Below are positions 1 through 64,000 of a stretch of DNA of 64,000 nucleotides, one piece after another (within the stretch, counting starts at the first letter, position 1; each line of letters begins with the position of its first letter). Location: contig NZ_JAIQZN010000010.1 in the NCBI RefSeq assembly GCF_023333585.1, positions 5,995-69,994 on the forward strand. The letters are read 5' to 3'. Made by a program: the position numbers and the translations under genes. The notes under the pieces were generated by a model. It searched no databases. It was not told the origin of the DNA and worked only from the letters and a program-made list of their open reading frames with translations. The DNA comes from Argonema antarcticum A004/B2. GTDB taxonomy: Bacteria; Cyanobacteriota; Cyanobacteriia; Cyanobacteriales; Aerosakkonemataceae.

Positions 1-43
1 TCAGCGCTATCTTAAAGAGCGCTGAAGCGCAACAACATACCTG
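1..43. repeat. Right half of a long-hairpin repeat, cut by the window edge
   Basis: The first 43 bases match the 3' half of the perfect-looking hairpin at 61987-62039: AAAGAGCGCT, then AAGCGCAACAAC, then a TACCTG end, with two differences. The left arm lies largely outside the window. No gene is visible in positions 1-104. Confidence 0.7.
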
Positions 44-104
44 AAAATTTTTATTATGGGCGATCGCAATCCTCTTTCTTCTTTGCAAGATTCCACGATC
101 GACA

Positions 105-1592
105 TTAGGATAAGTGAAATAGCTTCGCCACGCTAGGCTTAGTCACTTTCCCCATCGCGTTGCGCGGTAGTTCTTCAACAGCCAGAATTTGGGTGGGAAC
201 TTTGTAGGTAGCCAGTCTTTCTTTTGCCCAAATTCTGAGAATTTCCAAAGTCAAATAAGTTCCCGATTTCAATACCAAAGCTGCACAAACTCTCTCACCC
301 CATTCTAGATCGGCAACCCCAACAACTGCACAGTCCTGAATATCTGGATGAGTTCGCAGCACTTCCTCAATTTCCAAAGCCGAAACTTTATAACCTCCAG
401 TTTTGATGATATCCACGCTAATTCGACCCAGGATACGGTAATTATCATTTTCAACGACTGCGAAATCGCCGGTGCAAAACCAACCGTCGCGGAAAGCTTT
501 TACTGTTGCTTCCGGTTTTTGCCAATATTCCAGAAAAACTCCTGGCCCTTTGACTTGTATTTCTCCTGGCGTTCCCGGAGAAACTAAATCGCCATTTTCA
601 TCCACTAATCTAACTTCAACTTGAGGTAAGGGTTTGCCAACATATCCCGCGAATCTTTCACCATGTAAAGAGTTAGATAAAGCCATACCAATTTCCGTCA
701 TACCATAGCGTTCGAGCAGAAAATGACCGCTGATACTTTGCCATTTTTCTAATACTTGGACGGGTAAAGCTGCGGAGCCTGAAACCATCAGACGCATTTT
801 AGCACAGCCATCGGATATCCTTTTTTGGCGTTCGCTATCTGCGGCTTCCCAAGCTGCAATCAGCTTGACATAAATCGTCGGTACAGCCATAAATAGGGTT
901 AAGTCACCACGAATCATGCGATCGCAAACTATTTGAGCATCAAATTTAGGTAATATATGGCACTCAGCACCACTCCACAAGGCGCAAGTTAGCACATTAA
1001 TAATCCCATGAATGTGGTGAAGCGGCAGGACGTGCAAAATGCGATCGTCTGATGTCCATCCCCAAGCGGAAACCAAGCTAGTCACTTGAGCTTGAATATT
1101 GTGATGTGTGGTAACTACACCCTTGGGTTTACCAGTTGTGCCGCTAGTATAAAGGATTAAGGCTCGTCTGGCGATATCAATTTCTGGGAGTAAACCAACT
1201 TCAGGGAGAGTTTCCGAAGTGAGGATAAATCGCAAATTTCGCTCTTTTGCGATCGGACCCAATAAAGCCTCGAAATCTGGATGAGCAATGATAATTGATG
1301 CGCCTGAGTCTGCAATTACATAGTCTAACTCAGGTTTTGGATGCCCTACACACAAAGGTACCGCCACCCCACCCGCACGCCAAATCCCCCATTGTGTAGC
1401 GACATACTGAAATCCCGAAGGAATGAGAAAAGCAACTCGCTGCTCTTGTAAATCTTCTATATTATCCAGAAGTTTGGTAGCAATTTGAGCAGAACTTTGG
1501 AGCAAATTATGATATGTAAATGCTCCTTCAGTGGCGACAATGGCGATTTTGTTTTGGTTTTGGTTAGCGCGATCGATCGGTGGTAGATTCAC
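105..1592 (-). CDS. AMP-forming acyl-CoA synthetase, malonyl-CoA synthetase-like (MatB/ACSF3 type)
   Basis: A 495-aa member of the ANL superfamily, which activates a carboxylic acid as an acyl-AMP and then transfers it to CoA. Visible motifs are the P-loop TSGTTGKPKG (about residues 149-158), the YGMTE adenine-binding motif (about 305), the TGD of WFCTGDF, the hinge region DIIKTGGYK, and the C-terminal catalytic Lys in NAMGKVTKP (Lys482). The GRISVDIIKTGGYKVSALEIEE stretch is more like malonyl-CoA synthetase and ACSF3 than long-chain fatty-acid ligases, so malonate or methylmalonate is the inferred substrate. The start is GTG at 1592, with AAGGTG about 7 nt upstream; no ATG fits better. The family is certain, the substrate is inferred. 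No obvious operon partner: the next gene upstream on this strand is an unrelated protease-like gene. Confidence 0.9.
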   Translation of the reverse strand: MNLPPIDRANQNQNKIAIVATEGAFTYHNLLQSSAQIATKLLDNIEDLQEQRVAFLIPSGFQYVATQWGIWRAGGVAVPLCVGHPKPELDYVIADSGASIIIAHPDFEALLGPIAKERNLRFILTSETLPEVGLLPEIDIARRALILYTSGTTGKPKGVVTTHHNIQAQVTSLVSAWGWTSDDRILHVLPLHHIHGIINVLTCALWSGAECHILPKFDAQIVCDRMIRGDLTLFMAVPTIYVKLIAAWEAADSERQKRISDGCAKMRLMVSGSAALPVQVLEKWQSISGHFLLERYGMTEIGMALSNSLHGERFAGYVGKPLPQVEVRLVDENGDLVSPGTPGEIQVKGPGVFLEYWQKPEATVKAFRDGWFCTGDFAVVENDNYRILGRISVDIIKTGGYKVSALEIEEVLRTHPDIQDCAVVGVADLEWGERVCAALVLKSGTYLTLEILRIWAKERLATYKVPTQILAVEELPRNAMGKVTKPSVAKLFHLS

Positions 1593-1610
1593 GTTATTTC
1601 ACCTTATGAT

Positions 1611-2525
1611 TTACACACCTATCTCTTTTAGAAGATGCAAGATAGAAGTTGAACGGGTCATATAGGAAAGTCCAGAATGCTGCTGAAACATTCGTGGTAC
1701 AGATGTCGGTTCCCAGAAATGACCAGACATGATTCCTGCAAGAAGTGCAGGCCGCCAAGTTGGATCATCAATATCCCCACCAGGACGAAATCCTCTCGCT
1801 GCTAAGAAAACTGGGCTACCGCTTGAACCAGAAAATGACAATCCTGATACAAGAATTACATCACAAGTCTTTATTTCGTCGTTAGTGAACGATATCTGTG
1901 GCAGAGAAGCTACCGTACATTGACGAGCTATTGGAAGCTTCCATTTCTCATCCCACCAGTGCCTGCCATCACTACCAGGAAAGCCAACAAAGAAGGCAGT
2001 TTCCATAGGGCCAATAATTAGATTATTGAAAAACATTGTCTCGCTAATGAGATCTTCCGCCTTAAGAATTCCTCTATTCGGGTCGGAAGGAGTTTGCTTG
2101 GAAAATTTTGGTTCAACGAGGATGGAACAGTCAGCGATTGAGGAAGAAAACAAACAATCTTTTATGTTATCTATGATAAAAAATTCTGTATATTCTGTTG
2201 GTAGACCTGACTCGTAATGCCGTAATTCTATGGAAAGTTCATGGAGCCGAAGTGCAGGCTTATCGGGAAATTTTATAGACGGATCAACATTATGTTTGTT
2301 AGTAACAAAGATACTTTTATCTTGGCTGTAAGTTAGCCAAAAACCAGTGCCATAACCCCTTTTTAAGTTCCCAAGATCATCTGCAAAAGTTGTGTGAACA
2401 CGATGTATCATCCAAAAGATATTCGAGTTAAGACCGAGCATACTATAGACCTTTGAAACTAGACCTAGCAACCTAAGCATATATTGTGCCGCAAGTGCGG
2501 TACAGTACATTGATGAGATTACCAC
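1611..2525 (-). CDS. Trypsin-like serine peptidase domain protein
   Basis: A protein of up to 304 aa with a chymotrypsin-fold triad readable by eye: His78 in FVTNKHN, Asp132 in IADCSIL, and Ser237 in SGSSGSPVF. FFVGFPGSD and the late GSPVF block are typical of bacterial trypsin-like peptidases. The N-terminal 40 residues look non-conserved and hydrophobic-patchy; a later ATG (residue 30 or 39) may be the true start because no clear Shine-Dalgarno supports the first one. There is no PDZ domain, so it is not DegP/HtrA-like. Some relatives of this type sit in defence or stress contexts, but here nothing links it to a partner. Substrate unknown. Confidence 0.75.
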   Translation of the reverse strand: MVISSMYCTALAAQYMLRLLGLVSKVYSMLGLNSNIFWMIHRVHTTFADDLGNLKRGYGTGFWLTYSQDKSIFVTNKHNVDPSIKFPDKPALRLHELSIELRHYESGLPTEYTEFFIIDNIKDCLFSSSIADCSILVEPKFSKQTPSDPNRGILKAEDLISETMFFNNLIIGPMETAFFVGFPGSDGRHWWDEKWKLPIARQCTVASLPQISFTNDEIKTCDVILVSGLSFSGSSGSPVFLAARGFRPGGDIDDPTWRPALLAGIMSGHFWEPTSVPRMFQQHSGLSYMTRSTSILHLLKEIGV

Positions 2526-2621
2526 AAAAGTTGCAAATGTATCAACCTCTACCTACACCACTCAACCTGCAAAATCCCGATCTTAACAATTTCCATAGCC
2601 CAATCGTATATTTTGCCGTTT

Positions 2622-2692
2622 GATTGCCACAATCAGCTTCTTGAACAGTCGGGTGTAACGATTTGTTAAACCGTCGCTTTGGCGGTAACGAC
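2622..2692 (-). pseudogene. Relic of an antitoxin C-terminal end, related to the gene at 3093-3275
   Basis: About 71 bp that align without gaps to 3074-3144. Read on the minus strand in one frame it gives SLPPKRRFNKSLHPTV, against VTLPPKKKSNKSLHPTA at the end of the 3093-3275 gene. The match continues past that gene's stop into GATTGCCACAAT versus GATCGCCACAAT. It begins right after the stop of the UPF0175 gene, with no start codon or body. It is therefore best read as the tail of a second copy of the same small gene, the rest having been lost or replaced by the UPF0175 gene. Confidence 0.6.
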
Positions 2693-2693
2693 A

Positions 2694-2966
2694 CTACTTG
2701 TCTTCCGCTTTCAGCTTGCTTCTTCCGCTAATCTGCAAACATCGCATATAAGTCATAATTAAGTCCTCAACATCGTAGGAGTAGATTGGAATATTTTGCT
2801 GCTTCAAGAGTTCACGAAAAGAATTAGGGTGCATATCCGCTAGTTGGCTAGCATAGCCCAAGGTTAATCGACCTGTCTGGAACATATATATTGCTATTTC
2901 TTGGCGAAACTTGCTTGGGGTCAACTGAGATGCTTGTAGGATTTCGTCTGAAATGATGATACTCAT
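2694..2966 (-). CDS. UPF0175 family antitoxin-like protein
   Basis: A 90-aa protein with the UPF0175 pattern: an N-terminal strand (MSIIISDEIL), then helices with FRQEIAIYMFQTGRLTLGYA and ASQLADMHPNSFRELL, a winged-helix-like DNA-binding segment, and YDVEDL near the end. UPF0175 proteins are usually the antitoxin half of a module with a DUF3368 PIN-like toxin; no such toxin follows here, so this copy appears orphaned. The ATG at 2966 is preferred over the TTG two codons upstream; GAGG lies 10 nt before it. It sits next to a relic antitoxin tail and a complete PIN toxin pair, so the area is a small toxin-antitoxin patch. Confidence 0.8.
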   Translation of the reverse strand: MSIIISDEILQASQLTPSKFRQEIAIYMFQTGRLTLGYASQLADMHPNSFRELLKQQNIPIYSYDVEDLIMTYMRCLQISGRSKLKAEDK

Positions 2967-3044
2967 CGCCAAATTACCTCACTTTCTCGATTATCTTAAT
3001 CAATAGCAACATCTAGTCAATAATATCAACTGAGCGATCGCTCT

Positions 3045-3090
3045 ATCACCATTATCAATAAATACCATAGAGCGATCGCCACAATAAGCT
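3045..3090. repeat. 46-bp direct repeat, copy 1
   Basis: Positions 3045-3090 and 3800-3845 are identical over 46 bp (start ATCACCATTATC, end ACAATAAGCT, with an internal AGCGATCGC). The two copies bracket the PIN toxin pair with a 755-bp offset. Outside the 46 bp the sequences diverge at once. Confidence 0.9.
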
Positions 3091-3092
3091 TT

Positions 3093-3275
3093 TTAGGCGG
3101 TCGGGTGCAGCGATTTGTTAGACTTCTTCTTCGGAGGTAAAGTTACTGACTCCCTACCACTTTCCGCTTCTCTCTTGCGCCAGTCTGCAAACATAGCAGC
3201 TACATCATAATTAAATGATTTAGCATGAGCTTCCCGAAATTGATAAATTTCCTCTAGAATTTCATTTGTCAACAT
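3093..3275 (-). CDS. Small antitoxin-like protein, partner of the PIN toxin
   Basis: A 60-aa protein starting MLTNEILEEIYQFREAHAKSF, then MFADWRKREAESGR, ending in a basic tail KKKSNKSLHPTA. It begins 3 nt after the stop of the PIN gene and is certainly co-transcribed with it. Small charged partners of this kind accompany cyanobacterial VapC-like toxins and act as antitoxins; that role is inferred from position, not from a recognised DNA-binding fold. The order is toxin first, antitoxin second, the reverse of most VapBC operons. The last eight residues and the stop codon lie in a sequence that is also repeated at 2622-2692, so the C-terminus may have been supplied by a repeat. Confidence 0.7.
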   Translation of the reverse strand: MLTNEILEEIYQFREAHAKSFNYDVAAMFADWRKREAESGRESVTLPPKKKSNKSLHPTA

Positions 3276-3278
3276 TTC

Positions 3279-3752
3279 CTATTCTCCCATTAATTCATAA
3301 GGTGTGCAAATCGTTGGTAGCTCGTACCCAAAGTCAGCGCAAATCTGTGTAAGCTTTTTCTGAATCTGGGCATTTGCTATGTGCTTACAATTCCACGTTA
3401 GAAGATAATCCATACCGTGGATAGTAGCTATGGCAATATGTGCTGCATCATTAGCAGCTTTATCTGGAAGGTTACTTCTTGCTAAAAATTGAATCACCAG
3501 ATCTTGAGCCGCCTCACTCGGCTTCAGCAATTCCATATCCTGCAAGATTTCAAGCCGATTGGCAGCTATCTCTGCGTCGCCCAAGGCTGCTTCATCTAAA
3601 ACAAGTTGCGAGATGTATAGATCGAAAGCTCCGCGATAATTTTCCCACCAGTCTCGCGTTACCTCAATGTTGGCAGCAAGAATCATATTTTTAGTCGATC
3701 TGGCTGTCAAGTAGCCAAAAATACTGGTTTCAATGTAGATGGTTTCACTCAT
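3279..3752 (-). CDS. PIN-domain (VapC-family) toxin
   Basis: A 157-aa PIN-fold protein, expected to be a Mg-dependent RNase. The acidic cluster is visible: Glu8 in the YIETSIFGYLT strand, in the place where most VapC proteins carry DTN; Asp/Glu of QLVLDEAALGD; Asp in AANDAAHIAIA; and the TWNCKHIAN segment with an Asn in the last position. This subfamily with ETS instead of DTN is common in cyanobacteria. It starts with ATG at 3752 and precedes its presumed antitoxin by 3 nt. The pair is flanked by 46-bp direct repeats, which suggests it moved or was duplicated as a unit. Confidence 0.85.
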   Translation of the reverse strand: MSETIYIETSIFGYLTARSTKNMILAANIEVTRDWWENYRGAFDLYISQLVLDEAALGDAEIAANRLEILQDMELLKPSEAAQDLVIQFLARSNLPDKAANDAAHIAIATIHGMDYLLTWNCKHIANAQIQKKLTQICADFGYELPTICTPYELMGE

Positions 3753-3799
3753 GCAAGATAAAACTGTTAACTTCTCTATTTTATCCTAGCGATCGCACC

Positions 3800-3845
3800 A
3801 TCACCATTATCAATAAATACCATAGAGCGATCGCCACAATAAGCT
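3800..3845. repeat. 46-bp direct repeat, copy 2
   Basis: Identical to 3045-3090. It lies just upstream of the PIN toxin gene and downstream (in genome order) ends 35 bp before the stop of the CBM20/SGNH gene. The following GTTCAA resembles the sequence after the related stretch at 2630-2645. Confidence 0.9.
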
Positions 3846-3880
3846 GTTCAAATTCCACTCTATCAAATTATGGGTAAACC

Positions 3881-6148
3881 TCACTCTTGAGGTTCATCCT
3901 TCGGGGGATTAGGCGGACACCAAAACAGGTTTTTGCTAGACACCTCAAGGGATTCGAGAATAGAACGCATGATATCTGTGCAGTGCATCCAATATCCCAA
4001 ATCCTCGTACATCCGATCGGGATTGAACTCCACATTATAATGTCGCACGTTGGGAAGTCCTAAAAATTCCTGAGAAGATTGCGGAGAAATTAGCAGAAGG
4101 TGGAATGGCTTCCCCTGACATTTTGATTCCAACTTGTTTAGCAAATCTATAACATAACCGCGCTCGGTAACACCTGTGCGAACAAACAGCACCTTGTCGC
4201 ACTTTCTTAGCGTATACCAGAAACGTTTCGATCGGGCCGTGTAACGAACGCGCATTCGTTCATATACAGGAAACATATTGTTTACTGGATCGTCTGTATC
4301 CTCAACTTCATGCGCGAAAGATAGCCCCGTCCACTTACTGTGGTATATTCTCCTTTCGTCATGATTGTAGTGCAACAGGTGGGGGTTCCACATATCGTTA
4401 AAACCAGTCTCGATCGTATCAGCGACATCGCCAAGATTAGTAGATCGAGTCAGATCGAAAGGAAAGGCTGGCCCATCATATTCCATTTTGTATAAAAGCA
4501 TCCGAACAGCACAACGATCGCCCAAAGGAAGAATCGCCACTCGGTTAATGTCTGATAATTTACACTTGTATTGGAAAAATACTGAAGACTTAGGCGGCAC
4601 TTTGACTCGGCTTTCCAGTCCGTCCTTGCCAATCATCATAGTGCGAAACGGCGCGTCGGGATAAAGCGGATCTTCATAAACACCCGATGGCATTTCTTTG
4701 AGGGCGCTGCCTACCTCTTTCCACATAGGATGGATATTATATTCCTGGTCTGATTCGTTGATAACGCGCAGGAGGAAATCGCTTTCCTTGAGAAGTCCCA
4801 GATGCCCATCGTAGAATAAAGTTTGCGAAACTGTTGGCGAAAAGAAATGATTGGCGGCGAGATATTCCAGGTCAGCCGCTGGGGGGATATTCACCATAGT
4901 TTCGATCCTGCCATCCTCTCGCACCCAAAAGAAGGGGAGGCTATTTGATTGGATATTCTTAGCAATGTAAATACCGGGTATTAATCGAGCTTTGCTTTGA
5001 ATAATTGCTTGCAGTTCTTCCCAATAAGCAGCGATTGTGTAGGTATGTTTTGATGTATTAATAACCCGAAAACTCTTCTCTTCTGGAGAGACAAAGATGT
5101 GGAAACCCCAGTTATCGCGGTAAATTGGTACTTCCTGCTTATGTTGTGGAAGTTGTTTTTCTTTGTTAAATTTGTCTTTGCTTACATCAAAGAGGCTGAT
5201 GTCGATCGCTTCGTACATCAAACGGTGACCCGCCATGTTAGGATGAGCCGGGTCGGACGACGTACCCGGTTTCCAACGCCCCGTCCCATCATCCACAGCA
5301 TCAAGCCAATTCAGCACAAAAGGGCCCCAACTTAGCATCCGGTTGTGGGTATCTCGCAACAGCCAATTATGTTCAGACCTATAATCCCCATTCGGGTATA
5401 CTGCTCCTAGAATTGGCATAGCTCCCAATTCCTTCGTCATTTTCACCAGTTGCTGCAATCCGCTTTCAAAACGCCGTTGCACCGCCCGTCGTTGGTGAGG
5501 GGGACAATAAGCCAGCCCCTCGTTACCCAGAGAGAGGGCAATAATAACGATATCCGGTTGTTCTGGCGCGACTACCAGGGGAAACCTGTCAATTGTGGTG
5601 CTGACATTTGCACCGACTTCGGATACATTCACCAGTATGTGTCCGTATTTTTGATGCAATGCTTGCTCCAGATGCCACGCCCAGCCCCGCAACAACCATG
5701 AATTGCATCCTACAGCTACAGAACTGCCGATGACCGCGATTTTCAGACCCCGATCTCCTTTGGTGAGTGGCTTTTGGGCTGTAGGCTCCTTAAAATATCC
5801 ATAGGGAGAAGGCTGCGCTTCACCGAACCAGTTATCTTCCACAATTATGGTGGATGAATGGTGGTCAGATTCGATCGGTATCCAACGGTTCGCTGTTAAA
5901 GTTTCCCATTTAACGCTACCATCTGCCCGGAGGATCGCGTACTTGTATTCGATGTTTTGGGGAACGGGTGATTCCAACGACGAAGAAACATTAATTTCAA
6001 TGTCTGTCCACCATAAAGGGTAGCACTCGCCACTACTGCATAAATTTACGCACTTGGTTACGTCCCACATTCCTAACTCAGGAGTCGAACCGACGAGTCC
6101 GATGAATTCTCCCTTTTGCGTGTGCGCCCTTACCTGGAACCGATACAT
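3881..6148 (-). CDS. CBM20 / SGNH-hydrolase / DUF1796 multidomain protein
   Basis: A 755-aa fusion. Residues 1-110 look like a CBM20 starch-binding domain (FQVRAHTQKGEFIGLVGSTPELGMWD, with the VGS-PELG-WD signature in it). Residues 135-330 form an SGNH/GDSL-like hydrolase: IAVIGSSVAVG (Ser142/143), ALSLGNEG (Gly208, Asn209) and SSDPAHPN (Asp-x-x-His). Residues 345-530 hold two similar beta-rich repeats, each with RVIN-S-Y-I-W-E and G-IY/VY spacing. Residues 535-755 match DUF1796, a putative papain-like cysteine peptidase domain (LGDRCAVRMLL, then FPFDLT). No signal peptide is visible, so it is probably cytoplasmic. A role in glycan or polysaccharide modification is a guess. Start ATG at 6148. 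No operon partner is evident. Confidence 0.8.
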   Translation of the reverse strand: MYRFQVRAHTQKGEFIGLVGSTPELGMWDVTKCVNLCSSGECYPLWWTDIEINVSSSLESPVPQNIEYKYAILRADGSVKWETLTANRWIPIESDHHSSTIIVEDNWFGEAQPSPYGYFKEPTAQKPLTKGDRGLKIAVIGSSVAVGCNSWLLRGWAWHLEQALHQKYGHILVNVSEVGANVSTTIDRFPLVVAPEQPDIVIIALSLGNEGLAYCPPHQRRAVQRRFESGLQQLVKMTKELGAMPILGAVYPNGDYRSEHNWLLRDTHNRMLSWGPFVLNWLDAVDDGTGRWKPGTSSDPAHPNMAGHRLMYEAIDISLFDVSKDKFNKEKQLPQHKQEVPIYRDNWGFHIFVSPEEKSFRVINTSKHTYTIAAYWEELQAIIQSKARLIPGIYIAKNIQSNSLPFFWVREDGRIETMVNIPPAADLEYLAANHFFSPTVSQTLFYDGHLGLLKESDFLLRVINESDQEYNIHPMWKEVGSALKEMPSGVYEDPLYPDAPFRTMMIGKDGLESRVKVPPKSSVFFQYKCKLSDINRVAILPLGDRCAVRMLLYKMEYDGPAFPFDLTRSTNLGDVADTIETGFNDMWNPHLLHYNHDERRIYHSKWTGLSFAHEVEDTDDPVNNMFPVYERMRVRYTARSKRFWYTLRKCDKVLFVRTGVTERGYVIDLLNKLESKCQGKPFHLLLISPQSSQEFLGLPNVRHYNVEFNPDRMYEDLGYWMHCTDIMRSILESLEVSSKNLFWCPPNPPKDEPQE

Positions 6149-6378
6149 AAATTATGTCTCTTCTGGATGCCAGCTTTTGCTGCGTAGCAGCTTATCACTT
6201 GTAATCCTCAAGGTCTGTCTTCGAGATCACTTTAAGCGGGAATTTATCGTTTTTCCGTTTCTGGTATAGCCACAGTCAGATATGTTAGGAAAGTATTGAC
6301 CGCTCAAACCAAGAAAAGGACTGTGTTTGCACTCCCCACTCCCCACTCAGGACTCAGTATCTCACCAACCAATAAATT

Positions 6379-6987
6379 ATGATAAGTCCAAACTCAAAAC
6401 CTTCTGTTGTTGCTGTTATCCTAGCTGGTGGTAAAAGTTCTCGCATGGGAGAGGATAAGGCTCTTATTCTTTGGGATGGTACACCTCTTTTGGAAAAAGT
6501 ATGTAAAGTGGCAGATGAGTGTTGTCAACAGGTTTATATTCTCACTCCCTGGCCCGATCGCTATTTATCTATTGTTAAAAAAGAGTATACATTTTTATTA
6601 GAGTCTAACCCAGGTCAGGGGCCTCTAGTTGGCTTGGCTGAGGGACTGGCTCAAATCTCTGCTGATTGGGTGTTACTCTTAGCCTGCGATTTACCTTTAC
6701 TGGACTCCATTATTATCGAGAGTTGGGTAAGTCAGTTAACTCAATTACCTAGTGATGTTTTCGCTTTTGTACCGAAGCAGGATCGACTTTGGCAACCTTT
6801 GTGCGGTTTTTATCGGCGGGAAGCTTTACCAGAGTTGCAGCACTTTATCGATCGAGGTGGGCGATCGTTTCAAACTTGGCTGGAACAAGTGGCTGTCCAG
6901 GTTATTCCAGTGGATCGGCAGTGTAGTGATATGCTGTGGAATTGCAATACACCTAACGATCTGCTAGCTAGTAGGGGCGAAGCATGA
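6379..6987 (+). CDS. mobA: Molybdenum cofactor guanylyltransferase
   Basis: A 202-aa nucleotidyltransferase that couples GTP to molybdopterin to form the guanine dinucleotide cofactor. The nucleotide-binding signature LAGGKSSRMGEDKALI occupies residues 15-30, and LLLACDLPLL carries the metal-binding Asp of this fold. The GQGPLVGLAEGL and PLCGFYRREALP blocks agree with MobA. Length is normal. The last codons and the stop (ASRGEA then TGA) are encoded within the left arm of the inverted-repeat element at 6969-7045, so the native C-terminus may have been altered by it. No other molybdenum gene lies nearby. Confidence 0.9.
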   Translation: MISPNSKPSVVAVILAGGKSSRMGEDKALILWDGTPLLEKVCKVADECCQQVYILTPWPDRYLSIVKKEYTFLLESNPGQGPLVGLAEGLAQISADWVLLLACDLPLLDSIIIESWVSQLTQLPSDVFAFVPKQDRLWQPLCGFYRREALPELQHFIDRGGRSFQTWLEQVAVQVIPVDRQCSDMLWNCNTPNDLLASRGEA

Positions 6988-7045
6988 GGGCTATAACTTA
7001 TCGCTTTCTACCTAGATTTTCTGCCCTCATGCTTCGCCTCTACTA
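6969..7045. repeat. 77-bp inverted-repeat element overlapping the mobA stop
   Basis: Arms 6969-6991 and 7023-7045 are 23 bp and nearly perfect reverse complements (one mismatch), beginning TAGTAGGGGCGAAGCATG. The same GTAGGGGCGAAGCAT end recurs at 23750, so this is a dispersed palindromic family. It may also act as a transcript-end hairpin for mobA. Confidence 0.8.
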
Positions 7046-7209
7046 AATCGGTGTTATAGAAAATTTAAGTTCTTAAAAAATGCTCCCTACATCTACCCTT
7101 AGATAGAGCTAATTCTAAAGTAGGATATACCCCTAGTATGAACTTTGCAAGCTACAGGTTATAGTAAAATGTGATGTAAGTCACGTAAATTTTGTGTTCT
7201 CAAACACAA

Positions 7210-7338
7210 ATGGATAAAAAAAATACAAGTAAAGTCGTCATTTGGGCTACCATTGACCCCGAATGCGTTAAACAGAGAATTAGTAGAATAAATGACCGAA
7301 TTGAAGCGGTTTTGAAAAAGTACAAGTTTTTGCCTTAA
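7210..7338 (+). CDS. Possible 42-aa small protein
   Basis: An ATG at 7210 opens a 42-codon frame, MDKKNTSKVVIWATIDPECV to LKKYKFLP, ending TAA at 7336-7338. The composition is protein-like (a strand VVIWATI, then a charged amphipathic helix), and it lies in an otherwise gene-free gap between mobA and panD. No clear Shine-Dalgarno precedes it. I do not recognise the family. Coding status rests on the frame and composition only. Confidence 0.4.
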   Translation: MDKKNTSKVVIWATIDPECVKQRISRINDRIEAVLKKYKFLP

Positions 7339-7398
7339 ACCGGGCAAAAAACATTTCGTTATTCAAATTTCCATAAAAGTTTTTTGATCGATAAGTGT

Positions 7399-7815
7399 CT
7401 ACGTCAGGCTAACGTTAATAACCGGGTAACTGTCAAATCTGCTAGGGAGTTCATCGTAGCGAAGCACTTCTTGAAGGCTGTTTTTCTCGTCTACCAAGAC
7501 AACTGTGGGAGAGTGGTTTTTCAATTCTTCAGGGGTGAATTGCCCGTAAGTCATGATAATGATGCGATCGCCCTTCATCCCCAACCGCGCCGCTGCACCA
7601 TTGAGTTCGATCGCGCCTGACTGACGCGGTGCTGCGATCGCATAAGTAATAAACCTTTCTCCATTGGCAATATTCACAACCTGCACCTGTTCGTAGGGTA
7701 ATATCCCCGCAGCATCCAACAGAGTTTCGTCGATACTGATACTCCCCATGTAGTTGAGGTTGGATGTTGTGATGGTACAGCTGTGAATTTTGGCTAAAAG
7801 GAGCGATCGGTGCAT
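7399..7815 (-). CDS. panD: Aspartate 1-decarboxylase precursor
   Basis: A 138-aa pyruvoyl enzyme that makes beta-alanine from L-aspartate for pantothenate synthesis. It starts [16 protein letters not shown] and has the self-cleavage site Gly24-Ser25 in NYMGSISID; Ser25 becomes the pyruvoyl group. [16 protein letters not shown] and the late VVLVDEKN blocks are diagnostic. The start at 7815 places the cleavage site at exactly the usual position. The sequence just upstream (7816-7918) is full of short repeats, so promoter elements are not readable. Confidence 0.96.
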
Positions 7816-7821
7816 CGATTT

Positions 7822-7918
7822 TAGATTTTAGATTTTGGATTTTGGATTTGTCATTAGTCATTTGTCATTGGTTATTCGCAGAATTATACTAATGACTGAT
7901 GACTGATGACTAATGACA
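7822..7918. repeat. Short tandem repeats upstream of panD
   Basis: Two small arrays: ATTTTAGATTTTGGATTTTGG type runs, then repeated variants of ATTAGTCATTTGTCATT and GACTGATGACTGATGACTAATGAC. The heptamer-like units resemble the short tandemly repeated sequences known from filamentous cyanobacteria. They separate panD from ppa. Confidence 0.7.
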
Positions 7919-7943
7919 AAATAGCTAGTTCAGGTAAACCTTT

Positions 7944-8453
7944 TTAGCTAACAGCTTTAATGCACTTTTCGACCAAGGGCATTACGCGATCGACATCTTG
8001 CCAACCCAAAATTTCGACAGCCTTCTTCTCTAGATTTTTGTAACTTTTGAAGAATTCTGCAATTTCGTCCAAGCGGTGCGGTTGCAAATCTTGAAGAGAT
8101 CTAACTTTGGCGTAGCGCGGGTCTTTTTCGGGCACGCAGAGAATTTTCTCATCGCGATCGCCTCCATCGATCATTTCCAGCATCCCGATCGGTCTGGCCG
8201 CAATCACACACCCTGGGAAGGTTGGCTCATCCATAATCACCATACCATCAAGGGGGTCGCCATCATCGGCGAGAGTGTTTGGCACAAAACCATAGTCGAA
8301 TGGATACTTGACAGAAGAATATAGCACTCGGTCTAAGGCAAAGGCTTGCAGTTCTTTGTCGTACTCGTATTTGTTTTTGCTACCGGCGGTAATCTCAATC
8401 AAAACGTTAATCAGACCCGGTTTGGGTTGGGCAGGAATGCGGGATAAGTCCAC
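7944..8453 (-). CDS. ppa: Inorganic pyrophosphatase
   Basis: A 169-aa family I soluble pyrophosphatase that hydrolyses PPi to two phosphates. It carries [40 protein letters not shown] (the Asp triad binding Mg) and the EKDPRYAKV block. The start is taken as GTG at 8453 (VDLSRIPAQ): TAGGAG lies 7 nt upstream, the length equals the usual cyanobacterial length, and the open frame further upstream to 8585 has no family similarity and is not counted as coding. Same strand as panD, separated by repeat-rich DNA. Confidence 0.95.
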
Positions 8454-8604
8454 AGTGGAACTCCTAAATTTACGGCAAATACGGGGTGCGACTCTTGATG
8501 AGTTTCGACAACCCCCGTGTAGCATTCTAGGGGAATATCGGTTACTAAGTCTTCCGTGGAATACTCCAAGGCCGACAATGCCCACACTACACTACGGATG
8601 CACA

Positions 8605-8635
8605 AAACCAGCTTGGTGTAGAAGCTGGTTTCGGG
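8605..8635 (-). terminator. Hairpin downstream of the small membrane gene
   Basis: Arms AAACCAGCTT (8605-8614) and AAGCTGGTTT (8622-8631) with a 7-nt loop. Read on the minus strand it ends in GGTTTTG, a weak U tract, about 100 nt after the stop of the gene at 8733. It could be a terminator or simply a repeat. Confidence 0.4.
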
Positions 8636-8732
8636 GAGACAGGTTTGGTTCGCGATGCCTTAAAATTATTTGGACAACCTGTGTTTAAGACTCAAACCTG
8701 TGCCTGGACTTGAATTAAACTATGTTTCTATA

Positions 8733-8918
8733 TCACTCCCTTTGGATTGGTAGCGGATAGCTGATCTGTTGCAAAACCTTGACTTTGTTTGAAGAGTAGT
8801 GTGCGATCGCCCATAGGGGTAAAGTTAGGGTTAGCAAAGCTATGACTGTTCCCACGATATCTGCCAGCCTCTGCGGCGGATGGTCAGGAGAATTGGCAGC
8901 CTGGTCAGGAGAGTTCAT
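8733..8918 (-). CDS. Small single-pass membrane protein
   Basis: A 61-aa protein starting MNSPDQAANSPDHPPQRLAD, with one hydrophobic segment (IVGTVIALLTLTLPLWAIAHY) followed by a basic tail. An open frame continues upstream to a TTG at 8984, but ATG at 8918 gives the more plausible N-terminus. No family is recognised. Its position upstream of ppa, same strand, about 280 nt away, is probably not an operon. Confidence 0.55.
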   Translation of the reverse strand: MNSPDQAANSPDHPPQRLADIVGTVIALLTLTLPLWAIAHYSSNKVKVLQQISYPLPIQRE

Positions 8919-9141
8919 AAAAAAAGATGCGTTAACTAAATTGTTAACCAATTCAGTTGAAAGTACGAATGAAACAAGGGGCAATTAGTCCCTCTACTTA
9001 ATAATTGTAACTACTCGTTTAAGGTAGACTGTCTCCCAGAAAACAATCTTGACGTAAATCTATCTAAAGATAGAGATTAGGCAGCTGTTCGCTGCCTGAA
9101 TCTCAAAGATTTTGAGTATTTTCACTTAAAGAGCCACTCAA

Positions 9142-10101
9142 CTAGCGGCTATCAGCACCCATCGGTTCTTTGATGAACCGGATATACAAGTGCTTGAAGG
9201 TAGACTGGATGACCCGTGGCAAGCCAAAATCGATCGGTACTAGCGCGTCCGGTAGTTTCCAATCAGAAATCTGGATATCTGCCGGACGTAAGTGCGGAAA
9301 GTCAATTGCCGCTAATTCGGGACAAAGGCCCTGGCGCTGGGAAGCTGCAACAGTTGGTACTAAGCTGGGGTCAACATTGAGGATGGACAGGATAGAGCGA
9401 TCGAGGGCAAACACATCTTGAGAGGCCGCCAGAATCCCCAAGAAGCGTGGTTCGCCACCGCTGGGGCCATTCCCCTCGTGACCGATAATGCCATCCAGAA
9501 TAGTCAAGTCAGGATTAATTGCCCGTGCTGTTTCCACCAGCATTTCCCCAAAGCGGTTTGCATCTTTGCCAGCTTCCATGTGCCACCACGCCTTCATTTT
9601 GCCAGGGACGCAACCAAACAGGTTTTTTACGCCCATTGTCATCGTTAGCTGGACGTGGGATTTCACTTTCGGCAAATTAATAACCAGATCTGCATCCATC
9701 GCCTCTTTGGATAGCAGCAGGTGATTGAATTTTTCGCTGACAGTCTCGTACCGCTTACCGTGGAACTCCACTATCGGCAAATTAAGTTCATTAATCAAAG
9801 GCAAATAACCATTCGCCTTAGCCACTCCCAACGCACTGCCAAAAGCGGGGCCATCGCCTAAAAAAGGCTTGCCACCAGCTTCTTGTACCATTTTGGCAAC
9901 GCAGTAAACCAATTCCGGGCGGGTAACGCACTCTTTGGTGGGACGTGCGCCTGTGAGTAAGTTGGGTTTGAGCAAAACGCGATCGCCCGGTTTCACAAAG
10001 GATACCATTCCCCCGAACGGTGAGAGCAGAGTTTCCAGGGATGCCCGCAAAGAGGTTAAATCGTAGGAGTTGGCCTGAATTAAACTAACAGCAGGTGGCA
10101 T
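9142..10101 (-). CDS. DUF362 domain protein
   Basis: A 319-aa DUF362 protein: GDRVLLKPNLL near residue 45, TRPELVYCVAKMVQEAGGKPFLGDGP, DADLVINLPKVKSHVQLTMTMGVKNLFG in the middle, and DGIIGHEGNGPSGG. DUF362 proteins are widespread and some are fused to ferredoxin domains; this one has no CxxCxxC cluster. The biochemical role of the family is not established. It is followed by a small conserved-looking gene at 10141-10419 upstream on the same strand, 39 nt apart, so the two may be one operon. Confidence 0.85.
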   Translation of the reverse strand: MPPAVSLIQANSYDLTSLRASLETLLSPFGGMVSFVKPGDRVLLKPNLLTGARPTKECVTRPELVYCVAKMVQEAGGKPFLGDGPAFGSALGVAKANGYLPLINELNLPIVEFHGKRYETVSEKFNHLLLSKEAMDADLVINLPKVKSHVQLTMTMGVKNLFGCVPGKMKAWWHMEAGKDANRFGEMLVETARAINPDLTILDGIIGHEGNGPSGGEPRFLGILAASQDVFALDRSILSILNVDPSLVPTVAASQRQGLCPELAAIDFPHLRPADIQISDWKLPDALVPIDFGLPRVIQSTFKHLYIRFIKEPMGADSR

Positions 10102-10140
10102 TTTGCGATCGCTCCTAGAGTAGATTTGATTACAGCCAGT

Positions 10141-10419
10141 TTATCGGCCACTGCGAGTTAATGCTGTAACTCGCTCGGAATTGGGGAAAATGCCCTCTCC
10201 TTCCAGACCAGACAAAGGAGGCTTAACCTCAATTTTCATGACTTGGGCGGTACTGACAACAACCGTTTGATCTCGCAGATGTAGAATAAAAGAAGGTTTC
10301 TCTAAGAGGCTGGTAATTTGTTGCTCGAACTCTTCTGGCGACACAGGGATATTAAACGCTTCTGTCTGACCGTTGATAAAATGAAAGGTTACCTGGGTAT
10401 AGCCATTTGGAATCGACAT
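10141..10419 (-). CDS. Hypothetical protein, 92 aa
   Basis: Starts MSIPNGYTQVTFHFINGQTE, followed by EEFEQQITSLLEKPSFILHLRDQTVVVSTAQVMKIEVKPP; a small beta-rich fold resembling other cyanobacterial proteins that read a metabolite or cofactor, but I do not recognise a named family. The ATG at 10419 has AAGGAGA 7 nt upstream, which decides against the longer frame that opens at 10458. It lies 39 nt before the DUF362 gene on the same strand and is probably co-transcribed. Confidence 0.7.
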   Translation of the reverse strand: MSIPNGYTQVTFHFINGQTEAFNIPVSPEEFEQQITSLLEKPSFILHLRDQTVVVSTAQVMKIEVKPPLSGLEGEGIFPNSERVTALTRSGR

Positions 10420-10653
10420 AGCAAAATCTCCTTTAATTGCAGCCGTTATCAGGATCAAACCATATTATCGCTTTACTCACATCTTGCAGCTTTCTCAATA
10501 AGGCTTAAGAAACTGGTTTGTGCAGACTAAGCGGAAGTTACCCCGGCTAAAAGCTTAAAACTATTGTACCAAGAGACTTTGAGCGGTTTTTTAGTCGCCA
10601 AGACAATAGGTACAGATGAAACATTGATGTAGCGAGGGTTGCAGCAGATACGA

Positions 10654-10803
10654 ATGTTTGTTGCGATCGTAACAGCTTACATAGGTGTGGAAGCATATTT
10701 GCCACAGCGTCAGCAACAAGCACAAGAAGTTCGCCAAATAAACCAAGCAAGGTTTGACCAGCAAGGTTTGCGCGATCGACTGCTAGCCCGCAAAGCAGAA
10801 TAA
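10654..10803 (+). CDS. Possible 49-aa small protein
   Basis: MFVAIVTAYIGVEAYLPQRQ, then a glutamine- and arginine-rich helix ending LRDRLLARKAE. It has a short hydrophobic N-terminus and an amphipathic tail. A TTG at 10639 in the same frame could give five more residues. No clear ribosome-binding site. It stands 57 nt before the ATPase gene on the same strand. Family not recognised. Confidence 0.4.
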   Translation: MFVAIVTAYIGVEAYLPQRQQQAQEVRQINQARFDQQGLRDRLLARKAE

Positions 10804-10860
10804 GAATTATATTGAAACTAATAGGATAGGATGAAGTCTGAATTGAGTAAAGGTGCTAAA

Positions 10861-12162
10861 ATGGCAAAGATAGAAGGATTTAGGGTAAAGAATTACAGGT
10901 CTCTTCACGATATTATCTTAGGAAAGTTGTGGAACACCCAGCAGACTAAACCACTCACACCAATGACAGCCGTCATCGGTAAAAATGGGGTGGGAAAAAG
11001 TACACTCTTTGATACCTTTGGCTTTCTGGCAGATTGCTTGAAAGGGGGAGTTGAGGAAGCTTGTGATTCTCGCGGTCGTGGGGGATTTGAGAGAATTCGA
11101 TCGCAAGGAAAAAAAGAAAGTATTGAGTTTCAAATCTACTATAAAGAAGATGGTAACGCTCGACCAATTACCTATGAATTGGCAATAGATCTTGACTCAG
11201 ACGGAAGACCTTATGTAAAAAAAGAAAGACTCAGACAACGCAGAAAGGGACAAAGGAAAGGAAAACCATTTTCCTTCCTTATTCTCAATGAAGGTAAAGG
11301 TGTAGCATGGAAAGGGGAAGAGGAAGGTAAGCAAGTTGAAGAAGAAAAAGGTGACTTTGATTTATCAAAGTTAATAGAAAAAATACAGAAAAGTGAAGCA
11401 GAAGAGGAGAGTAAAAAAACTGAATTAGTCGAACTTGATGATAAACGAAAACTGGGAATTGCCACTTTGGGTTCACTCAAACAACACCCAAGAATTTCTG
11501 CATTTCGTAGATTTATTGAAGGATGGTATCTCAGTTACTTTACACCCGATGCAGCCAGAAGTCTACCGCTCGCTGGCCCACAAAAGCATCTGAATATTCA
11601 TGGCGATAATCTTAGCAATGTAGTTCAGTTTATGGAGAGAGAACATCCCAAAAAATTTAAAACACTTCTTGAAAAAATATCTGGAAAAATTCCAGGTGTA
11701 AACCGTATTAGCACTGAAAAAAGTCCAGATAGCAGGCTTCTTCTTCGTTTCAACGATCGGGGTTTTCAAGATCCATTTTACGCTCAACAGATGTCAGATG
11801 GAACATTAAAGATTTTTGCTTATCTTCTTCTCTTAGAAGACCCCTCCCCACCACCATTTTTATGTATCGAAGAACCAGAAAACGGACTGTATCATAAACT
11901 CTTAGAAACTCTGGCGCGAGAATTTAGAGAACACGCGACAGGGCGCAAGGGTGGTTCGCAGGTTTTTATCACAACCCATCAACCCTATTTTGTAGATGCT
12001 CTGACACCGGAAGAGGTTTGGGTGCTTGAGAAGGGCAAAGATGGTTTTTCTACGATTAGAAGAGCCAGCGAAGACCCTCTGATCGAAAATCTTGTTAATG
12101 AAGGCTTACCTCTTGGTGGGCTTTGGTACAGCGACTACTTGGATAACAGGGATAACGAGTAA
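10861..12162 (+). CDS. OLD/RecF-like AAA ATPase (AAA_21 type)
   Basis: A 433-aa ABC-type ATPase: FRVKNYRSLHD at the N-terminus, Walker A GKNGVGKST (residues 40-48), a charged insertion of coiled-coil character (about 155-215), the signature-like QMSDGTLK, Walker B LCIEEPENGL, and a switch His in ITTHQPYFVDAL. The ATG at 10861 with AAAGGTG upstream is preferred to the in-frame ATG at 10831, whose spacing is poor. The DUF4276 gene starts 4 nt after its stop. ATPase plus TOPRIM-like partner pairs (OLD, Gabija, PARIS) act in phage defence by known precedent; this pair is inferred to be similar. Confidence 0.85.
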   Translation: MAKIEGFRVKNYRSLHDIILGKLWNTQQTKPLTPMTAVIGKNGVGKSTLFDTFGFLADCLKGGVEEACDSRGRGGFERIRSQGKKESIEFQIYYKEDGNARPITYELAIDLDSDGRPYVKKERLRQRRKGQRKGKPFSFLILNEGKGVAWKGEEEGKQVEEEKGDFDLSKLIEKIQKSEAEEESKKTELVELDDKRKLGIATLGSLKQHPRISAFRRFIEGWYLSYFTPDAARSLPLAGPQKHLNIHGDNLSNVVQFMEREHPKKFKTLLEKISGKIPGVNRISTEKSPDSRLLLRFNDRGFQDPFYAQQMSDGTLKIFAYLLLLEDPSPPPFLCIEEPENGLYHKLLETLAREFREHATGRKGGSQVFITTHQPYFVDALTPEEVWVLEKGKDGFSTIRRASEDPLIENLVNEGLPLGGLWYSDYLDNRDNE

Positions 12163-12166
12163 GTCC

Positions 12167-12823
12167 ATGCACTTTGAAATTCTTGTTGAGGACATTTCTG
12201 GTAAAACTGCTCTTGATATTATTGTTCCAAAGATTATTGGCAATCAACATACCTTTAATGTTCACTCTTACAAAGGAATAGGACGCATACCTCAAGGGCT
12301 TAAATCTACCTCCGATCCCAAAAAGCGAATTCTGCTTGACCAACTTCCTCGACTTATTCAAGGCTATGGGAAAACATTTGCTGGTTATCATAGTGATTAC
12401 TCTGCTGTTCTCATAATCATTTGCGATCTTGACGATCGATGCTTAAGTAATTTTCGTAGAGAATTACTGGAGCTAGTGGACAAATGTAATCCTAGTCCAG
12501 CGACACAGTTCTGCATTGCAATTGAGGAAGGAGAGGCTTGGTATTTAGGCGATTTAGCAGCAGTGAAAGCAGCTTATCCAAGTGCAAAAGATGCGATTCT
12601 AAATTCGTACATGAGTGATAGTATCTGTGGTACGTGGGAGAAGTTAGCCGATGCAGTGTTCCTTGGTGGTAGTCAAAACTTGTCAAAACTTGGAGGACAG
12701 GCGATTGGCAAAGAAAAATCAATTTGGGCTAAAAGGATCTCTCCATATATGGATGCGGACAAGAATCAGTCACCAAGCTTCTGTTATTTCCGAACTAAGC
12801 TTCGATACTTAAGTGGTCAGTAA
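12167..12823 (+). CDS. DUF4276-like protein, TOPRIM-type partner of the ATPase
   Basis: A 218-aa protein starting MHFEILVEDISGKTALDIIV, where the Glu in LVEDxSG is the likely TOPRIM metal ligand. IIICDLDDR carries a DxD-like acidic pair, and IAIEEGEAWYLGDLAAVKAAYP is the DUF4276 hallmark (usually ELEAWYLGD). The C-terminus has SPSFCYFRTKLRYL. The start at 12167 follows the ATPase stop by 4 nt and agrees with DUF4276 N-termini; the open frame upstream to 12092 overlaps the ATPase and is rejected. Predicted to be the nuclease half of a two-gene system. Conservation of all catalytic residues was not tested. Confidence 0.75.
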   Translation: MHFEILVEDISGKTALDIIVPKIIGNQHTFNVHSYKGIGRIPQGLKSTSDPKKRILLDQLPRLIQGYGKTFAGYHSDYSAVLIIICDLDDRCLSNFRRELLELVDKCNPSPATQFCIAIEEGEAWYLGDLAAVKAAYPSAKDAILNSYMSDSICGTWEKLADAVFLGGSQNLSKLGGQAIGKEKSIWAKRISPYMDADKNQSPSFCYFRTKLRYLSGQ

Positions 12824-12900
12824 TTCTGCAAAACTTAGTATGATAAAGGCGATCGCTTTTCGCAGCAAGTACCAAGGAGAGATTTTGGCCTTTTTTCAGC

Positions 12901-13944
12901 TTAATCATGGGATATATAACCCACTTCTGCCTCGCTTCCCATAAAGATTAGCGGTGGTATGTTCAACTCAAAAATTTGCACATTGTCTAATTTACGACTC
13001 AGTAATTGATTGGGCTTATCCCAATCAACTCGTTGCTCAATTCTATTTACACCACTTTTTTGCGGATGAGCAATGTCTGATCCTGACGCAGGTAAATGGG
13101 AAGTCTTGTCCATAATTTCCTGCTCTACCACCGATACATTTTTATAGAGATTGGCAATAATTTCCTTGCCTTCCTTCGTTACTTTCAAGTGGTGCAATCC
13201 TTTTTCAATAAGAGGATAGACAACACTCCGGAAAAACTTCGGATAGCCAGCACGCAAGTCATCAGGATTACTATATCCCAGGTTTGTATTTACACCAGTT
13301 TCTTCAAATTCGTAGAACAGTGCAGGCATTTTTTCCAAGTAGCGAGGATCGCTTAGCTGACCAATTAAATCAGCAGCACGAACTAAACCAGGATAGTTAA
13401 CAGTGTCTTGATGTTCTTCATCATCTGGCACCGGGAAACGAGTCATTTCAATGTTCTGCTTAACTACTTCAATGTCAATCAGATAGTGAGCGGAAAAAAA
13501 TTCCTCAAAGAAAACTTTGCCTCTGTCTACGTGGTATGGCGTGAGGCTGGCATCAGTAGAACCCGGTGGCAAAAAAATCAACTCAGCGTCTATTCCCTTG
13601 TCATACAACCTTTCATTTGGTTTATCTTGGAGACAAGCTCCCTTGACGTAGCCAATGTCATGAAACAACAACGAGATGATGAAGTGCAACCAATCTTCAC
13701 AGGAGACGCTACCATAGCGAATATGTTTACCCCGCAATATTTCCTGTCCCACTAAGGTCACAAGGATGGTGTGTTCAACATTGTGATAAAGCGCGTTGCT
13801 ATTGGCAATATTTTTCAAAGCCATGCTGGCAACCCTGCCGACTTCATCGGCATAGTCTGGTTTGAGGTTGCCGTAAGTATTGCGGTAACCGGCTTGCAGG
13901 CGTTCGACGCAGGTATTAATTATGCTCTCTGTGAGATTCAACAT
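12901..13944 (-). CDS. HD-domain phosphohydrolase
   Basis: A 347-aa metal-dependent HD-superfamily protein. Visible metal-site residues: His54 and His58 in YHNVEHTI, the His-Asp pair at 95-96 in LLFHDIGYVKG, and Asp in VRAADLIGQ. Such proteins hydrolyse phosphate esters, often cyclic or other nucleotides, but the substrate cannot be read from the sequence. The C-terminal 80 residues lack a recognisable domain. It is convergent with the ATPase/DUF4276 pair. No other nucleotide-signalling gene is adjacent, although an adenylate cyclase lies 8 kb away. Confidence 0.85.
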   Translation of the reverse strand: MLNLTESIINTCVERLQAGYRNTYGNLKPDYADEVGRVASMALKNIANSNALYHNVEHTILVTLVGQEILRGKHIRYGSVSCEDWLHFIISLLFHDIGYVKGACLQDKPNERLYDKGIDAELIFLPPGSTDASLTPYHVDRGKVFFEEFFSAHYLIDIEVVKQNIEMTRFPVPDDEEHQDTVNYPGLVRAADLIGQLSDPRYLEKMPALFYEFEETGVNTNLGYSNPDDLRAGYPKFFRSVVYPLIEKGLHHLKVTKEGKEIIANLYKNVSVVEQEIMDKTSHLPASGSDIAHPQKSGVNRIEQRVDWDKPNQLLSRKLDNVQIFELNIPPLIFMGSEAEVGYISHD

Positions 13945-14328
13945 CGCTATTTCTCTGATAAAATTTAGGTTCAGCAGACGTATTCAATTAAGGTGGTCAA
14001 GTTTAGTAGTGTGTGGTTTGACGAGAGAACTATTGGTATGACAGATAATCTGGTTAACCCTACCTTTATTCTTCATTGCTCATTTATTTATATCCAAACT
14101 GACAGAGGTGATAACAACTATCATTAGTTTCACTCAAATTTCCGGAAGTAGTAACCAAAAAAACTCACAAATTTAGTAAAGGTTTCGTAACCAGCACCAT
14201 TTTTTTAAATAGTTTGTTTGCATTCATGTTTAAAAACCTCATGAAACCTCATAAAATATCATAAAGAGACAGCATTTTTAGATAATCGCGCTATGTATAG
14301 AGTTTTAAATTTTGGTTAAAAGGGAAAT
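13945..14328. other. Gene-free divergent spacer
   Basis: 384 bp between the divergent HD gene and the TIR protein gene, AT-rich. It contains a short direct repeat (ACCTCATGAAACCTCATAA around 14237-14256) and must hold both promoters. I see no RNA gene or open frame. Confidence 0.6.
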
Positions 14329-16260
14329 ATGGATCTTAAAGAAACTTTAGAATTTGTAGATAATTTAATTTATACCAAGACGGGTAAATACCTCAGCGAT
14401 CTGGAAAGGGAAGTTTTTATAGGGTCTTGGCAAGGACAGACTTACGAGAAGATATATCCTTTTAATCCTGAGTATGTAGAAAAATCCGTTGGCTATAAGT
14501 TATGGCAGAAACTTTCCAATGTCTTGGGAGAAAAAGTTAGCAAAAAAAAGTTTCGGGGAGCCTTAGAAAGAGCCGTAGAGCGACAGTCATTCAATCCGCC
14601 CATCCCCCCAGGCAAAGCTTTAGATCCCCCCTACCAAAGGGAGCAAGAGGTAAGCGAGAGAGTTTTTATCAGCTATCGCAGCCAGGAGTTAGATTTTAGT
14701 CTGGCGGGACAGTTTTATGAAGCTATTTCTGCTGCTGGACACAAAGCATTTATGGCTAATGTGGCAGCAATTCCTCCTCATCATCAAAATCCCAATTCAG
14801 ACTGGCTTTCTCAAATCGATTTAGAATTGGAACAGTGCAATTACTTTTTACTCCTGCTATCTCCAGAAGCTGCGGTTAGTGAAATGGTAATTGAGGAGTT
14901 GCGACGGATTAAGGAGTTGCATGATACCCGCCAAGATGCTAAGCCGATTGTGCTACAGCTTCGGATCGATTGTCCGCCAAACTTGCAGCTAAACCACGAT
15001 TTACGCAGCTACCTGCGTGGAACTCGAAAGCGCGATTGGTTTTCACCAGACGACACCCCAATTATTGTCCAAGAAATTCTCAATTTGCTGGCAAATAATG
15101 GGGAATGGGGTGTGGAGATTTCGGAGGAATCGGAAACTGAGATTGTAGAGATGTTTAATGAAACTTCTCTACAATCGAAAATCCAAAATCCAAAATCCAA
15201 AATTCCCTCGCCTTTGCCAGTAGCAGAACCAGAGTTACCAAGCGGTCAAGTGCGTCTGCATTCTGCGTTTTATGTTGAGCGACTTACCCATGAAACTCAA
15301 TGTTATAGAGCGATTTTGCAACCAGGAGCTTTGATTAGAATTAAAGCGCCGAGGCAGATGGGAAAGACTTCGTTGATGGCGAGAATTCTTTATCAAGCAA
15401 AGGAACAGGGATATCGCACGGTGCCGTTGAGTTTTCAACACGCAGATACCGCTGTTTTTACTAATCTGAATGAACTGTTGCGGTGGTTTTGTACGAAGAT
15501 TTCTCGCAAGCTGCGTTTGCCAGGTCAAGTAGACGATTATTGGACTGATACTTATGGTAGTAAAGATAATTGCACTGTTTATTTTGAAGATTGTATTTTG
15601 CCAGAAATAGATAGTCCTCTGGTGTTGGGTTTGGATGAAGTCGATCGCGTTTTCCAATATCCCCATATTGCTGACGATTTTTTTGGGTTATTGCGAGCTT
15701 GGTATGAGGAAGCTGGCTATAGCGATACCGACAGTGTTCTCTGGGAAAAGCTGCGTCTGGTGGTGGTACATTCAACGGAAGTTTATATTCCGCTGAATGT
15801 GAATCAATCGCCGTTTAATGTGGGTTTGCCGATTGAGTTGTCGGAGTTTAGCGGACAGCAAGTCAGCGATTTAGCTATTCGGCACGGTTTGAATTGGCAA
15901 GCTACTCAGGTTGAGGAATTGATGAGCATCGTGGGAGGACATCCTTATCTGGTACGGGTGGCTTTATATCATATTGCTCAGCAACAATTGACGCTGGAAG
16001 AATTGGCGGAAATCGCGCCTACTGAGGCGGGAATTTATGGCGATCATCTGCGGCGACATTTGTGGAATTTGCAAAAATACCCAGATTTGGCGGCTGCATT
16101 TACTAAGGTAGTTACTGCAAGTCAGCCTGTGGAGTTGGAGTCGGTGCTGGCGTTTAAGTTGCACAGTTTGGGGTTGGTGCAGTTGCGCGGGAATGAGGTG
16201 ACGCCTCGGTTTGAGTTGTATCGGCAGTATTTTGGCGATCGGCTTTCTATTAAAAATTAA
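14329..16260 (+). CDS. VMAP-N / TIR / AAA_35 NTPase, likely STAND-like immune protein
   Basis: A 643-aa three-part protein. Residues 1-85 match the N-terminal HTH-like domain of vWA-MoxR-associated (VMAP) proteins (TGKYLSDLEREV, GSWQGQTYEKI, VGYKLWQKLS). Residues 110-255 are a TIR domain: RVFISYRSQELD, LLLLSPEAAVSEMVIEEL, with Ser184 and Glu190 in the place of the NADase catalytic pair. Residues 300-640 are an AAA_35 ATPase: Walker A APRQMGKTS (340-348) and Walker B LVLGLDEVD. The linker 280-296 derives from a spacer repeat. TIR domains attached to NTPases are defence effectors by precedent; that role is inferred. Start ATG 14329 with AAGGGAAA upstream. No sensor repeat domain (TPR/WD40) follows. 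Confidence 0.85.
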   Translation: MDLKETLEFVDNLIYTKTGKYLSDLEREVFIGSWQGQTYEKIYPFNPEYVEKSVGYKLWQKLSNVLGEKVSKKKFRGALERAVERQSFNPPIPPGKALDPPYQREQEVSERVFISYRSQELDFSLAGQFYEAISAAGHKAFMANVAAIPPHHQNPNSDWLSQIDLELEQCNYFLLLLSPEAAVSEMVIEELRRIKELHDTRQDAKPIVLQLRIDCPPNLQLNHDLRSYLRGTRKRDWFSPDDTPIIVQEILNLLANNGEWGVEISEESETEIVEMFNETSLQSKIQNPKSKIPSPLPVAEPELPSGQVRLHSAFYVERLTHETQCYRAILQPGALIRIKAPRQMGKTSLMARILYQAKEQGYRTVPLSFQHADTAVFTNLNELLRWFCTKISRKLRLPGQVDDYWTDTYGSKDNCTVYFEDCILPEIDSPLVLGLDEVDRVFQYPHIADDFFGLLRAWYEEAGYSDTDSVLWEKLRLVVVHSTEVYIPLNVNQSPFNVGLPIELSEFSGQQVSDLAIRHGLNWQATQVEELMSIVGGHPYLVRVALYHIAQQQLTLEELAEIAPTEAGIYGDHLRRHLWNLQKYPDLAAAFTKVVTASQPVELESVLAFKLHSLGLVQLRGNEVTPRFELYRQYFGDRLSIKN

Positions 16261-16269
16261 AAATGTAGA

Positions 16270-16365
16270 ACCCCACCCCCTTGCCCCTGCCCCTCCCCGT
16301 CTACGGGGAGGGGAGCAAGACTTCCCTCCTCTCCGCAGGCGGAGAGAGGGGGGTGAGGTTTATTC
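16270..16365. repeat. Double GC hairpin repeat
   Basis: Two adjacent hairpins: CCCCTCCCCG / CGGGGAGGGG (16290-16313, 4-nt loop) and CTCTCCGC / GCGGAGAG (16329-16346). This arrangement is a common dispersed spacer element in filamentous cyanobacteria. It lies between the TIR gene and the RusA gene and opens a false coding extension upstream of RusA. Confidence 0.75.
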
Positions 16366-16402
16366 AGCTAAAATACAATCAAACAAAGGAGTATCAAAAA
16401 TA

Positions 16403-16810
16403 TTGCTTCCATTTGAATTCATCGTCACTGGTGAACCAGTTTCTCTCCAGACAAACAACCGGATTCTGTTGCAAACGTGGAAAGCGAAAGTCCGTCAAGC
16501 TGCGCTCGATCGCTTACCAGCCGGAGCATCACCAACTATTACTCCTGTTATGGTTATTATCGCTTACTACTATAAGCGTCAACCACCCGATTTAGATAAC
16601 ATCATCAAACCAATTATAGATGGGTTAAATCTTGTAGTTTATGCTGATGACAAACAAGTCACAGATCTGACAGTAAAACGACGTAACTTAAAACTTTTGG
16701 TTAATATTCAGACAATCCCCTCGATTATCGCTCAAGCCCTTGCCAATGGCGAACTTTTTGTTTATGTTAAAATTGATGTGCCACCCGAACCAGTTGAGTT
16801 AGACAAATGA
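16403..16810 (+). CDS. RusA-family Holliday junction resolvase
   Basis: A 135-aa RusA-family crossover-junction endonuclease. The catalytic Asp residues are seen in QPPDLDNIIKPIIDGLN and YADDKQVTDLTVKR. The N-terminus reads LLPFEFIVTGEPVS. The best start is TTG at 16403, 11 nt after AGGAG, giving the normal family length; the open frame upstream runs through the hairpin repeat and is not counted. The last codon overlaps the start of the next gene by four bases (ATGA), so the two are translationally coupled. RusA genes are often phage-derived; here no phage genes surround it. Confidence 0.88.
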   Translation: MLPFEFIVTGEPVSLQTNNRILLQTWKAKVRQAALDRLPAGASPTITPVMVIIAYYYKRQPPDLDNIIKPIIDGLNLVVYADDKQVTDLTVKRRNLKLLVNIQTIPSIIAQALANGELFVYVKIDVPPEPVELDK

Positions 16811-17412
16811 CTACACAATTAGAAAATTTGGCAATCAGGACAATTGCAGAAATTAGTGATAATTATCGGAACCAGGGTTATCAAGTGTTGGTTAAATCCC
16901 GTGGAGTAGACTTAGATGAATTTCTGTATAACGAAAATATAGATTTCATTGTTCAGGCCGAACAAGAATCAGTTATCGTGGCATTAAAGCCTCGTTTTAA
17001 TGACTCAAGGAATCAAACTGAAACAGGGCAAATATCCCAGTTGTATGATTATCCAGTTCGAGATTCATACGACATAAAGTTTTATCTAGAAAGAGCATTA
17101 GAAATTATAAAAATGGGCGCTCTTGATTCGGCTATTTGTTCTGGGGTGTTTATCGCTGAGGCAGTAATGCGAATGGTGGCGGAACAACACTCAATTGATT
17201 TTGAGATTCAAAACCCAACAACTCTGGCTCAAACATTCTTTGCTTATGGTTTAATTTCACAGGAAGACTATGTAGTATTGGTTAAAGCAATCGAGCGGCG
17301 CGATCGCATGATGTACAAGGGCGAACAAATGACTGTCGATCGCAATTTTGCCCTGCAAACTGTGGAGGTAGTGCAGCGTCTTTTCAAACAAGCTGGACAA
17401 GAGGAGATTTAG
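16807..17412 (+). CDS. REase_AHJR-like nuclease-fold protein
   Basis: A 201-aa protein. Its first half (AIRTIAEISDNYRNQGYQV, DLDEFLYNENIDFIVQAEQESVIVALKP) reads like a restriction-endonuclease-like AHJR domain found in cyanobacteria, with Asp in NIDFIV and Lys in VALKP in the place of the D-ExK core, but the E is not clear. The second half is a helical segment (LERALEIIKMGALDSAICSG, IERRDRMMYKGEQMTVD). It starts inside the stop of the RusA gene. The two are thus an operon; a joint role in DNA repair or recombination is an inference. Assignment of the family is moderate. Confidence 0.65.
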   Translation: MTTQLENLAIRTIAEISDNYRNQGYQVLVKSRGVDLDEFLYNENIDFIVQAEQESVIVALKPRFNDSRNQTETGQISQLYDYPVRDSYDIKFYLERALEIIKMGALDSAICSGVFIAEAVMRMVAEQHSIDFEIQNPTTLAQTFFAYGLISQEDYVVLVKAIERRDRMMYKGEQMTVDRNFALQTVEVVQRLFKQAGQEEI

Positions 17413-17476
17413 GCCCGATCGCATATAAGAAAAAAAGACACAAAATCTAAACATAATCATTGATTGAGGTGATAAA

Positions 17477-18256
17477 ATGCCTTCTCCATTCCCAGGTGTA
17501 GACCCATACTTAGAAAATCCTGAATTGTGGCCAGAGGTACATCATCGGTTAATTACCGCGATCGCCATTGCCATAGCACCCCCAGTTCGTCCTAAATATC
17601 GAGTGGCAATTGAAAAGCGAATTTATTTAAGTGAGGTGGAAAATGACGACTTAGTGGGAATTCCCGATGTAACGGTATTTTCTAAACCTTCAAGTGCAAA
17701 CCAATCCACTTCAACAGCAACTCTTCCTTCGCGTTACGAACCAATAGCAGTAACAGTGCCAATATCTGAAGAAACTAGGGAAGGGTATTTGGAAATTAGA
17801 GAAGTAGGAACGGGTCGGGTAATCACCGTTATAGAAATCCTTTCCCCTAAAAATAAACGATCGGGAGTTGGACGAGATGCGTATGAAAGCAAGCGACAGC
17901 AGGTACTAGCAAGCCCTACCCATTTGGTAGAAATTGACTTGCTTAGGGGCGGGAGACCTATGCCGATTCGGGGTGGAACTCAGTCAGATTATCGCATTTT
18001 AGTCAGCCGAGGCGATAGACGACCCAGATCTCAACTTTATGCCTTTACGATCAGAGATGAGATTCTGCCATTTCCCTTGCCTTTGCAGTCAGGGGATGCA
18101 CAAGTGCAGGTAGAATTGCAAAGTTTATTAAATGGCGTCTATGACCAAGCGGGATTTGATTTAGCAGTGGATTATACTCAGTCAGCTATACCATCTTTGA
18201 AGGGAGAGGATGCTGTTTGGGCTGATGAGTTGTTGCGAGAAAAAGGATTGCGGTAA
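17477..18256 (+). CDS. DUF4058 protein
   Basis: A 259-aa member of DUF4058, a family almost confined to cyanobacteria and planctomycetes. The hallmark start PSPFPGVDPYLENPELWPEVHH is present, then IEILSPKNKRSG and DYRILVSRG. Family function is unknown. The ATG at 17477 is preceded by GAGGTGATAA. It follows the RusA/AHJR pair by 64 nt on the same strand and may be co-transcribed, though DUF4058 genes occur in many contexts. Confidence 0.9.
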   Translation: MPSPFPGVDPYLENPELWPEVHHRLITAIAIAIAPPVRPKYRVAIEKRIYLSEVENDDLVGIPDVTVFSKPSSANQSTSTATLPSRYEPIAVTVPISEETREGYLEIREVGTGRVITVIEILSPKNKRSGVGRDAYESKRQQVLASPTHLVEIDLLRGGRPMPIRGGTQSDYRILVSRGDRRPRSQLYAFTIRDEILPFPLPLQSGDAQVQVELQSLLNGVYDQAGFDLAVDYTQSAIPSLKGEDAVWADELLREKGLR

Positions 18257-18544
18257 TTGGGAATTATTGGAGGCCCGATCGCGCGATCGAATTTTAGATA
18301 TCGGGACATGGATACTTATCCGGGGGGTAGGGTGAACCGACGGTAAAGGCAAGAAGTTGCTAGTAATAGAGAATATACCAGTGGCGAAAGCTACCTGACG
18401 GGAAAGACGCTTAGGGAAAATGGAGTTATTCCAAGGGATCGCCAACTCTATGTGGTTTAGCGATCGCTCAAAGTTGCCACTCCGGTGTAACAAGTTTTAC
18501 TTTTAAATTAAAAAGCGGTGTTTTCTACAAGATCGGAACCCCTA

Positions 18545-21500
18545 ATGATCCAAGAGCAAAACTCAACCAACACCTTCAGAGTTGGCGGACATCTCCCCCT
18601 AGATGCGCCAACCTATGTGGTGCGTCAAGCCGATCGCGACCTCTACGAAGGCTTGAAGGCGGGGGAGTTTTGTTACGTCCTCAACTCCCGCCAGATGGGT
18701 AAAACGAGCTTGCGGGTGCGATCGATGTACAAGCTGCAAGAAGAAGGATTCGCCTGTGCGGCGATCGACCTCAACAAGATTGGCAGTAAGGATATCGCGC
18801 CGGAACAGTGGTATGCGGGGTTGATGAGACGGCTGGTAACGAGTTTTCAACTCCAGTTCAATCTGAGGTCTTGGTTGCACGAGCGCGAGTATCTCCCTCC
18901 CGTGCAGTGCTTGAGCGAATTTATCGAAGAGGTATTGCTCGAATCTGTCAGTCAAAAAATTGTTATTTTTATCGACGAAATCGATAGCGTCCTCAGCTTA
19001 CCTTTTCGGACTGACGATTTTTTTGCTTTTATCCGCGCCTGCAACGAATACGAACGTCTCACCTTTGCGCTGCTGGGAGTGGCAACTCCTTCGGATTTAA
19101 TTCAAGACAAAAACTGCACACCTTTTAATATTGGTCGTGCGATCGATTTACACGGCTTTAAATTAGAGGAAGCGCAACCGCTTGCTGAAGCTTTGGCAGA
19201 AAAAGTGAACAATCCCCAAGCCATGCTAAAAGCAGTATTGGATTGGACTGGAGGACAACCTTTTCTCACTCAGAAACTTTGTCAACTCATCCTTGAAAAT
19301 GCAGAATTAATCCAAAATCCCGAAGAATGGGTAGAAAACTTAGTGCAGAGGAATATAATTGAAAATTGGGAAGCACAAGACGAACCAGCACACCTGAAGA
19401 CGGTACGCGATCGCATCCTCAGAATTGGACAGCGCACAAAGCCGCTGCTGAAACTCTATGAGGAAATTTTGCAGCGCGGTGAAATTTCATCTGATGACAG
19501 TCTAGAACAAATAGAATTGCGACTTTCAGGCTTAGTTGTCAAGCGGGGCGGGATCTTAACCGTTTATAACCGCATTTATGCTTCAGTGTTTAACTGGGTT
19601 TGGCTTAACAAAGCAGTCACCGCTTTGCAACCAGAGTTTAAACAGATTGTTGCCGAACAAGAACAAAAACTACTCTCCATCCTTGAGGCGAAGGAAGGCA
19701 AAGACTTTGATGATGTTCTTTATGAAATATTGGGTTCAATCACTCTAAAGATGGGAGAGTTACTAAGTGTCGATCGCATTACTATCTTTTTCATAGATAA
19801 AGAAAAGAACGAACTTTGGTCGATTATTGCCAAGACAGCAGATGGTAGCCCTACCAAAATTCAGATCCTTGCCAACAATCAAACCGCTGGTCGAGTCACT
19901 ATCTATAAGAAAGGGGTCAATATTCCCGCGCATTTATCTGAAGATTGGTGTGCGGTTGTAGCAAAAGAACAAGACAAAAGATCTTCTTACCGCATTTATA
20001 ATGAGCTAAGTTTACCCCTATTTAACACCCAGTCAGATTTATTCGCTTTTATTCAGTTAGTCAACAAGCTAAAGCAACCGATCGATCCCACAGATCCCTT
20101 TTCGGAAAGGATTGATAAACAAGGCTTCACAGAACCTAATAAAATCCAATTTTATGAATATGCCACGGAACTGCAACGAGTTTTACAAGCCTGCCATTAC
20201 TGTTACAAATTAACTCAAAGATTACAAGCATCAGAGGCACTTACAGAAGCCACCAGATTAGTATCTCTAAGCAGTCTAGATTCTGAAGAAATCATCGCAC
20301 GGGTGATGGAAGCGGCAAAGAAACTGATGAATGCCGATCGCAGTACGCTTTGGTTGTTAGCCGATAATAAAAATGAGCTTTGGACAAAAATTACTACCGA
20401 CGACGGTGCGGTGATTCCACTGCGTGTGCGCTTAGGACAAGGTTTCGCTGGCAAAGTGGCAGAAACAGGTGAGCCTCTGAATATTTCTTTTGACCTGTAC
20501 GAACACCCCGAATCTCAAACAGCAAAGCAAACCGATCAAAAAACTGGCTATCGCACTTGCAGTTTACTGTGTATGCCAGTTTTGAGTCCTGATGGCGAGC
20601 TACTTGGTGTAACTCAATTAATCAACAAAAGAAAACAGGGTGATTTTCCCGAATACGACCCCGGTGACTGGCCCGAAGCTCCAGAATGTTTCCAGGATAG
20701 CTTTGACGCCAACAGTCAAAAATATATGCAAATATTTAATTCTCAAGTTGGGGTTGCACTCCAAAACGCAAGAGAGTTTGCTGAAGTTAAAAAGCGGGCG
20801 GAAAGTCAGCCGCAAAATGTTGTCAGTCAAACCCTGGCGATGCTGACTCAGGTCATGGACGGTCAAGGTTTTGACGATATTCTTGATGGCACGTTGCGTT
20901 CTATTACTCTGAAAATGGGTAAATCTATGAGCGCAGACCGCACGACTATTTTTCTCTTAGATGAAGAGAGAAATGAATTTTGGTCTATTGTTGCTGAATC
21001 TGAAGGAGAACAATCTTTAGAAATTCGCGTACCTGCCACTAAAGGAATTGTAGGTGAAGTAGCTGCTACAAATAAAATTATTAATATTCCCTTTGATTTT
21101 TATGACGATCCGCGCTCGGTTACAGCCAAAGAACATGACAAAAAAAATAACTACCGCACTTACACAATGTTGGCTTTGCCACTGTTGAACGAACAGGGAA
21201 CTTTAGTCGGTGTTGTTCAGTTAATCAATAAATTAAAACGTTTTTATGACCCAATATCGCCCTTATCGTCAAAAATTGACACCCAAGGTTTTACCAAGAC
21301 AGATGAAGAACAGTTTGCAGAAAATGCACCTTTGATTCAAATGATTTTGGAAAGCTTCCGGTCATATCATAAAACAGCCAGAGGACAAAGAGTAGCAGCA
21401 GCACTAATGGCAGCAACTCGCTCTGTTAGCCAAAGTAGCTTAGAAATCGGTGAAGTTCTCAAGCGCGTTATGGATGCGGCGAAAGAACTTATGAATGCCG

Positions 21501-22009
21501 ATCGCAGTACGCTTTGGTTGGTAGACCGCGAAGCAAATCAACTGTGGACAAGAATTTCCTTTAAAGACGGTTCGGAAAGGGAACTGCGTTTGCAAATAGG
21601 GGTAGGTTATGCTGGCAAAGTAGCCCAGATGTGTGTGCCTTTAAATATTCCTTTTGACCTATATGAATACCCAGATTCTGAAACTGCTAAGAGAACAGAT
21701 CAAACGACTGGTTATCGGACTTGTAGTTTACTTTGTATGCCAGTTTGGAATCCCGATGGCGAGCTGATTGGCGTGACTCAATTAGTGAATAAAAAGAAGT
21801 CGGGCGATTTTGCTGCTATCAATCCTGGTGATACTACCGAAGTACCAGATTGTTTTCAAACCAGTTTTGACCAAAACGATCAAAGATATATGCAGGTATT
21901 TAACAATCAAGTTGGCGTTATTCTTCAGAATGCCGAACTTTTAGCGGCTGTGAGGCGACAGGAACAAACGCTGCGAGATAATCTGAACGTGGCATCACCG
22001 AAAAGTTAA
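18545..22009 (+). CDS. AAA_35 ATPase with four GAF domains, no output domain
   Basis: A 1154-aa protein. Residues 1-350 form an AAA_35 ATPase (Walker [11 protein letters not shown] near 47-56; Walker [11 protein letters not shown] near 150). Four GAF domains follow; the second and fourth are close copies ([23 protein letters not shown] in both), as are the first and third (GSITLKMG / RSITLKMG), so a two-GAF block was duplicated. The C-terminus stops at [12 protein letters not shown] just after the fourth GAF. Related cyanobacterial proteins are remembered as continuing into PAS, cyclase or kinase domains after a similar QEQxLRD segment; if so this one is truncated. The ATG at 18545 is preferred over GTG 18518. 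A convergent adenylate cyclase gene ends 101 bp away. Confidence 0.85.
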
Positions 22010-22012
22010 ATT

Positions 22013-22103
22013 ATAGCTAGGGACTAGGGTAAGAAGATACTAGAATCAAGGGTTTCAGCAATTAAGAATGTCCTAACCGTCTTGGCGGTTGCTATAATTC
22101 TAT
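22013..22103. repeat. Dispersed GCTAGGG-type spacer repeat
   Basis: ATAGCTAGGGACTAGGG at the left, GTCCTAACCGTCTTGGCGG and TTGCTATAAT at the right. The same two ends appear at 30171-30325, so it is one family. It fills the gap between two convergent genes. Confidence 0.65.
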
Positions 22104-22110
22104 AAGAAGC

Positions 22111-23661
22111 CTACGCCCCAAAGCTTGTATCTGTTTGAGAGCCAACGAGCCAATAAGTTACCATTTCTCCTTTGCCTTTGACTTTAATGATTCCTCGCTT
22201 CTGCAACACATACTTATCCTTGAGTCGCTCGTATGTGGCTTTCGTTACCTGAATGCTTCCAGGTTCACTGGAAGATTCCATACGGGAAGCAATATTGACG
22301 GCATCTCCCCATAAATCATAGATAAATTTCCTCGTGCCGATGACTCCAGCGATGACAATCCCTGTATTAATGCCAATGCGAATTTGAATGTCTTCTCCTA
22401 GTTTGGTGCAGACGCGATCGAGCGCCGCTTGCATTGCCAGTGCCATATCTGCGATCGCTTCGGCATGATCGGCTCTGGGAATGGGTAGCCCAGCCGCTAC
22501 CATGTAGGCATCGCCGATCGTCTTGATTTTTTCTAATCCCAAATGTTCAGCCTGCGCGTCAAAGCTGGAAAAAATCTCATTGAGTAAGTTAACTATTTCA
22601 ATTGGTTTTAAGCGAGCCGCTAGAGGCGTAAATCCAACAAGATCGGCAAACAAAATTGTAACTTCGTTGAATTGTTCGGCGATCGCGGCTGGATTTTGTT
22701 TGAGTTGTTTGACGATCTGCTCTGGCAAAATATTGAGCAATAACTCTTGTGACTTTTGTGCGGATTCCGCCAATTGCTCTATTAGTTGTTCGAGTCGATC
22801 GGATTGTACCAATATCGATTGCTCGAAAACTTCAAGCAACTGCGTCAAAGTGGCTACCTGCGATTTAAGCTGCACTTTATCGCGATCGGTTTCTCTTGTA
22901 GAGATTTGCTTACTGGCTTTAGCAGATTCTTTTTTTTGAACGAAGACAGTTCCTCCATCGAAGGGTAGCAGTGCTGCCTTTACGTTCAGCGCCAGAGTGC
23001 TGAACATCTGAGCCGTGCTATGAGGAATAGTGACTTTCAAGAACATGATAATTGCAAACAGATTGCCCGAAGGCAATAAACCGCCAAACCCTAACACAGA
23101 CTTAATTCCGAATGGAATCACAAACGAATTTCGAGCGGGAATATGCGGGCTGTCGATCGCTTCTGGCACGTAGAAGACGTTGTATTTCCTCTGTTCAATT
23201 TCTAGCAAAAGATTCGGATCGGGATCGAGTACCATTTTTATATCTAAGCCGAGTTGTCTGATGAGTTGTGAGATCATCGGCATTTGAGCGACTACAGATT
23301 CGCTTGCCAATGGAATAGCCTTGTGTCCAGCAGATGTGTGTCTTGAGTTCCATTCCGTTTGTTCTCCTGCCGTTGCCAGTAGAGTCATGCACTTTAAGGC
23401 AGGCAAACAGGGATAGTTGCCCAACATACTGCGGGCAGACTCGGCAAGTTCAGGTTCTAAGTCTTGATAAGGGTGAGTTTTGAACAAACGAATGAGAGTG
23501 CAGGATTTCTCACCAGTTGGCTTGGTACAAAAATTTTCGTAAAGATATCTAATAATTCTGTTACTTGTCTGTTCCATGCTGTCAGCATCTAAACCGATCT
23601 GGCGTAGAGCCATACCGCATTCAACCATGTCCCTTAAAGTAAATCTCGTCAAGTCGTACAT
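22111..23661 (-). CDS. Class III adenylate cyclase
   Basis: A 516-aa protein. The N-terminal 280 residues form a domain seen in cyanobacterial signalling proteins (MYDLTRFTLRDMVECG start) but lacking a firm family name; a coiled coil (LTQLLEVFEQS to ELLLNILP) connects it to the cyclase domain. Catalytic residues are present: Asp in ILFADLVGF, Lys in LEKIKTIGDAYM, Asp in DLWGDAVN, Asn and Arg in NIASRME. The Lys/Asp pair predicts ATP rather than GTP as substrate. The ATG at 23661 is chosen because GAGGAG stands 4-6 nt upstream; the open frame to 23772 lacks support. There is no transmembrane segment. It would make cAMP in the cytosol. Confidence 0.88.
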   Translation of the reverse strand: MYDLTRFTLRDMVECGMALRQIGLDADSMEQTSNRIIRYLYENFCTKPTGEKSCTLIRLFKTHPYQDLEPELAESARSMLGNYPCLPALKCMTLLATAGEQTEWNSRHTSAGHKAIPLASESVVAQMPMISQLIRQLGLDIKMVLDPDPNLLLEIEQRKYNVFYVPEAIDSPHIPARNSFVIPFGIKSVLGFGGLLPSGNLFAIIMFLKVTIPHSTAQMFSTLALNVKAALLPFDGGTVFVQKKESAKASKQISTRETDRDKVQLKSQVATLTQLLEVFEQSILVQSDRLEQLIEQLAESAQKSQELLLNILPEQIVKQLKQNPAAIAEQFNEVTILFADLVGFTPLAARLKPIEIVNLLNEIFSSFDAQAEHLGLEKIKTIGDAYMVAAGLPIPRADHAEAIADMALAMQAALDRVCTKLGEDIQIRIGINTGIVIAGVIGTRKFIYDLWGDAVNIASRMESSSEPGSIQVTKATYERLKDKYVLQKRGIIKVKGKGEMVTYWLVGSQTDTSFGA

Positions 23662-23716
23662 CTGACTCCTCATCGATTGGGAACAACAAGAAATAGTAAC
23701 GCAAGTTGCTATACTC

Positions 23717-23743
23717 AGCACGGTCACAGACCGTGCTTTTTTT
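23717..23743 (+). repeat. Perfect 9-bp hairpin followed by seven T
   Basis: AGCACGGTC / GACCGTGCT with a 3-nt loop, then T7 on the plus strand. It looks exactly like an intrinsic terminator pointing right, but no plus-strand gene precedes it; it lies 56 nt upstream of the minus-strand cyclase. It might end an unannotated small RNA or be a repeat. Confidence 0.5.
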
Positions 23744-23749
23744 ATCTCT

Positions 23750-23817
23750 GTAGGGGCGAAGCATTCCGTCAAAGATCTTTGGGTTCAACAACAAATTATT
23801 TACGGAATGCTTCGCCC
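23750..23817. repeat. Inverted-repeat element, GTAGGGGCGAAGCAT family
   Basis: Arms 23753-23769 and 23802-23817 are reverse complements (16-17 bp). The left end equals that of the element over the mobA stop at 6969. A short CCCCCC-TTATTAAGGGGG palindrome follows at about 23873-23892. These fill the 400-bp spacer 23662-24061; no gene is seen there. Confidence 0.7.
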
Positions 23818-24021
23818 ATTTATGCCCGTGCGAAGTATAGTTACAAATAGTGACGAGTGACGTTTTGATCCCCCCTTATTAAGGGGGATTTAGGGGTATC
23901 AAAAGCGGCTAAGGTCATAACTAGCAACTTGCGTTAGTAGTACTCAGCAGTATAGCACCCCATTGAAGAGAACAGATCGAGTTTAATTTGTGGCTTCAAA
24001 AATTATCTAAATTAGCTGATC

Positions 24022-24052
24022 AAAAGGTGCGTTAAACCAGCGCTAACGCACC
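24022..24052 (-). terminator. Intrinsic terminator of the aspartase gene
   Basis: GGTGCGTTA (24026-24034) pairs with TAACGCACC (24044-24052). Read on the minus strand the stem is followed by CTTTTGA, a short U tract, 10 nt after the aspA stop. Confidence 0.65.
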
Positions 24053-24061
24053 CTCAAAAAA

Positions 24062-25492
24062 TTAACTCCTATTCCCCAAATTATCGATCGGCATGGCGCT
24101 CATTTTTTCCAAATCCAACACTTTCGCCAATTCTTCTTCGTTCATCAACCCTTTTTCTAATACAATTTGCCGCAAAGATTTGCCAGTTTCCAAAGATTCC
24201 TTAGCAACGGCTGCTGCATTAAGATAGCCAATGTGGGTATTTAGTGCAGTGACGAGTGCTAAACTACCTTCAGCATAATCTCTACAACGTTGACTGTTGG
24301 CGGTAATTCCTTCCAGACATTGCTTGGTTAAGGCGGCTAAAGCATTGCCGAGAATTTCAATGCTATGAATTAGGTTATAGGCAATTAGGGGCATCATTAC
24401 ATTTAGTTCTAATTGTCCTGCTTGAGCGGCAAGTGCGATCGCAGCATCATACCCCATCACCTGAAAACAAACCATCGATGTCATCTCTGCCATCACCGGA
24501 TTGTACTTTCCTGGCATAATCGAAGATCCGGGCTGTACTGGCGGCAATTGAATTTCCTTTAGACCAGTTTTTGGCCCAGAATCCATCAGCCGCAAATCGT
24601 GGGAAATTTTGACGCAATCTTGAGCTAAATTCCGCAAAGCACTGGAAACATACACGAATGGTGCCATACTCTGCATCGCCGCCATCATGTGGGGTGCGGG
24701 TTCCAAGGGTTGTTCGATTAACTGTCCGAGAATTTCGGCAACTTTGTAACGGTACTGGGGATGAGTATTCAGTCCGGTTCCCGCCGCACTACCGCCTAAA
24801 CCCAGTAAAGTCAGGTCTCCAGAGGCTGTTTCTATCCTGATCGAGTGTTCTGTGAGAATCTGCGCCCAAGCGCGGAAATTCTCGCCCAGTCGCACTGGTA
24901 CGGCGTCTTGTAGGTGGGTTCTGCCGGATTTGACGATATCTTGAAATTCTTCGGCTTTGTTGTCTAATGCGGCGATCGCATCCGATAAAGCTGGGAACAA
25001 CGTCCTTTCCAATGCCAGCAAACCGCCGATGCGAATGGCTGTGGGAATGACATCATTAGTAGATTGCCCGTAATTAACGTGATCGTTGGGGCTGACGCGC
25101 TGGTAATTGCCTTTTTGATCTCCCAGCAATTCTAGCGCCCGATTTGCCAGCACTTCATTAATATTCATGTGGTGCGATGTTCCGGCACCTGCTTGGTAAA
25201 TGTCCACCACAAACTGATCTCGGAATTTCCCCCCCAAAATTTCATCGCCAGCTTGAACAATTGCTTGACAAATGTCTTTAGGTATGCAGTCTAGTTCTCC
25301 GTTAGCGATCGCGGTCGCTTTCTTAATCAGCACGCAGGCATCAATGTATGTGGGTAAAGGCTTGATGCCGCTGATGGGGAAATTTTCTGTTGCCCGCAGG
25401 GTTTGGATTCCATAGTAGGCATCGACTGGAATTTGCCTAGAGCCCATTGAATCCTTTTCTATACGATAAGCCGCATTTGATTGTTCAGCCAT
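24062..25492 (-). CDS. aspA: Aspartate ammonia-lyase
   Basis: A 476-aa member of the aspartase/fumarase superfamily, deaminating L-aspartate to fumarate. The N-terminus MGSRQIPVDAYYGIQTLRATENF is aspartase-like; HVNYGQSTNDV, VKSGRTHLQDAVPV and the signature GSSIMPGKYNPVMAEM are seen, the last with the catalytic Ser loop. The signature has PGKYNP rather than the PAKVNP of well-studied aspartases, so a class II fumarase or other lyase activity remains possible. A subunit C-terminal domain is present. Start ATG at 25492. A terminator hairpin follows the stop. Monocistronic by context. Confidence 0.88.
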   Translation of the reverse strand: MAEQSNAAYRIEKDSMGSRQIPVDAYYGIQTLRATENFPISGIKPLPTYIDACVLIKKATAIANGELDCIPKDICQAIVQAGDEILGGKFRDQFVVDIYQAGAGTSHHMNINEVLANRALELLGDQKGNYQRVSPNDHVNYGQSTNDVIPTAIRIGGLLALERTLFPALSDAIAALDNKAEEFQDIVKSGRTHLQDAVPVRLGENFRAWAQILTEHSIRIETASGDLTLLGLGGSAAGTGLNTHPQYRYKVAEILGQLIEQPLEPAPHMMAAMQSMAPFVYVSSALRNLAQDCVKISHDLRLMDSGPKTGLKEIQLPPVQPGSSIMPGKYNPVMAEMTSMVCFQVMGYDAAIALAAQAGQLELNVMMPLIAYNLIHSIEILGNALAALTKQCLEGITANSQRCRDYAEGSLALVTALNTHIGYLNAAAVAKESLETGKSLRQIVLEKGLMNEEELAKVLDLEKMSAMPIDNLGNRS

Positions 25493-25993
25493 ATTAACTT
25501 TGTGCGTTCTTATAATAATTCTCCAAAACCGAAACCGTTCTCATAACGGTACGATCGGAGTTTTTGCGCCTAAAGGTGCAGTCAATTGAATTAAGCTGCT
25601 ACGCATTTAATTTGTATGTTTAGCGGGAGTGGGAGAGTGGGGGAGTGGGGGAGTGGGAGAGGAATTGAAGGTTTGATTGCCGGATTAGAAATATCCGAAT
25701 TAGATGCGTGTTAGCTTACCACAAACTCAACATCAAAGTCAATTGTCAATAAATCCTGCTCAATTACTCCTTTGAGGCCAAAAGATGATCTATTATTCTT
25801 CTGCCCCTCTTACCCCCTCCCCTCTTACCCCCTCCCCTCTGCCCCCTCCCCTCTTACCCCCTCCCCTCTTACCCCCTCCCCTCTGCCCCTGATGTATTCT
25901 TTAGGTGGGAAGAAAGTAAGAATTAGAGTTGGGTTGTTAGATCGTGTGATCTTTTTGGGAATCTTAAAGAAAAAGAAATCATTCTAAAGTCAG
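25493..25993. other. Repeat-rich spacer between divergent genes
   Basis: 501 bp. It holds a GGGGGAGT tandem run (about 25627-25662) and the CCCCTCTTACC array listed separately. The remaining sequence must contain promoters for aspA and for the TPR gene; a frame of about 70 codons through the C-rich array is not considered real. Confidence 0.6.
25803..25889. repeat. 15-bp tandem array
   Basis: About five to six copies of TACCCCCTCCCCTCT, some with TGC for TAC. Strand asymmetry is strong: nearly pure pyrimidine on the plus strand. Confidence 0.9.
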
Positions 25994-27025
25994 ATGACAG
26001 ATTATATGACCGATACCCCTAGTCTTGAAGCTGAATTCTTTTTCCATCATGGATTGCGCCTAACCGAGGTAAAGAATTATAAAGAGGCGATCGCCAATTT
26101 TGACAGCGCCCTAAAGTTCGATCCAGATTATCATAATGCCTTGTGTCAGCGGGGTTTAGCGCTAGGAAACTTAAGCCGCCACGAAGAAGCCCTAATCTGT
26201 TTTGACAAAGCGCTGGCGATTCGACAGGATACTGCCTGGGTTTGGCATAATCGGGGCATTGCCCTGGGTAAATTAGGTCGATCCGAAGAAGCGCTCAACA
26301 GCTTTGACCGCGCGATCGAGTTTAACCCGGATTCCTCCAATAGTTGGCACAATCGAGGCATTACTCTGAGCGACTGGGGTAAATATGAAAAAGCAGTGAT
26401 CAGCTTTGAGCGAACCCTACAGTTGCAACCCGATGCCTACTGGGCATGGTACAACCGTGGCATTGCCCTGGGAAAGATCGGTCGCTACGAAGAAGCGCTC
26501 AACAGTTTCGATCGATCGATCGAGTTCAAGCCAGAAGCTTTTAATGCTTGGTACAACCGAGGCATTACCCTACAAGACTGGGGCTGTTATGAAAAGGCAG
26601 TTGCCAGTTTTAATAAAGTACTGGAAATCAAACCGGATTATAATCAAGCCTGGTATAACAGAGGCGTTGTGCTGTGGAAGTTAGGTCGGTACGAAGAAGC
26701 GATCGCTTCTTTCGACAAAACGTTTGAATTCCAACCCAACGACTACTTAGCTTGGCACAACCGAGGTGTCGCCCTACGCCAGGTGGGCCGCCTAGAAGAA
26801 GCGATCGCCAGTTACGATAAAGCCCTAGAATTTAAACCCAACGAACATAGAGCGTGGTATAACAAAGCTTGCTGTTATTCCCAGCAGGGCAATATTGAGC
26901 TAGCAATTGAAAGCTTGTCACAAGCTATTAATTTAAATCCCGACGTATATCGAGAAATGGCTCAAAAAGACTTGGATTTTGAGCTTATTCGAGAAGATGA
27001 ACGGTTTCGAGCTTTAATGGAGTAA
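25994..27025 (+). CDS. TPR-repeat protein
   Basis: A 343-aa protein made almost wholly of tandem 34-residue tetratricopeptide repeats, about eight copies, with the motif W-NRG-AL-GRYEEA-SFD-AL-F-P-Y-AW repeated. The last unit ends in NKACCYSQQGNIELAIESLSQAI and a C-terminal tail ENERF-like (REDERFRALME) found at the end of many such cyanobacterial proteins. It is a protein-protein interaction scaffold; no partner is known. The start is ATG 25994; a second ATG four codons later is possible. A paralogue lies at 27222, with a repeat element between them. Confidence 0.9.
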   Translation: MTDYMTDTPSLEAEFFFHHGLRLTEVKNYKEAIANFDSALKFDPDYHNALCQRGLALGNLSRHEEALICFDKALAIRQDTAWVWHNRGIALGKLGRSEEALNSFDRAIEFNPDSSNSWHNRGITLSDWGKYEKAVISFERTLQLQPDAYWAWYNRGIALGKIGRYEEALNSFDRSIEFKPEAFNAWYNRGITLQDWGCYEKAVASFNKVLEIKPDYNQAWYNRGVVLWKLGRYEEAIASFDKTFEFQPNDYLAWHNRGVALRQVGRLEEAIASYDKALEFKPNEHRAWYNKACCYSQQGNIELAIESLSQAINLNPDVYREMAQKDLDFELIREDERFRALME

Positions 27026-27030
27026 CATCC

Positions 27031-27135
27031 GGCTCTTTTGGAGTTGCTATGCTTTTGTTCATTTAAGAACATTTTTATTTCTTTTCTCCTCTGCTCAAGA
27101 GTTCAAAAGCTTAAATAGCATAGTACGGAAGAGCC
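27031..27135. repeat. MITE-like repeat, copy 1
   Basis: Starts GGCTCTTTTGGAGTTGCTATG and ends AGCATAGTACGGAAGAGCC, so the ends are imperfect inverted repeats; T5 follows. A second copy stands at 57315-57428. In RNA it could fold into a long hairpin with a U tract and terminate the TPR transcript. Confidence 0.75.
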
Positions 27136-27221
27136 TTTTTCTATATTCCCCTCAAACTCCCCGTTGGTTAAAATTGGGCTAAAGTTTGGCATAGCGATGA
27201 CGCTTAGGGAAGCTGTAAAAG

Positions 27222-28085
27222 ATGAATCAGATGCTCATGAGTGGCGAAGACGAAATTTTAGACCTCAATCTAGATGGCTATTGGAACTGGTTCTCTCAAG
27301 GCCAGGATCTAGTGGATCGGGAGCTTTATGAAGAAGCGATCGCTTGTTTTGATAAAGCCCTCTACTTCCGACCGGATGACTACTGGGCCTGGTATAAACG
27401 TAGTAAGGCACTGCACGATGCGTGCCGCTACGAAGAGGCGATCGCCAGTTTCGACAAAACTCTGTCCATCCGACCGGATGACTGCTGGGCCTGGTATAAA
27501 CGAGGATGCCTAGCCCTGGAAGATTTGGATGAATTTGAAGAAGCCATTGTCAGCTTCGATAAAGTCCTAGCAATCAAACCGACGGACTACTGGGGTTGGT
27601 TTTGGCGCGGTGAGGCTCTGCGTCACCTAAAACGCTACTCCGAAGCGATCGCTAGCTACGACAAAGCTTTAGTTGTTCGATCCCACGATTACTCGGCTTG
27701 GTCGCGGCGCGGGGATGCCCTGCGTCACCTGAAACGCTACACCGAATCCCTTGCTAGCTACGATCGAGCCCTCCAGGAACCAGAGTCAAACTACTGGGCT
27801 TGGTATAAGCGCGGAGATGTACTGCGTTACCTAAAACGCTACTCCGAAGCGATCGCCAGCTACGATCAAGTTTTGGCCTCTCAACCTCACGACGATTACG
27901 CCTGGTACAACAAAGCTTGCTGCTATGCCTTACTTGGCTATCAAGATTTGGCAATTGAAAGCCTCCAAAATGCAATCCGTCTGCATCCCGGCGAATATAA
28001 GACCCTAGCAAAAACCGATTCTGATTTTGCTCAACTCCGAAGTAACAAACGCTTTCAGGCTTTATTGCAGGGTTCGATTCATTGA
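27222..28085 (+). CDS. TPR-repeat protein, paralogue of the upstream gene
   Basis: A 287-aa protein with about six TPR units (YEEAIACFDKAL, AWYKR, LKRYSEAIASYDKAL). It ends with NKACCYALLGYQDLAIESLQNAI and then RSNKRFQALL, the same ending as the gene at 25994. The repeats in this copy carry AWYKRGD instead of AWYNRG. Start ATG 27222 (ATGAATCAG); the ATG at residue 4 or 6 would also fit. The two genes are tandem duplicates, same strand, 196 bp apart. Confidence 0.88.
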   Translation: MNQMLMSGEDEILDLNLDGYWNWFSQGQDLVDRELYEEAIACFDKALYFRPDDYWAWYKRSKALHDACRYEEAIASFDKTLSIRPDDCWAWYKRGCLALEDLDEFEEAIVSFDKVLAIKPTDYWGWFWRGEALRHLKRYSEAIASYDKALVVRSHDYSAWSRRGDALRHLKRYTESLASYDRALQEPESNYWAWYKRGDVLRYLKRYSEAIASYDQVLASQPHDDYAWYNKACCYALLGYQDLAIESLQNAIRLHPGEYKTLAKTDSDFAQLRSNKRFQALLQGSIH

Positions 28086-28107
28086 CCGAAAACCAAAAAC
28101 GCCTCAA

Positions 28108-28130
28108 CCCCCCGACTGAAAGTCGGGGGG
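28108..28130. repeat. CCCCCCGACT hairpin
   Basis: CCCCCCGACT / AGTCGGGGGG with a GAA loop, 22 nt after the TPR stop. No U tract follows, so it is more likely the common GACTNNNAGTC repeat than a terminator, although it could stabilise the 3' end. Confidence 0.7.
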
Positions 28131-28322
28131 TCAATCCAAAATCCAAAATCGATTGACCCCGCCCAGTGGAGCCCAGAGAAGCGCAAGCTGGAATTCACCA
28201 AAATCCTGCTACCCCAAGCCCCCGCTTCCGGGTTTAAAATTTTTTAGATTAGGGTGTTGACAGATTCAGAAATATTGGTTACTTTAATAAAGGTGCTAAC
28301 GACGCGCAGCGGCGAATTACAC

Positions 28323-28395
28323 GCCCCCATCGTCTAGAGGCCTAGGACACCTCCCTTTCACGGAGGCGACGGGGATTCGAATTCCCCTGGGGGTA
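28323..28395 (+). tRNA. trnE-UUC: tRNA-Glu (UUC)
   Basis: 73 nt, GCCCCCA at the 5' end pairing with TGGGGGT at the 3' end, followed by A. The anticodon stem CCTCC / GGAGG encloses CTTTCAC with the anticodon TTC at 28357-28359. The T arm has GGGGATTCGAATTCCCC. CCA is not encoded. In cyanobacteria this tRNA also feeds tetrapyrrole synthesis. Confidence 0.97.
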
Positions 28396-28408
28396 CTTCA
28401 AACAAAAG

Positions 28409-28440
28409 AGTAGGGTGGGCAATGCTCACCCTACTTTTTT
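28409..28440 (+). terminator. Terminator of tRNA-Glu
   Basis: AGTAGGGTG (28409-28417) pairs with CACCCTACT (28427-28435), then T6, 14 nt after the tRNA. It is a clean rho-independent terminator. Confidence 0.9.
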
Positions 28441-28485
28441 GAGTATTTGTAGGAGATCCACATTTTCCACGATTGTCTGAGAGGC

Positions 28486-30168
28486 TTATCTTTCAGCTAG
28501 TTTGTCAAATTTTTCCTTAATAGCTAAATCAATCAAAGAACGCAGCAAAACCAAGAACCCTAGCCCTGAGAGCATAAAAGCTGCGATCGCACCACCTTGA
28601 TATCCCCCGACAAGCAAAACCGCCCCAGCGAGCAAGGTAAAACCAGTCAAACAGGCATAAATGAGGCTTTTGATGGCTAGATTAATGCGTTTGATGATGC
28701 GATCGCTAGAGATCGATCGCACACTCACTTGCAGTTCACCTTCTTCAATACGCCTTTCTAAGCGTCGAATTAAAACTTCGGTTTTACTAGGCTGATTCAA
28801 CTTATATTTGATCAAATCCCTTGTCTGTCTTGCCAGTTCTACAACCGTATTTCCTCGCCCTTTAGAGACAGCTATACTATTCACAAAAGGCTGAGCCGCA
28901 ACCATTAAATTGTATTCAGGATCGAGCCCTCTAGCAATACCGTCCAGAGTCGTCAAAGACTTCAAAATGAATGTCATCTGTGCTGGCAAACGAAAAGGTT
29001 GCTGCTCAAACATCAGATACAATTCGTTCTTTATTTCACTAAAAGCTTGAAAATCTATTGGCTTTTCGGTAAACTTTTCTAAAAGAAAAGATATCAGCCG
29101 TCGCACCGGAGTCATATCCTGCACCGGCTCAATTAAACCCATTTTAATTAAAGTATCGAGTACCTCATCCGTATCCTTTCTTAAGACAGCAAAAAAGTTG
29201 CGAACCATCTGCTCTTTGGCAAGAGACTTCACCTCTGCCATCATGCCAAAGTCATAGAAAATCAGACTCCCGTCTGCCGGATTCACAGCTAGATTTCCCG
29301 GATGGGGATCGGCTTGAAAAAAACCATCCAGTAACAATTGCTTTAGGTAACAAGAAATACCGATTTGGTTAATTTTTTTAGGATCTAAGCCGCAGGCGAC
29401 TATTGTTTGGAGATCGTCAACCTTAATACCCGGAACATATTCCACTGTCAAAACTTTCGTAGTGGTATAATCCCAATAAACTCTAGGTACAATAATGCCG
29501 GGATAATCCATAAAGTTATAGCGAAACCGTTCGGCATTTTTACCTTCTTGTACGTAATCAATCTCTTGATATAAAATTGTAAAAAATTCATGATAGATTG
29601 GCTCTAGATCGTACTTTCTTGTCCAAGCCAAATATCGCTGACAAAAACGCATGATTTTATAGACAGCCTTAACATCCACATCAAATAACTTTTGCAATCC
29701 GGGACGCTGGACTTTGACAACAACTTCTTCCCCAGTGTGGAGGCGTGCTTTATGTACCTGTCCCAAACTGGCAGCAGCAATAGGAATATGGTTGAAATCC
29801 CGAAACAAAGTATAGATAGGCTTGCCCAGTTCAGATTGTACTAGAGCGATCGCCACATCAGCACTAAATGCCGGGACATTATCTTGTAACTGCGCCAAAG
29901 CATCCACATACTCTGGGGGTAACAAATCCGCACGAGTAGACAAAGCCTGTCCAATTTTAATAAAAGTCGGCCCTAAATTAAGCAGAGTGCGAACTAACCA
30001 CTGAGCCCGACGCTTTCTCTCTAATGATGAGTTATTAGCAAAGATGCCATCCCACCACAAATAAAACATGAATTTTCCTGACGCGGCAAAAACGTCTACC
30101 TGACGTGCCAGCGGGGAATATTTAGGCCGTTGCCAACGTAGTGGCTTAGGCGCAACACTTATGGACAT
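28486..30168 (-). CDS. ABC1/UbiB/AarF-family atypical kinase
   Basis: A 560-aa ABC1-family protein with the KxGQ motif (FIKIGQALSTR), the AAASLGQVHKA nucleotide loop, the EQE-like EIDYVQEG, DPHPGNL and the DFGM motif. Two hydrophobic segments close to the C-terminus (about residues 500-545) probably anchor it to a membrane. Cyanobacteria hold several such genes; members act in quinone or tocopherol metabolism and in plastid lipid homeostasis, and the role of this one cannot be told. Start ATG 30168. A dispersed GCTAGGG repeat begins directly upstream. Confidence 0.9.
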   Translation of the reverse strand: MSISVAPKPLRWQRPKYSPLARQVDVFAASGKFMFYLWWDGIFANNSSLERKRRAQWLVRTLLNLGPTFIKIGQALSTRADLLPPEYVDALAQLQDNVPAFSADVAIALVQSELGKPIYTLFRDFNHIPIAAASLGQVHKARLHTGEEVVVKVQRPGLQKLFDVDVKAVYKIMRFCQRYLAWTRKYDLEPIYHEFFTILYQEIDYVQEGKNAERFRYNFMDYPGIIVPRVYWDYTTTKVLTVEYVPGIKVDDLQTIVACGLDPKKINQIGISCYLKQLLLDGFFQADPHPGNLAVNPADGSLIFYDFGMMAEVKSLAKEQMVRNFFAVLRKDTDEVLDTLIKMGLIEPVQDMTPVRRLISFLLEKFTEKPIDFQAFSEIKNELYLMFEQQPFRLPAQMTFILKSLTTLDGIARGLDPEYNLMVAAQPFVNSIAVSKGRGNTVVELARQTRDLIKYKLNQPSKTEVLIRRLERRIEEGELQVSVRSISSDRIIKRINLAIKSLIYACLTGFTLLAGAVLLVGGYQGGAIAAFMLSGLGFLVLLRSLIDLAIKEKFDKLAER

Positions 30169-30170
30169 AG

Positions 30171-30325
30171 TATAGCTAGGGGCTAGGGGCTAGGGGCTAG
30201 GGGAAGAAGGGGCTAGAATCAAGAGCTTCGGCGTGAACGCTCAGCTACGAGGTGAGCGCTCACGCCGAAGTCCGAACGGTTTGGTGGAATTAAGAACGTC
30301 CTAAATGACGAGAGCGGTTGCTATA
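30171..30325. repeat. Dispersed spacer repeat with nested hairpin
   Basis: Begins TATAGCTAGGGGCTAGGGG (heptamer GGGGCTA in tandem), contains a hairpin CTTCGGCGTGA...TCACGCCGAAG at 30226-30270, and ends CGGTTGCTATAT. The flanks recur at 22013-22103, which lacks the hairpin, so the hairpin looks like an insertion into the older repeat. Confidence 0.7.
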
Positions 30326-30435
30326 TGATTTTTGAGCGAGGATTTCAGATGAAGGAAAAGGAGAAGATTTTTGGTTAATACCTCGCCGATATAGTGGGCG
30401 AAACAAATCTGAAATCTGAAATCTGAAATTTGCAA

Positions 30436-32502
30436 TTATCCTTGCATCTGGGGCAAAGTCAGGGTAAAGCAAGTTAACCACAACTGACTGTGGCTAATCT
30501 GGTTACTAGAAACAGTTATAGTGCCATTTAAGTGCTGTACCAAGCACTTTACCAGAGCCAGTCCCAAACCAGTGCCCTGAATTACTTGTTTGCTAACACC
30601 CTGACCACGATGAAACTTCTCAAAAATATGCTCTTGCTCTGCCAGTGGAATCCCAGGGCCGGTATTAGAAAGCGTTAAAACAATTTGAGGGTTTTGTGGA
30701 TCGACTTCGTGAGTGGCGCACAAATGGACAGCAGTATTTAGATCGGAGTACTTGCCAGCATTAGTCAAGAGTTCTTGGAGGATGCGGTCAACACTGTCAA
30801 GGTCAGTTTGCAGCATTAAAGGGCGCTTAGGTAAATCCACTGTCAGGGTTAATCCCTTAGCCCCCCATTTTTTCTCAAACAACTCAGCTAAATCATCGAT
30901 AATCTGCTTAAGGTCTATTTTTTGGAGAAGTAGGGGAGATTTGTTGGATTCCAGCTGTTGCAGAGCAAGTATATCGTCGATCAGATTGATTTCTTTGGTA
31001 CACTGCTCATCCAATATTTCCAGATACTTAGCTTGACGCTCGGCGGACTGTCCCGGTTGACGTAACATATGAATCGCCATTTTCATGCTCGCCAAGGGGT
31101 TTCGCAGCTGGTCGTTCATTGTGGCGATGAACTCATCCTTGATCTGATCTAACTGGCGCAGTTGCTCAACTTGTTGGCGAGTTTTTTCGTACAACTTAGC
31201 CTGTAGTTTGAGAATAGATTGTAGTTGATACGTGCGCTCGTCTACCAAGGCTGAAGTTTGCCGCAATGTTTGGAACTGGAGAATGGCAGTACTCATCTGG
31301 GCGCTTACCAATTCTACCAGTGCCAATTCCTCACTCAACCAGGGACGAGGCTGAAGTTGCTGTAGTGCTAAGAACCCAAGTACGGTATCTTGGCTTTCCA
31401 GGGGCACCAGCAGGAGGGCAGACATGGCGTTGAAATCAAAAATTGAGGCGATCTCAGCGATCGGATCGCCGCTAGGAATGCTGTGTTTGTCGGCGATCGC
31501 AATCAGGCGGGGAGCATTTGTAAAAGCATCCTGGCACAAACCGCATTTCGACAAACAAAACGACTGGTTTAACTGAGTCGCAGCATTTTGATTGCCGTCT
31601 GATGGGGAGGCTGTGGGCCATTCGCACACAACAGTTACTTCTGTTGCTTTGGGAATGCGCTTTTGGGAATCCCTTTTTAGGATGGGTTCTGTGTATTTCA
31701 ACAGCAAGATCAGGCCCCGATCGACCTGAAGGGTTCGCGCCGTGCCATCTATTGCCAGCTTGAGAATCTGCTCTAGTTCCGTACAGCTACGGATAGCCAT
31801 TGTCAACTGGTTAAGCAGAGCTTGGTGCCCAGATGAAGCGAGTACTTGTCTCTGAAGTTGAACTTGTGAGATTGCCATTGCGATTGAGTCTGACACGGTT
31901 TGGAGTCTTTCTTGTTCTGATGCGTTCCAACAGTGGGCTAGTGAGTGCATGATGGCAACTACTCCGTTTACATGACCTTGAAACTGAGTTTTGATTGCCA
32001 AAACAGCCTGTACCGGCAAATCTTCGCTATTATTGACCTGCTCTAGGGCGGTTTCTGCACCCAGATCGGCGATCGCGATCGGGTCAGGACTTGCCAGTAT
32101 TGCAGCTATATTTAGATGTCCCAGCAGAGGACTTGGGTGCTGGGTTAATGGTGCTTGAACTGTGTTGGGATACCAATAAGCCGTCTGAATCGTGGCCCGA
32201 TCGCTACCCATAACAGCAATTACGCAATATTCAACCTCAAAAGCTTTTCCCAAAGCTGCGGCGATTTCTGGCAGCACTATTTCCGGATCGGAGCTATTGA
32301 GTACAATCTGGGTAATTTGTGGTTCTAAATTGGTGCGATCGACCTGATTTTGGTTTAATTGAGTGGGCTCGCTCCACTTGGGCGCAATGGAAGCAGGACT
32401 TGAGGATACAGCAGTGAGAGTCTCTTCTCTTGCCTCTAGCTTCAAAGCTACGTCGCGCTTTCGATTTACCGCCAGTGTTTTTTTGTCCTGCGAGTCTTTC
32501 AT
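30436..32502 (-). CDS. GAF-domain sensor kinase with a substituted phospho-acceptor
   Basis: A 688-aa protein with two GAF domains (about residues 60-215 and 225-410), a coiled coil, and a HisKA/HATPase pair. The GAF2 domain contains a CGLC-type Cys pair. The ATP-binding N box (ELLTNAGKYS), G1 (SNTGPGIP) and G2 (GTGLGLALVK) are intact. The H box reads FIATMNDQLRNPLASM: Asp stands where SHELRTPL-type kinases have the phosphorylated His (Asp464). The minus-strand codons at 31111-31116 are AAC GAC. So autophosphorylation of the usual kind seems impossible. The start ATG 32502 is preferred over the TTG three codons upstream. No regulator gene is adjacent. Confidence 0.88.
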   Translation of the reverse strand: MKDSQDKKTLAVNRKRDVALKLEAREETLTAVSSSPASIAPKWSEPTQLNQNQVDRTNLEPQITQIVLNSSDPEIVLPEIAAALGKAFEVEYCVIAVMGSDRATIQTAYWYPNTVQAPLTQHPSPLLGHLNIAAILASPDPIAIADLGAETALEQVNNSEDLPVQAVLAIKTQFQGHVNGVVAIMHSLAHCWNASEQERLQTVSDSIAMAISQVQLQRQVLASSGHQALLNQLTMAIRSCTELEQILKLAIDGTARTLQVDRGLILLLKYTEPILKRDSQKRIPKATEVTVVCEWPTASPSDGNQNAATQLNQSFCLSKCGLCQDAFTNAPRLIAIADKHSIPSGDPIAEIASIFDFNAMSALLLVPLESQDTVLGFLALQQLQPRPWLSEELALVELVSAQMSTAILQFQTLRQTSALVDERTYQLQSILKLQAKLYEKTRQQVEQLRQLDQIKDEFIATMNDQLRNPLASMKMAIHMLRQPGQSAERQAKYLEILDEQCTKEINLIDDILALQQLESNKSPLLLQKIDLKQIIDDLAELFEKKWGAKGLTLTVDLPKRPLMLQTDLDSVDRILQELLTNAGKYSDLNTAVHLCATHEVDPQNPQIVLTLSNTGPGIPLAEQEHIFEKFHRGQGVSKQVIQGTGLGLALVKCLVQHLNGTITVSSNQISHSQLWLTCFTLTLPQMQG

Positions 32503-32788
32503 CAACGACAAAGCCCCTATTTGTGGAAAGCGATCGCCCGCCTGTATTACTCTGCTGTCAACCAGGGTTCTGGTTGTCAGTTAAATAGATTGATGATGCA
32601 GTTCGCCTGTGATTTTTAGGAATATGGTTACCCAAAATTCAGCTAGCTTAACGCTTTAGCTCGATCGGCAGCCATCAATCTAATTAGAACTGGGACTAGC
32701 TTATCCTTATCTAAGACAGGGTGGCATCCGTGATCTTTCTACAATCTTCTTAACGTAAATACTGAGGGTTCCTCACCTCATGGGGGTA

Positions 32789-33670
32789 CTAGGAGCGCCT
32801 TTTTTGCAGTTGCCGCAGCGCTGACTCGCTATTTTTGCGATAAACTGACTTCCGGTTCAGTGCTGTCTGGTAGCGGCGATCGGTTGCTGGCACTTGACCC
32901 ATCATATCCGAAGCCTGTTGCCAACGATTAGCTATCTCTAACCACTGTGCCCTAGTTTGCGCTTTTTTACCATCTACAGAAGCTTGCTCAGCTAGTCGCA
33001 CAGCGGCGGCAAAGGGGTCTCCTGAGACATTGGGGCTATTTGTCTGGTTAGCGACACTGAGGGTCTGCTGGTTTGGGGATAAGTTTGTTGAAGACTCTGG
33101 TTTTGTTGCTTGTGTCCGATCGCCCTGTTTTGGAGCTAAAGCTTTATATGCAGCCCAGCCACCCAGCAATAGAGCCCCGCTCATCAGGATTCCGCCCAGC
33201 ATTCCCCGCCGCAATTGCCTTCGATCGCGCTCAAACGGAGAAGATGGTTTGAGTTGAGATGGCTTTACGCTTTTACTGTTACGTTCCCTCATGTCTGTTG
33301 CCAGACGCTTGAAGGGATTGCGCCTAGTCAAGGTAATTTCTTCAAACCAAAGCAGGTGATTTTCTGGATCGCGACTAATTTCCTCCAGCCACAGGGACTG
33401 CTGCTCTCGAACTATTCGACAGTTAATTTTGACGCGCCGAATATTGCTTGGCCTAATTGTCTCTAAAATCTCCCGAATTCGCGGTACCAAGGTTGTTTGC
33501 TCGATCTGCTCGACGCTCTCAGCTTCGCACAACATTTCCAATACGCCATTTTCGCGTATTGCTCTGGTTCTGACGCCACTGGAAGCCAGCTGTTCGTTCA
33601 GTAATTGAATAATCGCCGCAACGCTCCCTTGGCGAGCTTGTCTTGCGATTTCATCTGTCGGATCTACCAT
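32789..33670 (-). CDS. Cyanobacterial protein with one transmembrane segment
   Basis: A 293-aa protein with a cytosolic N-terminal region (residues 1-125: DEIARQARQGSVAAIIQLLNEQLASSGVRTRAI, IRRVKINCRIV), one hydrophobic segment MLGGILMSGALLLGGWAAYKAL at about 155-176, a low-complexity linker and a helical C-terminus (AAVRLAEQASVDG, WLEIANRWQQA). It resembles other cyanobacterial proteins of unknown role with the same N-terminal domain. The C-terminal helical region WLEIANRWQQASDMM is common in their periplasmic ends. Start ATG 33670. Function unknown. Confidence 0.8.
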   Translation of the reverse strand: MVDPTDEIARQARQGSVAAIIQLLNEQLASSGVRTRAIRENGVLEMLCEAESVEQIEQTTLVPRIREILETIRPSNIRRVKINCRIVREQQSLWLEEISRDPENHLLWFEEITLTRRNPFKRLATDMRERNSKSVKPSQLKPSSPFERDRRQLRRGMLGGILMSGALLLGGWAAYKALAPKQGDRTQATKPESSTNLSPNQQTLSVANQTNSPNVSGDPFAAAVRLAEQASVDGKKAQTRAQWLEIANRWQQASDMMGQVPATDRRYQTALNRKSVYRKNSESALRQLQKRRS

Positions 33671-34021
33671 TTTGGGTTGCCAAATTGCTTTATAGCCGAT
33701 CCTGAAGTTTTGCTTAAATCTTTAATTTAAACTATCAGCTGACTATTCAGGATATTTTATGCACGAATCTAGTAAAATATCTACCTTAATTGTGCGCTGG
33801 ATTACCAAGTCAAGAGGGGCAGAGGAGAAAAAAGAATTATAGATAATCTTCTGGCCCGAAGGGAGTAATACCAAATCCGGGTTAGCTACTCCCTTTTTCG
33901 GCCTCAATGTTGTTCCTTCTCCCCCACTCTCTCCAAGAATGGGGGGTAGTAAACCCTGACTGTTTCTCAACCGATATATGCTTTACTGTGAAACTAGGAA
34001 AGTTATTAGGTGCAGCAAGTA
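33671..34021. other. Divergent spacer with dispersed repeat
   Basis: 351 bp between divergent genes. It contains AAGAATTATAGAT (33832-33844), which recurs at 42371-42383, and TAATACCAAATCCGGGTT, which recurs inverted at about 42993-43012. No gene is seen; a 75-codon minus-strand frame here is built from these repeats. Confidence 0.6.
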
Positions 34022-34771
34022 ATGGGCAGAAACGTTGAAGTGCTAGCCTCTGGTGCGGCCTCGATCGCGCGATCGCTCCAACTTGTCCTAGAGAAAATTA
34101 ATACAGCCACTTGCGATCGCGGTCAGTGTACAATCGTCCTCGCTGGCGGTAGCACACCCAAAGCACTGTATGAAGCGATCGCAAAAGAAAACCTGCCTTG
34201 GGAAAAAATTCACGTATTTTGGGGTGATGAACGTTACGTGCCCCAGTCGCATCCTGACAGCAATCAAGGGATGGCTCGTCGAGCTTGGTTGGATAAAGTT
34301 GATATTCCAGCTGGCAACATCCATCCAATGCCCACCGATGCTGGCGACCCAGCGCTTGACGCCCAGAAGTACGAAGCCGAACTGGAGGAGTTTTTTAAGA
34401 CCGGGGCAGGAGAATTTCCAGTTTTTGACATTGTTTTACTGGGAATGGGTGATGATGGACATACAGCTTCCCTGTTTCCACATACAGAAGCGTTGCAAGT
34501 TCGCGATCGCTTTGTCGCAGTCGGTAACAAAGATGGTCAACCCCGCCTTACCCTTACCGTACCACTGATTAACCAAGCCCGCTGTGTCATATTCATTGCT
34601 CTAGGTGCTAATAAACAATCTGCGTTGGCTCAGGTTTTCGCCCCTGTAGCTGATGAAATGACCTACCCATCTCGGCTCATCAGACCCCAAGGAGAACTTT
34701 GGTGGCTACTAGATGAGTCTGCCGGTAGAAATCTAGCCCTGGCGGCCTCAAAGTCCCCAGAAAATTATTAA
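34022..34771 (+). CDS. pgl: 6-phosphogluconolactonase
   Basis: A 249-aa (ATG 34022) lactonase of the oxidative pentose phosphate pathway. LAGGSTPKALYEAIA, VFWGDERYVPQSHPDSN, FDIVLLGMGDDGHTASLFP and ANKQSALAQVF are the family blocks; the DGHTASLFP His is thought to be catalytic. A GTG four codons upstream (34010) is also possible, but the AGGTG ribosome site fits ATG better. It leads a same-strand run of FHA genes, 70 nt before the next start, so co-transcription is possible but not implied by function. Confidence 0.94.
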   Translation: MGRNVEVLASGAASIARSLQLVLEKINTATCDRGQCTIVLAGGSTPKALYEAIAKENLPWEKIHVFWGDERYVPQSHPDSNQGMARRAWLDKVDIPAGNIHPMPTDAGDPALDAQKYEAELEEFFKTGAGEFPVFDIVLLGMGDDGHTASLFPHTEALQVRDRFVAVGNKDGQPRLTLTVPLINQARCVIFIALGANKQSALAQVFAPVADEMTYPSRLIRPQGELWWLLDESAGRNLALAASKSPENY

Positions 34772-34841
34772 GATGCGATCGGGTAGCATCTCTCTCTCTC
34801 CAGAACTCATCTACGACGATCTCGACGGAAGATAAAACTTC

Positions 34842-35621
34842 ATGATTGTTTGCCCAAACTGCAATCACCAAAATCCCGACGGAGCTGTTCAGTGCGAAGC
34901 CTGTTACACACCGTTACCGACCACAACTAATTGCCCTAACTGCGGTACATCAGTCCAGACCGACGCCAGCTTCTGCGGCCAGTGTGGCTTTAACTTGCAG
35001 GAAGCAACTGGTGTTAAAGGTGAAGAACAAACAGCTGCACCTGCTACTGTGACGGTTGCACCAACACAGCAAGTATCTGTGCCAGACTTGATACCACCTG
35101 AACCCTTGATTGAACCATTACCTTTGGCCAGTAGTTCTCAAGTGTCTGTTCCAGAAAATCCTAGCGTCCAACCGGGAGTCCCTGAGTCTCCATCGCCGCC
35201 TAGCGTTAACAGCGTATATGCTCAGGCTCCAAGCCCCAGCGTTACCCCAGCATCGCCCACCGCAGGAGTCAGCTCTCAAACTCGATTGCAGCAGCACACG
35301 GCAAAGCTTCTGCACCTCCAAACCAAGACGGAAATCGAGCTGCCTCAAAATCTATCGATTATTCATATAGGCAAGCCCAACGATCAGATTCCGCCAGATA
35401 TTGACGTTTCGGGTTTTCCCAATTCGGAGGTGGTTTCCCGTGTCCACGCCGATATTAGGGTAGAAGGAGATGCCTATTATATTGAAGATATCGGGAGTTC
35501 AAACGGCACTTACATTAACCACACAGCCCTGCCAAAGGGGAACCGGCACCGATTGCGTCCGGGCGATCGCATTGCCCTGGGTAAAGGAGACCTGGTTACA
35601 TTCTTGTTTCAGATTTCTTAG
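34842..35621 (+). CDS. Zinc-ribbon and FHA domain protein
   Basis: A 259-aa protein with two N-terminal zinc ribbons (CPNCNH...CEAC and CPNCGT...CGQCG in the first 52 residues), a proline/serine-rich linker (about 60-150), and a C-terminal FHA domain with the phosphothreonine-binding residues: SRVHADI and SSNGTYIN. FHA domains recognise phospho-Thr, so a Ser/Thr kinase partner is expected but none is in the window. Start ATG 34842. First of three FHA genes on this strand. Confidence 0.9.
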   Translation: MIVCPNCNHQNPDGAVQCEACYTPLPTTTNCPNCGTSVQTDASFCGQCGFNLQEATGVKGEEQTAAPATVTVAPTQQVSVPDLIPPEPLIEPLPLASSSQVSVPENPSVQPGVPESPSPPSVNSVYAQAPSPSVTPASPTAGVSSQTRLQQHTAKLLHLQTKTEIELPQNLSIIHIGKPNDQIPPDIDVSGFPNSEVVSRVHADIRVEGDAYYIEDIGSSNGTYINHTALPKGNRHRLRPGDRIALGKGDLVTFLFQIS

Positions 35622-35719
35622 TCGATTTTACTTAAGCTGCTGGTAAATACTCCCCTTGTGGGCAGTAAAATGCCAAAATCCTGGCCTACTTACATCCAAA
35701 ATCAATTGACGCTGCCAAT

Positions 35720-36154
35720 GTGATTACCCTAAACCTGCTACATCCACTTCAGTCCATACCGATTCAAAGTTGGACTTTCGATCAAGAATCGGTGATTCGG
35801 ATTGGGCGAGCTACTGATAACGATGTCATCCTTTATAGTGCCGTAGTTTCGCGGCACCACGTAGAGCTGCGCCGTCATGGTTGTAACTGGGAAATTGTTA
35901 ATTTAGGTGCCAATGGTACCTATGTGGAAGGTAAACGCATCAATGAAGCCCCTATCCGAGATGGAGCCATGATTCGTTTAGCTCGCTCTGGCCCTCAAAT
36001 CCAAATTTTACTGGGAACATCCAGCGTCAAGGATGGGCAAAAAATAATTCCTCCCAAACAATCCTCCGCCGAGCCGAAACCTGATAAATCAAGAGACACT
36101 TTAATCCATCCCAAATCCGAAGATCGAGATGAGGTCACCCAACTCGATACCTGA
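35720..36154 (+). CDS. FHA domain protein, copy 1
   Basis: A 144-aa protein that is little more than one FHA domain: RIGRATDNDVILYSAVVSRHHVEL and GANGTYVEG, followed by a charged tail. It starts GTG at 35720 (an ATG two bases earlier runs into a stop). The first nine codons, the FHA core and the start are closely matched by the gene at 38666, so the two are paralogues flanking the CBS-kinase gene. The binding residues Arg, Ser, Arg/His and Asn-Gly are all kept. Confidence 0.88.
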   Translation: MITLNLLHPLQSIPIQSWTFDQESVIRIGRATDNDVILYSAVVSRHHVELRRHGCNWEIVNLGANGTYVEGKRINEAPIRDGAMIRLARSGPQIQILLGTSSVKDGQKIIPPKQSSAEPKPDKSRDTLIHPKSEDRDEVTQLDT

Positions 36155-36345
36155 TTTTCACAGGGATGAAGCGCGATTTGGAATTAACTGCATGAAAACT
36201 CTGTTAGCTCGAACAGGTAAAACATTGGCAGCGGTCAATGAGGCGAACAATGATTTGACCAAGTTTATAGACCTGTGCAGTATAACAGCATACAATTGAC
36301 TGCATTAATGCTGTGATGTAGAAATCATCACACAATTTAATCGCT

Positions 36346-38493
36346 ATGCACCTCAACGGCCAACCTGTCTATTCGCTAGCCCTCAAAAATGCCATCAACC
36401 CTCACACCCTGTCCGTCCCTCCCGATACTCCTCTAATAGAGGTTCTGCATCTAATGGCGCAGGTGAGAAGCAGTTGTCCATTGCCGGGTGAAAATCCGTT
36501 GCTGGAAGTTGAGGAAACTAGCGAATCTTTCCAAGAGAGGTTAAAACGAGCCAGCTGTGTTTTAGCGATCGAAGGGTTAGAGTTAGTCGGCATATTTACA
36601 GAACGGGATATCGTTAGGCTGACCGCTGGCGGAATGGACTTAAAAACGCTGAAGGTGGCCGATGTAATGAGCCATCCAGTGATTACTCTGAGCCAATCCG
36701 ATTCTTACGATATATTCAATGCGCTATCAATCTTTCGTCAGCATCGCATTCGTCACCTGCCAATTTTAGACGGGTCAGGTCAGATCGTAGGGATACTGAC
36801 GCCGGGAAGCATTCGTGCATCGATGCAACCTGCCAATCTCCTGACTCGATTGTGGTCTGTAGCAGACGTGATGTCAGCTCAAGTCATTCATGCGCCAATG
36901 ACTGCATCTGTGCTGAATTTAGCTCAGTTGATGGCAGAGTATCGAGTTAGCTGCGTGGTGATTGCCAGGATGGAAGAAAAAGAGCTGAGGACTGAGGAAA
37001 AGGCAATTCAGGACTCGGTATTGAGCGATCGGGATTCAGGAAAAAGTCTCAGACGAGACCATTTCCTGAAACCTGTAGGGATTGTCACTGAGGGAGATGT
37101 GGTGAAGTTTCAGGCGCTAGAGCTGAACTTATCGAAGTTGCAGGCCCAAGAAGTAATGAGTACTCCGTTATTTTGTTTGGGGCCTGATGAATCGCTTTGG
37201 GTCGCCCACCAGGAGATGCAGCGGCGGCACGTGCGGCGCTTGGTTGTGGTGGGTTATCAGGGGGAATTGCTGGGTGTTGTGTCCCAAACCAGCCTGCTGC
37301 AAGTGCTAGATCCAACGGAAATGTACGGTGTTATTGAGGCGTTACAGCAAGCGGTAGACGATCGCACGACGGAATTAAGAACCGCTAATCAGCAATTGCA
37401 GAAGGAGATTGCTTATCGTGTCAAGGCGGAGGAGGAACTGCAAAAAGCTCACGACGACTTAAAAATACAGGTTGACAAACGAACTGCCGAATTACAAGCA
37501 GCTAATTTGCTTCTCAAAGAGGACATCGCCAAGCGCCAGCAGGTAGAGGAAGCATTACGGCAATCGGAAGCGCAATTAAGAGAACAAGCGAATCAGCTGG
37601 AATTTGCGCTCCACGAATTACAACGCACTCAAACCCAACTGATTCAGACTGAAAAGATGTCCAGTCTGGGACAGCTGGTTGCTGGTGTGGCTCACGAAAT
37701 TAATAATCCGGTCAGCTTCATCCACGGTAATCTACCCTATGCCAGTCAATATGTCCGAGATTTGCTGCACTTGGTTAACCTCTACCAGCAACACTATACC
37801 CAGCCGATTCCGGCAATTAAAGCGCAGGCTGACGCGATCGATCTTAATTTTTTGCTGGAAGATTTGCCTAAGTTGTTGGCTTCGATGCAGTTGGGGGTAG
37901 AACGCATCCGCCAGATTGTTTTGTCCCTGCGGAACTTCTCGCGGCTGGATCAGGCCCAGATGAAGCCGGTTGACCTTCACGAGGGAATTGATAGCACTCT
38001 GCTGATCTTGCAGAATCGACTCAAGCCAATGGCAGGACATCCGGGTATTTTGGTGATTAAGGAGTACGGCGACCTACCACCTGTGAACTGTTATCCTGGG
38101 CAGCTAAACCAGGTGTTTATGAATATATTAAGTAATGCTGTTGACGCTTTGGATGAGAGCGAAAGGCTTAAGGACTCACAAAACATTCCCCAGTCAGGGA
38201 GTGAAGTCGAACAGCGTGTCGGTACGATCCGAATTCGCACTGAAGTGCTAAACGGCGATTGGGTGACGATCCGGTTTGCCGACAACGGGCCGGGAATGAC
38301 GGAGGCAGTACTTAAGAAATTGTTCGATCCTTTTTATACAACGAAGCCACCAGGTAAAGGTACTGGTTTAGGCTTGTCTATTAGCTATCAGATTGTGGTT
38401 GAAAAACACGGAGGTCACTTGAAGTGTTTTTCAGTACCAGGACAGGGAACTGAGTTTGCGATCGAAATTCCAACCCAGCGGGTAAATAAATAA
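36346..38493 (+). CDS. CBS-domain histidine kinase
   Basis: A 715-aa soluble kinase. Residues 10-330 contain four CBS motifs as two Bateman pairs (VADVMSHPVITL, VADVMSAQVIHA and QEVMSTPLFCL mark three of them), which usually bind adenine nucleotides. A long coiled coil (about 335-430) leads to the H box GVAHEINNPVSFI with His450, then HATPase_c: NAVDALDESE, DNGPGMTE and GKGTGLGLSIS. It lacks a transmembrane segment, so it probably reads the cell's energy state. Acceptor proteins are not identified; the FHA genes on either side are candidates as partners. Start ATG 36346. Confidence 0.9.
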   Translation: MHLNGQPVYSLALKNAINPHTLSVPPDTPLIEVLHLMAQVRSSCPLPGENPLLEVEETSESFQERLKRASCVLAIEGLELVGIFTERDIVRLTAGGMDLKTLKVADVMSHPVITLSQSDSYDIFNALSIFRQHRIRHLPILDGSGQIVGILTPGSIRASMQPANLLTRLWSVADVMSAQVIHAPMTASVLNLAQLMAEYRVSCVVIARMEEKELRTEEKAIQDSVLSDRDSGKSLRRDHFLKPVGIVTEGDVVKFQALELNLSKLQAQEVMSTPLFCLGPDESLWVAHQEMQRRHVRRLVVVGYQGELLGVVSQTSLLQVLDPTEMYGVIEALQQAVDDRTTELRTANQQLQKEIAYRVKAEEELQKAHDDLKIQVDKRTAELQAANLLLKEDIAKRQQVEEALRQSEAQLREQANQLEFALHELQRTQTQLIQTEKMSSLGQLVAGVAHEINNPVSFIHGNLPYASQYVRDLLHLVNLYQQHYTQPIPAIKAQADAIDLNFLLEDLPKLLASMQLGVERIRQIVLSLRNFSRLDQAQMKPVDLHEGIDSTLLILQNRLKPMAGHPGILVIKEYGDLPPVNCYPGQLNQVFMNILSNAVDALDESERLKDSQNIPQSGSEVEQRVGTIRIRTEVLNGDWVTIRFADNGPGMTEAVLKKLFDPFYTTKPPGKGTGLGLSISYQIVVEKHGGHLKCFSVPGQGTEFAIEIPTQRVNK

Positions 38494-38665
38494 GCTTCGA
38501 GCCAATAGTTAATGGGAATTTGCCAATTTCTGACGCTCACACCTGACTCTGTTAGCGATCGCCGAACCAGAGGAATTGCCGGTAGTTTTTTTAATTGATA
38601 TGCTAAAGGTGAGCGACTAGCGATCGTAACAGTTATACACATAAATATTTTCAGATCTAATAGCT

Positions 38666-39097
38666 GTGATTACCCTAACTCTACTCCATCCTAGCCAGTC
38701 CACTCCCGTTCAAAGTTGGACTTTCGGGCCTGAATCAGTAATTCGGATTGGTCGGTCAAAAGATAATGACATCATAATTTTCAGTTCTGTAGTCTCACGC
38801 AATCATGTTGAGTTATGGAACAATGGTACTGAGTGGGAAATAATTAATTTTGGGGCTAATGGAACTTATGTGGATAATGAACCGATCGCTCAGCGTCAGG
38901 TGGTAGATGGGATGATATTTCGTATGGGGAGTTCTGGGCCAAAAATTCAAATTTTGCTGGACAAAGGAGACCCAGATGCAGTAATAAAGAAGCAAGTGGA
39001 AAATGGATCGCCAGATGCAAATACAGAACAAGTATTCAAAGAATCAGAGACTTACCTAACAAGTCGCAGAGTAAAAAGCATAGATGAAGATTCGTAA
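38666..39097 (+). CDS. FHA domain protein, copy 2
   Basis: A 143-aa FHA protein, paralogue of the gene at 35720: both start GTG and read MITL-LLHP-QS-P-QSWTF-ESVIRIGR, then VVSRNHVEL and GANGTYVDN. The second copy has the C-terminal tail VKSIDEDS. The FHA binding residues are intact. It lies 172 bp after the CBS-kinase gene. Confidence 0.88.
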   Translation: MITLTLLHPSQSTPVQSWTFGPESVIRIGRSKDNDIIIFSSVVSRNHVELWNNGTEWEIINFGANGTYVDNEPIAQRQVVDGMIFRMGSSGPKIQILLDKGDPDAVIKKQVENGSPDANTEQVFKESETYLTSRRVKSIDEDS

Positions 39098-39157
39098 ACC
39101 GATACTCAGGGTCTATCTGTCTTTAAAATAGAGCTAATGGCTAATTTCTACGATCGC

Positions 39158-39865
39158 TTATTGGCTGCATTCACAACTGTTTTTTAAATGGAGCATAATA
39201 CCAGAGGAAAGTCCAGCCCAGAGGGGAGTATTTACATTAGCTTTTCGCAAACCTTCTGCTGTCCAAGAATTACAATTTCTCAATATGGAATAACTTCCTT
39301 TGGCTTCATAAAAGCTACTGTGAGATGAGTAACCCTGACTAATTCGCATTTTTATACCCCGCTCATCCAGTTGGAACGAATCGTTAATAAATTTCATTAA
39401 ATTAAGATAATCAGTCTGACTGACGCGGAAACATCTTCTTTCAATATTATTGGGAATCACTTCATACCATTGTACGTCCATGACAGAAGGAGTAGGAAGA
39501 AATAAGGCATTGAAGGTAGTAATAACATTTAGATCTGCCAAAGTAGGAGTAGTCAGATAAAAGGCTCTATCTCCCCAACCAAAACTTAAATACTTATAGT
39601 TAGTTTCGGAGTTATTTTGAATGTCATCTATCTTTAGATATATGTTCCAATCAAAGATACCATTATTAACGGGAACCAAAATATTCGTGTGGATTCCCGT
39701 GTTAGAGACGCAGATAGTCAAGTAGCAGTTTGACTGGGAAGAATGACACCATTTTGTGGGAGTGAAGTAACCGATGGTGAGGACAGTCAAAATTGATAAA
39801 GTGGAAAACACTAAATAGCGAGAGATTTTTTTGAGATAGGGTATTATAGAGGTTTTCAGTTGCAT
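39158..39865 (-). CDS. DUF2459 family protein
   Basis: A 235-aa protein with an N-terminal membrane segment (YLVFSTLSILTVLTIGYF) and the DUF2459 hallmarks: NTGIHTNILVPV, FGWGDRAFYLTTPT, NALFLPTPSVM and CNSWTAEGLRKAN-TPLWAGLSSG. DUF2459 proteins were named from a gene near urease clusters in proteobacteria; their function is unknown, and the CNSW and HTN residues look like an NlpC-like catalytic Cys/His set. The ATG at 39865 with GAGGTG 6 nt upstream is chosen over the GTG three codons earlier. No urease gene is near. Confidence 0.85.
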   Translation of the reverse strand: MQLKTSIIPYLKKISRYLVFSTLSILTVLTIGYFTPTKWCHSSQSNCYLTICVSNTGIHTNILVPVNNGIFDWNIYLKIDDIQNNSETNYKYLSFGWGDRAFYLTTPTLADLNVITTFNALFLPTPSVMDVQWYEVIPNNIERRCFRVSQTDYLNLMKFINDSFQLDERGIKMRISQGYSSHSSFYEAKGSYSILRNCNSWTAEGLRKANVNTPLWAGLSSGIMLHLKNSCECSQ

Positions 39866-39991
39866 GAAGTACACCTCAGAAGCCGGGTTTCTCCAACAAT
39901 ACCTTCGCGTCCGCCAAAAAATGGATTAATTTGTAGGTTGGGTTGAGTTACGAAACTTGCAAGTATCATTGAAAATAACTAGGAGTTATAT

Positions 39992-40867
39992 ATGAGTATG
40001 CAACAATCAGCGATCAGGCAGAGTGACTTACTCAATCAGTTGGTGCTGGACCGTCGCACGGCGGAAGAACTGGGCCGGGTAGATTATTTGTGGCTAAATC
40101 CTAAAGCTCACCGAGTAGAAGGGTTTACCTGTAAGTCGGGATTTTTGGGTGGCAAAAAACGATCGTTTATTTGGGATCGAATTGAATCAATTGGTGCTGA
40201 TGGCATCATGGTGAACTTCAATGCCGAGGAATTTGCCGATCCAGAAAAATCTGAGCAAGTATTTTCTCTGATCGGTCATGAAGTGTGGACAGAATCTGGT
40301 GATAAGGCTGGCAAGGTGGTGGACTATTTATTAGTTCCCGAAACTGCTGCTGTGGTAAATTACTTAATTTCCTCTAGCGGTTGGCGTGGGGTATTGGATG
40401 GGATCTACCTCCTGGCGCTTACAGATATTTCCAGTATCGGTAGCAAACGGTTGCTTGTGCCAGATACAGTTGTTCAAAATCCTCAATATTATGCTGAAGG
40501 ATTAAATCAAAAGGTTAGTCAAGCAGCAGATTTTATTCAGGAGGACTATAGCAAAACTCAGAGTGAATTGGAGGGGATAAGGCGCGGGGCTCAAAATGTC
40601 GCCGGACAATGGCAAGACAAAGCTAAACTGATGGCTGGTCAAGCTAAAGAAAGGGCTCAAGATGCAGCTGGTCAAGCTAAAGAAAGGGCTCAAGATATGG
40701 CCGATCAAGTTAAAGAAAGGGCTCAAGATATGGCCGATCAAGTTAAAGACAAAATTGCCGATCTTAAAGCAAGTCAGCCTTTAGAACATGAGCAAAATGC
40801 GGCGCTACCTCCGGCTCCAGATATTATTGAAATAAAGGCTGAAGTAATCAGGGAAGATTCGGAGTAA
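39992..40867 (+). CDS. PRC-barrel protein with LEA-like tail
   Basis: A 291-aa protein with two PRC-barrel domains (DRRTAEELGRVDYLW... and HEVWTESGDKAGKVVDYLL...) as in photosynthesis- and ribosome-associated proteins, followed by a helical C-terminal part with four 11-residue repeats of MAGQAKERAQD type (DNA 40631-40762, 33-bp units). The 11-mers resemble LEA group 3 motifs that protect cells from drying; whether they do so here is unknown. The start ATG 39992 has TAGGAG 6 nt upstream. Stand-alone gene. Confidence 0.88.
   Translation: MSMQQSAIRQSDLLNQLVLDRRTAEELGRVDYLWLNPKAHRVEGFTCKSGFLGGKKRSFIWDRIESIGADGIMVNFNAEEFADPEKSEQVFSLIGHEVWTESGDKAGKVVDYLLVPETAAVVNYLISSSGWRGVLDGIYLLALTDISSIGSKRLLVPDTVVQNPQYYAEGLNQKVSQAADFIQEDYSKTQSELEGIRRGAQNVAGQWQDKAKLMAGQAKERAQDAAGQAKERAQDMADQVKERAQDMADQVKDKIADLKASQPLEHEQNAALPPAPDIIEIKAEVIREDSE
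40631..40762 (+). repeat. 33-bp in-frame tandem repeat
   Basis: Four units, three nearly identical, encoding MAGQAKERAQD, AAGQAKERAQD, MADQVKERAQD and MADQVKDKIAD. Recent amplification is likely because the DNA is nearly identical too. Confidence 0.95.
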
Positions 40868-41001
40868 AAGTCAAAGGATTTTAGTTGATTGATTGGGCGA
40901 GGGAGGGATGCGATCGCATTCTTCCCTTTTTGTTAAAATAGACAAAAGCAATAGCAACGCATCCCTTCTCATTTAAAATGTCTTTGTAGGAGAATTATGT
41001 T

Positions 41002-41613
41002 ATGACAGCAACCATCCAAGCATCGTCAAAGCGCTACTCTCCAGAAGAATATTTAGAACTGGAGTCAGCAGCGGAATACAAAAACGAGTATCGCGACGGA
41101 GAAATAGTACCTATGACGGGTGGAACTACCAATCACAATCGAATTGCACTCAACATGAGTATTGCTCTATGTTTGGCTTTCAAAGGACAGAACTACGATG
41201 TTTTCATGGGTGATGTGCGCCTGTGGATAACCAGAAAGCGATTTTACACTTATCCAGATGTAATGGTAATTTATGGAAAACCAGAGTATTTTAACGAGCG
41301 GAAGGATACAGTTACCAACCCTCAAGTCATTGTGGAAGTTTTATCGAAATCTACTAAAGCTTACGATCGAGGCGATAAGTTTAACGCTTACAAAACTATT
41401 CCAACTTTTCAAGAGTACATTCTGATCGACCAAACCAAAATTCAGATTGAGCAGTATTCTAAAACAGCCAATAAGCGATGGTTGTATCGCGAGTACGATG
41501 AGGAAGATATGGCGCTAGTTTTTAATTGTTTAGAGCTAGAAGTTTCCCTGTCAGATATATACGAAAAGGTTAATTTTGAGGATATTGAAAGCGAAGAGAA
41601 TGGGGAAAAGTGA
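41002..41613 (+). CDS. Uma2 family (DUF820) putative endonuclease
   Basis: A 203-aa protein of the Uma2/DUF820 family, abundant in cyanobacteria, with a PD-(D/E)xK-like core: TYPDVMVIYGKP then QVIVEVLSKSTKAYDRG, and YDEEDMALVFNCLELEVSLSDIYE at the end. Nuclease activity is predicted from the fold, not shown. The ATG at 41002, AGGAGAA 7 nt upstream, is chosen. An ATG at 40997 is out of frame. It has no partner gene. Confidence 0.9.
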   Translation: MTATIQASSKRYSPEEYLELESAAEYKNEYRDGEIVPMTGGTTNHNRIALNMSIALCLAFKGQNYDVFMGDVRLWITRKRFYTYPDVMVIYGKPEYFNERKDTVTNPQVIVEVLSKSTKAYDRGDKFNAYKTIPTFQEYILIDQTKIQIEQYSKTANKRWLYREYDEEDMALVFNCLELEVSLSDIYEKVNFEDIESEENGEK

Positions 41614-41699
41614 CTACGCGGAAGTGAAAAGTCAAAAATGCTTTGAGTGTCAGGCATTTAAGTACTTTTGAACTGGTGGGTTATTTCTGTCGCGCTGCA

Positions 41700-42386
41700 C
41701 TACCGACCTTTTGCTTTGACTGCTCTAGATTCCACTGTGAATGTTGGAATATCTTGCAGTTCAGTTTCGGTCAAGCTGTATTGTTCGCACACCAAACTCA
41801 GACGAGTTCCGGTGGTTTTAACGGCATTGACGGAGTGGGTGAGGTCGCCTTGAAAATAGAGCAGTGTGTTAACTTGTGGCTTAATCTGCCCGACTTGCTG
41901 TTTGTGGCGGCGCAGCACCAGTTCTCCGCCTTCTAGATGGGGGGGGACTTGCACGTAAAGAACGCTGACCGCGAGGGGCGGCTCAACTGTTTTGCAGTAA
42001 GATCGCAGGGAGCGATCGATATGGGGATCGACACGGGAGCCTTCCACCAGCAGCAAGGGGTTGAGGTAGAAAGCGTTGCAGGTGGGCTGTAGCGCTCGAT
42101 CTAGATAAGGTTTGAAGAAGGGAAAACGTCGTTCTACTTCCCCAATTTCCGAACGTTGAAACACCACGGAAAACCCTTTGGTGCCAATGAAGTCGCGGTT
42201 GAGGTTGTTGATGGCAAGATAAGAGCAGGCGAGAATTTCTCCTCGCAGGTCGTTGAGGTAATCTAGAGGGAAGGCGTTGGGATGTCGATGATAGTATTTC
42301 AAGGCGCTTACTTCTTTCTGGCTCAAAGAATATGTATGAAGCCGCAGAGGGAAGGGGCTAAGAGGGGAAAAAGAATTATAGATCAT
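41700..42386 (-). CDS. 2OG-Fe(II) oxygenase
   Basis: A 228-aa protein whose His-Xaa-Asp...His iron ligands are visible: HID in VDPHIDRSLRSY and the distal His in DLTHSVNAV, with TRLSLVCEQYSL giving the Arg for 2-oxoglutarate. It resembles cyanobacterial proteins of the 2OG oxygenase superfamily lacking known substrates. The first 20 codons derive partly from a dispersed repeat (see 33832 and 42371), so the true start may be a TTG about 22 codons in; ATG 42386 has no good ribosome site. Moderate certainty about the start, good for the family. Confidence 0.8.
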   Translation of the reverse strand: MIYNSFSPLSPFPLRLHTYSLSQKEVSALKYYHRHPNAFPLDYLNDLRGEILACSYLAINNLNRDFIGTKGFSVVFQRSEIGEVERRFPFFKPYLDRALQPTCNAFYLNPLLLVEGSRVDPHIDRSLRSYCKTVEPPLAVSVLYVQVPPHLEGGELVLRRHKQQVGQIKPQVNTLLYFQGDLTHSVNAVKTTGTRLSLVCEQYSLTETELQDIPTFTVESRAVKAKGR

Positions 42387-42423
42387 CTTCTAGCCAGAAA
42401 GGAGTAAAGGCAAATTACTTGTC

Positions 42424-42807
42424 TTAGCTGAATGGTCTTTCTTCTGGTGGGAGAAAACCATAGAGAATTTCATCAGGTTCATCTTCTGACTCGTCTTCAT
42501 CAGCTAGGGGTTCTTGCTTCTGAAGGTTTTGGGGCGGTCTTCCTGATGCAGCATAAGAGGCGGTCATGATGGAAGCCGCTGTATGCAATCGTTGCTGTAA
42601 GCTATTGACTGTGGTGCCAAGTTGAGCTACATCTGTTTCCAAGGCATTAAGGCGACTGTCAGTGGTTTCGATATTTTCACCCAAGTATTGTGCGATCGCT
42701 TCGTAAATTATCAGACTTGGCTCTTTTTTCCTTTCCTCAGCCAACCGCGCAATCTTTTCTTTCCAGTCTTGAGGAATCTGACAACTTACCATTACCTTCT
42801 CTGCCAT
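42424..42807 (-). CDS. RHH-type DNA-binding or coiled-coil protein
   Basis: A 127-aa protein. The N-terminus (VMVSCQIPQDWKEKIARLAEERKKEPSLIIYEAI) reads as a ribbon-helix-helix domain. A coiled-coil segment follows (TTDSRLNALETDVAQLGTTVNSLQQRL) and then an acidic tail. The RHH domain may act as a transcription factor or antitoxin; no toxin is next to it. Start ATG 42807. Confidence 0.7.
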   Translation of the reverse strand: MAEKVMVSCQIPQDWKEKIARLAEERKKEPSLIIYEAIAQYLGENIETTDSRLNALETDVAQLGTTVNSLQQRLHTAASIMTASYAASGRPPQNLQKQEPLADEDESEDEPDEILYGFLPPEERPFS

Positions 42808-42855
42808 AAATTGTTAACCTGACTTTTCCGGCGATCTTTTTGCGTGGTGCGAATA

Positions 42856-42890
42856 TCGCTAGGGACTAGGGACTAGGGGCTAGCTATAAC
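42856..42890. repeat. GCTAGGG heptamer run
   Basis: CGCTAGGGACTAGGGACTAGGGGCTAGC, the same heptamer as at 30171 and 58563. It opens the 645-bp repeat-only spacer 42808-43452, which contains no gene; a short divergent promoter for the RHH gene must lie at the left end. Confidence 0.8.
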
Positions 42891-43010
42891 ATTCTCTCTC
42901 ACCAAATCAGAGATTATACTAAATCCCCATTTATAACGAACCGCAGAGGTGCAGAGGGCTCAGAGAGAAGAGGAAGAAGATAAAGGGGGTAGTCAACCCG
43001 GATTTGGTAT

Positions 43011-43172
43011 TATATCATGTCCGGTTGCATCGGTAGCGTAAGCGTGATGCGAGAAATTGTCTGTTGTCATCGAGGGTTAAATTTTTACCACAGATGAAGA
43101 CAGATGAACACAGATGAACACAGATAAGAGAGTTATTTTTTTTAGACAACCGATGCCACCGGACATGATATA
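43011..43172. repeat. 162-bp inverted-repeat element
   Basis: The left end TATATCATGTCCGGTTGC and right end GCCACCGGACATGATATA are reverse complements with few mismatches (26-bp arms). Inside are CACAGATGAACACAGATGAA type repeats. It has the form of a MITE. The right arm overlaps a TAGCGCTACGCGCTA palindrome that recurs at 43256. Confidence 0.8.
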
Positions 43173-43187
43173 GCGCTACGCGCTAAC

Positions 43188-43253
43188 GTTAGGACAATTC
43201 TTGAAGGCAGCATCCTTATATTGTCTATTTTGAAATTATATCACTGTCCTAAC
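43188..43253. repeat. 66-bp element with GTTAGGACA ends
   Basis: GTTAGGACA at 43188 and TGTCCTAAC at 43245-43253. It is flanked on both sides by TAGCGCTACGCGCTA (43171-43185, 43256-43270), so the element appears to be inserted within, or duplicated with, that palindrome. Confidence 0.7.
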
Positions 43254-43295
43254 TATAGCGCTACGCGCTATATTACAGCCTTTTTCATCTCGGTG

Positions 43296-43344
43296 AGCTA
43301 CAGAGATCCCCTACTTCTTGGAGAAGTCGGGGATCTCTGTAGCT
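43296..43344. repeat. 49-bp palindrome
   Basis: AGCTACAGAGATCCCC pairs with GGGGATCTCTGTAGCT; inside, ACTTCT pairs with AGAAGT, so nearly the whole 49 bp folds. The GAAGTCGGGGATCT part is a spacer repeat seen widely in filamentous cyanobacteria. Confidence 0.85.
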
Positions 43345-43452
43345 ATCCCAGGCTGTAGTTTATGCAACTGAAAACCGCTATATGGTGCGGGATTCCCAGA
43401 CCAGCAGCTGAGTCTTTGCTGTCAGGTCAGTGAGACAAGCCTACAATTTCAC

Positions 43453-44937
43453 TCAAGGCAGGTCGGTGCTGCCCATCAGGTAGAGATCGCACTCGCGAGC
43501 AGCCCCACGACCTTCGTTGAAGGCCCAGACGACGAGGCTCTGACCTCGACGGCAATCACCAGCTGCGAAGACACCGGGAATGCTGGTAGTGTATTTGCCG
43601 TAATCTGCTTTGACGTTGCTGCGGACGTCGCGATCGACACCCAGGGCATCAAGCAGGGGTTGTTCGGGGCCGAGAAAGCCCATCGCCAGTAGGACGATCT
43701 GGGCGGGCAGAACTTTTTGGGTACCAGGGATTTGCTTGGGAATAAACTGGCCTTTGTCGTTTTTCTCCCACTCCACCTGCACGGTGTGAACGGCTTTCAC
43801 ATTGCCGTTTTCGTCGCCCTCGAACTTCGTTGCGGTGGTGAGATAGCCACGCGGATCTTCCCCGAACTTCGCCGCCGCTTCTTCTTGGCCGTAGTCCATC
43901 TTGTAAACCTTCGGCCATTCAGGCCAAGGATTGTTAGCAGCCCGTTCCGAAGGCGGTTTAGGCAAGATTTCCAGCTGCACGAGGCTTTTGCAGCCGTGGC
44001 GCAAGGAAGTGCCTACGCAGTCAGTACCCGTGTCGCCGCCGCCGATGATCACGACATCCTTACCTTCGGCAGAAATGAAGTTGCCGTTTTGAGTCTTGTC
44101 TAGAATCGCCTGGGTATTCGCAGTCAGGAAGTCCATCGCGAAGTAAATGCCTTTCAATTCGCGTCCTTCGATAGTCAGGTCGCGGGGTTTGGTAGCGCCA
44201 GTACAGAGGACTGCGGCGTCGAATTCTTTGAGTAGATTTTCAACGGGGAGGTCTTTGCCAACTTCTGTGTTGCAAACGAACTTCACGCCTTCTTCTTCGA
44301 GGACGTTGAGGCGGCGCAGGACTACCTCTTCTTTGTCTAGCTTCATGTTTGGGATACCATACATGAGCAGGCCACCGGGGCGATCGGCCCGTTCATATAC
44401 AGTCACCCAATGTCCGGCTTTGTTGAGCTGGGCGGCGGCTGAAAGACCCGCAGGGCCAGAGCCGATGATGGCGACTTTTTTCCCGGTGCGTTTAGTTGGC
44501 GGTTCTGGGTTGATCCAGCCTTCTGACCAGCCTTTTTCGATAATCGAATACTCGATATTTTTAATCGTAACTGGCGGGTTGTTGATGCCGAGTACGCATG
44601 AGCCTTCGCAGGGCGCAGGGCAGACGCGACCAGTGAATTCGGGGAAATTGTTGGTTTTGTGGAGGCGATCGAGTGCCTCGCGCCACAGACCGCGATATAC
44701 GAGGTCATTCCATTCGGGGATGAGGTTGTTGATCGGGCAACCGCTCGCCATGCCGCTAATCAGCGTACCTGTGTGGCAAAATGGAATGCCGCAGTCCATA
44801 CACCGTGCGCCTTGGGTGCGGAGTTTGTCCTCTTCCATGTGTACGTGGAATTCGTCCCAGTTGCGAAGGCGATCGAGCGGTGCTAGTTCCGATGGCGCTT
44901 CCCGCAGAAATTCGATAAAGCCAGTTGGTTTTCCCAT
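43453..44937 (-). CDS. gltD: Glutamate synthase small subunit
   Basis: A 494-aa NAD(P)H-dependent subunit of glutamate synthase. The two cysteine clusters for Fe-S are seen: [10 protein letters not shown] and CPAPCEGSC; then FAD-binding [17 protein letters not shown] and NADPH-binding [11 protein letters not shown]; then [19 protein letters not shown]. Its partner gltB lies 4.2 kb upstream on the same strand, with an R-M gene, a small gene and a toxin relic between. The subunit passes electrons to GltB to make two glutamates from glutamine and 2-oxoglutarate. Confidence 0.96.
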
Positions 44938-45254
44938 AATCTTGTCTTAGTTGGAATTTATGTGAATCTTTACTCTCGATTCGGCGATCATTGAAAGTTT
45001 ATAACTTTCGGGTAAATATTTGCTACTGTCTCTGCCGCCAAAAGCTTATTCCTTGTGTTTGCGATCCCGATCGCTGACGATGTTGTAAGTTGCCCCTACT
45101 TTGGACGGCGACCTGCTTAAAAGAAGGACTGGCCATTATTTCTGTAAAGCCTGCTACGCATTTTTGACTTTAATTGTTGCTTTTCATCTCCCATAGCTAT
45201 CAGCACTCAGCAAACAGGCTTAATTAATTTATGTTATTGGCGATGGCTTGCCAA
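44938..45254. other. Spacer upstream of gltD
   Basis: 317 bp between the decayed toxin and gltD. It should contain a gltD promoter if the gene is now transcribed separately from gltB. I see no clear NtcA site (GTA-N8-TAC) and no gene. Confidence 0.5.
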
Positions 45255-45483
45255 TTATTTCCGATAAATGTTCCTGCGATGCTTGCAGTGGAGAACTACG
45301 ACAATTGATGTTTCGTCATCAATTTCATAACGGATTCGGTATTCACCAAATCGTACTCGCTATTCGTTTTCAAACCCTTTCAGCTTTTTCACTCCTACCT
45401 AGTCAAAGCGGCTGTTCCGCAAGTGACAGTATTTTCTCTATAATTCGACTCTCTTGATTTCAATTTTTTGGCTTTTTTTCAAA
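45255..45483 (-). pseudogene. Decayed RelE/ParE-family toxin gene
   Basis: On the minus strand, pieces of a RelE/ParE toxin can be read in two frames: IIEKILSLAEQPL, then after a frame change VKKLKGFENE, a stop (TAG), and RVRFGEYRIRYEIDD, VVVLHCKHRRNIYRK, TAA. This follows the family pattern EKI-SLA-P-GVKKLKGFEN-YR-R-GDYRI-YEIDD-HRRE-YR. At least one frameshift and two in-frame stops exist, so the gene is dead. The 5' end abuts the 3' end of the R-M gene, which may have truncated it. Confidence 0.75.
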
Positions 45484-45484
45484 A

Positions 45485-48400
45485 TCATACAAACCGATCC
45501 TCAGTGTAAGCCTTAATAGGTCTGGGTCTGACTGTTTGCCAGGGATATCGAGGCTGGAGCTTATTCAACGGAAAACTGGCAAGGCGATTTTCGATATGCG
45601 ATTTTTCCTCATCAGTAATTCCAAACATTTTATAGACAGTTCGATCGATGCGATCGAGAACTGCAAAAAAGTCTGACGCTACCTGTTGAAAACTGACTAG
45701 GCGTTGTCGATACTCCTGCATTAAATTTGCATAGTTTTGAGGAATTAATAATTTTTGAATCGTGCTTCTTGAAATGGATGTATCTTCGTCACTATTGAGA
45801 GTGAGTAGTTTATAAACCAGTTCTGCCAGATTAGCATCTACAAGTTGAATTGAAAATAAACCTGCTCGAAGCAAGTTTCCATCTAAGCTTAATTCCTCAA
45901 CTTGCACATCTTCGGGGCTCCAGTTAGAGAAATTAATATTTAAAGAGCGATCGCTTAATTTATACCGACTCGTTTCAATTCGAGTTTCTACCTCAGATAG
46001 CAACCATTCATCTGGGTTATTCTTCGCGATCGCAGCTAATTGAGCTAAATTATTATAACTATCTACTAATTGTTGTTCAATCCGAGCATCCAGATTTTTA
46101 ACCCAAGGCATTGATTCAAGAGTGCGGGGGTAAACATGAGCATAATATCCCTGAATCACTCCACTTCTTAAGCGCAAAGCCCAATAATAACGAGCTAATT
46201 TACTATTTAAATAGGCTGCCACTGCTTCAGCCGATGGATTATTCGCTTTGGGTACAGCAACAATGACAGTATTAACAGCAGCAAAATCAGTTCCTTTTAC
46301 AACACTTGCGAAAGGAGCTTTCGCTAATTCAGAAACTATAATAAAAGCTTCAGGAGTTCGATCGGCCCATAAACTCAATTTTCCATTAGGTCTATTCTTA
46401 ACTGCTTCAAGATCGACCCATCCTGCTGCTTCTCCATGCCATCCAACTGCTAAACTGCGTCCAGCAATCACTTGAATAGGCTTAACTCCTGTTGATTCTG
46501 AAGTAACTTCTGTTCCGCCTCTTTGAATTCCATACGTCCACCAAAACAGGCGATTATTGCGGCTGATTTGTTGAGCAACCGCTTCCTTCAACCCAACGAT
46601 ATTACCTCCATTGCCATTTGGGTATAATTTTTTCAAAATTGGTACATCTTCAGGATGTAACAACGCTAATAGATATTCGCCATACAGTCCTTCTCGCGTG
46701 TTACGATTTGTTTCTTCCGTAACTCTTGGGTTCACTTTGTAGTCAAAAAAATCTTTATACTTAACTTTGACAGGTGGTTCATCGCTTGGCCATGTCGAAG
46801 GTACATATAACTCTATTTCATCATCGTCTTGGGCTGGTGTTTTCTCAATTACCACAATTAAAGGAATGCGAGCCACATCCCAAATCGGTCGATCTGTAAA
46901 CTCCAACCAAACGAGTTTACGTAATGCAGCTTCTTGACGAGGATAAAGCAATTTCCAAACCTTTGCAGCAGCTTCGGAATTAGCATAACCCCCACTTACC
47001 ACCATTCCCAAAAAACCGCCAGATTCGAGAGATTCAGTTAAAGCCCGATAGAGAAAAACTAAACCCGTATCGGAATTTTGTCCCCAAACTTGCTGCCATA
47101 AACCTCGCATTTCCTCGCCATACTTAACCCGTTCCCCTCGGATGTAAGGCGGGTTGCCAAGGATGTATTTCCACTTTCCGCTATCTCGCTCTTTAGAACC
47201 TGGGGGAAGAAAACCTTCTCCAAGAATGGGGACGAGATCCGCATCTTTTAACAAACTATTAATGTTGTAAACATTGATATTCGGAGGTTCTGTTACAGGT
47301 TTAAATCTGAGCATTGCCCACATCAATTGAAAGTGACTGATGAATGCAGCAAAAGGGTTTAAGTCAAAGCCCCAAACATTAGTTTGTAGTTCTTGCAGAA
47401 CATCATTTTGAGATAGTCCTCTAGTTTTGGCATCTTCTAAACAACGATGAACATAACGCACCAAAAATGAACCACTTCCACAAGACGGATCGAGCAATTT
47501 ACCATCACCATGACTAAAGATAGTTTGCTCTAGCAACCAATCTACAATTGAGGGAGGAGTATAAAATTCTCCCAATCGCTTCCGTTTTGCTGTCGGTAAA
47601 AAAGCTTGATAAATATCCCCTAAAATTTCTTCAGATAATCCTGAAAAGTCATAGGCATTGAAGCGCAAAATCAACCGTTGCAATGCAGTATCTAAAATGC
47701 CATTAGCTTGATAAAGCCAATCAAAAACATTGCGTTCAAAAGGTTCTTTATACAGTCTTCCAACATCTTCAGCTACCAGTCGCACCAAAGCACGGGCATC
47801 ACCAGTTAACTGATCCACAAAAGCCGCCCAGTCTTGTGGCCCTCCATTGGAAAGTCGCCGTTTTTTGGTTAATTCCAAATCCTCAACAAGTCTAAGAAAT
47901 AACACGCGGGCAATCAGTACTGCTACTGAATCCGCCACAAAAGCCTCACGAATTCTATCAATAGCTTGGTTATTGTTTTTGGCGCTAACTTCTCGACCAT
48001 ATTGGTCTTCAAACTGAGGTAAAATATCATCAAATAGATATCGTTCAAAGCTAAATTTATTCCTCAGTCGCATAAAGGCGCGACGCTGGCTATCAACCGC
48101 ACCAACAAGATTACGCTGTATTTGCTGTTCGTGCTGTTTGTATTCTTTATATTGTTCCTGCAATCTAGAAATTGCTTGTTCCCCAGCTTCACTCAATTCA
48201 GCAAAACTGGTTTGTAAGTCTTGGCGCAGTCTGTCTAGCGTATCAGGATCGTCAAGCTTTAAATATACATAAGGCAACTTGCCTTCAATAAAACTCGCCC
48301 ATTGATTATTATGTTCTGCTTGTTCTGAAGAAATAAATTTAAGTGTTTCTTTTAATTGCTCAAAAGTTATTTTCGACAAATCAAGAGGGTTTAGAAAACC

Positions 48401-48781
48401 TTCAACAGGTTCGCCATTTGGCAAAACAATCCAGAGATAATGAGCCGTTAAAAATAAAACGTATCGAGTTAAACCCTCAACATACTTGCGTTTCTGGTTC
48501 CATAGTTTTACCCTTCCCTTTTTGCTCGTCAGTTCAGCATCATCTTTTTTCAAGTCTCCCACCACCCAAGCAATTTTTTCGGGAGTTAAGAGTTTAATAT
48601 CTGGATAACCGCCACCACTTGAATCTTCCGTGACAACTCGCTCTTTTGGATAGTCCAGTAATGCGGCTAAAAAATCACGCACATCTGGATTGTACGATCG
48701 CTCAGGTCGATCCCAATTCAAAGCCAGCCACTTTGCTAATGGATCTGCTTGTTGTTTTGGTGGTCTATTGCTCTTGGACAA
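45485..48781 (-). CDS. Type IIG restriction-modification enzyme
   Basis: A 1098-aa single-chain R-M protein. The N-terminal nuclease motif PD-(D/E)xK appears as YPDIKLL...VVGDLKKD (Pro60-Asp61, Asp76-x-Lys78). The gamma-class N6-adenine methyltransferase part has motif I LDPSCGSGSFL (about residue 425), GEFYTPPSIVDWLL before it, motif IV GNPPYIRGE (about residue 541), and a C-terminal target-recognition region. It would methylate adenine and cut unmodified DNA; its target site cannot be told. The gene stands between gltB and gltD on the same strand, with DUF6887 just upstream. Confidence 0.88.
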   Translation of the reverse strand: MSKSNRPPKQQADPLAKWLALNWDRPERSYNPDVRDFLAALLDYPKERVVTEDSSGGGYPDIKLLTPEKIAWVVGDLKKDDAELTSKKGRVKLWNQKRKYVEGLTRYVLFLTAHYLWIVLPNGEPVEGFLNPLDLSKITFEQLKETLKFISSEQAEHNNQWASFIEGKLPYVYLKLDDPDTLDRLRQDLQTSFAELSEAGEQAISRLQEQYKEYKQHEQQIQRNLVGAVDSQRRAFMRLRNKFSFERYLFDDILPQFEDQYGREVSAKNNNQAIDRIREAFVADSVAVLIARVLFLRLVEDLELTKKRRLSNGGPQDWAAFVDQLTGDARALVRLVAEDVGRLYKEPFERNVFDWLYQANGILDTALQRLILRFNAYDFSGLSEEILGDIYQAFLPTAKRKRLGEFYTPPSIVDWLLEQTIFSHGDGKLLDPSCGSGSFLVRYVHRCLEDAKTRGLSQNDVLQELQTNVWGFDLNPFAAFISHFQLMWAMLRFKPVTEPPNINVYNINSLLKDADLVPILGEGFLPPGSKERDSGKWKYILGNPPYIRGERVKYGEEMRGLWQQVWGQNSDTGLVFLYRALTESLESGGFLGMVVSGGYANSEAAAKVWKLLYPRQEAALRKLVWLEFTDRPIWDVARIPLIVVIEKTPAQDDDEIELYVPSTWPSDEPPVKVKYKDFFDYKVNPRVTEETNRNTREGLYGEYLLALLHPEDVPILKKLYPNGNGGNIVGLKEAVAQQISRNNRLFWWTYGIQRGGTEVTSESTGVKPIQVIAGRSLAVGWHGEAAGWVDLEAVKNRPNGKLSLWADRTPEAFIIVSELAKAPFASVVKGTDFAAVNTVIVAVPKANNPSAEAVAAYLNSKLARYYWALRLRSGVIQGYYAHVYPRTLESMPWVKNLDARIEQQLVDSYNNLAQLAAIAKNNPDEWLLSEVETRIETSRYKLSDRSLNINFSNWSPEDVQVEELSLDGNLLRAGLFSIQLVDANLAELVYKLLTLNSDEDTSISRSTIQKLLIPQNYANLMQEYRQRLVSFQQVASDFFAVLDRIDRTVYKMFGITDEEKSHIENRLASFPLNKLQPRYPWQTVRPRPIKAYTEDRFV

Positions 48782-48808
48782 CTCTTAACCTCACGAATAA
48801 CCCTATCT

Positions 48809-49006
48809 CTACAAATTTTCCTCAATTTTACGCTCGATCGCCGCTTTTGTCTGTTTTCGTCCTTCTTCCGTATTCGGAAAACTATACTTGATTCCCTTCG
48901 GATCGCGACGACTCATGAGAGCGCGTAAAGCTTCTATATCTTCCTTATGCTTTAACACATAAGCCCTCAATTGAGCTTTACTCATCACCTCAAAATCAGG
49001 TTTCAT
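48809..49006 (-). CDS. DUF6887-like small protein
   Basis: A 65-aa protein: MKPDFEVMSKAQLRAYVLKH, then DIEALRALMSRRDPKGIKYSF. It matches the cyanobacterial DUF6887 pattern MKPxFExM-ELRAYVLxHRDD. The longer frame upstream to 49120 runs through tandem repeats and is rejected. It starts 28 nt before the R-M gene. DUF6887 genes often pair with DUF6888; no such partner is here. Confidence 0.65.
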   Translation of the reverse strand: MKPDFEVMSKAQLRAYVLKHKEDIEALRALMSRRDPKGIKYSFPNTEEGRKQTKAAIERKIEENL

Positions 49007-49055
49007 TTGGCAAAAACTCCCAACTTCCATCTGAATAGATCGCAACCTCAATATC

Positions 49056-49138
49056 CTTTTTGAGTGCTGAGTGGTGAGTGGTGAGTGCTGAGTGAAAATT
49101 CTCCTCTCCCACTCCCCCACTCTCCCACTCCCCCACTC
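49056..49138. repeat. Short tandem repeats after gltB
   Basis: GAGTGCTGAGTGGTGAGTGGTGAGTGC, then CCCACTCCCCCACTCTCCCACTC. Heptamer- and octamer-based arrays; they lie just past the gltB stop, at the boundary of the inserted R-M block. Confidence 0.85.
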
Positions 49139-49143
49139 CTACC

Positions 49144-52100
49144 CTAGCTGCCGCCGATGCGGGCCAGGTCGCGAGCGTTTTCTTCAAAGGCGGCGGTGAG
49201 TGCATCGTCACCGCTTAAGCCTGCCGCGATCGCATTTTCGATCGCCTGCAACACGCGCTTGTAGTCTTTCGGCATCACTTTGACGAACTTCGGCACCATC
49301 TCTTCCCAGTTCGCCAACACTTTCGCTCCCTTCTCACTCTTGGTGTAATCGATGTGCTGCTGAATCATCTCGTAAAGATCCTTGATTTCTTCGGCATCTT
49401 CCAGTTTTTCCAGCGCCACCATTGACATATTGCACCGTGTGGCAAAGTCGCCCGTCTCATCGAGAATGTAGGCAACACCGCCACTCATCCCCGCCGCAAA
49501 GTTACGCCCAGTTGCGCCAAGGATAACGACTTTACCACCAGTCATATATTCGCAGGCGTGATCGCCCACACCTTCCACAACGGCATTGACCCCAGAATTG
49601 CGGACGGCAAAACGTTCGCCTGCGATTCCCCGGATATAAATTTCACCCGAAGTCGCACCATAGAGAACCACATTACCAACAATGACATTTTCTTGGGCCA
49701 CAAAAGTGGAAGCCGCCGGTGGATAGATGATAATCTTGCCGCCGCTGAGTCCTTTGCCAACATAGTCATTGCCATCGCCCTCCAATTCCAGGGTGACGCC
49801 TTTGGGGACAAATGCGCCAAAACTCTGTCCGGCGCTGCCTTGGAAGTGGAGGTGGATAGTATCTTCCGGTAGTCCGTACCAGTGACGTTTGGCGATTTCA
49901 TTGCCCAGAATAGTACCGACAACGCGATTGACATTGCTGATGGGTAGAGTTGCTTTCACCTTTTCCCCATTCTCGATCGCACCTTTACAAAGATCCAGCA
50001 GCACCGTCATATCCAGAGATTTGTCAAGTCCGTGATCCTGCGGCATCTGGCAATAACGACCAACCTCTGGGCCAACTTCTGGCTGGTAAAGAATCTTGGA
50101 GAAATCAAGTCCTTTTGCTTTCCAATGTTCCACCGCTTTCTTCGGTTCCAGAACATCCGTGCGTCCCACCATTTCATTCATCGTGCGGAAACCCAGTTGC
50201 GCCATGATTTCCCGGACTTCAGCCGCGATAAACTTCATAAAGTTGACCGTGTGGGCGGGATCGCCAGTGAAGTTTTTCCGCAGATAGGGGTCTTGCGTAG
50301 CGACCCCCACCGGACAGGTGTTGAGATGGCACACGCGCATCATAATGCAGCCCAGGGTAACCAGAGGCGCAGTCGCAAAACCGAACTCCTCAGCACCCAG
50401 CAAAGCCGCGATCGCAACATCGCGTCCCGTCTTCATTTGACCGTCAGTTTCCACAGCAATGCGCGATCGCAAATTATTCAAAACTAACGTTTGGTGCGTT
50501 TCCGCCAGTCCCAGTTCCCAAGGCAGTCCGGCGTGTTTGATGGAAGTTTGGGGAGAAGCGCCTGTACCGCCGTCGTAGCCTGCGATCAGGACGACATCGG
50601 CATGGGCTTTGGCAACACCAGCTGCGATCGTGCCTACACCGACCTCAGACACAAGTTTGACGCTAATTCGTGCTTCGCGATTGGCATTCTTCAAATCGTG
50701 GATGAGTTCTGCGAGATCCTCGATCGAATAGATATCGTGGTGCGGCGGTGGCGAAATCAAACCCACCCCAGGAGTTGAGTGGCGCACTTTAGCAATCCAC
50801 GGATATACCTTTTTGCCAGGAAGTTGTCCGCCTTCTCCAGGTTTCGCACCTTGCGCCATCTTGATCTGAAGTTCCTTCGCTTGGGAAAGATACAAATTGG
50901 TGACACCGAAACGACCGGATGCAACTTGTTTGATTGCGCTGTTTTTGGAGTCGCCCAACTCATTCGTCCAGGTGTAGCGATCGGGGTCTTCGCCGCCTTC
51001 GCCGGTATTCGATTTACCGCCGATCCGGTTCATCGCGATCGCTAAACTTTCATGCGCCTCCTTGGAGATCGAGCCATAACTCATTGCGCCTGTTTTGAAG
51101 CGTTTGACGATCGCCTCGACTGGCTCAACTTCCTCAATGGGGATAGACTCCCGCTGCTTGAATTCCAGCAAGCCCCGCAGGGTGAAATGCTTCTGGTTCT
51201 GTTCGTTTACCAATCCCGCATATTGCTTGAAAAGCTCGTAGCTGCCTTCGCGGACTGCCTTTTGCAGGGCGTGGATTGTTTGCGGGCTAAACAGATGCGC
51301 CTCGCCGCCGGAACGCCACTGGTAGTCGCCACCCACATCGAGGGTGTGGCCGTTAACTTCGCGATCGGGGAAAGCATGACCGTGCCGCAAAAACGCCTCT
51401 TTGGCAATCACTTCCAGGTCTGCGCCTTCGATCCGCGATGCTGTCCAGGTAAAGTATTTGTCAATCACAGATTGGTTCAATCCAACTGCCTCGAAAATCT
51501 GTGCCCCTCGATAGCTTTGCAGTGTGGAGATACCGATTTTGGCAGCGATTTTGATCGCACCCTTTGTGGCCGCCTTGATGTAGTTTTTCTGGGCGGTTTT
51601 GCGATCGACATTAAGCAATAAGCCTTGGCCGATAATATCATCGATCGTCTCAAATGCCAGATACGGATTAATCGCCCCACAGCCATAGCCAATTAGAGTT
51701 GCATAATGATGCACCTCGCGGGGTTCGCCGGATTCGAGTACGATGCCAACTCGCGTCCGTGTACCTTCGCGAATCAAGTGATGATGGAGACCGGAAACAG
51801 CCAACAGTGCGGGAATGGGGGCTTTATCCTTGTCCGTATCGCGATCGCTCAAGATGATGATATTTACGCCATCTGCGATCGCGTCATTCGCCTTGACGCA
51901 AACCTCATCCATCGCCGTTTCCAGTCCTTTCGCCCCCTGCTTCGGATTGAATAAGATGGGGATAGTAATCGATTTGAAATTGCCCTCATTTATATATTTG
52001 AGTTTTGCCAATTCCTCATTACTAATGATGGGCGTTTTCAATTCGATCAGATGACAACTTTCTGGTTTCGGTTTGAGCAAATTACCTTCCGAACCGATCG

Positions 52101-53739
52101 TTGTTTCCGAAGAAGTGATAATCTCTTCGCGAATAGAATCGATCGGTGGATTCGTGACCTGGGCGAACAACTGCTGGAAATAATCGTAAAGCAGTTTCGG
52201 GCGATCGGAAAGCACCGCCAGCGGCGTATCCGCACCCATTGCCCCTACAGCTTCCACCCCATCCCGCGCCATCGGAGTCACCAACAATCGCAGTTCCTCA
52301 AACGTATACCCAAAAGCCATTTGCCGCTGAAGCAAAGGAATCTCAGATATCACATTTTCCTGCCCCTGGGCTTCTTTAAGTTGCGCGAGTTCGACCATAT
52401 ACTTGTCAATCCACTCGCGGTAGGGATGTTCCGTGACAACCTTGTGTTTGATTTCCTCATCGGAGACAATCCGCCCCTCCGCCGTATTGACGAGGAACAT
52501 CCGACCTGGTTGGAGCCGACCCTTAGAAGCGATCCGATCGGGTTCGATGGGCAATACACCCGCCTCAGACGCCACAATTACGAGGTCGTCTTTCGTCACA
52601 TAATAACGAGATGGACGCAAACCATTGCGATCGAGTACCGCACCCATGATCGTCCCATCGGTAAACGCGATCGAAGCTGGCCCGTCCCAAGGTTCCATCA
52701 AACAGGAATGATATTCGTAGAATGCCTTTTTCTCATCGCTCATCGACTCGTGGGCTGTCCACGGTTCCGGTATCATCATCATGATGGCGTGAGGAAGCGA
52801 TCGGCCCGATAGCACCAGCAGTTCCAACGCATTATCGAAGATAGTAGAGTCGCTGCCATTAACATTAATAACAGGCTGGATCTTTTTGAGGTCATCGCCG
52901 AACAACTCTGACTCGAACAGAGACGCCCTGGCGTGCATCCAGTTAATATTGCCCCGCAGCGTATTGATTTCGCCATTGTGGGCGATGTAGCGATAAGGAT
53001 GCGATCGCTCCCAACTAGGGAAAGTATTCGTGCTGAAACGGGAATGCACCAACGCTAACGCGCTTTCCATATCCGGATCGTGCAAGTCGGGATAATATTG
53101 TCCCACCTGCACTGGCATCAGCATCCCTTTGTAAACCAATGTCCGACAAGACAGACTTGATGGATACCAATGCTCATCTATCTGGGTGACGCGAATAGCA
53201 TTGTAAGCCCGTTTGCGGATAATATACAGCTTCCGCTCGAAAGCTTGCTCATCAGAGAGTTCCGGGTTACGCTCGATGAAAACCTGTTCCATGAAAGGTT
53301 CGCTCGATTTTGCCGTCTCCCCCAAAGAAGAATGGTCTGTCGGCACGTTGCGCCAGCCTAACACTTGCTGACCTTCTTCGATCGCAATTTTCTCAAAAAT
53401 CTCCCTACTCTTCTGCCTTGTCACAGGATCGGGCGAGGAATAGATTGCCCCCACACCATACTGGCCCGGTTCTGGCAGCACGATACCTTCCGCCTGCATC
53501 ACTTTCTTCAAAAACTTGTGCGGTACCTGCATCAAAATACCCGCCCCATCACCCGTATTCGGTTCGCAACCGCAAGCACCGCGATGGTCTAGATTCAAAA
53601 GGATCGTCAGCCCCTGCTCTACTATATCGTGCGACTTTTTTCCCTTCATCTGCACGATAAACCCGACACCGCACGCATCATGCTCGAACTGTGGATCGTA
53701 GAGGCCCTGTTTTGGTGGCAGTTTGTTGATGTTCATCAT
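49144..53739 (-). CDS. gltB: Glutamate synthase large subunit
   Basis: A 1531-aa NAD(P)H-type GOGAT. After a short propeptide the Ntn amidotransferase nucleophile is Cys23 in [43 protein letters not shown] and NGLRPSRY follow in the glutaminase domain. The FMN-binding synthase domain has [18 protein letters not shown], and [13 protein letters not shown]; the Fe-S Cys cluster is [10 protein letters not shown]. The C-terminal GXGXG beta-helix ends ARIGGS. It converts glutamine and 2-oxoglutarate to two glutamates. Length fits the family. The start has two ATGs; the first (53739) is listed. Confidence 0.96.
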
Positions 53740-53855
53740 TGATAGCCCAAAAGTGGCAAATAGTGTTATCTAGAGATTAGCAAACCCTTAACTCTGGCTA
53801 CTCTGAATTTTCTAACAAGAGAACCTTGTAGCCACCATATCTTAAGCAAATTGTC

Positions 53856-53880
53856 AGATATGTTCACTTTTAACATATCT
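53856..53880. promoter_or_regulatory. Inverted repeat upstream of gltB
   Basis: AGATATGTT and AACATATCT, 9-bp perfect arms with a 7-nt AT-rich spacer, about 117 bp upstream of the gltB start, in the promoter region shared with no other close gene. Suits a dimeric regulator; it does not match NtcA (GTA-N8-TAC). Confidence 0.5.
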
Positions 53881-53987
53881 TGCATACATCACGATAAATC
53901 CAGATCTACATCCCTGTTCATCTGTGGTAAAAAATATTCGCCTCCCACCTTTCCGTATTGTTCTCAGTACGAAAGATCCAAACGACT

Positions 53988-55883
53988 TTAAGCTGGATGG
54001 AAATAATCATATATTTCCTGCGCCAAACGAAGACCTATTCCAGGAACTTCCGCTAGCTGTTTAACAGACGCCTCCCGAATATAATCGATCGAATTAAAAT
54101 GCGCCAAAAGCAACTTTTGTCTTTGGAATCCCAATCCCGGAATTTCATCTAGACGAGAACGGCGCAACTTATCGGTGCGCTGCTGGCGGTGGAAAGTCAC
54201 AGCAAATCTGTGCGCCTCATCCCGCAATCGCCGCAACAATTGCACCCCCGGTTGTTCTGGATCTGTTTGCAGTGGCAAAGATTCCCCAGGCAGAAATATT
54301 TCTTCTCGCTGTTTGGCTAAACTTACCACTCGCAAATCTTCCAATAAATTCATTTCTTGCAGAACTGCGACAACCGATGACAACTGACCTTTACCACCAT
54401 CGATCATCACCAAATCTGGAAAATCTGGATTTCCCACTCTTTCCAATTGCGGGTCTTCTGCGTACTTGCGGAAACGGCGACGAATAACTTCGGCGAGACT
54501 GGCAAAGTCATCGGAGTGACCGGCAGTAACGGTAGGATTTTTTATCTTATAATGTCGATAATGTTGTTTGGCAGGTAAACCATCAATAAATACGACCTGA
54601 GATGCTACGGCATTTGCACCTTGAATGTGGGAAATATCGTAACCTTCTATCCGTCGCGGCAAGTCTGGTAAGTCGAGAATATTGGCTAAATCCTGGATTG
54701 CTTGGGAATTGCGATCGCTAAATCGCTGGATACGAGATAATTCATACCCAGCATTGCGTTCCACCATTTCAATTAACTCAGCTTTGCTTTGGCGCTGCGG
54801 AGCTAAAATAGTAACTTTACGACCTTTTAACTTCGTTAAAAAATCCGCCAATATTTCGCTTTCTGGCAATTCGTGTTGGACTAGAATATCAGCAGGAATT
54901 TCCACAGGTTCGGCATTTTGATAATGTTCCTCCAAGACCCGCTGCAAAATCTCTCCTGGTGTGGCAGATTGTGCATCTGCCACAAATCCCAACCTCCCCA
55001 CCAAACGTCCGCTGCGAATCTGGAATAATTGAATGCAGGCGTGTCGATCGTCGGCGGCAAGTGCGATCGCATCCCGCGACACGGTATCATCGGGCAAGGA
55101 GACTTTTTGATCGGCGGTCAGAGACTTCAATCCACTAATTTGGTCGCGGATACGCGCTGCCGTTTCAAAGTTTAGCGCCATTGCCGCCTGTTCCATCTGT
55201 GCTGTCAGGATGTCAATCAGTTCTTGACTGCGACCTTGGAAAACCATTGCCACTTTTTGTACGATTTTGCGATATTCTTCTGACGAAATCAGCTGCTGAC
55301 ATACACCAGGACAGCGCCCCAGGTCGTAATTTAGACAAGGACGGTCTTTAAATAGGGGTTGCGGACGCTGACGCAATGGAAATATGCGTTTGATTATATG
55401 TAAGGTTTGACGTAAAATACCAGCATCGGTGTAAGGGCCGTAATACTTGTCTTGTTTCTTCGCCAGTCTCCGATTGCGGGTGACGAAAATGCGCGGATAG
55501 TTTTCTGACCAGGTAATTAAGACGTAGGGATATTTCTTGTCATCTTTGAGCAGTACATTGAAGTAAGGTTGGTGCTGCTTGACAAGGTTGGCTTCTAATG
55601 CTAGAGCTTCGGCTTCGGTATCGGTGACGATGAATTCAATCTCGGCTACCTGCTGTACCATTAAGGCAATGCGGGGACTGAGGTCTTTGGAGTCGCGGAA
55701 GTAGGAACGCAGACGCGATCGCAATTTTTTCGATTTGCCGATGTAGAGGATGCGATCGCTCTCATCCTTCATAAAATATACACCAGGTGCAGGAGGTATT
55801 TCCTTGAGGCGACCTTCCAGGCGTTCCGGGTCTTTGATTAAAGGTAGTGCTTTTTGTGAAGTCGTCACGGCTGGCTTAAACAA
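53988..55883 (-). CDS. uvrC: Excinuclease ABC subunit C
   Basis: A 631-aa nucleotide-excision-repair nuclease. The N-terminal GIY-YIG domain is clear ([29 protein letters not shown]), then UvrB-binding helix motif ([16 protein letters not shown]), the RNase H-like endonuclease core ([20 protein letters not shown]), and the helix-hairpin-helix ending ([35 protein letters not shown]). It makes both incisions around damage, with UvrA and UvrB elsewhere. Start ATG 55883. No operon partner. Confidence 0.97.
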
Positions 55884-55953
55884 ACTTGCTCTATCACCAT
55901 GATACGAAAGCAGTTTAATTTCTAGGGTGGGTATTGCCTACCGGAAACCGAAC

Positions 55954-55986
55954 AAAAACCCGGTTTCTTCAAAAAACCGGGTTTTT
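55954..55986 (-). terminator. Terminator of the PEP-CTERM gene
   Basis: AAAAACCCGGTTT (55954-55966) and AAACCGGGTTTTT (55974-55986) form a symmetric stem with a 7-nt loop, 18 nt after the PEP-CTERM stop. It works in both directions; the AAACCCGGTTT core is a dispersed repeat too. Confidence 0.75.
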
Positions 55987-56004
55987 AATCAAATAGATAA
56001 TTTA

Positions 56005-56889
56005 TTAAGCAGTTTTGTTGGCTTTGCGCTTGCTAGCGGCAACCATTCCACCCACAGCCATCAAACCAAGCATGGTAGAGGGTTCTGGCACAGATGCGGG
56101 AGGAATTACGCCTCGAAGAGAAACTTCGTAGTTACCGTTGTGAGATGAACCATCAGCACCTTGTCCGGCGCTGTTAGTCAAACCACTGTTGGTAGCCAAA
56201 AAGCTGTAAAGGAACTGACTTTGCCCATCGATGGTAGCTTTCACGACTTCACTAGCTTGGAATCCATTTTTTACTTGAGACGCAAAAAATGCGTATTCTG
56301 GCTTGTTTTGATAGTATGCTTTCACGTCATAATGACCAGCAAGGCCGATATTGATGTCAGTGCCACTAGCGGTAACATAGGAAATGTTCGGGTCACTGCT
56401 GCGTTGAAAACCACCAATATCATAGAAAGCTTGAAAAGCCGCAAATCCAATAGCATTTCCAACGTAGTTTGCTTTACCAGCATTGGTCAGGAAGGCATTA
56501 AACCATGTATTTGCAAAGTTGTTTTGCCCGTAATTGGTGTTCAAACCTGCGCCAAACCAGTCAGTTGCTGTTAGGCTGCTGAGGGTGAGGTTTTTGCCTG
56601 CAACTGTCCCTGTAACGCTGGTTACAGCGCTAGATGCCTTAAACTGTGTATTACTCTTAGTCTCGCTGCTGGCAAATAATTCAATGTTGCCACCGGGAGC
56701 GGCGCTGTTTCCACCTAAAATGCTATCTAAGTTAGCGTTGGGGTTGATGTAGGTACTGCTACCTTGAACATCGTAAAGCAGGTAATCGCTGCCCGACACG
56801 CTGAAGGCGGATGCTGGGGCGGTAGCTAGAACGCTGGCACTGGCAACCATTGAAGCGCCGATAGCAATACGTTTAATAGTTTGTAGCAT
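56005..56889 (-). CDS. PEP-CTERM secreted protein, 294 aa
   Basis: A 294-aa exported protein. It has a signal peptide (MLQTIKRIAIGASMVASASV to ASA), a Ser/Ala/Asn-rich extracellular body (NANLDSILGG, AFFASQV) and a C-terminal PEP-CTERM sorting segment VPEPSTMLGLMAVGGMVAASKRKANKTA, with VPEP, a hydrophobic stretch and basic end. Exosortase is thought to cut there. The body resembles no known enzyme. The ATG at 56889 is preceded by GGGAGAAA 6 nt upstream. No exosortase gene is in the window. Confidence 0.85.
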   Translation of the reverse strand: MLQTIKRIAIGASMVASASVLATAPASAFSVSGSDYLLYDVQGSSTYINPNANLDSILGGNSAAPGGNIELFASSETKSNTQFKASSAVTSVTGTVAGKNLTLSSLTATDWFGAGLNTNYGQNNFANTWFNAFLTNAGKANYVGNAIGFAAFQAFYDIGGFQRSSDPNISYVTASGTDINIGLAGHYDVKAYYQNKPEYAFFASQVKNGFQASEVVKATIDGQSQFLYSFLATNSGLTNSAGQGADGSSHNGNYEVSLRGVIPPASVPEPSTMLGLMAVGGMVAASKRKANKTA

Positions 56890-57865
56890 TTTTGATTTCT
56901 CCCTAGAGTTATCTTAGTTGATGGCCTGCGCTGGAAATTGCCACTGTTTGCGGGCGTTGTCTATTTCATTGTTGTCTTCAGGAGTCTAAAGCGGTTGTGA
57001 TTTCTGGCACAAGACCGAAGTGATAATTTCTTAGACTCTATAGCAGTAGTGCTACCCTCATACTTTATTACCGAACATCCCAGCCATTTGAACTGGGCTT
57101 TTTTCTTTCACTTCGTCCATTCTAGGAGTACGGCAAGAGTAATAGGTAAACTTTATGTGATTTTTTTGCAAAGTTTTGGTGAAGATACGGAGAAAGGACA
57201 CCAGAGCCTATCCGAAACATCCCAAAGTTGCCCAAGAAACCCGGTTTTTCTTCCCAATACCTTCGCCATTTCCCTGTGGCTTTGGCCTTTGTGAAGCGAA
57301 ACGCAACGCATTTGGGCTCTTTCGGAGTTGTTATGCTTTTGTTCAAAAAAATAACATTTTTATTTCTCTGCTCAAGATCTCAAGAAATCAAGATATCCTC
57401 TACTCAAATAGCATAGTAAATACGGAAGTTCAGTAAAGGTATTGTCTTCTATGACCAAATTTTTGGGATGGTCTCTAAGAATTTTTTTATGTCCTTGACT
57501 GTTGCATCTAACTTTAGTGTTTCCCTCAGTATTGCAAAACTGATAAATATAGCATTGACAAATATTGTTTTATGTGTTCTAAATCCCAGTATTATAGCTG
57601 GTCATTAGAAATTACCGATCGGAATTATAAAATCCTTAAAAAATTTATCAAATATTTAAGTGCAAATACTTAAACAATAAGTTTAATAAAGCAATTGTCA
57701 TGCAATTAATCACAATTTATTGAACTTTTATAACTAGATCGCCAGGAAAAATAAAATTATGACCTGCAAACACTATTTTTCAAGAACTAGAGTTTAAATT
57801 AAAACTAAGAGCCTATTACTTTTGAAGCCTTTGCCGTTTGCTCTCACACAAACCGGGTTGCATCC
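56890..57865. other. Long gene-poor spacer
   Basis: 976 bp, the longest stretch without a gene. It holds the 57315-57428 MITE-like copy and CAAGAAACCCGGTTTTTC, a half-copy of the AACCCGGTT repeat. An AT-rich part (57590-57790) gives no open frame above 60 codons of protein-like composition. Promoters for the PEP-CTERM gene and the gene at 57866 lie at the two ends. Confidence 0.6.
57315..57428. repeat. MITE-like repeat, copy 2
   Basis: GGCTCTTTCGGAGTTGTTATG, then TTCTCTGCTCAAGA, and AGCATAGTAAATACGGAAG at the right. It aligns along its length with 27031-27135 but with small insertions; the last 6-7 bp of the right end are lost. Confidence 0.75.
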
Positions 57866-58099
57866 ATGACTTCAGAAAATCTTGAAACTCAATATCGGGA
57901 AGCCTTGAATCAAACGCTCAATCACCTGCAAACAGTGAATCTGTTAGTGGCACAAATTGAGGCTAAAATGGACGAAGTTAGAGACTCTATGCAGAATTTA
58001 TCCCTGATAGGAGAAAAACTTACCGCCAAGAAAAGACGCCTAATAACTAGAGACAAACGAAAATTTATTTATGTCCTCAAATCTCGCAATTCTTCTTGA
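57866..58099 (+). CDS. Small coiled-coil protein
   Basis: A 77-aa protein: MTSENLETQYREALNQTLNH, LLVAQIEAKMDEVRDSMQNL, then a basic C-terminal end. The heptad pattern suggests a short coiled coil. The stop codon overlaps the 3' end of the convergent response regulator by 31 bp. I do not recognise a named family, but composition and ATG favour a real gene. Confidence 0.6.
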   Translation: MTSENLETQYREALNQTLNHLQTVNLLVAQIEAKMDEVRDSMQNLSLIGEKLTAKKRRLITRDKRKFIYVLKSRNSS

Positions 58100-58515
58100 A
58101 TTGCCTGCCGCAAATAAGAAAGATTCACAGGTTTGACGAAGTACCTTTTAGCTCCCAAATTTAGGGCGCGTTGTTGGTCGGCCTTAAAAGCATACGCTGA
58201 AACGACTATCACCGGCACCTCCTGCCAGTCTGGCTTCTGTTGGATTTGTTGGAGTAGAGTATACCCATCAATACCTGGTAATTTCAGGTCTAGCAAAACC
58301 AAGTGAGGCTGGAAGTGGGACATAGCCTCAAAAAAGGTAGACCCTTCGGCAAGGCAGAGAACCTGGTATCCCAGGTAGCTGAGATAGTCGCTTAGCAAGC
58401 GGCGATTTACTTCGTGATCTTCAACCAGTAAAATACGACCAGTCAAAATTCGCTCTCCTGACTGAGCAAGGGGGATTTGTGCATTTTCAGCATGATTTTT
58501 CTTGTTAGATAGCAC
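58069..58515 (-). CDS. Single-domain response regulator
   Basis: A 148-aa receiver-only protein. The phospho-accepting Asp76 is in LVLLDLKLPG; the acidic pair Glu32-Asp33 in LLVEDHEVNRRL; Ser106 and Lys128 in VIVVSAYAF and YFVKPVN. The N-terminal 25 residues look unstructured. No output domain, so it works in phosphorelay or binds a target protein. No kinase gene is nearby; the sensor at 30436 lacks its His and is not an obvious donor. Confidence 0.93.
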   Translation of the reverse strand: MLSNKKNHAENAQIPLAQSGERILTGRILLVEDHEVNRRLLSDYLSYLGYQVLCLAEGSTFFEAMSHFQPHLVLLDLKLPGIDGYTLLQQIQQKPDWQEVPVIVVSAYAFKADQQRALNLGAKRYFVKPVNLSYLRQAIQEELRDLRT

Positions 58516-58562
58516 TAGCGTGAAAAGCTGTCACGCCAGCTAGGGAAATTCCCTAGAGAGTA

Positions 58563-58635
58563 ATATAGCTAGGGACTAGGGGCTAGGGGCTAGGGGCTAG
58601 GGAAGAGGGAAGAGGGAAGAGGGAAGAGGTTACTC
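58563..58635. repeat. Two heptamer arrays
   Basis: ATATAGCTAGGGACTAGGGG with GGGGCTA in tandem, then GGGAAGAGGGAAGAGGGAAG. Both have 7-bp units. They lie in the 433-bp spacer 58516-58948 that has no gene but holds the palindromic element listed next. Confidence 0.85.
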
Positions 58636-58772
58636 CGTAAGGGATTATGGACTTCATGTAACAGTTGGAGTTGGCTTAATCGCCCTAAAGTTGCTATATT
58701 AGGACAATACATTCGCAATACTGGTAATTAAGCGATACCTTTATGGAAAATTCATGAATTGGTAGAAAGAAT

Positions 58773-58882
58773 AAATTTAGGACTTACAGGTTGAAGCGGC
58801 TTTTACCACTACAGTAGGGGCAATTCATGAATTGCCCCTACTGTAGTGGTTGCAAAATCAAATGAGTAAGTCCTAAAATTTT
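58773..58882. repeat. Nested palindromic element with a 46-bp perfect palindrome
   Basis: Outer ends TTTAGGACTTAC (from 58776) and GTAAGTCCTAAA (to 58877) are exact inverted repeats. Inside, 58805-58850 is a perfect 46-bp palindrome (ACCACTACAGTAGGGGC to its complement, centre TTCATGAA). The outer pair fits a MITE, and the inner palindrome is a member of the GTAGGGGC family. Confidence 0.9.
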
Positions 58883-58948
58883 TATTCTGTTTTAGGTAAA
58901 GATTGTGTGAAGAATACGAAAAAGTCTTCGTTTGTAAGATCCGTGTTA

Positions 58949-60118
58949 TTACGGAGAAAGGAACTTAGCGATTCTTTCAACGGCTGCTTCTAAGATTGGT
59001 GGTTCGTGTACCAAGGCAAAGCGGATGTAGCCTTCGCCCATATTGCCAAAGCCAGCACCGGGTGAAGCGGCTACTCCCGTTGTTTCTACTAGCTGGGTGC
59101 AAAATTCGATCGAATTGGTAGTCCAAGGTTCGGGTAATTTAGCCCAGACGTACATCGTGGCAACTGGTGTTGGCACTTGCCAGCCAATGCGATGTAAAGC
59201 GTTGATGAAGGCATCGCGCCTCAAGCGGAAAGTTGCAACGGCGGCTTGGACTCCTTCTTGAGGGCCATTAAGGGCTGCGATCGCACCATTCAAAATACCA
59301 CCGTACTGGTTGAAATCAACTGCCGCTTTCACCAGCCGCAACGCCTGAATTACCTCGGCATTTCCAATAGCGTAACCGATCCGAAAACCGCCCATGCTGT
59401 AAGACTTGGAAAGAGTGAAGAACTCGATCGAAACAGTTTTTTCGGGATCGGCTTCCAGAATTGAATGTGCCTTGGTGTTTTCAAACACTAAATCGGCGTA
59501 GGGAAAATCGTGAACTAGCACCAGGTTGTGTTTTTGGCAAAAGGCGACTGCTTTTTGGAAAAAAGACAGGGGTGCTAGAGCAGTAGTAGGATTGTGGGGA
59601 TAGCTCAGCACCATCATCCGCGCCTGCGCTAAAACTGCGGCTGGTACTTCCTCAAACACAGGCAAAAACTCATTTTCTGCTCGCAGAGGCATTGGGTAGA
59701 TCTGACCGCTGGCTAAGTAGACCCCACCCATGTGGGAAGGATAGCCCGGATCTTGCAGCAAGGCAAAATCCCCCGGATTGAGAACTGCTAGGGGTAAATG
59801 GGCTGTTCCTTCCTGAGAACCAATTAGGGGCAGCACTTCCGTTTCTGGGTCAACCAGAACACCGAATTTTTGGGTATACCAGTTGGCGGCTGCAACTCGA
59901 AAATCTTTGGTGCCGCGAAACAGTAAGTAGCCGTGGGTGCTGGGGTCTTTTAGGGATTGCGCGATCGCATCGACAACGTGGGTTGCGGCTGGCAAATCCG
60001 AAGATCCCAGCGACAGATCTATTAACTGCTTACCCGCTGCTACCGCTTTTGCCTTCGCCCGATCCATATCCGCGAAAACATTAAATTGTAGGGGATCTAA
60101 ACGTTTGGCAAACTGCAT
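58949..60118 (-). CDS. PLP-dependent class I/II aminotransferase (LL-diaminopimelate aminotransferase-like)
   Basis: A 389-aa fold-type I aminotransferase. The substrate-PLP motifs are DLSLGSSDLP, GSQEGTAHLP, NPTTALAPL (Asn-Pro-x-x), and the Lys of FTLSKSYSMGGFRIGY. A C-terminal Arg (RFALVHEP) binds the carboxylate. The sequence is closest by eye to the LL-DAP aminotransferase-like group, used in lysine synthesis by cyanobacteria, but it may act on another amino acid. The ATG at 60118 is taken; the frame upstream (MTNDQSEN) is encoded by tandem repeats. Confidence 0.85.
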   Translation of the reverse strand: MQFAKRLDPLQFNVFADMDRAKAKAVAAGKQLIDLSLGSSDLPAATHVVDAIAQSLKDPSTHGYLLFRGTKDFRVAAANWYTQKFGVLVDPETEVLPLIGSQEGTAHLPLAVLNPGDFALLQDPGYPSHMGGVYLASGQIYPMPLRAENEFLPVFEEVPAAVLAQARMMVLSYPHNPTTALAPLSFFQKAVAFCQKHNLVLVHDFPYADLVFENTKAHSILEADPEKTVSIEFFTLSKSYSMGGFRIGYAIGNAEVIQALRLVKAAVDFNQYGGILNGAIAALNGPQEGVQAAVATFRLRRDAFINALHRIGWQVPTPVATMYVWAKLPEPWTTNSIEFCTQLVETTGVAASPGAGFGNMGEGYIRFALVHEPPILEAAVERIAKFLSP

Positions 60119-60127
60119 ATTTTCTGA

Positions 60128-60240
60128 TTGGTCATTGGTCATTGGTCAGTGGTCAGTGGTCAGTGGTCAGTGGTCAGTGGTCAGTGGTCATCGGTCAGTT
60201 GTCATCGGTCAGTTGTCAGTGGTCAGTGGTCAGTTGTCAC
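60128..60240. repeat. Heptamer tandem array, GGTCAGT
   Basis: About 14 tandem units of GGTCAGT with variants (GGTCATC, TGTCAGT). It fits the heptameric short tandemly repeated repetitive (STRR) sequences known from cyanobacteria, and is placed directly before the aminotransferase start. Confidence 0.9.
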
Positions 60241-60281
60241 TTCCCCCCACTCTCCCACTCCCCCACTCTTCGCCTAGCCCC

Positions 60282-60355
60282 CTTTTGACTTTTGACTTTT
60301 GACTTTTGACTTTTGACTTTTGACTTTTGACTTTTGACTTTTGACTTTTGACTTT
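60282..60355. repeat. Heptamer tandem array, CTTTTGA
   Basis: About ten uninterrupted copies of CTTTTGA. It lies between the trx stop and the GGTCAGT array. Copy number is likely to vary between strains. Confidence 0.95.
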
Positions 60356-60363
60356 TCTAGCCC

Positions 60364-60693
60364 CTAGCTACTGAGATGAGTTTCCAGTAAACTGGTGATT
60401 TTCTGTTTGCTCTCGATTCCCTCAACAGTCCCGATCAACTCACCGTTTTTAAACAGTCTAAGTGCCGGAACACCCTCCACCTTATACTTTGCCACGGTAT
60501 CTGGATTGGGATCTACTTCCATTTTCACGACCTTGAGGCTAGAACCATAGCTTTGGGTTGTCGAGCTAATTAACGGCGTCATTAGACGGCAAGGCCCGCA
60601 CCAAGAGGCCCAAAAGTATACCAACACAGGCTGTGTTGCTTTCAGGACTTCGGTTTCAAACTCAGAATCGGTAATTGCAATCAAACTGGTCAT
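60364..60693 (-). CDS. Thioredoxin
   Basis: A 109-aa thioredoxin. The redox centre is WCGPC with Cys32 and Cys35; [29 protein letters not shown] (cis-Pro) and LETHLSS complete the fold. It would reduce disulfides in target enzymes using thioredoxin reductase. Usual length. Start ATG 60693. One of several thioredoxins expected in the genome, so the exact type (m, x, y or other) is not assigned. Confidence 0.94.
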
Positions 60694-61159
60694 GACACTT
60701 TTTCACGCAACAACAGTCATTGATCAAATTACCCCACCCCAGACAGGATCTCAACTGGGCTTGAGCGTTGGATATGTGCCAGTTGGGTGGGTAGCCCAAG
60801 GTTGCTGGGCGATCGCAATCTTCACAATATCTTCATCGAATGTATGTAAAATCACTGGTTATGAGACTATAAATAGTATGTTAGGGTGCATTCGGAAGAA
60901 GACTCATTGAGGGTCGCTGGCTCGATCATAAGTATATAGGCTTTAAGCATTTGAATGGTGAATTAACAGCTTGGGGGCAGAGTGACTCCAAGGTAATTCT
61001 CATCACCAGCAATGATGGAACTGTCACCAAGATGCCTAAGCTTTACAAATAAAGTAAGGTCTTAAAAGGTTAGCTGATACTTTCGATCGGAGCGTTCTTG
61101 CGATCGCACCTTTGAGTCTCCCCACGCTCGAAACACATTTGTTGGGAGGCATCACCTCT
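60694..61159. other. Spacer with a possible decayed small gene
   Basis: 466 bp between trx and the second PEP-CTERM gene. A 55-codon open frame without start codon (60885-61052) reads IEGRWLDHKYIGFKHLNGEL then SDSKVILITSNDGTV and MPKLYK before TAA; its composition is protein-like, so it may be the 3' remnant of a gene. A 72-codon plus-strand frame at 60692 is antisense-like and not supported. Confidence 0.4.
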
Positions 61160-61957
61160 ATGAAAACTTTTACTCCAAAAATCTGGAATCAAATCGGTTT
61201 GTCGCTAACCATCCTCACTGGTGTCGGATTTGCAACAGTGCAATCTGCGACAGCCGCCTCTTTAACCGTTGCCGGTTACACCTGGGATGCTGCCGACTCT
61301 GTAGTCGGAGGATCGATCGTCTCAGGAAGCCAGAACATCTCTGGTTTCTATGCCAACTTCCTCGCAGACAAGCCCGAAGTTGCCAGTAAAACCGTAGGCT
61401 CGATTCTTGGCTTCGATCCCGGCGTCAGCACCTCCATAGACCTTGGCGATGAGACCAACAGAGGCGTCATCGAACTCAACTGGGGAAAAGGGATGTCTCT
61501 GACAAACGCGGCTGGTAAGGACTTGGTAGTATACGAGACCGGTAGCTGGGGGTCTCCAGAGGCTTATGCCGTCTCTGTTAGGAAAGTAGGCTCTAGCAGC
61601 TTCAGCGAGTTCAGATACGAGTTCAGCGATGGATTTGAACCTAACGTTTTTGCCACAGGTTTCGACTTAAGCGATTTCGGTATTGGCAACAACGAAGAAA
61701 TCGATGCTATCCGCATCACCAACTTGCTGGCAACGGACAAAGTGAATGGCGCTGATGGACGGGGATTCCTTGGCGGTAGCTTCGCTCCTCAAACTGGTGG
61801 GTTTGGTTCAGGAGATTACGTCGCCGGTAAGTTTGACGCAGATATCACCTTTGTGGCTGGTCTGCACAAACCGAAGCCTGTTCCCGAACCAACTTCTGCT
61901 TTAGCTTTGCTGGTGTTTGGTGCTGCTGGTGCTGGTGCCGTGCTAAAACGGCGTTAG
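61160..61957 (+). CDS. PEP-CTERM secreted protein, 265 aa
   Basis: A 265-aa exported protein with a signal peptide (MKTFTPKIWNQIGLSLTILT to ATAA) and a C-terminal VPEPTSALALLVFGAAGAGAVLKRR sorting segment. The body has beta-sandwich-like composition (ELNWGKGMSLTNAAGKDLVV, DYVAGKFDADITFV) but no enzymatic motif. The ATG at 61160 is chosen over the TTG at 61112 because a signal peptide then starts at once; GGGAGG lies 10 nt upstream. It is unlike the other PEP-CTERM protein in the body. Confidence 0.85.
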   Translation: MKTFTPKIWNQIGLSLTILTGVGFATVQSATAASLTVAGYTWDAADSVVGGSIVSGSQNISGFYANFLADKPEVASKTVGSILGFDPGVSTSIDLGDETNRGVIELNWGKGMSLTNAAGKDLVVYETGSWGSPEAYAVSVRKVGSSSFSEFRYEFSDGFEPNVFATGFDLSDFGIGNNEEIDAIRITNLLATDKVNGADGRGFLGGSFAPQTGGFGSGDYVAGKFDADITFVAGLHKPKPVPEPTSALALLVFGAAGAGAVLKRR

Positions 61958-61986
61958 TCGCGATTAATAAGTCAAGTTGCTAATTG

Positions 61987-62039
61987 GGTACGTAGTTGCG
62001 CTTTAGCGCTCAAAGAGCGCTAAAGCGCAACAACGTACC
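61987..62039. repeat. 53-bp hairpin repeat
   Basis: Arms of 25 bp with one mismatch and a 3-nt loop: GGTACGTAGTTGCGC, then TTTAGCGCTC, complemented by GAGCGCTAAAGCGC, then AACAACGTACC. A second, partial copy is at 1-43. It sits in the 130-bp gap before the radical SAM gene, 30 nt after the PEP-CTERM stop, and may serve as its 3' end. Confidence 0.9.
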
Positions 62040-62087
62040 TGGTGCAGAAGCCTTAATAATCTAACTAGCAACTTACGTTAGCGATCT

Positions 62088-63245
62088 ATGAATATCTTTC
62101 TTAGCAATATTCGCCTCAAATGGTTTCTTGCCACTAGGGCTTTAGATTATAGCGCCGATTTTGTCAAAATTTTGTATCAAATCTATTTAAACCATAACAA
62201 AATTATACACTACCGTAACGGATACCCGGTTTATTCCCTATCCACCCCAGCTTTATTCAGCAAGCCAGCCTCAAACTTTATCGCTCGCGCATTATATCGC
62301 AGCATTCAAAATAAAAACTTGCCCAACTTGATGAGTTTTGCTGTCAATGACATCTGCAATGTCACTTGCGAGCATTGTAGTTTCTTCACCGGAGTAGAAG
62401 AAAAAGGCAGAAATATTTTGACATTAGAGCAAGCCAAAAAACTCATCCAAGACGCTCAAGATTTGGGAGTATCTGTAATTAACTTTGTCGGCGGCGAACC
62501 ACTGCTCCGAAAAGACTTACCGGAAATTATTAGAGCGGTCAACAAAGACTTTTCTACGACTGTTTTATTTACCAACGGTTGGCATTTAGAAAAGCGGGCA
62601 GCAGAATTTAAAAAAGCGGGCTTAGACAGCATCTATATTAGCATTGATGCCGCAACTCCAGAGAAGCACGACCAATTTCGGAATCAGCCAGGTTTGTTCG
62701 ATCGAGCAATGCGGGGTATCCAAACAGCGAAAAAGTTAGGCTTTTCGGTAGGAATCTCCACAACCATGACACCTGAATCTTACCGCGATGGAGAATTAGA
62801 TAAAATTGTCAAACTAGGAAAAAACATAGGAATTCATGAAATACTGGTATTTGAAGCTTTACCAACGGGAAGGTATAAAGAGCGACAAGACTTAGTTGAC
62901 AACAACAACTGGGTAGAAGATATGATCCAGTCAGGCAGAAAATACAACCAAAATCCCAGTTATCCCGGAGTTGTTTTCTTTTCTTACTTCACCAGTCATC
63001 GCAGCGTCGGTTGTTCCTGCGGTACGAGTTATTTTTACGTATCTCCTTACGGAGATATTATGTCCTGCGATTTCAATCATGCCAAATTTGGCAGCATTCT
63101 TGAAGAACCCCTGTGGAGGATTTGGGAGAGATTGAGTACGCTACCCGAATTTTGTCAAGCAAAGTGGGGTGGATGTAAAATTAAAGATTCTGAATTTCGG
63201 CAAAAAGAGACTGTCTCAGGCGGAAACCTGAATATCCACATTTAG
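62088..63245 (+). CDS. Radical SAM protein with SPASM-like C-terminus
   Basis: A 385-aa radical SAM enzyme. The [4Fe-4S] motif is CNVTCEHC (Cys90, Cys94, Cys97), followed by NFVGGEPLLRKD (the GGEP motif) and SIDAATPEKHDQFR. The C-terminal part contains VGCSCGTSYFYVSPYGDIMSCDF and CQAKWGGC, a cysteine set like SPASM auxiliary clusters. An N-terminal 80-residue extension (LSNIRLKWFLATRALDY) is unusual and may bind a membrane or partner. The substrate is unknown. The next gene, a multi-pass membrane protein, starts 16 nt after the stop, so the two are likely an operon. Confidence 0.88.
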   Translation: MNIFLSNIRLKWFLATRALDYSADFVKILYQIYLNHNKIIHYRNGYPVYSLSTPALFSKPASNFIARALYRSIQNKNLPNLMSFAVNDICNVTCEHCSFFTGVEEKGRNILTLEQAKKLIQDAQDLGVSVINFVGGEPLLRKDLPEIIRAVNKDFSTTVLFTNGWHLEKRAAEFKKAGLDSIYISIDAATPEKHDQFRNQPGLFDRAMRGIQTAKKLGFSVGISTTMTPESYRDGELDKIVKLGKNIGIHEILVFEALPTGRYKERQDLVDNNNWVEDMIQSGRKYNQNPSYPGVVFFSYFTSHRSVGCSCGTSYFYVSPYGDIMSCDFNHAKFGSILEEPLWRIWERLSTLPEFCQAKWGGCKIKDSEFRQKETVSGGNLNIHI

Positions 63246-63261
63246 TAATTACTATTACCCT

Positions 63262-64000
63262 ATGATTTCACACCTCTATCTCAATCCAATTCTGGCCAAC
63301 TGCAACTTCGATAAAAGCCCTACTTTACCAATTGTTCTGTTTGAAATTTTTATTGTTGCTGGAGTTGCTGCCGCTTTCATTATACTTCGTAAAGTCACAG
63401 ATAAATTGCCCCTACGCTTTCTCATAATGAGTTCGGGAGTGATGATGTTTGAGTTATTCACCGCTCCCATGTGGAATAACTTCAGAATGGGGCAATGGGC
63501 TTATGTTTACCACGATGTTAGTTGGATTTTGACGATAGGTTGGGCAGCTTTAATTTTGGGAGTTGTGCTGTTTGTAGACAAACTTTTACCAGATTGGAAA
63601 CACTGGAAAAGATTTGCAGTTTATATAGGGATATTGACTGTAGCAGTCATCGTTTTAGAAACGATCGTTGTCAATATTGGACTTCGCAGTTACTCTCCTG
63701 AAGTTGTCAAGGCTATCTCAGGTATTTGGGTAGCGGGAGTACCGCTAGAAATCTTATATTACGTACCCGTGTTTATGGCATTAATCATCAGCTTTTACAA
63801 ATATTGGAGTTTCATAATAGACGATATACCTTTAGTACCTGTGAAGCGCAGAAAATGGGTGCGTAGCTTTTTTCTAGCTTTCTTAGCAATCTTCTTATTT
63901 GAAGTAATGATTGAGCCGATGGTAAACAATCAAAACTTTCCCACGTGGTCGTACATATTTCACGATATCAGCATTACACAGACTGGAATGTGGATTCTCA
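63262..64000 (+). CDS. Multi-pass membrane protein with internal duplication, 3' end outside the window
   Basis: From ATG 63262 an open frame runs to the window end (246 codons). It has at least six hydrophobic segments (IVLFEIFIVAGVAAAFIIL, LTIGWAALILGVVLF, YIGILTVAVIVLETIVV and others). Two stretches repeat: FELFTAPMWNN...WAYVYHDVSW and FEVMIEPMVNN...WSYIFHDISI, sharing FE-x4-PM-x-NN, W-Y and HDxS. The His-Asp and Asn-Asn pairs are in the same place in both halves, as in proteins with two-fold membrane symmetry. I do not recognise the family. It is next to the radical SAM gene, 16 nt after its stop. Confidence 0.8.
   Translation, partial: MISHLYLNPILANCNFDKSPTLPIVLFEIFIVAGVAAAFIILRKVTDKLPLRFLIMSSGVMMFELFTAPMWNNFRMGQWAYVYHDVSWILTIGWAALILGVVLFVDKLLPDWKHWKRFAVYIGILTVAVIVLETIVVNIGLRSYSPEVVKAISGIWVAGVPLEILYYVPVFMALIISFYKYWSFIIDDIPLVPVKRRKWVRSFFLAFLAIFLFEVMIEPMVNNQNFPTWSYIFHDISITQTGMWIL

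Follow-up and report, generated by a model that had tools for sequence, protein, structure and literature searches.

A radical SAM enzyme and a duplicated membrane protein as a candidate accessory module of a putative lipid-biosynthesis locus in three bacterial phyla

In the cyanobacterium Argonema antarcticum A004/B2, a gene for a radical SAM protein (rSAM) is followed on the same strand by one for a multi-pass membrane protein (MEMB), and together they head an array of nine same-strand genes, rSAM-MEMB-SM-UbiA-PPDK-DUF3419-GNAT-u143-AMP. Our tentative proposal, held with somewhat less than even confidence, assigns rSAM, MEMB and the small protein SM to an accessory module. The biosynthetic locus to which it belongs would make an uncharacterised membrane lipid, probably one that contains an isoprenoid, with core and module acting as set out below. 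The locus is defined by its gene content and order, the co-occurrence of its genes, the duplication within MEMB and conserved acidic and aromatic residues, and from these we infer every reaction and product of the pathway.

The window, i.e. the whole stretch of 64,000 nucleotides that was analysed (G000:C167:5995-69994), belongs to a 7.74-Mb genome, whose family also includes Microseira wollei (G003). An earlier note, made on the window alone, had placed the rSAM gene and, 16 nt downstream, a MEMB gene open at the window end, and had allowed that further genes might belong; both genes lie where it put them, and the array indeed continues with SM, UbiA and the genes listed below. The complete MEMB gene, read in the sequence of the same genome (L002:9257-10285, equivalent to window positions 63262-64290), encodes 342 aa. 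The features are as follows:

62088..63245, forward strand: rSAM, Radical SAM/SPASM-type protein of 385 aa, first gene of the array
62088..62351, forward strand: N-terminal extension of rSAM, about 80-88 aa ahead of the radical SAM core
63262..64000, forward strand: MEMB, duplicated multi-pass membrane protein, 246 codons inside the window
63382..63837, forward strand: repeat 1 of MEMB, about aa 41-192; repeat 2 begins at about 63832 and runs past the window end
After MEMB, same strand: SM, small conserved protein, 167 aa in the window genome
After SM, same strand: UbiA-family prenyltransferase, 304-309 aa
Same strand as MEMB: PPDK/rifampicin-phosphotransferase-like enzyme, 885 aa, with PPDK_N and PEP-utilisers domains (Pfam)
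Same strand as MEMB: DUF3419 protein of BtaA type, 403 aa
Same strand as MEMB: GNAT, 312 aa
Same strand as MEMB: u143 ORF, 132-143 aa, without a Pfam match
Same strand as MEMB: AMP-binding ligase (AMP-ligase), 526 aa

Directly 5' of rSAM lies a PEP-CTERM-type gene (window 61154-61957; 19.6 bits against a Pfam cut-off of 20.7), which had no counterpart in any other locus searched.

Full-length MEMB was recovered from 20 genomes, namely 16 cyanobacteria, three Elusimicrobia and one Riflebacteria; with duplicates merged, this set comprises the window genome, the 16 genomes of a genome-contig scan (13 cyanobacteria, two Elusimicrobia and one Riflebacteria) and G006, G248 and G632. Named strains among the carriers include Oscillatoria sp. 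PCC 10802, Microseira wollei NIES-4236 and Calothrix sp. NIES-4105. MEMB is present in six of 60 genomes made up of the window genome and its relatives, and in two of 386 spread across the cyanobacterial phylum. Matches were found in 13 of 247 genomes of the Elusimicrobia phylum (two full-length, 11 half-size) and in three of 39 of the Riflebacteria phylum (one full-length, one with two tandem half-size ORFs and one remnant). Plasmids gave no tblastn match to MEMB, and relatives of MEMB and rSAM were absent from viral contigs in pattern-limited scans. The earlier note had made its pairing depend on co-occurrence elsewhere, and among the 60 genomes rSAM (at E ≤ 1e-60) and MEMB (at E ≤ 0.001) are confined to the identical six, the window genome included, and never occur apart; moreover, rSAM, SM and a UbiA-family prenyltransferase are each encoded in all 20 genomes with full-length MEMB. 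One of nine genomes tested (G687) encodes UbiA and a MEMB remnant without rSAM at E 1e-30.

The gene immediately 5' of MEMB is rSAM in 18 of the 20 genomes. A NAD-epimerase-like gene separates the two in G632, and in the Riflebacteria genome MEMB and SM are on one contig and rSAM, UbiA, PPDK, SM, DUF3419 and AMP-ligase are clustered on another, which extends the linkage of rSAM with the core to a third phylum. SM, which is not duplicated and measures about 136-189 aa in 12 aligned sequences, follows MEMB in 20/20; in L029, L030 and L031 it was assigned by position and a 17-19% identity alignment, and all three were built into the SM model. In 17 genomes UbiA lies within the MEMB locus. The other three encode it at another place (e.g. 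about 64 kb off in FACHB-471 and beside rSAM in the Riflebacteria genome); in G632 it is at a contig edge, with the C-terminal half of PPDK and a CDP-alcohol phosphotransferase. The remaining partners are more variable: in the 11 cyanobacterial loci whose DNA reaches well past PPDK, DUF3419 is encoded in seven, GNAT in six and AMP-ligase in four, and all three are absent from the DNA beyond PPDK in L012, L022, L024 and L025. The loci of Oscillatoria sp. PCC 10802 and Calothrix sp. NIES-4105 encode all three. The Elusimicrobia order is UbiA, PPDK C-terminal half, CDP-alcohol phosphotransferase, GNAT, a protein without a Pfam match that we take to be VTE5/dolichol-kinase-like, PPDK N-terminal half, rSAM, MEMB and SM. 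DUF3419 was not found in these loci, and the CDP-alcohol phosphotransferase and VTE-like protein stand where it is missing. That distant phyla have the identical partners in another order argues that these genes work together and are not neighbours by chance.

Beyond the reach of the earlier note, the rSAM-MEMB pair appears to extend a broader core, which also exists without MEMB. A UbiA-family profile matched 22 of the 386 genomes from across the cyanobacterial phylum at E 1e-25, only two of which have MEMB. Of ten UbiA loci examined in genomes lacking MEMB (L083-L091, L093), nine have PPDK as well, and the one that does not, L085, is on a contig of only 5.4 kb; DUF3419, GNAT and AMP-ligase occur in seven each, with L083 having none of the three. 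None of the ten loci had a gene labelled as an rSAM of this family. Thus, rSAM-MEMB-SM looks like an add-on module to the wider core. In L093 a single 871-aa ORF (L093:9527-12142) fuses AMP-ligase and UbiA, which supports a functional link between these two.

Cyanobacteria normally use the MEP route, and a gene for HMG-CoA reductase was seen by the UbiA core at several places in the cyanobacterial phylum (e.g. L104:10528-11856, L089:7332-8870). As a core gene of the module it was rejected, being absent from all 12 genomes with an embedded module; it is present in eight of 12 other UbiA-bearing genomes, in six of these eight within about 8 kb of UbiA on the same contig, and in none of 20 relatives without MEMB, not all of which were checked for UbiA. 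These contrasts give Fisher p-values of 0.001 and 0.005, uncorrected for the relatedness of the genomes, and the pattern may reflect an alternative chemistry, though the genomes are related.

rSAM scores 98.3 bits against Pfam Radical_SAM (PF04055; cut-off 29.5) and 23.8 bits against SPASM (PF13186; cut-off 21.5), and its CxxxCxxC motif at aa 90-97 (62355-62378) is invariant in 16/16 aligned orthologues. The classical SPASM domain has a seven-Cys set for two auxiliary clusters, of which rSAM falls short: besides the CxxxCxxC, the 16 orthologues have only C309, C327 and C363 as invariant Cys. Hence, of the radical SAM protein with a SPASM-like Cys set described earlier, both domains stand and the Cys set is a reduced one. 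The N-terminal extension that had been singled out as uncommon is conserved over about 80 residues in 10 aligned sequences from Cyanobacteria and Elusimicrobia. The nearest NCBIfam models are AhbD (138.8 bits), NirJ2 (133.7 bits; both with cut-offs of 500) and MoaA-like ones, all far above the rSAM scores in their cut-offs, so that by sequence rSAM would be placed only in the broad radical SAM group; its PDB matches include SkfB (E 4e-14). The structure model of rSAM is poor, with a mean pLDDT of 62.7 and residues 1-77 below 50.

The duplication of MEMB suspected from the window is apparent at the profile level: the two halves of a 13-sequence alignment are homologous by hhalign (probability 99.9, E 3e-35), and the best self-match lies at an offset of 150-153 residues in all 13 sequences. 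The window-genome protein alone has 27 identities at offset 150, against up to 34 (mean 16) at the best offset in 500 shuffles, a rough control with offsets ranked by fraction; the single sequence falls within the shuffle range, and it is the profile that carries the duplication. The 13 relatives align end to end; acidic residues, Arg, Trp and Tyr are invariant at many positions, and such acidic, Arg and Trp positions occur in both repeats. In an AlphaFold2 model (pLDDT 83.9, pTM 0.85), the Microseira orthologue has one helix-strand pattern twice, 150 residues apart. The earlier note did not recognise the protein, and neither Pfam nor NCBIfam has a model that matches it at its cut-off, and the in-window part has one weak PHROGs match (function unknown, E 0.014). 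Foldseek against the PDB yielded nothing at E 0.001 or better, its top two matches being MvINS (E 0.13 and 0.14). With VIA-align, ranks 1, 2 and 4 for the second half of MEMB are MvINS, MvINS and Scap/Insig (Z 8.2, 7.9 and 5.8), though rank 3 is an unrelated ammonia lyase (Z 6.7) and, by the tool's own warning, a Z near 8 can reflect merely a common helical arrangement. The second half weakly resembles the six-helix Insig/MvINS fold (rmsd 3.4 over 132 residues at Z 8.2), but with 8% identity and no sequence-family match, and MEMB has two such halves.

A further, marginal likeness is to the CarR/CrtYcd lycopene cyclase domains, which are also multi-pass, two-part membrane proteins; a minority of MEMB members give marginal profile matches to them, with the P-x-E motif in register. 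At E up to 1, two of the 13 members match PF18916 (best 8e-4) and three of the 13 match TIGR03462 (best 0.0053). Both stay below their cut-offs (15.5 bits for the in-window MEMB against the PF18916 gathering score of 27; 17.4 bits for L029 MEMB against 39.4 for TIGR03462), and the full-length window-genome protein has no Lycopene_cyc match at E 0.1. The MEMB profile aligned with three Lycopene_cyc proteins at E 0.025 and a probability of 1.9%. Unlike the cyclase domains, whose models have 92 and 89 positions, the MEMB repeat measures about 150 aa; it has a single E where the Elusimicrobia Lycopene_cyc neighbours described next have P-x-E-E, and it lies here outside any carotenoid operon.

Half-size relatives of MEMB (about 175 aa, hhalign probability 99.6 to MEMB) are found in Elusimicrobia, several in tandem pairs (L054-L060, L062). 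They adjoin small Pfam Lycopene_cyc proteins in the three loci tested (L054, L056, L057), and other neighbours are histidine kinases (L058, L059), FadL-like porins (L059, L060) and Caroten_synth (L059). None of 10 half-size relatives matches Lycopene_cyc, one matches Caroten_synth (E 0.0021), and their profile against the three Lycopene_cyc proteins gives E 0.035 and a probability of 1.5%. With such neighbours, and with no UbiA-family member at E 1e-10 in 4/4 of these genomes tested, the half-size homologues were rejected as members of the system; their loci are possibly carotenoid or light-response operons.

Among the core enzymes, UbiA scores 49.5 bits against PF01040 (cut-off 34.2; 35.7 bits for the Elusimicrobia protein). 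Its best NCBIfam model is the prenyltransferase PRK13592, GGGP geranylgeranyltransferase models are among the next, and the match to chlorophyll synthase ChlG is weak (21.3 bits), with other UbiA models scoring higher. Of 28 rows, 27 have DExKDxxxD as the first Asp-rich motif and one has DEARDxxxD; in place of the second, 23 have E..RK.R, a pattern not found in the other five. The protein does not show both Asp-rich motifs of DGGGPS-type enzymes, for which PMC9385802 gives a second Asp-rich motif; the replacement suggests that this UbiA may not take a normal prenyl diphosphate. The PPDK-like enzyme shares PPDK_N, the PEP-utilising mobile domain and the phospho-His motif (present in 24 of 25 PPDK_C hits) with rifampicin phosphotransferase and the PigC-RedH ligases. 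It differs from the former in scoring 279.6 bits against the RPH model NF041857 (cut-off 999) and in being two separate genes in Elusimicrobia, and the model it fits best is PRK06241.2-2 'phosphoenolpyruvate synthase', with 760 bits where 883 are required. The DUF3419 protein matches PF11899 with 212.6 bits (cut-off 28.2). DUF3419 is the family of BtaA, an enzyme of betaine-lipid synthesis that moves an aminocarboxypropyl group from SAM onto a lipid hydroxyl. Unlike in the BtaA pathway, a BtaB-type methyltransferase was not recognised in the array, and GNAT, UbiA and AMP-ligase accompany the protein. The models nearest to the Elusimicrobia CDP-alcohol phosphotransferase are archaetidylserine synthase, the best, and phosphatidylserine synthases; together with the UbiA matches this recalls the archaeal ether-lipid pathway, but all scores are under the NCBIfam cut-offs.

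The best clue to a mechanism is the logic of the head group. UbiA would attach a prenyl group, or a hydrophobic group akin to it, to an acceptor; an intermediate would be activated by phosphoryl transfer through the phospho-histidine of the PPDK/RPH-like enzyme; and the BtaA-type DUF3419 protein would add an aminocarboxypropyl head to a lipid hydroxyl. In Elusimicrobia, the VTE5/dolichol-kinase-like protein and the CDP-alcohol phosphotransferase, of archaetidylserine/PS-synthase type, would add a phosphoserine-like head instead, the CTP-kinase-like protein possibly supplying the phosphotransferase with activated lipid; either route would yield an alpha-amino-acid head. GNAT is predicted to N-acylate the head amine with acyl groups provided via AMP-ligase. 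At the membrane surface, rSAM would use radical chemistry to alter a C-H or C-C bond of the hydrophobic part. Inside the membrane, MEMB may hold or cyclise the chain, with acid-base catalysis as in the CarR-domain lycopene cyclases. On the best reading of the observed linkage, then, the core would make a lipid of unusual kind, carrying a head of amino-acid type, whose hydrophobic part the module would modify. The lipid, carotenoid or quinone product suggested in the earlier note is compatible with UbiA, DUF3419, AMP-ligase, GNAT and the Elusimicrobia CDP-alcohol phosphotransferase, the product itself being something we infer. A bolder version, which we consider quite unlikely, is a new class of bacterial membrane lipid with an isoprenoid-type chain made via the atypical UbiA and an N-acylated alpha-amino-acid head from interchangeable enzymes (DUF3419 or PS-synthase-like), cyclised or cross-linked by rSAM and an intramembrane cyclase of two fused CarR/Insig-like halves. 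To our knowledge, rSAM-MEMB would be the first pair of a radical SAM enzyme and an integral-membrane cyclase.

Several observations sit uneasily with the lipid reading: MEMB is below both lycopene-cyclase cut-offs and its best fold match, Insig, is a lipid-binding regulator and not an enzyme; the second UbiA motif is altered in most rows; HMG-CoA reductase is missing from every embedded-module genome; and four cyanobacterial loci are without DUF3419, GNAT and AMP-ligase in the DNA beyond PPDK. It is conceivable, if unlikely, that MEMB is a non-enzymatic, Insig-like lipid-binding scaffold or sensor, which would anchor the soluble rSAM (and SM) to the membrane and present or meter the lipid, leaving rSAM alone as catalyst. 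The MvINS and Insig ranks in both structure searches and the histidine kinases beside half-size relatives in two of the Elusimicrobia loci tested are in line with such a role, but the Foldseek E-values, the generic helix arrangement that such a Z may reflect and the intervening ammonia lyase weaken the fold match, and the invariant acidic, Arg and Trp residues of both repeats resemble an active site. The doubled set of conserved Glu/Asp slightly favours an acid-base cyclase over an Insig-like holder.

The remaining alternatives concern the product. In C50 carotenoid operons a UbiA neighbour stands beside CrtYcd-type cyclases, CrtEb being the lycopene elongase and CrtYe/CrtYf the two-part cyclase, and the UbiA and MEMB of the array could be read likewise; the duplication, the marginal CarR-domain match, the adjacent UbiA and the Lycopene_cyc and Caroten_synth neighbours of the half-size relatives speak for this. 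It is nonetheless improbable, as neither phytoene synthase nor desaturase was recognised within the array, the head-group genes would go unexplained and the UbiA core exists also without MEMB. We regard as decidedly improbable a tetrapyrrole or quinone modification, with rSAM as an AhbD/NirJ-like side-chain decarboxylase and UbiA as a heme or chlorophyll prenyltransferase: AhbD and NirJ2 are the best-scoring rSAM models and ChlG is matched weakly, yet the former scores are far under 500, other UbiA models score higher, and DUF3419, AMP-ligase, GNAT and the CDP-alcohol phosphotransferase would have no evident role. A RiPP-type system, in which rSAM matures a peptide that MEMB exports, appears far-fetched despite the above-cut-off SPASM domain and the SkfB match; no precursor peptide was noticed, though without a dedicated search, SM at its conserved length is no short precursor, and the enzymes that accompany the pair across three phyla are of lipid type.

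No published description of a rSAM/UbiA/DUF3419/lycopene-cyclase-type locus was found in the full-text literature searched, which holds few subscription papers. The lipocone paper (PMC12419801), in its accessible text, has other UbiA-linked lipid operons and not a rSAM-MEMB-UbiA locus. Each of the enzymes falls into a known class. Neither the membrane family nor the combination nor the product is described in the literature searched. If the linkage means what it seems, large cyanobacteria (among them Microseira, Oscillatoria and Calothrix) and some Elusimicrobia and Riflebacteria would make a lipid for which the literature searched gave no description, by a route in which a radical SAM enzyme works with a membrane protein that no curated family covers. 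It would also hint at what the UbiA-PPDK-DUF3419-GNAT-AMP core does, whose genes here bear generic family names only, and the lycopene-cyclase fold might prove to be linked to that of Insig. Since several carriers are named strains, the product could be sought directly.

Two minor observations come from the Riflebacteria phylum. A 102-aa ORF in one genome (L107:8306-8614) matches both the MEMB and the rSAM models and is likely a remnant of the pair, and a putative formyltransferase-like gene, recognised by eye, occurs with UbiA at L101:14695-15459 and L106:7496-8257.
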